This document shows, piece after piece, positions 1 through 32,085 of a DNA stretch of 32,085 nucleotides. The position numbers were made by a program, and so were the translations under genes. The DNA lies in assembly GCA_945273835.1 (NCBI GenBank), contig CALYPL010000021.1:1-32085 (forward strand). Direction: 5' to 3'. The stretch comes from an uncultured Dysgonomonas sp. (GTDB lineage: Bacteria; Bacteroidota; Bacteroidia; Bacteroidales; Dysgonomonadaceae). The first letter of the stretch is position 1; the number at the start of each line of letters is the position of its first letter. Under the pieces are notes generated by a model. That model had not been told where the DNA came from and did not search any database. It saw only the letters and a list, made by a program, of their open reading frames with translations.

Positions 1-1172
1 ATTGTGCTTGGATATTCAGCGAATACACGTTCTTCAAAATCTCCCAAAACATTCATATATGTATCAAATGCTTCATAGGGCGAAGCATAGGGACTGAATG
101 GTAAAGCCATTTTGGTACCCATGCAATAAAAATGGTCACTTGCCTGTAAATATAACCAGTCTTGTTTTAAACGGCGCGATTCGCTCAAGCGAACACGTTC
201 ACCCAGACTGTATAATTTCTCATAAGCTTCTTCTTGCAAGATATTCCCCATCCATGGAGAAGTGTCTTTTTCTTCGCCTATCCATGAAATAGGAGAGTTG
301 GTTGAAACATAGTCAATAGGTTTAATGGTTCTTGTAATCTCAGAAGGGGTAGAGAAAGAAATCTTCTTTTCGGCTGCAAAACGTGGCAACACGCGCATAA
401 AGTCAAATATACCTGTTTCCCGCTTTTGGAAATTGCCGAAAGTTTCGTAATTCATAAACAGATTCACGATGTGCTGATCAGCAGGGAGCTTGTCAATCCA
501 GTTGATGTATTTATCTGCTGTCAGCGGGTATTCATTCCACGAATAATCTGAAAATCGTGCCGAAATATCCTCACTGAAAGTGGCATTGCGCAACAATAAA
601 TTGAGTTGTGGGCACGCGGCTGATTGGTATAAATAATTAGGACTTTTCCAGCCAAGCATACTTTTAGCTCCCTCCGTCAACATACAGGAATAGCCTAATT
701 TGTAAACTTCTTCAGCTATCTCGTCCGAGAAAATAGATTCTGTATTATGGAAAACGGTTGGAGTTTGTCCGAACAGCGAATTGATCCTGTCGCTATGTGC
801 TTTGACTTGGTTTTTAAATTCGATGGGATCGGTTAATGAAGCCAGTGAATGACCATAAGTTCCTGCCAGAAATTCAACACATCCGGTAGATGCTAATTCT
901 TTTAATCCTTCTATTACTTCGGGGGCATAGACCTCCATCTGATCAAGAGCAATGCCTGAAATGGAAAACGCAAACTTAAATGCTCCGTTATATTGTTCAA
1001 TGATGTCGAGCATCAACCTGTTTGCCGGAACATAAGATGCTGATGCTATGCGTTGCATAATATCTTCGTCAGAAAAATCATCATAGTAATAATGATCGCC
1101 TATATTAAAAAAACGATATCGTTTCAGTCTGTAAGGCTGATGTATCTGGAAGTAGAAACAAATGGTTTTCAT
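1..1172 (-). CDS. GH57 alpha-amylase-like protein, C-terminus cut by window edge
   Basis: Reading the minus strand from the ATG at 1172 gives 390 codons with no stop before the left edge, so the C-terminus is missing. The start MKTICFYFQIHQPYRL carries GH57 region 1 (HQPYRL, residues 11-16). GCVEFLAGTYGHS is region 2, VFHNTESIF holds the expected nucleophile at E145, and LFMNYETFG is region 4. In the characterised alpha-amylase branch of GH57 region 4 reads DYETFG, with Asp as general acid/base; here it is N241. GH57 enzymes act on alpha-1,4 glucans such as glycogen. No signal peptide is seen, so the protein is probably cytoplasmic. It begins 7 bp after the glycosyltransferase stop, at the end of a three-gene glycogen cluster. 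The family call is firm; hydrolytic activity is doubtful because of N241. Bacteroidetes GH57 alpha-amylase-like proteins with incomplete catalytic residues are known. Confidence 0.88.
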   Translation of the reverse strand, partial: MKTICFYFQIHQPYRLKRYRFFNIGDHYYYDDFSDEDIMQRIASASYVPANRLMLDIIEQYNGAFKFAFSISGIALDQMEVYAPEVIEGLKELASTGCVEFLAGTYGHSLASLTDPIEFKNQVKAHSDRINSLFGQTPTVFHNTESIFSDEIAEEVYKLGYSCMLTEGAKSMLGWKSPNYLYQSAACPQLNLLLRNATFSEDISARFSDYSWNEYPLTADKYINWIDKLPADQHIVNLFMNYETFGNFQKRETGIFDFMRVLPRFAAEKKISFSTPSEITRTIKPIDYVSTNSPISWIGEEKDTSPWMGNILQEEAYEKLYSLGERVRLSESRRLKQDWLYLQASDHFYCMGTKMALPFSPYASPYEAFDTYMNVLGDFEERVFAEYPST

Positions 1173-1179
1173 AGAAAAA

Positions 1180-2439
1180 TTATTTACATAAGTTATTGTA
1201 GATATCCCTTACTTTCTGTCCGGCAAATTCCCATTTTATATTACTGACCTCATTCCGGCCTTCCACACTCAGGTACTCGGCTAAAGAGGGATATTTGCAG
1301 ATGCCGTAAACCGCGTCGGCTATGGCGTCAATGTCCCAATAATCGACTTTGATAGCTTTATCCAAAATTTCGGCACAGCCCGATTGTTTGGAAATAATTG
1401 TCGGAATACCGCATTGCATTGCTTCAAGCGGTGATATACCAAAGGGTTCTGATACTGAAGGCATGATATAGACATTGCTACGCTTAAGCATCTCATATAC
1501 CTGTTTTCCTTTAAGGAAACCTGTAAAATGAAAACGATCTGACAAGCCTTTCTCGGCGGCAAGATAAATCATTCGTTCCATCATATCACCGCTGCCTGCC
1601 ATTACAAAATGGATATCTTTTGTTTTTTCTAACACACGTGCAGCGGCTTCTACAAAATATTCAGGACCTTTTTGCATCGTTATACGTCCAAGAAAAGTCA
1701 CAACTTTACCTTTTATATGTTTCTCGGGTTTCAGAGCAAGAATGTCAGCACTGAGGGGAGCAACAGCATTGTGTACGGTAGTTACTTTGTTCGGGTTCTG
1801 ATGATATTTATCAATAACCGTTTGGCGAGTCAGATTACTTACACAAATAATATGGTCGGCATGATCCATACCATCTTTTTCGATCTGATAAACAGTCGGG
1901 TTTACGTTGCCTCGGCTGCGGTCGAAATCGGTGGCATGCACATGTAAAACCAAAGGTTTTCCTAAGATATTTTTGGCGTGCATACCGGCAGGATAAGTCA
2001 GCCAGTCGTGTGAATGAATGATGTCGAAATTATAAGTTCGGGCAATTACTCCCGCAACAATTGAATAGTTATTGATTTCCTGTAATAGATTATCAGGATA
2101 ACGTCCTGAAAATTCGATGCAACCCAAATCGTTTGTGGTGATATAATTAAAATCGGCGTAAATATGATTGCGCAATTCAAAATATTCTTGAGGAATCATA
2201 AACTGTGAGAGTCGAGAATTGACATGATCCCAAGTTACGTCACGCCATACAACAGGCGTGTTGCAAGCTCCTATTATTTTGAGGAAACTATGATCTTCGT
2301 CTCCCCATGGCTTAGGCAACACAAATGTTATATCCATATCAGGTTGCATAGCCATGCCTTTGGTAAGCCCATAACTTGCAGTTCCTAAACCTCCTAAGAT
2401 GTGGGGCGGGAACTCCCATCCAAACATTAAAGCTCTCAT
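1180..2439 (-). CDS. glycogen-synthase-like glycosyltransferase (GT-B fold)
   Basis: 419 residues, two Rossmann-like lobes of a GT-B retaining glycosyltransferase. The N-lobe opens with the glycogen/starch synthase type pattern MFGWEFPPHILGGLGT (GGLGT at 16-20) and has IHSHDW at 141-146. The C-lobe has GRITMQKG (R252 and K257 in the nucleotide-sugar site) and EPFGISPLE with the E-x7-E pair E331/E339. All expected residues are present, so it looks active. The probable reaction is transfer of glucose from a nucleotide sugar to an alpha-glucan in the cytoplasm. It follows the debranching gene by 35 bp and precedes the GH57 gene by 7 bp, the same order as the glycogen cluster in Bacteroides. Assignment to GT4 or GT5 cannot be settled by eye; donor (ADP- or UDP-glucose) is unknown. 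Confidence 0.85.
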   Translation of the reverse strand: MRALMFGWEFPPHILGGLGTASYGLTKGMAMQPDMDITFVLPKPWGDEDHSFLKIIGACNTPVVWRDVTWDHVNSRLSQFMIPQEYFELRNHIYADFNYITTNDLGCIEFSGRYPDNLLQEINNYSIVAGVIARTYNFDIIHSHDWLTYPAGMHAKNILGKPLVLHVHATDFDRSRGNVNPTVYQIEKDGMDHADHIICVSNLTRQTVIDKYHQNPNKVTTVHNAVAPLSADILALKPEKHIKGKVVTFLGRITMQKGPEYFVEAAARVLEKTKDIHFVMAGSGDMMERMIYLAAEKGLSDRFHFTGFLKGKQVYEMLKRSNVYIMPSVSEPFGISPLEAMQCGIPTIISKQSGCAEILDKAIKVDYWDIDAIADAVYGICKYPSLAEYLSVEGRNEVSNIKWEFAGQKVRDIYNNLCK

Positions 2440-2474
2440 ATATACATTTTATCGCTTGTTATATCTACTTATTC

Positions 2475-4430
2475 CTAATACATATCTTCAACTGATTTCA
2501 ACACCTTGAGCGCCCTGATGACACCTGCCACGTTAATCGCAGACGATACGGCTCCATGCCCCCTGTATGGTAAACTTCCGTCATAAACTTCCGACAGCGA
2601 ACCGATGCAGTCGTTTGACATTTCTTCTTCGATACCGATTAACATGCGCTCAAGAAATGAAATGCCGCTGTAATGGAAAACCCTGAGATAGCAATCTACA
2701 TAAGACCCCAGAAACCAAGGCCATGAACATCCATTGAACATACTGAACGCTTTTTCTTGCTTTGTACCCTCGAAGCGGGGTCTGAACCCAATACTTTTGG
2801 GGCTTAATGAGCGAATGCCTTTAGGGGTAAGTAATTCTTTGGTAATCACATCCAGCACATTTTTACATTGGCTTCTGTCTAATAAAGGATGTTCTACGGA
2901 GATAGCCAGAAGCATGTTGGGTCTTACGCTCCATTCGGTGTAATTTCCGTCAACATAGTCGTACAAATAACCGCAATCGTTGAGGAAAGTTACCAGAAAA
3001 GATGCTTTGACTTTTTCAGCTATTTTAAGAATATAGTCAGCACGTTTGTTGTCAGCTTTTGATTTCGCGTTTTCAACTTCAAACATCAATGAATTATACC
3101 AAAAAGCATTCATTTCAACAAGGCAACCTGCACGATATATAATTGATGTGTCGCCTTTTGGTGCAACCATCCACGCTGATTCACGTTCAAGATACAATAG
3201 TTTATTGTCTAATAAATGGACGCTTGTGAGCTTGCCTTCCAAAATAAAATCTATAATATCATGTACTAAATCGGCATAATGATTCAGAAAATGCGATCTA
3301 TTGACATCTGAAAGTTTAATCAATGCCCTTACGATGATGAGAAGTACATGTGGGTCACAAATATCTGAAAGAAAACCTGAGACAGTTTTTCCCTCCATAT
3401 AGCGACGTATATGAGGAATGGCGGTATTCATAACCTCGTCGAAAATATCCGGTTTATCGATGTATAGACTCAGACCGGGTAAAGCCATGAACTGATCCCT
3501 TGCATTAACTCCGCCCCACGGATATGTACTCTGAATGTATAATTCGTTTGCTGATGGCCGATAATAGAACTGATGTCCTGAATTTTTAAGACAATTGAAA
3601 AAAGATGTTCGAGGTGTTCTGCTTCTGATGCCTTCATCAATCACAGTCGGGAATGATGAGGGGTTTTCGCAAGCAGTATCACTGGCACAAAAAATAACAG
3701 TTTCGCCATTTTGGATAGGCATCTCAAAATAGCCGGGAACAAACAGGTCTTCTTTATACAGATTTCCTTCTTCCATATCTTTTTTGTACTCTATGCCTTT
3801 GTACCAGTGAGGATCATACACAAATTTTACCTCTTTATTAAAAACCATATACAAATCGGGATACCCTGTATACATGCGCATCACAATGCCATTTTGCACT
3901 TCACGATACCCTAAATTTGCCTCGTAATTTTCGACCGAAAGACTGTTTACCTCTCTGAATGCAAGGAAAGGTTTAAATCGTATGGTAGTAGGCGAGTGTG
4001 CGTCAAGTAATTCATAGCGGATATAGATTGAATTACTTTGAAGCGAGAACATCTTTTCTTTTGAAAGAACAATGCCTCCAATCCGGTATAGTGTTTTCGG
4101 TAAAGATTCAATGCTGAATTCTCTGATATACTTATGACCCATAGGGCAATAATTATCACCGTCATACTTATGGATGCCTAAGTTAAATTCAGCTCCATGT
4201 TGTATGACCGTTTCATCGAACGAAGATAAAAGCACATGATTTGTATTACCGAAATTCTTGATAGGCATAACCAATAAACCATGCTGCTTGCGTGTGTTGC
4301 ATTCAACAAGTGTAGTGCAATGATATGCACCGCGGCGGTTAGTCCTTAAAATTTCACGTTCCAATGAATATTCTAAATTGACCATGCGGTCTCTTCCGAA
4401 CTTAAGGTATGTTTTTCTTGGCTCATTCAT
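2475..4430 (-). CDS. glycogen debranching enzyme family protein (GH133-like), altered catalytic site
   Basis: 651 residues, close to the usual length of bacterial amylo-alpha-1,6-glucosidase proteins. The N-terminal beta domain has NHVLLSSFDETVIQHGAEF (64-82), typical of Bacteroidetes members. The C-terminal (alpha/alpha)6 part has RDQFMALPGL (311-320), RAGCLVEMNAFWYNSL (433-448), GIRSLSPKS and SEVYDGSLPYRGHG (613-626). The family normally removes alpha-1,6 branch glucoses from glycogen. E614 in SEVYDG fits the conserved glutamate near the C-terminus of eukaryotic debranching enzymes. The segment that usually reads TWMD(A/K) reads AWMVA (419-423), so the expected catalytic Asp is V422. It is first in the minus-strand cluster with the transferase and GH57 genes. 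Family identity is firm; debranching activity is uncertain. Confidence 0.87.
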   Translation of the reverse strand: MNEPRKTYLKFGRDRMVNLEYSLEREILRTNRRGAYHCTTLVECNTRKQHGLLVMPIKNFGNTNHVLLSSFDETVIQHGAEFNLGIHKYDGDNYCPMGHKYIREFSIESLPKTLYRIGGIVLSKEKMFSLQSNSIYIRYELLDAHSPTTIRFKPFLAFREVNSLSVENYEANLGYREVQNGIVMRMYTGYPDLYMVFNKEVKFVYDPHWYKGIEYKKDMEEGNLYKEDLFVPGYFEMPIQNGETVIFCASDTACENPSSFPTVIDEGIRSRTPRTSFFNCLKNSGHQFYYRPSANELYIQSTYPWGGVNARDQFMALPGLSLYIDKPDIFDEVMNTAIPHIRRYMEGKTVSGFLSDICDPHVLLIIVRALIKLSDVNRSHFLNHYADLVHDIIDFILEGKLTSVHLLDNKLLYLERESAWMVAPKGDTSIIYRAGCLVEMNAFWYNSLMFEVENAKSKADNKRADYILKIAEKVKASFLVTFLNDCGYLYDYVDGNYTEWSVRPNMLLAISVEHPLLDRSQCKNVLDVITKELLTPKGIRSLSPKSIGFRPRFEGTKQEKAFSMFNGCSWPWFLGSYVDCYLRVFHYSGISFLERMLIGIEEEMSNDCIGSLSEVYDGSLPYRGHGAVSSAINVAGVIRALKVLKSVEDMY

Positions 4431-4699
4431 AGCTATCTCTCTTAAAAAGAAATATAAAGGTTACGTACACTCAAGTACCATGCCTTTGTAAAATTAACAA
4501 ATAATATAACTTTAAATCATAAATGCCAATAAATATTTATTTATAATAAAAAAAATGTAAAATTTAAAACATTGAAGTCATCAACAAGGTTCTTATAAAG
4601 ATTTAGTTTAATCAAAAAACTATCAATTACCTTCAAAAAAGTAATCAGAGCAAAGTATTTTTATATCTTTGTTTTCTTGTAGAAACTTAAAGCAAGATT
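4431..4699. other. AT-rich divergent intergenic region
   Basis: This 269-bp region separates the minus-strand glycogen cluster from the plus-strand lgt operon and must hold promoters for both. A good TAnnTTTG site is visible for lgt at 4664-4671. For the glycogen cluster I see only imperfect matches on the minus strand (near 4498-4507). No RNA gene, small ORF or clear operator palindrome was recognised. Confidence 0.6.
4664..4671 (+). promoter_or_regulatory. Bacteroidetes -7 promoter element for lgt operon
   Basis: TATCTTTG matches the Bacteroidetes sigma-ABfr -7 consensus TAnnTTTG exactly and lies 28 bp before the lgt ATG. No clear TTTG is seen at -33. As the next four genes are packed behind lgt, this is the likely promoter for lgt, the flavodiiron protein, carbonic anhydrase, znuA and znuC. 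Confidence 0.6.
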
Positions 4700-5734
4700 A
4701 TGCTATCATTCATAACATGGACTGTTGATCCTGATGCCTTTTCCATTTTTGGACGTGAAATACGCTGGTATGGAATATGTTGGGCTGTTGGAATATTATG
4801 CACGACATTTGTGGTACAACAAATGTATAAACGAGAAAAATTACCTGAAAAATGGTTTGATAGCCTATTTATTTATGTTGTTGTCGGACTTATAATCGGT
4901 GCACGTTTAGGACATTGTCTATTTTACGCGCCCATAGAATACCTTTTGCATCCTGTTGACTTACTTAAAATTTGGGAAGGAGGGCTTGCAAGCCACGGCG
5001 GAGCGATAGGTATGACAATAGCGGTCAGCCTTTATTCATTAAAACTAACTAATAAAAATTTAGATTGGAAAAACCTCGCACTTTGGGCAATCATCGGATT
5101 AGCGGGAGGTGTGATCGCGAATCTTATACTAGGTAACTCCTATAAAATGTCTCAATTTGGCAGTGCTGATGAGGCTGTTGCGACTCTTTTTATGGGCTTC
5201 TTTATCGGAGTATGTATATCATTGGTGTATACAACCCGTCAGATGTCAATAAAAGTACTTGATCGCCTGATAGTAGGAGTAGCAGTTGGAGCAGCATTTA
5301 TCCGTCTTGGTAATCTAATGAATTCAGAAATTTATGGCGGACCGACAACTTTGCCTTGGGGCTTCAACTTTGTTCGTGATTCAGAATGGATTGGAGTGCC
5401 CTGTCATCCCACTCAGATTTATGAAGCGCTCACATATTTATGCATATTTGCTTTAACAATGTTTATGTATTGGAAGACTGGAGCAAGATTCAGAACTGGG
5501 TTAATATTAGGTGTGGCTCTGGTCGGAATCTTTTTGTCCCGATTCTTGTTCGAATTCATAAAAAATCCGCAAGTCGGTTTTGAACAAAGCATGCTGTTAA
5601 ATATGGGGCAGATATTAAGCATCCCCTTCATTTTTTGGGGAGGCTATATGATCTGGAATGCGCTGAGCAAAGCACCTGTAGAAGAAAATATAATCATAGC
5701 CGATAATAAAAAAGGCAATAAGAAAAACAAATAA
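4700..5734 (+). CDS. lgt: prolipoprotein diacylglyceryl transferase with extra membrane segment
   Basis: Lgt is the inner-membrane enzyme that moves a diacylglyceryl group from phosphatidylglycerol to the lipobox cysteine of prolipoproteins, the first step of lipoprotein maturation. The protein is polytopic. It has the HGG motif in WEGGLASHGGAIG (H99), the Lgt signature IRLGNLMNSEIYGG (201-214) and the HPTQIYEA motif (236-243). At 344 residues it is longer than common Lgt (about 270-300). The extra length lies between HGG and IRLGN, about residues 120-180, and includes hydrophobic stretches that could be added membrane helices. The tail is Lys/Asn-rich. It is first in a plus-strand run with 7 bp to the next gene. 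Several lipoproteins in this window would be its substrates. Identity is firm. Confidence 0.95.
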   Translation: MLSFITWTVDPDAFSIFGREIRWYGICWAVGILCTTFVVQQMYKREKLPEKWFDSLFIYVVVGLIIGARLGHCLFYAPIEYLLHPVDLLKIWEGGLASHGGAIGMTIAVSLYSLKLTNKNLDWKNLALWAIIGLAGGVIANLILGNSYKMSQFGSADEAVATLFMGFFIGVCISLVYTTRQMSIKVLDRLIVGVAVGAAFIRLGNLMNSEIYGGPTTLPWGFNFVRDSEWIGVPCHPTQIYEALTYLCIFALTMFMYWKTGARFRTGLILGVALVGIFLSRFLFEFIKNPQVGFEQSMLLNMGQILSIPFIFWGGYMIWNALSKAPVEENIIIADNKKGNKKNK

Positions 5735-5741
5735 AAAACCT

Positions 5742-6947
5742 ATGTACAGACCGATAAAAATTAAAGAAGATCTATATTATCTCGGTGTAAATGACCGCAC
5801 TAAGGCACTCTTCGAAAATTTATGGCCACTACCCAAAGGCGTATCATACAACTCATATCTTATCTGCGATGAGAAGACAGCATTGATGGATACAGTAGAT
5901 GTATGTTATTCTGATTTGTTTTTACATAAACTTGATATTGCGCTTAACGGCAAAAAATTAGATTATGTAATCATTAATCACATGGAACCTGATCATTCAG
6001 GTTCATTAGGATTGTTGCGCAGCCGCTTCCCCGAAGTGCAAATCGTTGGCAATAAACGTACGCTTGATATGGTATCAGGTTTTTATGGATTGAATGATGG
6101 AGTAATAGAAATAAAAGATAAACAAGTATTATCATTAGGCAAGCATCAGCTTGAGTTCCATCTTACTCCAATGGTACATTGGCCTGAAACGATGATGACT
6201 TATGAAACGACTGAGAAAATTATTTTTTCGGGCGATGCTTTCGGTACATTCGGTACGTTGGATGGTGGAATAACCGATGCGCAACTACATCCTGACCGAT
6301 ATTATGACGAAATGATTCGTTATTACTCTAATATCGTCGGAAAATTTGGAACGCCTGTGCAGGCAGCTTTGAAAAAATTATCCGCATTGGAAATCAAATG
6401 TATATGTTCTACACACGGTCCGGTTTGGACTATGGAAGATCAAATCCAGAAAGTAGTTTCCATCTACGATAAACTCAGTAAATACGAGGGCGATGAGGGG
6501 GTTGTTATAGCTTACGGTAGCATGTACGGACACACCGAACAGATGGCTGAAACAATAGCCTATCAATTAGCACAAAGAGGTATTCGGGAGGTAATATTAC
6601 ACAACACATCCAAACGTTCTCACTCTTATATAATACGAGATATATTCAAATACAAAGGATTAATTGTCGGTTCACCCACATATAATAATAAATTGTATCC
6701 AGAAGTCGAGGCACTTATATCTAAAATAGAAGGTCGAGATATGAAGAACCGTTATTTCAGTTATTTCGGGTCTTTCACATGGGCAGGCAATGCCATCAAA
6801 CATATTCAGGAACTTGCCCACAAAGGTAAGTTTGAGGTTGTAGGCGAGCCCGTTGAAATGAAACAGGCTATGACAGATCAGATTTATGATCAGTGTATAG
6901 CTTTGGGCGACGCTATGGCAGATCGCCTGATACAAGATCGGGAATAA
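5742..6947 (+). CDS. flavodiiron protein (A-type flavoprotein, FprA family)
   Basis: 401 residues, the minimal flavodiiron layout: an N-terminal metallo-beta-lactamase-like diiron domain and a C-terminal flavodoxin domain. Diiron ligands are visible as H80-x-E82-x-D84-H85 in HMEPDHSG, H146 in VHWPET, D165 in SGDAFGTFG and H225 in STHGPVW. The FMN-binding flavodoxin domain begins near residue 254 with IAYGSMYGHTEQMAE. These cytoplasmic enzymes reduce O2 to water and/or NO to N2O, protecting anaerobes. All metal ligands are present, so it should be active; O2 versus NO preference cannot be read from sequence. It follows lgt by 7 bp and probably shares its promoter. Identity is firm. Confidence 0.95.
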   Translation: MYRPIKIKEDLYYLGVNDRTKALFENLWPLPKGVSYNSYLICDEKTALMDTVDVCYSDLFLHKLDIALNGKKLDYVIINHMEPDHSGSLGLLRSRFPEVQIVGNKRTLDMVSGFYGLNDGVIEIKDKQVLSLGKHQLEFHLTPMVHWPETMMTYETTEKIIFSGDAFGTFGTLDGGITDAQLHPDRYYDEMIRYYSNIVGKFGTPVQAALKKLSALEIKCICSTHGPVWTMEDQIQKVVSIYDKLSKYEGDEGVVIAYGSMYGHTEQMAETIAYQLAQRGIREVILHNTSKRSHSYIIRDIFKYKGLIVGSPTYNNKLYPEVEALISKIEGRDMKNRYFSYFGSFTWAGNAIKHIQELAHKGKFEVVGEPVEMKQAMTDQIYDQCIALGDAMADRLIQDRE

Positions 6948-6967
6948 GCCCCGATAAGGTCTGCTAT

Positions 6968-7630
6968 ATGATTGATAATAACTTTTACGAGAAAGTATTT
7001 GCGGCAAACCAGCATTGGATAAAAGAAAGAACTGCCGAAGACCCTGATTTCTTCACACATCTTGAAGAAGAACAAAACCCCGATTATCTGTATATAGGCT
7101 GTTCCGATAGCAGGGTACATGCCAATGAGATAATGGGACTAAAGCCCGGGCAGGTATTTGTGCATCGGAATATAGCCAATATGGTTATTAATACTGATCT
7201 GAATGTATTATCAGTTATCAATTATGCGGTTGAATATCTTGATGTCAAATATATAGTCGTTTGCGGGCATTACAATTGCGGAGGCGTACAAGCAGCCATG
7301 CAACAACTTGACTATGGCATCCTTAATCCATGGTTACGATGTATTCGAGATGTTTATCGCCTGCACAAAGATGAGCTTGATAAAATTGAAGATAAAAGGC
7401 AACGTTTCCGAAGGTTTATTGAAATAAATACTTACGAACAGTGTCTGAATGTAATAAGAACAGGAGAAGTTCAGAAAGCCTTTCATAAAAAAGGTTATCC
7501 AAGAGTAGCAGGCTGGATTTATGATCTTCATGACGGTACGTTAAACGACTTAGGCATAGATTTTGAGAAAGAACTGGAGAATATCCGTGAAATTTACGAT
7601 CTTACAAAAGGAAAATCTTTAACAGAATGA
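6968..7630 (+). CDS. beta-class carbonic anhydrase
   Basis: 220 residues from the ATG at 6968. The frame is open further upstream to an ATG at 6893, but that start would overlap the flavodiiron gene by 55 bp and add 25 residues unlike the family, so 6968 is chosen. The zinc site is clear: CSDSR (C45, D47, R49) and HYNCGG (H101, C104). The enzyme interconverts CO2 and bicarbonate in the cytoplasm. VAGWIYDLHDGTLNDLG near the C-terminus is typical of the family. The stop overlaps the znuA start by 4 bp (ATGA), so the zinc enzyme is translationally coupled to a zinc-uptake lipoprotein. Identity is firm; the link to zinc supply is inference from coupling. Confidence 0.94.
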   Translation: MIDNNFYEKVFAANQHWIKERTAEDPDFFTHLEEEQNPDYLYIGCSDSRVHANEIMGLKPGQVFVHRNIANMVINTDLNVLSVINYAVEYLDVKYIVVCGHYNCGGVQAAMQQLDYGILNPWLRCIRDVYRLHKDELDKIEDKRQRFRRFIEINTYEQCLNVIRTGEVQKAFHKKGYPRVAGWIYDLHDGTLNDLGIDFEKELENIREIYDLTKGKSLTE

Positions 7631-8526
7631 GTTTAAGAATTCTATTCATATTCGCTTGTATAATTGGTTTTATGTCATGTAAACCTTCTGTAAAGCAAGC
7701 GGATAATATCATTACGGTAACGATTGAACCGCAACGTTACTTCCTTGAACAAATTGTAGGGGATAAATTTATAGTGAACACGGTTGTTCCGATGGGTTCA
7801 AACCCTGAAAGTTTTGATTTATCGCCCGCACAGATTTTAACCGTAAATAAGAGTAAAGCATATTTTAAAGTAGGTTTTCTCGGCATTGAAAATACTTGGA
7901 TTAAAAATATTTCTGAGACTAACAAGAGGTTAGTCATGGTAGATTGTTCCGCAGGAGTGTCATTCATAGACGATCATAAGCATGAACATGACCACGAACA
8001 CGATGATAAGCATGAAACTCATAATTATGCACATACAGGTGGTTTAGATCCACATACATGGAGCTCACCGGCAACAGCTCTTAAAATGGCTGAAAACATG
8101 TATAATGCTGTTATAAGCATTGACAGCCTGAACCGTGAATTTTATACCGCAAATTACCGAAAGCTGACTGACGAAATAAAATATACTGATACGATAATTC
8201 GGAGTTATCTGTCAAAATCACCTAACAAAGCATTTGTAATATATCATCCTGCTCTAAGTTACTTCGCTCGTGAATATAACCTTGAACAGCTAACGGTTGA
8301 GAACGAAGGCAAAAATCCTTCGCCATCATACCTTAAAACATTAATAGATAAGGCAAAAGCCGATAATGTAAAAGCAGTATTCATACAGCAGGAATTTGAC
8401 CCAAAGAACACCGAAACTGTCGCCAAAGCAATTGGTGTGCAATCAATACCAATCAATCTGATGGCTTATAACTGGTCGGATGAAATGATAAAAATAGCTC
8501 GAGCTATTGCAGGAGAACATGAATAA
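7627..8526 (+). CDS. znuA: zinc ABC transporter substrate-binding lipoprotein
   Basis: 299 residues of the cluster A-I metal-binding family (ZnuA/TroA type). A lipobox ends FMSC (C18), followed by KPS rather than acidic residues, which suggests a periplasmic inner-membrane-anchored lipoprotein. A His/Asp-rich loop at about 117-137 (HKHEHDHEHDDKHETH) is typical of zinc-specific members. GGLDPHTWSSP after it carries a metal-ligand His, and YHPALSYFAREY and PINLMAYNW match the family. It captures Zn2+ in the periplasm for an ABC transporter. The start overlaps the carbonic anhydrase stop by 4 bp and the stop overlaps znuC by 8 bp. No permease follows. Zinc is favoured over manganese because of the His-rich loop. 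Confidence 0.92.
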   Translation: MSLRILFIFACIIGFMSCKPSVKQADNIITVTIEPQRYFLEQIVGDKFIVNTVVPMGSNPESFDLSPAQILTVNKSKAYFKVGFLGIENTWIKNISETNKRLVMVDCSAGVSFIDDHKHEHDHEHDDKHETHNYAHTGGLDPHTWSSPATALKMAENMYNAVISIDSLNREFYTANYRKLTDEIKYTDTIIRSYLSKSPNKAFVIYHPALSYFAREYNLEQLTVENEGKNPSPSYLKTLIDKAKADNVKAVFIQQEFDPKNTETVAKAIGVQSIPINLMAYNWSDEMIKIARAIAGEHE

Positions 8527-9304
8527 AGTACTCGAATTATTAGATATAAGTGTTGGTTATAATGAGAAACCAGACATTCTTAAAAATGTAAACCTGACCG
8601 TTTATAAAAATGATTTTCTGGGTATAATTGGACCAAATGGGGGTGGAAAAACTACATTACTTAAAACCATCCTGGGATTAATCAAGCCTGCCACTGGGAA
8701 GATAATGTTTTATAAAAACGGTCAATTGAGTGACAAGCCAAATATCGGTTATCTCCCACAGATAAACAACATTGACAAAAAATTCCCGATTTCAGTATAT
8801 GAAGTCGTGGCTTCAGGCTTATCACGTTCTCATCGTACAATATTTTCGGGTAAAGGGAAAAACAAAGAACAAATAAAGAACATTATCCGGAAAATGGGTC
8901 TGGGTGATTATATCCATAAACCAATCGGTGAACTTTCCGGTGGACAATTACAACGAGCATTATTAGGTAGAGCAATAGTTGATAATCCCGATATACTTAT
9001 CCTTGATGAACCAAACTCCTATGTAGATAAAGGTTTTGAAGCAGATTTCTACAAACTTCTTGAGGAAATAAACCAAAATACAGCTATTATTTTAGTATCG
9101 CATGATGTCGGCACAATTTTGTCTATGGTTAAAAATATAGCTTGTGTAAATAGGGGGCTGCATTACCATGCCGGCAGTAACGTTACGCCCGAATGGTTAA
9201 AAAATAATTTTATATCATGCCCAATTGAGATAATCGGACATGGGGATTTTCCGCATCGCATACTTCAAAAACATGATGGATGCGATTGTTGCAATCCGGA
9301 TTGA
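8519..9304 (+). CDS. znuC: zinc ABC transporter ATP-binding protein with Cys-rich tail
   Basis: 261 residues from the ATG at 8519, preceded by AGGAG at 8511-8515; an in-frame TTG at 8507 is less likely. The ATPase is complete: Walker A GPNGGGKTT (38-46), signature LSGGQLQR (139-146), Walker B ILILDEP (159-165) and H-loop VSHD (H195). It powers metal import with ZnuA and a membrane permease. The C-terminus ends in HDGCDCCNPD, with C255, C257 and C258, a possible metal-sensing or metal-binding tail. The gene overlaps znuA by 8 bp and is the last in the operon. No ZnuB permease lies in the window, since the next gene is a convergent TonB receptor, so the permease must be elsewhere. Family call is firm; zinc specificity comes from znuA. 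Confidence 0.9.
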   Translation: MNKVLELLDISVGYNEKPDILKNVNLTVYKNDFLGIIGPNGGGKTTLLKTILGLIKPATGKIMFYKNGQLSDKPNIGYLPQINNIDKKFPISVYEVVASGLSRSHRTIFSGKGKNKEQIKNIIRKMGLGDYIHKPIGELSGGQLQRALLGRAIVDNPDILILDEPNSYVDKGFEADFYKLLEEINQNTAIILVSHDVGTILSMVKNIACVNRGLHYHAGSNVTPEWLKNNFISCPIEIIGHGDFPHRILQKHDGCDCCNPD

Positions 9305-9314
9305 TCTATTTTAA

Positions 9315-9340
9315 ATAAGTGCCCTTTACAGGACACTTAT
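9315..9340. terminator. possible bidirectional terminator between znuC and TonB receptor
   Basis: ATAAGTG (9315-9321) pairs with CACTTAT (9334-9340), extended by CC/GG inside after one mismatch, around a 6-nt loop. It lies in the 42-bp gap between two convergent genes. T-rich stretches flank it, but neither side has a long pure T-run, so strength is uncertain. Confidence 0.5.
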
Positions 9341-9346
9341 CAAATC

Positions 9347-11359
9347 TTATTTAAGAGTATAACTGATACCGCCCATCAGCCAGAAACCTGCTTGAGGAAT
9401 ACTTTCGATATCATAATAGTGCGTATCGTATAAATTATTCATCGCGACGTTGAAGTCAAAGTCACGGTACTTATAATTTATTTTCAGATCAAGAGTTGAA
9501 AAGGCGGGATAATCCCTTTTTTCTTTTTCTGTAAAATAATAACCCATCCGTTTCTGAAAACGAAATCCCCAATCCATAGATATGCCTTTATAAATATCAT
9601 GGTGTAAACGGGCGGTTAATTTATCCCGCAGATAATTAAGCGAGTACTTAGATTCAAGGTCAATGTCATTCCGATTTTGATGAATGCGGGAATAATCAAT
9701 AGATAAAACCGAATGCTGTCCGAAAAAGTTATCGATCTGCGATAAATTCAGAGTAGCACCGAGGTCAAAACCCTGTTTATTTAATTTAGTATGATTCCAC
9801 GATTGCCATTTTTCGTTAACGTCAACCCTTACCCAGTCTATCATATTTCGCCCCCAAAGCAGAAATCCGTTTATATAAGCACTGAACAGTGCGTTTCTGT
9901 ATTGCATACCGATTTCAACTGATTGAGAACGTTCTGGTTCAAGTCCCGAATTACCGTTGTGAGTTTCTTGTGTATACCATAAATCGGTAAAAGTAGGCAT
10001 ACGGTTAGCCATGCTCCACGATCCTGTTAATTTAACACTTTCAATCGGACGATACGCCATGCTTACTGTTGGATAAAATTTATATTTACCGTCCTGCAAT
10101 GTATTATGATTCATCAAAACACCTGCCGATGCGCTGATTCTATTTATTACTATGTTATGCTCAAAAGCTAAAGAAGCATTAGTTCTATTGTCGTAATTGG
10201 TATAATAAGCTCCGTGTTTTTCAGTCATGGGTTTACCCATTTTACTGCTCAATATTTCTTCATGGCGCAATTCTCCCCCTAAATTGGTGATTCCGTATTT
10301 CCAATTATATTGCAGATTCAGATTCGCGCCATACATGTCGTTTCTGTGGTAGTTTCTGCCTTTTGCCGAATTTTTAGTCAGATCGAACTGATCATGATGC
10401 CTGTTCCAGTAAAGAGAAGGCATTATCTTTAATTTTGTGCCAAATTCTGCTTTAAGACTCCCTAAATAAGCATCGGTTTTCTCATATTGATTCGGAAATT
10501 TAGGAGAATAAAATGTATTGGCTCCGTAACGCTTATTATTATATCCTAATAGAAAATCAATTTTAGAAGACTTTGGTAAATGCAGGCAGGTTTGCCACAT
10601 GGCATTATAGATGTCGTAATCGCTGTTGGCAATATATCCGTCTGAAGTGTTGTAACCGAAAGACAAGCTGTTGGTTGTTATTCCGGCTTTGACAGCACCT
10701 CTCGCTTCTCCTTCATACAGACTGTGCATACCTGCTCCGAAGCGGGCATATATTTTCTCGGCAATGTCTTTTTTTGTGATAATGTTGATACCTCCCGAAA
10801 ACGCACCTGAACCGTAAATCAAAGTAGATGGTCCTGTGACAATCTCGATGCGTTCAATATCAGAAAGATTTATAGGTATGTCAAAACTGTAGTGTCCTGT
10901 TTGTGAATTAGTAAGGTTAATCCCATTTAATAACACGGCGGTCTGATCTGCCGTTCCGCCTCTGAGGGCTATGTCCGCTTGAACTCCGTGTCCTCCTCTT
11001 TGTATTACGTCTACACCGGCAATGTAGATAAGCAGTTCCTGAAGGCTTCGTACGGGCGCAAGCTCAATCTGCTTTTTGGTTATCACGGTCACCGGTTTGG
11101 GAGTTTGTGCCATCGGCATTTCCACCCTCGAAGCCGTGACCATTACCTCTTCGAGTTCTTTTTCCAACGATTCAGGATGTTGTTGAATGTCGGCTTGCGA
11201 TTGAGCTTGTACAGCGGTTGAATGGGCGAATGTGAGTATGCACCCACTGACTACCCCAATGCTGACGACTTTGTGCATACTGTTAAATGCACTGTAGGCT
11301 TTTCGGACAAATCTCTTGAACCGATAAGCTGAAGTTTGATTAAAATGTTTTTGATTCAT
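9347..11359 (-). CDS. TonB-dependent outer-membrane receptor
   Basis: 670 residues with an extended N-terminal signal region (cleavage near TAVQAQ, about residue 53), then EVMVTASRVEMP as the TonB box area. The plug domain has LQELLIYIAGVDVIQRGG, IALRGGTADQTAVLLNGI and IERIEIVTGPSTLIYGSGA, ending INIITKK. The rest is a beta-barrel of the BtuB/Cir size class, without the large SusC insertions or N-terminal CarboxypepD-like domain. It imports a ligand across the outer membrane using TonB energy. The ligand is not readable from sequence. It converges on znuA-znuC and follows a DUF4625-like lipoprotein on the same strand; from this context zinc or another metal or metallophore is a reasonable guess, while a cobalamin-type ligand remains possible. 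Receptor identity is firm. Confidence 0.92.
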   Translation of the reverse strand: MNQKHFNQTSAYRFKRFVRKAYSAFNSMHKVVSIGVVSGCILTFAHSTAVQAQSQADIQQHPESLEKELEEVMVTASRVEMPMAQTPKPVTVITKKQIELAPVRSLQELLIYIAGVDVIQRGGHGVQADIALRGGTADQTAVLLNGINLTNSQTGHYSFDIPINLSDIERIEIVTGPSTLIYGSGAFSGGINIITKKDIAEKIYARFGAGMHSLYEGEARGAVKAGITTNSLSFGYNTSDGYIANSDYDIYNAMWQTCLHLPKSSKIDFLLGYNNKRYGANTFYSPKFPNQYEKTDAYLGSLKAEFGTKLKIMPSLYWNRHHDQFDLTKNSAKGRNYHRNDMYGANLNLQYNWKYGITNLGGELRHEEILSSKMGKPMTEKHGAYYTNYDNRTNASLAFEHNIVINRISASAGVLMNHNTLQDGKYKFYPTVSMAYRPIESVKLTGSWSMANRMPTFTDLWYTQETHNGNSGLEPERSQSVEIGMQYRNALFSAYINGFLLWGRNMIDWVRVDVNEKWQSWNHTKLNKQGFDLGATLNLSQIDNFFGQHSVLSIDYSRIHQNRNDIDLESKYSLNYLRDKLTARLHHDIYKGISMDWGFRFQKRMGYYFTEKEKRDYPAFSTLDLKINYKYRDFDFNVAMNNLYDTHYYDIESIPQAGFWLMGGISYTLK

Positions 11360-11385
11360 TTTATAAAAATTTAAAATTAGCGGTA

Positions 11386-11393
11386 CAAAGCTA
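11386..11393 (-). promoter_or_regulatory. -7 promoter element for the TonB receptor
   Basis: On the minus strand this reads TAGCTTTG, an exact TAnnTTTG match, 27 bp before the receptor ATG and within the 63-bp gap after the DUF4625-like gene. The receptor may therefore have its own promoter as well as readthrough from upstream. No convincing -33 element was seen. Confidence 0.45.
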
Positions 11394-11422
11394 ATAAAAT
11401 GAATCAGTAATAAGGCGAAAGT

Positions 11423-11992
11423 TTATCTGTTATTCAGAATGGTATTTCGGTATAATATTCTAACAGGCACATAAACAGAGTCTTTAAGCCCTGCCATATC
11501 CATTAAATTAATTTTTATAATATATTTACCTTCCCGTATCGGTACATTTTTGCCAGAACCGTCTGCAATTGAATCAGCCAAAGGTAAAATGTTAAAGTTA
11601 GAGATCAGCGTATCTGTAACCAATGTTTTTCCCCTGTCTTTATAGATTGGCCATCCTAAAACGATTGAGAGTGGTTTGGCTTCGGATGCTTCGGGTTGGG
11701 AAATGGAATCGAAAGCCAGTTTAAGGCGGAAAGAAGATAAGGCATAATTGTCGGTGAATCTTGCCGAAAAACTTAACCGACTGTTCAATATGAGTGTATC
11801 AATCTCGGGTTTAGGATTGGTGTTTATTAAAATCCGGTTGCCCGAATTATCAAAAATGGTATCTATACTGCCTATTCTGACATCCGATATTTTAGGAGGT
11901 GTAGAATCTTTATGTAAATCTGTTTCATTATCGCAAGAAGATATGAAAGCAGAAAGAACTATTGAAAAGAAAAGTGTGGCGAAATATTTCAT
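11423..11992 (-). CDS. DUF4625-like lipoprotein
   Basis: 189 residues. A signal peptide ends in a lipobox, AFISSC (C20), followed by DNETD, an acidic run that in Bacteroidetes tends to mark surface export. The mature part reads as one Ig-like beta domain: STPPKISDVRIG at the start, SFSARFTDNYALSSFRLKL in the middle and KYIIKINLMDMAGL near the end. This pattern fits DUF4625 domain proteins, for which I know no biochemical function. It is 63 bp upstream of the TonB receptor on the same strand, so it is probably an accessory surface lipoprotein of that uptake system. The family call is by pattern recognition; the role is inference. Confidence 0.72.
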   Translation of the reverse strand: MKYFATLFFSIVLSAFISSCDNETDLHKDSTPPKISDVRIGSIDTIFDNSGNRILINTNPKPEIDTLILNSRLSFSARFTDNYALSSFRLKLAFDSISQPEASEAKPLSIVLGWPIYKDRGKTLVTDTLISNFNILPLADSIADGSGKNVPIREGKYIIKINLMDMAGLKDSVYVPVRILYRNTILNNR

Positions 11993-12068
11993 TTGCTATG
12001 TCAATTAATCGTGCGAAAATACAACAAAAACAGATGTTTCTGATATATTCTTATTCTAAAAATATAGA

Positions 12069-12076
12069 TATCTTTG
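12069..12076 (+). promoter_or_regulatory. -7 promoter element for the nitroreductase-like gene
   Basis: TATCTTTG is an exact TAnnTTTG match, 30 bp before the ATG at 12107, with a weak TTTC about 28 bp further upstream. Confidence 0.55.
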
Positions 12077-12106
12077 TTTAAATATTAATGGAAAATTTAA
12101 AATATT

Positions 12107-12709
12107 ATGAAAAAAATTCTGATCTGCCTTATCGCCTTGACCGTCTTGACCCCTCTTGCTGCACAGGATATTAAACTAACTGAACCGACTAAAACTGGCG
12201 GAAAACCTCTGATGGAAGTGCTTAATTCAAGAAAATCAGATCGGACGTTTATCAAAAAAGATTTGCCGATATATATGCTTTCTGATTTGCTTTGGGCTGC
12301 TTACGGTTTTAATCGTGAAGATAAACGTACTGTCCCTTCTTCGCAAAACAGACAGGAAATAAACGTGTATGTAATGTTTAAAGATGGAATATATCTTTAC
12401 GATGCCGAAAATAACCTATTAATTAAGAAGTTTAAAGGCGATTTTAGAAAAGCTCTTGGTAATCAGGAATATGTTATGGATGCGGCTTTAAATTTGATTT
12501 ATGTCGCTAACATGGACAAAGCTTCTAATCGTGAAGCGGCTTATACCGACACAGGCTTTATTGCACAAAATGTATATCTGTATGCGGCTTCAGCAGGTTT
12601 AGGAACAGTGGCTCGCGGTGCTTTCAAGCGTCCCGATTTGCACGATGCTTTAGGGCTGTCTGATAATGAAGAAATAACTTTGACCCAATCGGTTGGCTAT
12701 GTACAATAA
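12107..12709 (+). CDS. exported SagB-type nitroreductase family protein
   Basis: 200 residues with a clear signal peptide (MKKILICLIALTVLTPLAAQ, cleaved after AAQ), so the protein is probably periplasmic; there is no lipobox. The mature part belongs to the FMN-dependent nitroreductase superfamily, closest to the SagB/ThcOx type: LNSRKSDRTF (39-48), LLWAAYGFNR (61-70), RTVPSSQNRQEI (74-85) and DTGFIAQNVYLYAASAGLG near 148-166. Such proteins are flavin oxidoreductases; the substrate is unknown. It stands alone between divergent and convergent neighbours with its own promoter, and nothing nearby suggests peptide azoline chemistry. Superfamily call is good, precise function unknown. Confidence 0.82.
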   Translation: MKKILICLIALTVLTPLAAQDIKLTEPTKTGGKPLMEVLNSRKSDRTFIKKDLPIYMLSDLLWAAYGFNREDKRTVPSSQNRQEINVYVMFKDGIYLYDAENNLLIKKFKGDFRKALGNQEYVMDAALNLIYVANMDKASNREAAYTDTGFIAQNVYLYAASAGLGTVARGAFKRPDLHDALGLSDNEEITLTQSVGYVQ

Positions 12710-12731
12710 AAAAAGGTTTAGTTTTTTATTG
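12704..12731. terminator. AT-only inverted repeat between convergent genes
   Basis: CAATAAAAAA (from 12704) and TTTTTTATTG (12722-12731) form a perfect inverted repeat around a short loop, directly after the nitroreductase-like stop and before the mutS2 stop at 12762. The stem is nearly all A-T but gives T-runs in both directions, so it could end transcription from either side. Confidence 0.45.
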
Positions 12732-12761
12732 CTAAATTACCGAAATTATAGGTACTTATAA

Positions 12762-15224
12762 TTAAACCAAATCAACGACTGTTATACCTGCTCCGCCAAA
12801 TTGTACATGCTCGTCTTCAAAATGTTGAACTCCGTTAACTGAACGAAGATAGTCTCGTATAATTTGGCGTAAAGCACCCGTACCGGTTCCGTGTAATATC
12901 CTAACACGAGGTACTCCTACCAGTATAGCGTCATCTATGAAGTACATAACTGCTTGAAGAGCTTCGTCGCCTCGCATTCCACGAACGTCAATATCTTGTT
13001 TAAAGTTTAATTTTTTGTTTCGCATATCGTCACTCACGGTAGCCGATACTTGCTTGTTCTTTGAGTCTTTTTTTACCTGATTCCGACTAACGTATTCTAA
13101 AGATTCCAGTTTAATGGTAGATTTTATCATTCCGAAAGCCACTACTACATTATCTTTTTGAATTTCTATGACATCGCCGATAGACGATTGTCCCTTGATG
13201 CGGACATGATCGCCAACGCATATTGATTTGTGCTTCTGTTCTTTCGGCGATTTATCAGTTTGTTTTTTATGTTTCTCTCTATCTTTCAGCTTCTGAATTT
13301 TGCGTGCAATTTTATCATCAGGATCAATTTGCACATCATTCAACTCCGATTTATAATCAGCTAATGACTTGCGTGCTGTCTTAGTCTTCTCTTTGTCCGC
13401 TTGAGCTTCACGGATGGTACGTATCGTATTTTCAATCTTGGCATTAGCTTCAGACAGTAATTTTTCAGCATCAACCTTAGCCTGTCGGATAATTTCTTTG
13501 CGTTGTTTCTCAACCGACAATAAATCTGTTTCGTAAGATTCGGTTATTTCCTCTAACCGTTTTTCTTTCTGTCTGATGTTCTGTCGTTTACTTTCCCAAT
13601 AGCGTTTGTCTCGAACAATATCCTGCAAGTATTTATCCATATTAATATAATCGCTGCCTACAATCTGTGAAGCATCATCAATGACATCTTCGGGCAGACC
13701 GATTTTGCGGGCAATCTCAATAGCAAATGAACTGCCGGGATTGCCAATAGCCAGTTTAAAAAGTGGCTGCATCAGATGCCGGTCATAGAGCATAGCTCCG
13801 TTTATTACACCTTTGTTTTCGTTGGCAAAATGTTTCAGGTTTTGGTAATGCGTGGTAATAACGCCAAATGCGCCACGCTGATTGAAACGCTTCAATAAAG
13901 ATTCAGCGATAGCTCCACCTATTTGAGGCTCAGTGCCTCCGCCAAATTCGTCAATCAATAAAATAGTTCGTTCATTACAATTCTTCACGAAAAATTTCAT
14001 ATTCGTCAAATGAGAACTGTATGTACTCAAATCATTCTCTATGGATTGTTCGTCGCCGATATCTATAAATATGTTATCGAAAATCCCGACACGTGAACTT
14101 TCGTCCAAAGGAATAAGCATACCGCACTGAATCATATACTGTAACAACCCGACTGTTTTAAGGCATACTGATTTACCTCCCGCATTGGGTCCTGAAATAA
14201 TTAATATTCTTTTCGACTCATCCAGCTCAATATCGAGCGGAACAATATTTTTATTCTGCCTGCGGTGCGAAATAAATAGCAACGGATGTAGAGCGTGGTT
14301 CCAAATCAATAATTGCCGATCTTCTATTGACGGTTTTATCGCATTAACGTCAATTGCAAAAGAAGCCTTTGCTCTGATGAAATCAATTTCAGCCAGAAAC
14401 TCGTATGATTGCACGATATCCGAAGCCAATGGACGTAATATGTCCGTGAAACTGATTAAGATTTTGATAATTTCACGGCGTTCTTCATTTTCTAATTCAC
14501 GGATATGGTTATTTGCTTCAACCACTTCGGCGGGTTCAATGAAAACCGTTTTACCTGTTGCCGATTCATCATGTACAATTCCTCTGATTTTACGCTTGAA
14601 TGCGGGAGCAACAGGAATAACTAATCTGCCATCCCGAATGGTAGGAGTAACATCTTTCTCCACAAGTCCATCGCTCTGGGCAATTCTTAATATCGCATTC
14701 AGGCTTTTGGAAATGCCACTCGATGTAAAAGTTATATCTTTTCTGATTTTGCTCAGGGTAGGAGAGGCATTATCTCGGATGCGCCCATATTTATCCAAAA
14801 TAGTATCTATCTTGCTTATTAATTGCGGGAAAACGCATACATCGCCTGCTAATGCTCGCAAATGGGGATAAGGCGAATTTTCGGCTTCAGACTTAACCAG
14901 AAAACTGATAATCTCACGTATTGTCTGTAATGAACGGCGAAGATCAAACAATGTACTCTCTTCAATCCAAGTGCCTTCGACACGAATATTTTTCAGTGCC
15001 TCACGCACATCTATATAATAGCCGGTCGGAAAATTATCTTCTTCCTGTAATATGCGAACAAATTCTTCGGTTTGAGACAAAAGTTCATTGATGGAAGCAA
15101 ATTCGGATGAGAATTCCATTGAGGCTACTCTTTCTTCGCCCAATGAACTCAGACACAGGTTAGAAACCATCTGCCTGATTTTGTCAAAACCAATTTTTGC
15201 TTCAAAATTATCCGGATATATCAT
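12762..15224 (-). CDS. mutS2: MutS2 family ATPase with C-terminal Smr domain
   Basis: 820 residues, usual for MutS2. A clamp/lever core is followed by the ABC-type ATPase with Walker A GPNAGGKS (345-352) and Walker B LLIDEFGGGTEP (422-433). A long charged coiled-coil region spans about 530-660, then a KOW-like GDHVRIKGQSSIGDVIEI segment, and the Smr nuclease domain lies at 745-820 (DVRGMRGDEA and ILHGTGTGALR). It lacks the N-terminal mismatch-recognition domain of MutS. MutS2 proteins act on branched DNA and, in some bacteria, on collided ribosomes; which applies here is unknown. The gene is monocistronic with its own promoter. Identity is firm. Confidence 0.95.
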   Translation of the reverse strand: MIYPDNFEAKIGFDKIRQMVSNLCLSSLGEERVASMEFSSEFASINELLSQTEEFVRILQEEDNFPTGYYIDVREALKNIRVEGTWIEESTLFDLRRSLQTIREIISFLVKSEAENSPYPHLRALAGDVCVFPQLISKIDTILDKYGRIRDNASPTLSKIRKDITFTSSGISKSLNAILRIAQSDGLVEKDVTPTIRDGRLVIPVAPAFKRKIRGIVHDESATGKTVFIEPAEVVEANNHIRELENEERREIIKILISFTDILRPLASDIVQSYEFLAEIDFIRAKASFAIDVNAIKPSIEDRQLLIWNHALHPLLFISHRRQNKNIVPLDIELDESKRILIISGPNAGGKSVCLKTVGLLQYMIQCGMLIPLDESSRVGIFDNIFIDIGDEQSIENDLSTYSSHLTNMKFFVKNCNERTILLIDEFGGGTEPQIGGAIAESLLKRFNQRGAFGVITTHYQNLKHFANENKGVINGAMLYDRHLMQPLFKLAIGNPGSSFAIEIARKIGLPEDVIDDASQIVGSDYINMDKYLQDIVRDKRYWESKRQNIRQKEKRLEEITESYETDLLSVEKQRKEIIRQAKVDAEKLLSEANAKIENTIRTIREAQADKEKTKTARKSLADYKSELNDVQIDPDDKIARKIQKLKDREKHKKQTDKSPKEQKHKSICVGDHVRIKGQSSIGDVIEIQKDNVVVAFGMIKSTIKLESLEYVSRNQVKKDSKNKQVSATVSDDMRNKKLNFKQDIDVRGMRGDEALQAVMYFIDDAILVGVPRVRILHGTGTGALRQIIRDYLRSVNGVQHFEDEHVQFGGAGITVVDLV

Positions 15225-15283
15225 AATTAATCAACTTCAATCAAAAAAATACATGGGCATAAATGCCTGAAATAAAACAGATA

Positions 15284-15313
15284 CAAAGTTAATAGTTTTC
15301 AAAGATTAATCAA
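15284..15313 (-). promoter_or_regulatory. promoter for mutS2
   Basis: On the minus strand TAACTTTG (15284-15291) is an exact TAnnTTTG match and TTG (15311-15313) lies 19 bp upstream, close to the expected -33 spacing. The leader to the mutS2 ATG would be about 50 nt. Confidence 0.6.
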
Positions 15314-15440
15314 TCAGCTGCAAACTAAGCATCATTAATAATGATATAACTTAAATTCTTTATGAAATTTTAAATCCTGCTAACTTGTAATCATTCTAAG
15401 TTAAGAAGAAAAGTATATATTTTAATCAATAAAAATTATG

Positions 15441-15448
15441 CATCTTTG
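15441..15448 (+). promoter_or_regulatory. probable -7 element of feoAB; decides the start codon
   Basis: CATCTTTG matches TAnnTTTG at 7 of 8 positions. It overlaps an upstream in-frame ATG (15438), so that ATG would lie within or before the promoter and is unlikely to be translated. The ATG at 15477, about 28 bp downstream, fits both the promoter and the FeoA N-terminus. Confidence 0.45.
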
Positions 15449-15476
15449 TACTTCGAAAATATTAAATAATTCTACT

Positions 15477-17972
15477 ATGCTTCTCTCTGACCTTAAGACG
15501 GGTGAAAAAGGTGTTATTGTAAAAGTTAACGGTAGTGGGGCTTTTCGTAAGAGAATTCTTGAAATGGGGTTCATTAAAGGTAAGACCATTAAGGTTATAC
15601 TAAATGCACCGCTTAGGGATCCTATTAAATATCAGATCATGGATTACGAGGTTTCGTTGCGTAGAAGTGAAGCTAAATTGATCGAAGTTGCATCTCCGAA
15701 TTTAAATCCGGAGATTAAGAACGCAGACATATTTGATGATAAACACGCTTTGTTGACTGATTCGGACGATACGGACGAAAATTATATTTTTTCTCATAAA
15801 GAAAAAAAGACTGCCAGAAATATCAAAGTTGCATTAGTCGGAAATCCGAACGCCGGAAAAACGTCCTTATTTAATATTTCTTCAGGAGGTCACGAGCATG
15901 TAGGTAACTATGGCGGTGTTACAGTTGATTCTAAAGAAGGTAAATTCAGACACAAAGGATATTCAATAAATATAGTTGACTTACCCGGCACATATTCTCT
16001 ATCGGCATATACTCCCGAAGAACTTTATGTCCGTAAATATATTGTAGATGAAAAGCCTGATGTAATCATAAACGTTGTGGCTGCATCTAATCTTGAACGA
16101 AATCTGTACCTTACCACAGAACTGCTTGATATGGGTGTGTATATGGTTATAGCACTCAATATGTTTGACGAGCTGGAGGCAAGCGGAGCTGTTTTCGATT
16201 ATGAAAGCCTTTCTAAAATGATAGGAGTTCCCATTGTGCCAACTGTCAGCAAAGTAGGGAAGGGTATTGAAGAATTGTTCGATAAAGTAATAGCAATATA
16301 TGAAGATAAAGAACCCGTCGTTCGTAAAGTTGATGTTTATTATGGTAATAGCATTGAGAATACGATTAGCAAACTGAATATCAGTCTCGAAAAAAACATT
16401 AAGGGCAAAGTACTCGCTTTTCCTCGAAGGTATATTTCAATAAAACTAATAGAGAAAGACAATGATATAGCAAACTACGTCAGGTCTTTGCCTAATAGTG
16501 ATGTTGTATTACAAACAAGAGATACAGAACTGAAGTCTTTAGAAGAAACTCTTGGCGAAGATACCGAGTCAGCCTTGACAAACGCACGATACGGTTTTAT
16601 ATCCGGAGCATTAAAAGAAACCTATAAGGAAGAAATTAAATCCAATAAATTTGATGTCACAAGCATTCTTGATGCCATAGTGACGAATAAATATTGGGGC
16701 TTTCCTCTATTTTTCTTATTTATGTGGATCATGTTCGAGTGTACCTTTTGGTTAGGAGGTTATCCAATGGACTGGATCGAAAGCGGTGTTAATATGTTGG
16801 GCGATTTAATCAGAAACATTATGCCCGAAGGGATGTTTAAAGATTTGCTCGTAGATGGTATAATAGGAGGAGTTGGCGGCGTAATCGTTTTCTTACCCAA
16901 TATTCTCATTTTATATGCATTTATATCCTTCATGGAAGATTCGGGATATATGGCCCGCGCAGCCTTTATCATGGATAAGGTGATGCACAAGATAGGATTA
17001 CATGGTAAATCGTTCATACCATTAGTGATGGGATTTGGATGCAATGTACCCGCTATACTCGCAACCCGAACAATAGAAAGCCGCAACAGCAGGATGATAA
17101 CCATGCTTATCAATCCCTTTATGTCCTGCAGCGCACGATTGCCTGTTTATCTGTTATTTGTAGGTATATTTTTTCCAAAACATGCGGGCATTGTATTGTT
17201 AGGTCTCTATTTATTTGGCATACTCATGGCTGTGTTATCAGCAAAAATTTTCAAACGATTTATATTTAAAGGAGAAGACTCTCCATTTGTTATGGAGCTT
17301 CCACCTTACCGAATGCCTACACTAAGGTCTGTATTGATCCATATGTGGGATAAATCGAAACAATATCTGAAAAAAATGGCGGGCGTGATACTCATAGCCT
17401 CCATTGTGATTTGGTTTTTGGGTTATTTCCCTTTAAATAAGGAACAAAATCAAAAATTTGACGATCAGATAGCTCAAATAAGCGAAGGTTCGCTTTCAGA
17501 AGAAAAAAAATCAGAAGAAATACACGAGGTCGAAATGCAGCGCAATATGTATCATCAGGAAAAATCTTACATCGGTCGCATCGGAAAAGCTATAGAACCG
17601 ATCATGCGTCCCTTAGGATTTGACTGGAAAATAAGTGTCAGTATTGTGTCAGGATTACCCGCCAAAGAGGTTGTATTAAGTACCTTAGGTGTCTTATATA
17701 CGGGCGACTCTGATGAACAGGAAGCTCTTCCTGCACGAATTCAGAATGATGTTCAACCCGATGGAACACCTACATTTTCGCCGCTGGTTGTCATTAGTCT
17801 ATTGTTATTTGTCCTTATCTATTTTCCATGCGTGGCAACGATTGTGGCAATAAAAGAAGAATCCGGTTCTTGGAAATGGAGTGTATTCAGTATAATATAC
17901 ACTACGTCTTTAGCTTGGATAATATCTTTCCTTGTATTTCAAATAGGAAATTTTATTATTAAAGCATTCTAG
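15477..17972 (+). CDS. feoB: ferrous iron transporter, FeoA-FeoB fusion
   Basis: 831 residues from the ATG at 15477, giving MLLSDLKTGEKGVI, the normal FeoA opening; a start at 15438 would add 13 unlikely residues. The FeoA (SH3-like) domain spans 1-72, then an acidic linker. The FeoB G domain has G1 GNPNAGKTS (122-130), G3 DLPG (168-171) and G4 NMFD (228-231). The polytopic membrane part starts near 395 and has two Gate regions, including ARAAFIMDKVMHKIGLHGKS and GLPAKEVVLSTLG. It imports Fe2+ across the inner membrane in a GTP-dependent way. Such fusions are common in Bacteroidetes. It has its own promoter; the small FeoB-associated Cys-rich protein is found 6.4 kb downstream. Identity is firm. 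Confidence 0.95.
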   Translation: MLLSDLKTGEKGVIVKVNGSGAFRKRILEMGFIKGKTIKVILNAPLRDPIKYQIMDYEVSLRRSEAKLIEVASPNLNPEIKNADIFDDKHALLTDSDDTDENYIFSHKEKKTARNIKVALVGNPNAGKTSLFNISSGGHEHVGNYGGVTVDSKEGKFRHKGYSINIVDLPGTYSLSAYTPEELYVRKYIVDEKPDVIINVVAASNLERNLYLTTELLDMGVYMVIALNMFDELEASGAVFDYESLSKMIGVPIVPTVSKVGKGIEELFDKVIAIYEDKEPVVRKVDVYYGNSIENTISKLNISLEKNIKGKVLAFPRRYISIKLIEKDNDIANYVRSLPNSDVVLQTRDTELKSLEETLGEDTESALTNARYGFISGALKETYKEEIKSNKFDVTSILDAIVTNKYWGFPLFFLFMWIMFECTFWLGGYPMDWIESGVNMLGDLIRNIMPEGMFKDLLVDGIIGGVGGVIVFLPNILILYAFISFMEDSGYMARAAFIMDKVMHKIGLHGKSFIPLVMGFGCNVPAILATRTIESRNSRMITMLINPFMSCSARLPVYLLFVGIFFPKHAGIVLLGLYLFGILMAVLSAKIFKRFIFKGEDSPFVMELPPYRMPTLRSVLIHMWDKSKQYLKKMAGVILIASIVIWFLGYFPLNKEQNQKFDDQIAQISEGSLSEEKKSEEIHEVEMQRNMYHQEKSYIGRIGKAIEPIMRPLGFDWKISVSIVSGLPAKEVVLSTLGVLYTGDSDEQEALPARIQNDVQPDGTPTFSPLVVISLLLFVLIYFPCVATIVAIKEESGSWKWSVFSIIYTTSLAWIISFLVFQIGNFIIKAF

Positions 17973-18294
17973 CTGAACAAAATATTTAGTATGATAAATT
18001 TACAAATATTGTAATAATTAAGTGTTAAAATCAATATTTGTTAAACTTATATTTTATAATTAGGTTAATCTATCTGTATATTTTAACTTTTTTAGATATC
18101 ATTGTGTTATATATTATTGTCCTGTATGTATATTTTGTGATAAATTCTTTTGATTTTTAAGCAAAAATCGTGTCATTTTGATAAAAACAATACATTTTTT
18201 TATTTCAATCAAATAAGCTAAAGAAAAAATTATATTTTTATTTTTTTTATGAAAGTATAATTCTTTAATTGCTTAATTGTTAAATTATGTTTGT
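17973..18294. other. AT-rich intergenic region with two small palindromes, before the SusC gene
   Basis: About 320 bp without a gene. TTACAA/TTGTAA (18000-18014) forms a 15-nt palindrome with a 3-nt centre, and GATTTTT/AAAAATC (18152-18169) a second with a 4-nt loop. The region must hold the feoAB 3' end and the promoter of the SusC operon. I find no confident TAnnTTTG site at a sensible distance; TATATTTTG near 18129-18137 has one extra spacer base. No GC-rich terminator for feoAB is visible. The palindromes could be operators or part of the mRNA ends. Confidence 0.5.
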
Positions 18295-21200
18295 ATGAAG
18301 AAGAAAGTATTGTTGTTCTTATCCTGCTTTTTCGTAAGCTTAGGATATATAATTGCGCAGACGACCGTTTCGTCAGGGACGGTCATTGATGGAGGCGGTG
18401 AGCCAGTTATTGGTGCATCCGTTTCAGTAAAAGGTACAACTGTCGGCACAATTACCGATATTGATGGGAAATTTACACTTAATGTACCTAAAGGTAAAGA
18501 TATATTGGTCTTTTCACTAATAGGTCTTCGCTCAGTAGAGCATAAAGCTTCGTCTAATATGCAAATTGTAATGGAAGAAGATTCCAGATTATTGGATGAA
18601 GTAGTTGTAACAGCTTTGGGTATCAAACGTTCAGAAAAAGCTTTAGGTTTTGCTGCTACAAATATATCGAGCGAAGATTTAACGAAGAATAGATCTACAG
18701 ACCTTATATCAGGCTTGAGCGGGCGTGTTGCAGGTGTTCAAATTGCAAAATCATCACAAACACCCGGCTCTTCAACCTCAGTCGTTATTCGTGGATTCTC
18801 TTCATTAAGCGGGAACAATCAACCTTTATATATTATTGATGGAACTCCATTAACCAATAAAGCAACCTATTCTAATGATGGATTAAATAATTCTTATGAT
18901 TTTGGGAACGGTGCAAATGCTATTAATCCAGAGGATATAGCTTCAATGACAATTTTAAAGGGAGCCGCTGCTACTGCGTTATATGGTAGTCGCGCTGCAA
19001 ATGGTGCTATAATTATAACAACTAAATCCGGTGATTCAAAATTTGCCGGATTAAATGTCGAGTATAATGGAGGTATGGATTTCTCAAGAGTTTATAAATT
19101 ACCTAAATTTCAGAATGAATACGGTATGGGATGGAATGGTAATTATACAACAATTGAGAACGGAAGTTGGGGCCCTCGTTTTGATGGGTCTATGCAAGTA
19201 TATGGACCTAAATATAATAATTCTCAACTCATAAAACCTTTTGTAGCACAAAAAAATAATTTAAAAGAGTTTTTCGATACGGGAGTTCAGTATACAAATA
19301 GTGTATCCTTATCAGGGAGTGGAAAAGATACAGAATTTTTTGGTTCTTTTTCTCAACTAAGTCAAAATGGAATTTATCCGACAAATGCAGATGAAAATGA
19401 TCGATATACATTTGCTTTAAGAGGAAGTCACAAAGTGAAGGATTTGACAGTTAGTGCCTCAATGAACTATGCGAATCAGGTAACTAATAATGTTGCATCC
19501 GGTCAAGGAATGGCTATGATGAGTTCATTGTATCAAACTCCTCGTGATATTAGTCTAATAGATTTGAAAGATTTAAATAATCCATTTAACAGTTTAGATT
19601 ATTATTATACACCATATGGTGTAATGAATCCTTATCAGTGGCTAAAGTCAGAAATGCGTAATTTTAAATCTGATAGATTATTTGGAAATGTCAATTTGAA
19701 TTATAGCTTTTTGAAATTTTTCAATTTTTCCTATCGTTTAGGTCTTGATTTGAGCTCTAACAGAATTAAAGAGGGATCTCCAAATTATTCTAAATTAACG
19801 AATCCCAACACGATTAATTATCAACAAAATTTTAAAGAAAAGAAAGGGCGAGTATCAGTTGAAAATAACAAATTGAGAGAATTGAATCATGATTTTATCC
19901 TAACATTTGATATGCCTATTCAAGACTTTCATATTAATGCTATTGCAGGTTTTAATGCAAATGAAAGGAAATCAAGTAGAGATAAGACTTCCATTTCAGA
20001 TTTAGACATACCTACTTGGTTTAATTTAAGCAATTCTGCATCAACTCCTCTTGCAGACCAGGAAGAAGAGCGAAGAAGACTTGTTGGAGTTTTTGGACAA
20101 GCTGAATTAGGCTATAAAAGTTTAGCCTATTTAACGGTATCAGCACGTAACGACTGGTCTTCAACGTTACCAAAAGATAATAATAGCTTTTTTTATCCGG
20201 GTGTAACAGGTAGCTTAATCTTTACAGAGTTGATAAAAGAGGATAAAATTAAAAATATTATATCGTTTGGAAAGCTGAGACTTGCATGGGGGCAAACTGG
20301 TAATGATGCATCACCTTATATGATTGAACCATATTATGAAAAAACTGATATAAGTATGGGATTTGGTCGTCAAACATTTCCTTTCAATGGAATAAACGGT
20401 TTTACCTTAGCTAACAGATTGGGAAATAATAAACTTCAACCCGAAATTACAACCGAGACTGAAGCAGGTTTGAATTTTTCTTTACTCAAAGGTCGAATAT
20501 CTGTTGATGCGGCATACTATAATAGAAATTCTAATAAACAAATTTTTACTTTAGATATGGATCCCGCCACAGGATACAACTCACAAACCATAAATTTAGG
20601 AAAAATAAGAAATAGAGGAGTTGAACTATTAGTGAATGTGAGACCAATTGAAATAAATGATTTTTCATGGGATATTGCGTGGAACTTTACCAAGAATAAT
20701 AGTAAAGTTATTAGCTTACCTCCTGAACTTGGAGGCACAACATCCATATTTGGTTTAACAGGTGGAGTAAGTTTAAATGCTATAGTAGGTTATCCCATCG
20801 GAACATTCAAATCCGTAGTTCCTCAGAAAACTGATGATGGGAAACTTATTGTTGATAATAATGGTCTCCCAATAATGACAGGGGATCAACAAATAATTGG
20901 TAACATCAATTATGATTATGAAATGGGTATATCCAGCACTTTTAAATATAAATGGTTTAGTTTAAGTGCAGATTTTGATTTTCGACATGGAGGTTTGATG
21001 TATAGTAATACGAAAAATATAAATTATTTTGTTGGTAATGCAATTCAGACAACTTATAATGAACGTAATACTTTTATTGTACCCAATTCAGTATACAATA
21101 CCGGTAAATTAGACAATAACGGAAAACCTATTTATGCCGAAAATGTAACTCCTGTTTCATCGGAAAATGTTTATAAATTTTGGAATAATGGTGGTTTTGA

Positions 21201-21477
21201 AGGTAGTACATATTCATTGATAGATAAGTCATATGTTAAATTACGATCAGTAGTTTTAGGTTTTGATTTACCTAAAATGTGGTTAAAAAATACTTTTATT
21301 CGAAATGCTTATATCTCAATATATGGAACAAATTTATTTGTATGGACTCCTAATGGAAACACGTTTGTTGATCCCGAAACATCTTCTTTCGGAAATGATT
21401 TGAAGGGTCGTTTCGGAGAATATAATACGATGCCATCAACTCGTAATTTTGGCTTTAACGTAAAAGTTAAATTTTAA
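18295..21477 (+). CDS. SusC/RagA-family TonB-dependent outer-membrane transporter
   Basis: 1060 residues from the ATG at 18295; an in-frame TTG at 18277 is rejected because the ATG opens a normal signal peptide (MKKKVLLFLSCFFVSLGYIIAQ region). A CarboxypepD-regulatory-like domain follows (GGGEPVIGASVSVKGTTVG to MQIVMEED), then the TonB box region LDEVVVTALGIKR. The plug has LSGRVAGVQIAKSS, VVIRGFSSLSGNNQPLYIID and ILKGAAATALYGSRAANGAI, and the beta-barrel follows. It forms the barrel under a SusD lid and imports oligomers using TonB. The SusD gene starts 12 bp downstream. With the two following lipoproteins the set resembles BT2264-BT2261, reported with bound peptides, so peptides are a better guess than glycans. 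No glycoside hydrolase lies beside it. SusC identity is firm. Confidence 0.95.
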   Translation: MKKKVLLFLSCFFVSLGYIIAQTTVSSGTVIDGGGEPVIGASVSVKGTTVGTITDIDGKFTLNVPKGKDILVFSLIGLRSVEHKASSNMQIVMEEDSRLLDEVVVTALGIKRSEKALGFAATNISSEDLTKNRSTDLISGLSGRVAGVQIAKSSQTPGSSTSVVIRGFSSLSGNNQPLYIIDGTPLTNKATYSNDGLNNSYDFGNGANAINPEDIASMTILKGAAATALYGSRAANGAIIITTKSGDSKFAGLNVEYNGGMDFSRVYKLPKFQNEYGMGWNGNYTTIENGSWGPRFDGSMQVYGPKYNNSQLIKPFVAQKNNLKEFFDTGVQYTNSVSLSGSGKDTEFFGSFSQLSQNGIYPTNADENDRYTFALRGSHKVKDLTVSASMNYANQVTNNVASGQGMAMMSSLYQTPRDISLIDLKDLNNPFNSLDYYYTPYGVMNPYQWLKSEMRNFKSDRLFGNVNLNYSFLKFFNFSYRLGLDLSSNRIKEGSPNYSKLTNPNTINYQQNFKEKKGRVSVENNKLRELNHDFILTFDMPIQDFHINAIAGFNANERKSSRDKTSISDLDIPTWFNLSNSASTPLADQEEERRRLVGVFGQAELGYKSLAYLTVSARNDWSSTLPKDNNSFFYPGVTGSLIFTELIKEDKIKNIISFGKLRLAWGQTGNDASPYMIEPYYEKTDISMGFGRQTFPFNGINGFTLANRLGNNKLQPEITTETEAGLNFSLLKGRISVDAAYYNRNSNKQIFTLDMDPATGYNSQTINLGKIRNRGVELLVNVRPIEINDFSWDIAWNFTKNNSKVISLPPELGGTTSIFGLTGGVSLNAIVGYPIGTFKSVVPQKTDDGKLIVDNNGLPIMTGDQQIIGNINYDYEMGISSTFKYKWFSLSADFDFRHGGLMYSNTKNINYFVGNAIQTTYNERNTFIVPNSVYNTGKLDNNGKPIYAENVTPVSSENVYKFWNNGGFEGSTYSLIDKSYVKLRSVVLGFDLPKMWLKNTFIRNAYISIYGTNLFVWTPNGNTFVDPETSSFGNDLKGRFGEYNTMPSTRNFGFNVKVKF

Positions 21478-21489
21478 ACAGAAAGACAA

Positions 21490-22962
21490 ATGAAAAAAAT
21501 ATTATTGCTGTTAATTATAAGCTCCCTGTTATTTAGTTGTAACGACTATTTAGATGTAAACAAAGATCCTAATAATCCAAATAATGTTGATATAAATCAG
21601 TTATTGCCGTCTGTCCAAGTTTTCATTGGTAGTGTTGTAGGCAATGATCTGTTTAATATGTCGGGATTTTTCGTTCAGTACACAGACCAAAATCCAGAAG
21701 CTAATCAATATAATGTTTTGGCAGAATACAATTTTCGTACTGATGTGTTTGATCGTAGTTATGCCAATATTTATTCAGGAGCATTAATGGATATAAAAAA
21801 AATTCAGGAAAAAGCATCTTTGAATAATGATTGGAATAATTATTATGCAGCTACTCTATTGAAAGCATACATATTGCAGGTTTTTGTTGATGTTATGGAT
21901 CAGGCTCCGTATTCTGAAGCACTAAACGGAGTTAATAATACAATGCCTAAATGGGATAAAGGAGAAGACATTTACAAAGGTATTTTGTCTGAAATTGATG
22001 AAGCAGAAAAAAAATTGTCTTCGGGTTTGAACGATATTTCATCTGATTTCTTATTGGATGGTAATATAAATAAATGGATACAATTTGGCAATGCTCTAAA
22101 ACTTAAGATATATATGCGCTCATCTAATGTTTGGGATAATAGTATTGCTGTTAAAAAACTAATAGATGAAAATAATTTTTTCGATGGAGATATAAAATTG
22201 GATATTTATAAAGATGAAAAGTCAAGACGTAATCCTTGGTATGAAACTAATATATCCGTTTTGTCCGCATCAAACCATGTAGCTTCCTATCCAATCATAT
22301 CTTATTTGAAAAAAACAAATGATCCTCGTATTTCATCAATATTCAATAAGGCTAAAAAATCATCAACTTTTGAAGGAGAAATACCGGGTTCAAAGTCCCA
22401 ACTACAAAAGAAATTAGAAGATTTTAGCACAATAAAAGCTTGGGCTACAAAACCTGTGTATTTTTACACTCAAAGCGAATTACAATTTTTTATTTCAGAA
22501 GCATATTTACGTTATTATAACGATGATATTAGAGCTAAGAAAGCATACGAAGCCGCAATTCAAGCAAATTTTGCAACTCGTAATGTAAGTAATCCATCGG
22601 TAATATATGGTTCAGGACAATCCGCAGAATGGAACTCTTCGTCTACACAAAGTCAAAAGATAGAGTTGATAGGAATGCAAAAATGGGTTGCTGCTTGTAT
22701 GATTAATAACACTGAAGCATGGGCTGAGATGCGTAGGTTGGATATTCCTAAACTATCTGTTTATAGTGCAAATGATATTAATAAAAACCCTCTTATATAT
22801 GAATCAGGCGATATAATTTCACCAATGGTGAATTCACTTGGTGAAGGGAAATTGGTAAAACGCTTATATTATCCACAAAAATCTATAAATTTAAATAAAA
22901 ATACACCTAAAAATGACCCTCCGGCAACAATCACACAAAATATTTGGTGGGATATAAATTAA
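21490..22962 (+). CDS. SusD/RagB-like substrate-binding lipoprotein
   Basis: 490 residues. The lipobox LLFSC (C17) is followed by NDYLDVNKDPNNPN, a very typical SusD start. FFVQYTDQNPEANQY, YANIYSGALMDIKKIQ and ALKLKIYMRSS fit the SusD-like_2 (TPR-containing) branch, and TQSELQFFISEAYLRY and AWAEMRRLDIPKL lie in the C-terminal half. As an outer-membrane surface lipoprotein it would close over the SusC barrel and capture substrate. It sits 12 bp after the SusC gene and just before a small lipoprotein gene (start 22982), so one operon is expected. No catalytic domain is present. Identity is firm; the ligand is unknown, with peptide favoured from the operon's resemblance to BT2263. Confidence 0.94.
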   Translation: MKKILLLLIISSLLFSCNDYLDVNKDPNNPNNVDINQLLPSVQVFIGSVVGNDLFNMSGFFVQYTDQNPEANQYNVLAEYNFRTDVFDRSYANIYSGALMDIKKIQEKASLNNDWNNYYAATLLKAYILQVFVDVMDQAPYSEALNGVNNTMPKWDKGEDIYKGILSEIDEAEKKLSSGLNDISSDFLLDGNINKWIQFGNALKLKIYMRSSNVWDNSIAVKKLIDENNFFDGDIKLDIYKDEKSRRNPWYETNISVLSASNHVASYPIISYLKKTNDPRISSIFNKAKKSSTFEGEIPGSKSQLQKKLEDFSTIKAWATKPVYFYTQSELQFFISEAYLRYYNDDIRAKKAYEAAIQANFATRNVSNPSVIYGSGQSAEWNSSSTQSQKIELIGMQKWVAACMINNTEAWAEMRRLDIPKLSVYSANDINKNPLIYESGDIISPMVNSLGEGKLVKRLYYPQKSINLNKNTPKNDPPATITQNIWWDIN

Positions 22963-22981
22963 TTATATAATATTGAAGAAA

Positions 22982-23707
22982 ATGAAAATAAGTATTAAAA
23001 TATTATTAATAATCGGTTTATCAATACTTTTAGCAAGTTGTAGCGATGACTCAACCAAAGATGTATCAAGAGTAACGTACTATGTGGAAATAAAACTTGT
23101 TAAAGACAGTGCATATTATTTATTGCCTTTGGGTAAACCGTATATTGAACCGGGTTATATTGGTATAGAAGATGGCCAAGATGTTACATCCAAAATTAAA
23201 GTAGAAGGGAATGTCGATTATAACAAAATAGGGTTATACAATATAAATTATACCGCAGTAAACAAAGATGGCTTTAGTAGTAGTGTAGCTAGAACCGTTG
23301 TTGTATATGACCCTTCAATATCGATCCAATTATCTGGTAATTATAAGACGATGCCCGGAACTAAAAGAATTGATAATACATCTGAAACAACAAAAGATTT
23401 CAGTAAAGAATGTAACATAACCTTAACCGAAGTTGCTGCTGGAATTTATTCTGTTTCAGATTTATTAGGAGGATATTATAGTCAGATTGTTTATCCACAA
23501 TATGGAGCAAGAGCTGCAATGAAAGGATACATTTCCGTGAATAAAGACAATAATCTTACTCTTCTTCAATCAAATATTGAACTTTTTGAAGATTCTTTGG
23601 ACAATTTTTCAGGTAAAGTTGAAGCATCAGGTAAAAAGATTGAATGGATAGCTAAATATGCTTCACGTTATGATTTCGATATATTTTTAGAATCAAAAGC
23701 CGAATAA
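22982..23707 (+). CDS. Ig-like (DUF5011/5012-type, BT_2262-like) surface lipoprotein
   Basis: 241 residues from the ATG at 22982; a TTG at 22973 in frame is less likely. The lipobox LLASC (C20) is followed by SDDSTKD, an acidic tract fitting surface export. The N-terminal half is a bacterial Ig-like domain: PYIEPGYIGIEDGQDVTSKI, then GLYNINYTAVNKDGFSSSVA and a VVVYDPS linker. The C-terminal half (from about ISIQLSGNYKTM) reads as a beta-rich domain with GGYYSQIVYPQYGARAAMKG. The layout fits the BT_2262 family, an accessory lipoprotein of a SusCD complex. It lies third in the operon. It is not an enzyme as far as can be seen and may help hold or guide substrate at the cell surface. Family call is moderate. 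Confidence 0.75.
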   Translation: MKISIKILLIIGLSILLASCSDDSTKDVSRVTYYVEIKLVKDSAYYLLPLGKPYIEPGYIGIEDGQDVTSKIKVEGNVDYNKIGLYNINYTAVNKDGFSSSVARTVVVYDPSISIQLSGNYKTMPGTKRIDNTSETTKDFSKECNITLTEVAAGIYSVSDLLGGYYSQIVYPQYGARAAMKGYISVNKDNNLTLLQSNIELFEDSLDNFSGKVEASGKKIEWIAKYASRYDFDIFLESKAE

Positions 23708-23727
23708 AAATTACAAAATAACTATAT

Positions 23728-24222
23728 ATGAAAAAAACAATAATACTAAATTTACTTTTATGTTGTTTGACTTCCTTTTTAGTAAGTTGTGATGATAATG
23801 ACATAAAACCGGGAGGTACAAGCGTTGAAAAAATGGCTGGAGATTGGTGGGTTATGTTAAGAGATGAAAGCGGAACCGATCAATTAAAAGTAAGAGCTAA
23901 ACTTTATACCTATAATACAGCTTCTAATGTTAGTACAGAAATGTTTGTAGATGATAAAAAAGGATTTAGTACATTAAAAGGGAAGGTTCAAGTAGATTAT
24001 AAATCGAAAACTTTTTTTACAAATGATTTTGTGCAAAATCTCTATAATCAAGATAATCCTTTTAAAATATATGAAGGTAAGATTTTAGCAAACGCAGGAA
24101 AATCTAAATCAGGCAAGCCGGTAGATAGTATATATATAAAACTTGAATTTAAAAATGAACCCGGAGTGAAATATATTATAGCAGGAACACGTAAAACGGG
24201 ATTTCCTGCAGATGATTATTAA
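23728..24222 (+). CDS. lipid-binding-like (BT_2261-like) lipoprotein
   Basis: 164 residues. The lipobox FLVSC (C21) is followed by DDNDIKPGG, again acidic right after the cysteine. The mature part is a small lipocalin-like beta domain opening with MAGDWWVMLRDESG, with TFFTNDFVQNLYN and GKPVDSIYIKLEF later. This matches the putative lipid-binding hydrolase family that includes BT_2261; despite that name no catalytic motif is seen here. It is the last gene of the SusC operon, 20 bp after the Ig-like lipoprotein, and is followed by a strong terminator. It is probably a surface accessory subunit of the transporter. Family call is moderate, function unknown. Confidence 0.75.
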   Translation: MKKTIILNLLLCCLTSFLVSCDDNDIKPGGTSVEKMAGDWWVMLRDESGTDQLKVRAKLYTYNTASNVSTEMFVDDKKGFSTLKGKVQVDYKSKTFFTNDFVQNLYNQDNPFKIYEGKILANAGKSKSGKPVDSIYIKLEFKNEPGVKYIIAGTRKTGFPADDY

Positions 24223-24245
24223 GTAGTGAAGATTATAAATACAAG

Positions 24246-24277
24246 AACACCGAAATCCCTGTTTCGGTGTTTTTTTT
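24246..24277 (+). terminator. Rho-independent terminator of the SusC-SusD operon
   Basis: AACACCGAAA (24246-24255) pairs perfectly with TTTCGGTGTT (24262-24271) around a 6-nt loop, followed by an unbroken T-run. It lies 23 bp after the last lipoprotein stop and closes the four-gene operon. Confidence 0.9.
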
Positions 24278-24345
24278 ATTAATTTAATAGAATTATTTAG
24301 ATAATCATATTATCTTTATTATCTAAAATCATTATAAATAAGCAT

Positions 24346-24498
24346 ATGCAAGAAATATTAGTAGCCATCATAGGAATTGTTGTCGGGGCGATAATTATTT
24401 ACAAAATATACGGATTCTTTTTTTCAAAAAATCCGAAAACAGGCAGTTGCGGTTGTAGTAATTGTCATTGTAGTTCGGCTAAAAAGCATGTAAAATAA
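24346..24498 (+). CDS. FeoB-associated Cys-rich membrane protein
   Basis: A 50-residue ORF. It starts MQEILVAIIGIVVGAIIIYK, one transmembrane helix, followed by IYGFFFSKNP and a Cys-rich tail, SCGCSNCHCSS, with C35, C37, C40 and C42. This helix-plus-cysteine layout is that of the FeoB-associated Cys-rich membrane protein family, which usually sits directly after feoB and is thought to help ferrous iron uptake; its mechanism is not established. Here it is 6.4 kb from feoAB, separated by the SusC-SusD operon, and downstream of that operon's terminator. A near-consensus TATCTTTA (24311-24318) could be its promoter. The four cysteines could bind a metal. The call rests on the layout and on feoAB being on the same side of the locus. 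Confidence 0.8.
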   Translation: MQEILVAIIGIVVGAIIIYKIYGFFFSKNPKTGSCGCSNCHCSSAKKHVK

Positions 24499-24525
24499 TC
24501 CAAAAATATTTTGTAGATAAGAATA

Positions 24526-24556
24526 TTGTCTCTATTTTTGATTTAGAAATTCTTTG
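24526..24556 (+). promoter_or_regulatory. candidate promoter of the structured RNA
   Basis: TTG at 24526-24528 and TTCTTTG ending at 24556 are separated by about 20 bp, fitting a Bacteroidetes -33/-7 pair, although the first two bases of the -7 box do not match TAnnTTTG. Transcription would start near 24562, just before the closing stem of the RNA. Confidence 0.4.
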
Positions 24557-24562
24557 AAATAG

Positions 24563-24753
24563 TAAGAGTCTTAGTCGTATTGGCCGATTGGGGAACCTAA
24601 CAAGTAATAAATAATACCGAGACAAGCTTTTGATTTCAATGGCGGGCCACACTCTTACAGAGTTGCCTTAGGCACAGTGGATTACAGCGAAACCGAAGCA
24701 CTCAAATCCTGTTTATCAGGGTTTCATCCATATCTTACCAATACGACTTTTTT
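24563..24753 (+). ncRNA. structured ncRNA of about 190 nt, possibly 6S-like
   Basis: The ends pair perfectly: AGTCGTATTGG (24573-24583) with CCAATACGACT (24738-24748), 11 bp, followed by six Ts, so the closing stem doubles as a terminator. Inside, CCAC/GTGG (24647-24650 and 24677-24680) encloses two perfect hairpins, ACTCT-TAC-AGAGT (24651-24663) and TGCC-TTA-GGCA (24664-24674). A third hairpin pairs AAATCCTG (24704-24711) with CAGGGTTT (24717-24724). No long ORF fits. Length, paired ends and a small hairpin on the 3' side are features of 6S RNA and of the Bacteroidales-1 type RNA motif, but I cannot match a consensus from memory, and the branched centre is not the plain rod of E. coli 6S. 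It is not a tRNA, tmRNA, SRP RNA or RNase P RNA by motif. An RNA gene is likely; the family is open. Confidence 0.7.
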
Positions 24754-24761
24754 ATATGATG

Positions 24762-24795
24762 ACAGATTGCTTATAAACAGGCGATCTGTTTTTTT
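24762..24795 (+). terminator. second, tandem Rho-independent terminator
   Basis: ACAGATTGC (24762-24770) pairs with GCGATCTGT (24781-24789), nine pairs including one G-T, around a 10-nt loop and followed by seven Ts. It lies 9 bp after the T-run of the structured RNA and before the pyrE promoter, so it backs up termination of the RNA. Confidence 0.75.
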
Positions 24796-24861
24796 ATGCC
24801 TTGAATTCACAGATTAACTTTTTCTTCGACAACTTTTTATCCATAATCCCCAATATTTGCA

Positions 24862-24869
24862 TATATTTG
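24862..24869 (+). promoter_or_regulatory. -7 promoter element for the pyrE operon
   Basis: TATATTTG is an exact TAnnTTTG match, 44 bp before the pyrE ATG and downstream of the tandem terminators, so it likely drives pyrE, the SRPBCC gene and argH. Confidence 0.55.
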
Positions 24870-24913
24870 TGAAAGAAAAAGAGACTACGGATTAATTTTA
24901 CTGATTTAACAAA

Positions 24914-25552
24914 ATGAAGACCTTAGAAAAATTCACAGCCGAGAAACTTCTTGCAATACGTGCTATAAAATTACAACCGTCAAACCCTTTCACATGGGCA
25001 TCAGGCTGGAAAGCTCCGATTTATTGTGACAACCGTAAACTTATATCTTATCCTAAGATACGTACTTTCCTGAAGATCGAATTAAGTCGGTTGGTTATAG
25101 AGCATTTCCCGGATGTAGAAGCCATAGCTGGAGTAGCTACAGGAGCTATTGCAACAGGAATCTTGGTGGCTGACGCATTAGGATTACCTTTTGTTTATAT
25201 ACGTTCAACGCCCAAAGACCATGGACTTGAAAACCTCATTGAAGGAGAATTGAAGCCTAATAGTAAAGTCGTGGTGATAGAAGATCTTATATCAACAGGC
25301 AGCAGCAGCCTGAAAGCGGCTGAAGCAATACGCCGTGACGGTTCGGAAGTAATCGGTATGGTAGCTAATTTCACATACGGATTTCCGGTGGCAACAAACG
25401 CTTTTAAAAAAGCAGATATTGAATTAATTACACTTACAAACTACGATTTTATCTTGGATGAAGCTCTACGCATTAATTACATTACAGAAGATGATCTTGT
25501 TACATTACAAGAGTGGAGAAGTAATCCGGAACAATGGGGTAAGCAATTTTAG
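24914..25552 (+). CDS. pyrE: orotate phosphoribosyltransferase
   Basis: 212 residues, normal for PyrE. It joins orotate and PRPP to give orotidine 5'-monophosphate in pyrimidine synthesis. The opening FTAEKLLAIRAIKLQPSNPF and WASGWKAPIYCDNRK are typical, GVATGAIATG lies in the middle, and the PRPP-binding motif VVIEDLISTGSS is at 120-131. It acts in the cytoplasm. It is first of three plus-strand genes; the SRPBCC gene starts 5 bp after its stop. The pairing of pyrE with an SRPBCC gene and argH is familiar in Bacteroidales. Identity is firm. Confidence 0.96.
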   Translation: MKTLEKFTAEKLLAIRAIKLQPSNPFTWASGWKAPIYCDNRKLISYPKIRTFLKIELSRLVIEHFPDVEAIAGVATGAIATGILVADALGLPFVYIRSTPKDHGLENLIEGELKPNSKVVVIEDLISTGSSSLKAAEAIRRDGSEVIGMVANFTYGFPVATNAFKKADIELITLTNYDFILDEALRINYITEDDLVTLQEWRSNPEQWGKQF

Positions 25553-25557
25553 TATTT

Positions 25558-25995
25558 ATGGCTGATTATACAAGCGAAATAAAAACTGTGCATTATAATG
25601 TTAATGATGTTTATAATGTGCTTTCAGACATGAGTAATTTAGAAATGGTGAAAGACAAAATCCCTCAAGATAAAATTAAGGATTTCAATTTCGACAAAGA
25701 TTCATGTGCGTTTACAGTAGATCCTATTGGTAAGATCAGGTTTGCCATAATTGAGCGTAATCCAACTGCATCCATCAAGTTTGAGGCACAGCAAATTCCG
25801 TTTGGAGTTACTCTGAATATTTGTCTTGAACCAATATCCGATAGTATAACTCAAATGAAGTTAAAAGTTCAAGCTGATTTAAATCCATTTCTCAAGCCTA
25901 TGGTTTCCAAGCCATTACAAGACGGTTTGGAAAAGATGGCAAATGCTTTATCCACTTTGCCGTATGGAGATATCTTAAATCAGACAACGATATAG
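25558..25995 (+). CDS. SRPBCC (START-like) family protein
   Basis: 145 residues with no signal peptide or membrane segment. The pattern is the helix-grip START/Bet v1-like fold: a first strand with EIKTVHYNVNDVYNVLSDMS, the loop DFNFDKDSCAFTVDPIGKI, and the long C-terminal helix KPMVSKPLQDGLEKMANALS. Proteins of this kind bind hydrophobic ligands in a cavity; the ligand and role are unknown. It sits 5 bp after pyrE and 9 bp before argH, so it is probably co-transcribed. I recognise the fold, not a function. Confidence 0.78.
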   Translation: MADYTSEIKTVHYNVNDVYNVLSDMSNLEMVKDKIPQDKIKDFNFDKDSCAFTVDPIGKIRFAIIERNPTASIKFEAQQIPFGVTLNICLEPISDSITQMKLKVQADLNPFLKPMVSKPLQDGLEKMANALSTLPYGDILNQTTI

Positions 25996-26004
25996 TTATT
26001 ATTA

Positions 26005-27342
26005 ATGAAGCTTTGGGAAAAAACTACTCGGGTTGATAAACAAGTTGAAAGATATACAATAGGACGTGATAGGGAGCTTGATCTCCATCTTGCTCCGTAC
26101 GATATTTTGGGTTCAATAGCACATATCACTATGTTGCAGTCAGTAGGATTGTTAACAAAAGATGAATTGTCAGAACTATTGAATGAACTAAAAAATATTT
26201 ATCAAATAGCTCAAGAAGGAAAGTTTATAATAGAGGAAGGGATTGAAGATGTTCACTCTCAAGTAGAATTAATGCTTACCCGTAAATTAGGCGATGTTGG
26301 TAAAAAAATACATAGCGGTCGTTCTCGAAACGATCAGATATTAGTTGATCTGAAGCTATTTACAAGAGACCATATAAAACATTTGGTATATAAAATGTCT
26401 CTACTTATTGATAATTTGTTAAATCAGAGCAACCAACACAAAAATGTATTGATGCCGGGCTATACACATCTTCAGATTGCCATGCCATCTTCGTTCGGGC
26501 TATGGTTTGGTGCATACGCAGAAAGTCTTGTCGATGATTTACAAGTACTATTGGCAGCATACAAAATATGCAATCGGAATCCATTAGGGTCAGCAGCAGG
26601 ATATGGTTCATCATTTCCGCTCAATCGTCAGATGACAACTGATTTATTGGGTTTCGATACGATGAATTACAATGTTATATACGCTCAGATGGGACGTGGA
26701 AAAATGGAACGTACAGTTGCTTATGCTATATCCTCGATTGCTGCAACCATATCCAAACTTTCATTTGACGCCTGTTTGTTTAATAGTCAGAATTTTGCTT
26801 TTATAAAACTCCCCGACGAATATACCACAGGATCGAGCATTATGCCGCATAAGAAAAATCCAGATGTATTTGAACTCACTCGCGCTAAATGTAATAAATT
26901 GCAGGCGTTACCAAACAATATAACTTTAATTACCAATAATTTACCCTCCGGCTATTTTCGGGATATGCAGATTATTAAAGAGTTATTCATACCATCATTT
27001 GAAGAACTCTATGACTGTTTGACTATGGTAAATAGTATGATCAGCGAAGTAGAAGTAAATAAAAAGATACTTGATGATGATAAATACCTGTATATCTTTA
27101 GTGTCGAAGAAGTAAACAGAAGAGTTTTAGAAGGTATGCCTTTTAGGGATGCTTATAAACAAGTTGGTCTTGAGATAGAGCAAGGTAAATTTGCACATGA
27201 TAAAAAAGTTCATCATACACATCAAGGAAGTATAGGCAATCTTTGCAACGAACAAATTGAACTCCTTAAACAGCAGGTAATTGATCAATTTAATTTCAAT
27301 GCGATAAATAAAGCCGAACAAGACCTTTTGAAATCCATTTAA
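26005..27342 (+). CDS. argH: argininosuccinate lyase
   Basis: 445 residues, close to the usual 440-470. It splits argininosuccinate to arginine and fumarate, the last step of arginine synthesis. Family signatures are all visible: HSGRSRNDQ (103-111), PGYTHLQ (151-157, with the catalytic His at 155), NPLGSAAGYGS (192-202) and the superfamily signature GSSIMPHKKNPD (276-287) with the catalytic Ser. It is a cytoplasmic tetramer in the family. It follows the SRPBCC gene by 9 bp, and serB starts 31 bp after its stop. Identity is firm. Confidence 0.96.
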   Translation: MKLWEKTTRVDKQVERYTIGRDRELDLHLAPYDILGSIAHITMLQSVGLLTKDELSELLNELKNIYQIAQEGKFIIEEGIEDVHSQVELMLTRKLGDVGKKIHSGRSRNDQILVDLKLFTRDHIKHLVYKMSLLIDNLLNQSNQHKNVLMPGYTHLQIAMPSSFGLWFGAYAESLVDDLQVLLAAYKICNRNPLGSAAGYGSSFPLNRQMTTDLLGFDTMNYNVIYAQMGRGKMERTVAYAISSIAATISKLSFDACLFNSQNFAFIKLPDEYTTGSSIMPHKKNPDVFELTRAKCNKLQALPNNITLITNNLPSGYFRDMQIIKELFIPSFEELYDCLTMVNSMISEVEVNKKILDDDKYLYIFSVEEVNRRVLEGMPFRDAYKQVGLEIEQGKFAHDKKVHHTHQGSIGNLCNEQIELLKQQVIDQFNFNAINKAEQDLLKSI

Positions 27343-27373
27343 TTAAAAAACTACGCATATATTTAGTAATTGT

Positions 27374-28594
27374 ATGGGAAATTCCGAAATTATCTTAGCC
27401 AGTTTATCGGGAGAAGATAAGCCGGGAGTAACTGCCGCATTAACAGCCGTTTTGGCTAAACATAATGCCAACATACTCGATTTAGGACAAGCAAATATAC
27501 ACCACTCGCTTTCACTTGCAATCATGTTCGAGGCAATCAATGCCGGCGAAGTTATAAAAGATTTATTATTTAAAGCTACTGAAATAGGTGTTGTTATCCG
27601 TTTCTCGCCAATCAGCAAAGAACAATATCTTGAATGGGTAAATTTGCAGACTAAAAAGAATCGCTATGTTGTTACACTATTGGGGCGAAAACTGAATCCT
27701 TCACAAATATCATCAGTAGCCGAAATAGCTAATAAATATAATCTCAATATAGAAAAGATAGTCCGACTTACAGGGCGCATTCCTTTAAACGAAGTAGATA
27801 GACCGGGACGTTCGTGTTATGAATTCGCACTTCGTGGAACACCTGAAAATACAGAATTACTAAAATCAGATTTTATGAATCTGGCTTCTTGTCAAGGTAT
27901 AGATATAGCTTTTCAGGAAGAAAGTATGTATCGGCGTATGCGCAGGTTGATATGCTTTGATATGGATTCTACGCTCATTCAGGCTGAGGTAATAGACGAG
28001 CTTGCTGAAAGAGCTGGAGTAGGAGATAAGGTAAAAGCTATAACTGAGTCTGCGATGCGTGGTGAAATAGATTTTAGTGAGAGTTTCAAACAACGCGTAA
28101 GCCTGCTGAAAGGGTTGGATGAATCGGTTATGAAAGAAATCGCAGCTAATTTACCTATTACTGAGGGAATGGCGCGTTTAGTCCGTATCCTAAAGAAAAG
28201 TGGTTATAAAATGGCGATCTTGTCGGGTGGTTTTACCTATTTTGGAAATTATCTGAAAGAAAAATATGGTTTTGACTATGTTTATGCCAATGAATTAGAA
28301 ATAGTGGACGGTAAACTTACCGGAAATTATCTTGGCGATATTGTTGACGGTAAACGAAAGGCTGAACTTTTGCGTCTGTTGTCGCAAGTCGAAAAAGTAG
28401 ATATTCGTCAAACAGTAGCAGTAGGAGATGGGGCTAACGATTTGCCTATGCTGGCAACAGCAGGTTTGGGTATCGCTTTTCATGCCAAACCAAAAGTAAA
28501 ACAAAATGCAAAACAGTCTTTATCAATTGTGGGACTTGATGGTATACTTTATTTTCTTGGCTATCGTGATGCTATGTTGATAGAAGAAGACTAA
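27374..28594 (+). CDS. serB: phosphoserine phosphatase with N-terminal ACT domains
   Basis: 406 residues. The N-terminal half holds two ACT-like regulatory domains (ILASLSGEDKPGVTAALTAV at about 8-27 and YVVTLLGRKLNPSQIS near 98). The HAD phosphatase domain has motif I FDMDST (195-200, nucleophile D196 and acid D198), the substrate cap segment ESAMRGEIDFSESFKQRV, motif II ILSGGF and motif III GDGANDLPML. It removes phosphate from phosphoserine to make serine; the ACT domains may give amino-acid control. A strong terminator follows that overlaps the next convergent gene. The gap of 31 bp after argH suggests possible co-transcription. Identity is firm. Confidence 0.95.
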   Translation: MGNSEIILASLSGEDKPGVTAALTAVLAKHNANILDLGQANIHHSLSLAIMFEAINAGEVIKDLLFKATEIGVVIRFSPISKEQYLEWVNLQTKKNRYVVTLLGRKLNPSQISSVAEIANKYNLNIEKIVRLTGRIPLNEVDRPGRSCYEFALRGTPENTELLKSDFMNLASCQGIDIAFQEESMYRRMRRLICFDMDSTLIQAEVIDELAERAGVGDKVKAITESAMRGEIDFSESFKQRVSLLKGLDESVMKEIAANLPITEGMARLVRILKKSGYKMAILSGGFTYFGNYLKEKYGFDYVYANELEIVDGKLTGNYLGDIVDGKRKAELLRLLSQVEKVDIRQTVAVGDGANDLPMLATAGLGIAFHAKPKVKQNAKQSLSIVGLDGILYFLGYRDAMLIEED

Positions 28595-28614
28595 AAAAAT
28601 GACAAAAGAGTAGG

Positions 28615-28654
28615 GTGCTGATTATGCTTTATGGCATACAATCAGCACTTTTTT
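28615..28654 (+). terminator. serB terminator overlapping the end of the convergent methyltransferase gene
   Basis: GTGCTGATT (28615-28623) pairs with AATCAGCAC (28640-28648), with a further ATGC/GCAT inside (28624-28627 and 28634-28637), followed by six Ts (28649-28654). On the minus strand there is no T-run after the stem, so it works in one direction. The hairpin lies almost wholly within the last codons of the minus-strand gene. Confidence 0.8.
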
Positions 28655-29800
28655 ATTATCAGATTGAGTTGTCGCAAAAATATACACATCCCCTCCATCG
28701 TTTAATTTGAGCTTTTTCTTTAACTCATTGACCGGTAAGGACAGATTACGTACCGATATGTTAGCTTGTTTTAGCAGACTGACTGCTTTCAAATCATTTT
28801 TACTGAAGCTATAGACATGATCTACAACAAAACTACGTCCATGAAATACTTCGCATAAAGTATCGGATGTATATAAATGACTGTTAGGATGTAACTTTTT
28901 TATACCAAAATGATTAGCCGTAAATTTGTAAGCTCCGGCTTTAAGCAATGAGGCGTTAGGCTCATAAAGGTATTTACCTATACTCTCGGCATAAGAAATT
29001 GTATAATTTTCTTCATCTTCACGCCTAAACGTTAGAATGTCAGTATTTTCCCTGTTTATATTAATGCAATGTAAATCAATATTATAGTTGTTTATCGTAT
29101 GTTTTTTGATGAAAAGAAGTTCTTTACATTCATTTAGATAACTAACAATATAAACATCTGATACATTTTTTAAAGCTGCTAATGATTGTGATATATCGAG
29201 CATCGGCGATAGTTTAATCATCGTATTAGCAGCCTTTTTCTCTAAAATTTGTTCAATCTTCAAAATATCAGGCGAACAATCGTGAAGCATAAAAACTTTT
29301 TTGCCTGTTTCAGATCTGCGAGCAGGATCAATATAAATCCATTCGGAAAAATCCATCTGCATCAAATGTGTTTCAGCATCATTAATAATTACATTAAAAT
29401 TGGCTAGTCCTAAAGTAGATAAATTATGCTTTGTTAGCGTAGCTAATTCTACATTACGTTCAACATAGATCGAATTATCAAATTGTTGAGACATATAATA
29501 GAAATCAATACCTAAACCTCCGGTTAAATCCGTCAGCGTTTTACCTGTACATAAGCTTGCTTTGAATTTAGCCGTATACTCGGACGAACATTGCTCCATC
29601 GAAAGATGCCGGGGATAGAGAATATCCTCATTTTGATACCATTCTGGTAATTTGTATTTGGCTATCTTGCGACCTTGAATCTGCCTGACTGCAAGTTTCA
29701 TCTCAATAGTCGGGTAACGAGATGCTTGCAATGCTATATCATGTACATTATCTGAAGCATGTTCTTTGACAAACTGTTTAAGCTCTTCCGATAAAATCAT
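28622..29800 (-). CDS. THUMP-like domain class I SAM-dependent methyltransferase
   Basis: 392 residues. A helical N-terminal part (to about 70) leads into a Rossmann methyltransferase fold with motif I LTDLTGGLGIDF (89-100), VERN as the acidic strand-2 end, and IYIDPARR (155-162) at the motif IV position. The C-terminal region from about 280 looks like the THUMP-like domain found in Bacteroidetes relatives (YLYEPNASLLKAGAYK, FVVDHVYSFSKNDLKAVSLL). The family is expected to methylate RNA; the substrate is unknown. The start overlaps the stop of the TamB gene by 3 bases (TCA/CAT on the plus strand), so the two are translationally coupled. Family call good, substrate unknown. Confidence 0.82.
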   Translation of the reverse strand: MILSEELKQFVKEHASDNVHDIALQASRYPTIEMKLAVRQIQGRKIAKYKLPEWYQNEDILYPRHLSMEQCSSEYTAKFKASLCTGKTLTDLTGGLGIDFYYMSQQFDNSIYVERNVELATLTKHNLSTLGLANFNVIINDAETHLMQMDFSEWIYIDPARRSETGKKVFMLHDCSPDILKIEQILEKKAANTMIKLSPMLDISQSLAALKNVSDVYIVSYLNECKELLFIKKHTINNYNIDLHCININRENTDILTFRREDEENYTISYAESIGKYLYEPNASLLKAGAYKFTANHFGIKKLHPNSHLYTSDTLCEVFHGRSFVVDHVYSFSKNDLKAVSLLKQANISVRNLSLPVNELKKKLKLNDGGDVYIFATTQSDNKKVLIVCHKA

Positions 29801-32085
29801 TGCTTAATTTTTACAAAACTATTCAGATAGTTTGTTGGAACTGTCGTATTAGAAGCTGTAGGCTTTGAATTATCTTTTTGTATATAAGTAGGTATATGTT
29901 TCTTTTTCCGTCTGAACAGTTCACTTATGCGATCGAAATCTTTTTTATACATCAGACCTACACCCTGCGTTTGAATGGATGTCTCGGTATAATAATATTT
30001 TTCGTTGTAGTGATTGTATGCTTTTACTCGCCATGTACCCGAATTATTTAATAAATATTCGATGTCGACATTACCGATAAAGTTATCTTGTTTGTTCGAT
30101 CTGTTTTTGTCTTCCCTATAACCAAAATTGCCATTTATAATAAGTCTGTCATTCAGTAACTGGCTTGAAAGCACTAATTCGACTTCTGTGTTTGTGAAAC
30201 CTGCGTCACTGTATCGTATATTGGTACCAACCTGCCACCTGTCGTCAATCTGACTGATTATTTTGCTCAACTGGGTTGATAATGTGGCTGAAGCCACAGC
30301 CGCAAAATCAGATGTTTTACTATCTATGTTTGCGTAATCGGGTGTATAGAATTTCGATAATATAAGCAGATAAGCAACCTGCTTATTGATCATATCTTCG
30401 GTATTGATCAAATTTTTTATCTGGCGTTCAATTTCAGGATCTGCAGATGGAAAGGCTAAATCAAGTCCTACATTTGGTCTTCTTAACGGTCCGGTAAGAT
30501 GTAGAACGCAATTAACAGGTATATTTGTTTGTCCTGAATTGCGAACTAAATCCTTATCAAGATCGTTCAGATTTGCTGTTAATTTATACAATGCTTTTAC
30601 GTCCAAAACTGCTCCGAATGGATCGCCTGTAAATTGTATATTGCTGCCATTCTCAATTGAAAACTTACGCTCCATTAATTTCTGGAATGTAAAATTATAA
30701 CTTCCTCTGTTTATAAGGTAATTACCGAATAACTGTGGTGATGCCTTTGTTGACCAAACGAATTGTATAGCTCCACTACCTGAACCTTTTAAGACATCTC
30801 CTCCAACAGGATCCATCAACAACTCAACAACCGCATCGGGTGTAGCATCAATATAGAAGTTCATATTAATGTCAATTCCTGAATTGGTTTGTATGGGTTT
30901 GGCTGTATAGTTGATTGCAGTTGATAATGAATCTGTTCGATTGATATCCTTTTTGTTTTTATAAGTTATGAAAGAATATTCATTCACTTCTTCTTCCATA
31001 AAATCCATATGTACATACGTATTTTTTTCAGTGTGCATGCGGATGTCAATGTTTACGGCTTGCATATCTCCTGATATTTCCCCATTACCGCTTCCGAATA
31101 CTTTTCCATAAAATAGCGGATTCATTTTTTCATTGGCATTATATAACAGGAAATTATCAGCCGATAAATTGACATAATATACAAAATCAGAAAAATGGTC
31201 ATGTACGACCTTTCCGCTACCAACTGCGACATTATTATACTGATCTTTTAGGGTAATGTTATTAAAATAAATCAGATTTTTACGCATATGTATGGAATCG
31301 GAAAACTCATAAGTCGTATTCAGAAAATTCAAACCTATATTTCCGTTCTGAATATAAGCGTCTCCTTCAACTGTTACTTGCGAGAAATTACCACTTATAG
31401 TGCAATGCCCTGACCCTCGTCCGCTCACTTTATCGAAAAGGCTTGAGGCATAGTAGCTGATGAAACCAATATCTAAACTATCGGCATCGAAACCTATTTT
31501 AAGTTTTTGATTTATCGGATCGACGTATCCATTGACATATGTTTTTTTATTTTCTCTACTTAAGATGGTTCCTTCCATCATTACTTTGTTCGTTTTCTCT
31601 TCTAACTCACTGAACAAGTTTAGTGTACCCAAATCGGTACCGTTGAATGAAAAGTCTTTCACATCGAGGCGTGTATTTGCATATGGTTTACCTTCTATAC
31701 TCGAAACAAATACGTTGCCTGTAGTTGATCCTCCAAATTTCAGCGCGTCAATTGCTAAACTTTCAAACACGTAGTTGAGGTCGATATTTTTTAGTTCAAT
31801 TTTCAATATATCTTTTGCGTCGTGAGGAGAATATTGTCCGTTTATTTTAATGCCTTGCAAACCGTCTTCGCTCTGAATATTCAAGTTGTCAATATCGACT
31901 GAATTATCGCCGTGCAAAGACACATGCGAGTTATTCATTTTCCATACTATATTGTTCAGCATCAAATCGCCGGGCTGTATATCCACATCAACTTGTGTTT
32001 TGCCATCATCTTTGGATAGCATTGTTAACAGGCTGAAATTGCCTTTAGCTTTTTGTTTGTTGTTATTCTCGAACGATATGTTTGT
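29797..32085 (-). CDS. tamB: TamB/DUF490-like translocation and assembly protein, N-terminus cut by window edge
   Basis: The frame is open from the right window edge to the stop at 29797, about 762 codons. An internal ATG at 32022 is not the true start, since the same frame continues upstream (…KGNFSLLTML). The sequence is made of repeating beta-strands (for example NTTYEFSDSIHMRKNLIYFN, VEGDAYIQNGNIGL, GSGNGEISGDMQAVNIDIRM), the pattern of TamB/AsmA-like proteins. The C-terminal DUF490 region has VWSTKASPQLFGNYLINRGSY, then VLHLTGPLRRPNVGLDLAFP and the conserved ending near LLNDRLIINGNFGYREDK. TamB spans the periplasm, with a role in outer-membrane assembly or lipid transport. The stop overlaps the methyltransferase start. 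C-terminal identity is firm. Confidence 0.88.
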   Translation of the reverse strand, partial: TNISFENNNKQKAKGNFSLLTMLSKDDGKTQVDVDIQPGDLMLNNIVWKMNNSHVSLHGDNSVDIDNLNIQSEDGLQGIKINGQYSPHDAKDILKIELKNIDLNYVFESLAIDALKFGGSTTGNVFVSSIEGKPYANTRLDVKDFSFNGTDLGTLNLFSELEEKTNKVMMEGTILSRENKKTYVNGYVDPINQKLKIGFDADSLDIGFISYYASSLFDKVSGRGSGHCTISGNFSQVTVEGDAYIQNGNIGLNFLNTTYEFSDSIHMRKNLIYFNNITLKDQYNNVAVGSGKVVHDHFSDFVYYVNLSADNFLLYNANEKMNPLFYGKVFGSGNGEISGDMQAVNIDIRMHTEKNTYVHMDFMEEEVNEYSFITYKNKKDINRTDSLSTAINYTAKPIQTNSGIDINMNFYIDATPDAVVELLMDPVGGDVLKGSGSGAIQFVWSTKASPQLFGNYLINRGSYNFTFQKLMERKFSIENGSNIQFTGDPFGAVLDVKALYKLTANLNDLDKDLVRNSGQTNIPVNCVLHLTGPLRRPNVGLDLAFPSADPEIERQIKNLINTEDMINKQVAYLLILSKFYTPDYANIDSKTSDFAAVASATLSTQLSKIISQIDDRWQVGTNIRYSDAGFTNTEVELVLSSQLLNDRLIINGNFGYREDKNRSNKQDNFIGNVDIEYLLNNSGTWRVKAYNHYNEKYYYTETSIQTQGVGLMYKKDFDRISELFRRKKKHIPTYIQKDNSKPTASNTTVPTNYLNSFVKIKQ

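Follow-up and report, generated by a model that had tools for sequence, protein, structure and literature searches.

What is the compact structured RNA that appears to be encoded just upstream of pyrE in an uncultured Dysgonomonas sp., and how might it act? The window, that is, the whole stretch of 32,085 nt analysed here, had previously been read from its letters, and an element of about 190 nt (24563-24753) had been attributed either to the 6S group of small RNAs or to an uncharacterised Bacteroidales RNA, with 6S RNA and the Bacteroidales-1 motif named as being of similar size and having paired ends. We find that the RNA at 24573-24754 is very probably the 6S RNA gene of this Bacteroidales bacterium, 6S function included; binding of the polymerase and templating of product RNAs are properties that we infer for it from 6S RNAs elsewhere. 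6S RNA acts as a global brake on transcription, apparently by imitating a promoter and keeping hold of RNA polymerase until conditions recover. Bacteroidota differ from E. coli in their main sigma factor and in their promoters, and a well-defined Bacteroidota 6S fold therefore makes it possible to ask which features of promoter mimicry are universal. The kind of RNA is already known, and the find is an ordinary, good example of a Bacteroidales 6S RNA; what is added here is a fuller fold backed by covariation, an improved search model and a proposed release switch that can be tested.

A search with Rfam covariance models had been proposed as the check on the earlier assignment, and in a scan of the window against all Rfam families the sole match above cut-off was exactly one of the families it had named, Bacteroidales-1 (RF01693; 123.1 bits, gathering cut-off 60, E 2.8e-20), aligned over model positions 1-179 of 179. 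Rfam describes this family with the words '6S-Bacteroidales RNA suggested'. A permissive Rfam scan of 24400-24900 returned three further matches, each far under its own cut-off; canonical 6S (RF00013) was absent from this region at E up to 10 and from the window's genome, in which 6S-Flavo (RF01685) had no match anywhere either. BLAST and the RF01693 search agree on a single copy of the Bacteroidales-1 RNA in that genome, and the RF01693 and rebuilt-model searches (see below) gave one match in each matching genome; a Dysgonomonas hofstadii record (NZ_JACIEP010000006.1) also carries the RNA. Bacteroides thetaiotaomicron belongs to the same order as the window's organism. Its 2020 transcriptome refers to 'the Bacteroides 6S RNA' and to two classes of product RNA, pRNA and pRNA* (PMC7366714). 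The main-text passages of that report name no Rfam family; that its 6S RNA corresponds to RF01693 is suggested by a control genome, Bacteroides ihuae, which matches RF01693 and neither RF00013 nor RF01685. Bacteroidales-1 RNA is moreover annotated in Porphyromonas gingivalis strains (PMC5771137). With the family known in Rfam and a B. thetaiotaomicron 6S RNA published (PMC7366714), the alternative of an uncharacterised Bacteroidales RNA can be dropped.

The elements of the RNA and its surroundings are collected in Table 1. The perfect 11-bp closing stem, the CCAC/GTGG stem with its two hairpins, the third hairpin of 8 bp, and the T-run followed by a second terminator had all been seen in the sequence-only reading and are all present. 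CCAC (24647-24650) pairs with GTGG (24677-24680) and encloses two adjacent hairpins, ACTCT/AGAGT (24651-24655/24659-24663) and TGCC/GGCA (24664-24667/24671-24674); together with GAG/CTC (24619-24621/24701-24703) and a stem already modelled by Rfam, these make up the apical arm. The 8-bp hairpin on the 3' side is formed by 24704-24711 and 24717-24724. The view that no open reading frame explains the region is borne out as well: five frames of 21-57 residues each overlap it (search minimum 20), none was judged a gene, and a coding origin was rejected.

Table 1. Features of the 6S RNA locus and its surroundings (positions in the window)
Feature	Position	Strand	Basis or remark
sigma-ABfr-type promoter motif	24510..24540	+	TTTG and TAnnTTTG read directly
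Bacteroidales-1 6S RNA (RF01693)	24573..24754	+	covariance match, 123.1 bits
closing stem P1, 5' strand	24573..24583	+	pairs with 24738-24748
helix P2, 5' strand, edge of central bubble	24592..24598	+	pairs with 24719-24725
central bubble, 5' side; likely product-RNA template	24599..24618	+	unpaired in consensus structure
apical arm	24619..24703	+	Rfam alignment, covariation
3' bubble hairpin H3, AAAUCCUG/CAGGGUUU in the window	24704..24724	+	exclusive with P2
helix P2, 3' strand	24719..24725	+	same bases can form 3' hairpin instead
closing stem P1, 3' strand; with T-run 24748-24753, first terminator	24738..24748	+	sequence, covariation
back-up (second) terminator hairpin	24761..24790	+	12 pairs and T-run
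TATATTTG, likely -7 box of a separate pyrE promoter, 3' of both terminators	24862..24869	+	TAnnTTTG search
pyrE	24914-25552		TIGR00336 above cut-off

The folding energy of 24573-24754 has a z-score of -2.66 (3 of 200 shuffles equally good), and that of the span first proposed, 24563-24753, a z-score of -2.20 (7 of 200); comparative data provide the stronger evidence. Alignment A1 comprises 47 sequences of the genus and the order aligned by sequence alone, namely 11 same-genus loci found by BLAST and 36 of the 48 genomes matched by RF01693, the window's included; a second instance of the window (L029), the contig-cut locus L046 and 11 further weak hits (L052-L060, G077, G118) were omitted. Median pairwise identity was 66% in the earlier scripted alignment that preceded A1. 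When the closing stem P1, helix P2 and the arm are taken together, 92.7% of cells are paired and double changes occur at 30 of 38 pairs; the covariation score reaches 0.432, where shuffles average 0.224, none of 500 shuffles reaches any of the five measures used, and sliding the partner strands cuts pairing to 40-45%. P1 shows double changes at all 11 pairs, with 93.6% of cells paired, and the apical arm at 12 of 13 and at 3 of 4 pairs, its GAG-CUC pairing being invariant (47/47). In P2, 97.9% of cells are paired and 3 of 7 pairs have double changes, one of them in 7 sequences and two in one sequence each, one of these single sequences being the window itself (U-A to C-G). Because P2 covaries, its pairing matters. 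RNAalifold, run unconstrained on A1, picks 10 pairs of the closing stem together with P2 and the apical arm. The RF01693 consensus of Rfam pairs the apical arm only and leaves the closing stem and P2 unpaired. The rod, made of closing stem, P2, central bubble and apical arm, is thus shown by covariation among 47 relatives, on which the sequence-only reading had staked its stems and which leaves them standing.

Promoters read by the primary sigma factor of Bacteroidota carry TTTG at around -33 and TAnnTTTG at -7 (PMC7366714). The promoter that had been noticed ahead of the RNA is of this form: its -7-like box is TATTTTTG (24533-24540), and the -33-like TTTG (24510-24513) lies 19 nt apart from it. 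The start at 24563 does need correction, as the stem begins at 24573 and the TAnnTTTG box would place the likely start of transcription a few bases past 24540. A TAnnTTTG box occurs up to 60 nt upstream in 40 of 48 loci (those of A1 with L046 added back), compared with a mean of 3.1 and a maximum of 8 in shuffles. Near the RNA, the terminator search found one terminator, the hairpin at 24761-24790, against a shuffle mean of 0.2. Promoter motif and terminators are the sequence signals that would fit a transcription unit of its own, of about 200 nt. A sigma-70 promoter scan, which gave one site on the minus strand against a shuffle mean of 2.0, was not used.

How far does this fold reach beyond the order? 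A covariance model, R1, was built from the 47 sequences of A1 with the fuller structure, P1 and P2 added, and searched within the phylum. R1 finds a match in 108 of the order's 198 genomes, and these include all 48 matched by RF01693 in the same sample, although 36 of the 198, the window's among them, had been used in its training; the weakest counted match scores 34.9 bits and the next-best match elsewhere in the window 11.6 bits. Calibration differed between the two models, and the short run used for R1 makes its E-values approximate. Among 247 genomes sampled across the phylum, RF01685 was found in 30 and RF01693 in 6, three of the latter being weak hits outside the order that each lie on a 6S-Flavo hit; R1 was found in 33 (3 in the order and 30 outside). 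Outside the order R1 lands on 25 of the 30 6S-Flavo places and misses 5 RF01685 hits; its other five hits, all from one family, have no RF01685 match. These five genomes (G285, G320, G355, G395 and G403, with loci L094, L086 and L096 for G285, G320 and G403, respectively) showed neither RF01685 nor RF01693 at E up to 0.001. In the opposite direction, 32 of the 198 order genomes give an RF01685 hit at E up to 0.01, always below the family's cut-off, and 21 of these weak hits fall on R1 hits. The remaining eleven genomes (G115, G078, G044, G025, G141, G142, G158, G060, G126, G052 and G129) have no R1 hit, and a merged model may therefore reach further.

Alignment A2, made by sequence, contains 27 of the 30 R1 hits from outside the order, the other three not being given as loci. 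In these sequences, which were chosen by R1 and are thus biased towards its structure, and many of which are mutually close relatives, 9 of the 10 P1 pairs show double changes (98.9% paired), as does 1 of the 7 pairs of P2 (96.8% paired). RF01693 is absent at E up to 0.5 from the six strongest 6S-Flavo loci, in which RF01685 is present; in one of the six (L063), RF00013 also matches weakly where the RF01685 hit lies (25.8 bits against a cut-off of 46.4, E 0.11). Since RF00013 is absent from the window's region and RF01693 from these six loci, the link to 6S depends on R1 together with weak hits. RF00013 itself matches 2 of 198 genomes in the order (L039 and L040, on contigs of about 3 and 10 kb), possibly through contamination; neither locus has an R1 match at E up to 10. 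One of the two RF00013-positive genomes, G064, carries an R1 hit at another place as well. Across the phylum sample, 53 of 247 genomes match RF00013 at E up to 0.1, all of them below its cut-off, and R1 matched none of these genomes; this mutual exclusivity follows phylogeny and hence lends mild support only. Homology to a recognised 6S family is thus seen as 6S-Flavo places shared in both directions, mostly through weak or rebuilt-model hits, and to judge from these shared places RF01693 and RF01685 are best taken together as a single Bacteroidota 6S RNA. In practical terms, R1 is a covariance model that finds 108 instead of Rfam's 48 of the 198 order genomes and ties two Rfam families together. 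A more ambitious proposal, that Bacteroidales-1 and 6S-Flavo form one Bacteroidota-wide 6S family with a built-in switch between P2 and a 3' hairpin sharing the GAGUUU strand, and with a bubble tuned to a primary sigma factor that reads TAnnTTTG rather than sigma-70 boxes, is put forward tentatively, being on balance more doubtful than probable.

6S RNAs are described as rods that match the elements of an open promoter and whose bubble is copied into a product RNA, leading to release (PMC8876501). Abstracts of other 6S papers likewise describe a block of the polymerase. In E. coli 6S RNA the helix next to the bubble opens and its 3' strand joins a hairpin in the 3' bubble, driving release (PMC8876501). 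By analogy, the rod found here would resemble an opened promoter and would bind and block RNA polymerase carrying the primary sigma factor. When nucleotides return, the polymerase would transcribe a short product RNA from the bubble's 5' side (about 24599-24618), proceeding towards the 5' end of the RNA and opening P2. The freed GAGUUU strand (24719-24725) could then fold onto AAAUCC (24704-24709) as the 3' hairpin (H3), which might help to eject the RNA from the polymerase, as published for E. coli 6S.

The step from P2 to H3 is the least certain part of this scheme. The GAGUUU strand can pair either with the 5' strand of P2 or with AAAUCC, and the two states hinted at earlier by alternative AACC/GGTT pairings are plausible: the pairing named then lies within P2, which covaries (3 of 7 pairs), and the second state is conserved, though without covariation. 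In the register common to the relatives, 96.8% of H3 cells are paired in A1 and four of its six pairs never vary; H3 being nearly invariant, it has no support from covariation, and its level of pairing is reached by 104 of 500 shuffles. The 8-bp hairpin of the window is shifted by one on C-G pairs relative to this register. Folded in isolation it reaches -8.2 kcal/mol, with about 1% of shuffles equally good, whereas in most relatives the isolated energy is unremarkable (median 25% of shuffles equally good). With the 5' bubble forced to be unpaired in silico, a procedure that favours competing pairings by construction, H3 gains more than 0.2 pairs in 37 of 47 sequences, and in the window it rises only from 6.6 to 7.7 pairs. 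In the predicted ensembles of the free RNA, P2 is a minority pairing with a mean probability of 0.33, falling to 0.09 in the window, where H3 already forms. The energetic modelling of the switch is equivocal, and the P2/H3 step is, in our estimate, just short of an even chance.

A strong contender, itself below an even chance, is a 6S RNA that lacks this switch, in which the conserved strands would serve contact with sigma-ABfr or the polymerase, or templating of the product RNA, and release would occur by bubble collapse of the B. subtilis type or by unwinding. Such a model is narrower than the explanation preferred here and compatible with its 6S part. Sequence-specific protein contact would account equally well for the near-invariant columns of H3, P2 is weak in the predicted ensembles, and release of B. 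subtilis 6S-1 RNA is known to proceed differently (PMC8876501); against it, P2 covaries in both A1 and A2, and the H3 register retains its 96.8% of paired cells. As to promoter mimicry within the bubble, inspection by eye shows CAAA, the complement of TTTG, in the 3' bubble in all 47 rows of A1, and CTAAA in some rows of A2; CAAA is thus not constant in all A2 rows, and for that reason its role as a promoter-mimic motif is suggested here with reserve.

Set beside known systems, the RNA preferred here as a 6S RNA is like Bacteroidales-1 in its full-length match and the same conserved blocks, and unlike it in that the Rfam model lacks the closing stem and the P2 that covary here. With 6S-Flavo it has the closing stem and P2 in common, in addition to the 25 of 30 places on which R1 lands, but the window's RNA is longer than most of its relatives from outside the order, and RF01685 misses the window's genome. 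It is comparable to the B. thetaiotaomicron 6S RNA, for which two product-RNA classes are reported (PMC7366714). The 6S RNAs of E. coli and B. subtilis (RF00013) likewise are rods with a closing stem, a bubble and an apical arm, and that of E. coli has a bubble-adjacent helix whose 3' strand can form a 3' hairpin (PMC8876501), whereas the window's region has no RF00013 match. In the literature on 6S with Bacteroides or Bacteroidetes, titles and abstract openings of the matches listed, a set outside which a 2014 survey by Wehner et al. falls, mention for this group neither the closing stem nor P2 nor a union with 6S-Flavo. The 2014 survey reportedly contains predicted product RNAs.

Could the RNA instead be a structured Bacteroidales sRNA outside the 6S class, for example a trans-acting regulator that works by base pairing and happens to have a similar size and closed ends? 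When Bacteroidales-1 was tabulated as a structured RNA in 2010, with 6S-flavo in the same table, cis-regulation and switching were left open (PMC2864571), RF00013 fails to match, and the binding role assigned here is deduced from sequence. Nevertheless, the coincidence with 6S-Flavo places in both directions, the covarying rod with its central bubble, the occurrence of one match per matching genome and the 6S RNA with product RNAs reported in B. thetaiotaomicron (PMC7366714) make this improbable.

The position upstream of pyrE had been expected to hold in Bacteroidales and does not do so across the order. Within the flanking DNA examined, pyrE follows the RNA in 12 of the 13 loci from the same genus but in none of the other 44 (57 loci in all, including L046 and L052-L060, one of the 44 lacking downstream DNA). 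Although the RNA lies 160 bases upstream of pyrE in the window, contains two mutually exclusive pairings, and pyrE is under attenuator control in some other bacteria, a cis-acting pyrE leader (attenuator or riboswitch) toggling between them was rejected as extremely improbable, since pyrE follows in 0 of 44 loci outside the genus within the flanks examined, so that the RNA is no conserved pyrE leader, and since a second terminator and a separate TAnnTTTG box intervene between the two.

On its other side, the 6S RNA gene is directly preceded by a gene for a Cys-rich membrane protein of 50 residues (24346-24498), which adjoins the RNA in all 13 same-genus loci, as well as in one locus from a different genus of the family, and which weakly resembles, below cut-off, the FeoB-associated Cys-rich membrane protein PF12669. 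Further upstream (18277-24222) lies a TonB-dependent receptor/SusD-like locus that also encodes an Ig-like surface protein as well as a Lipid_bd protein.
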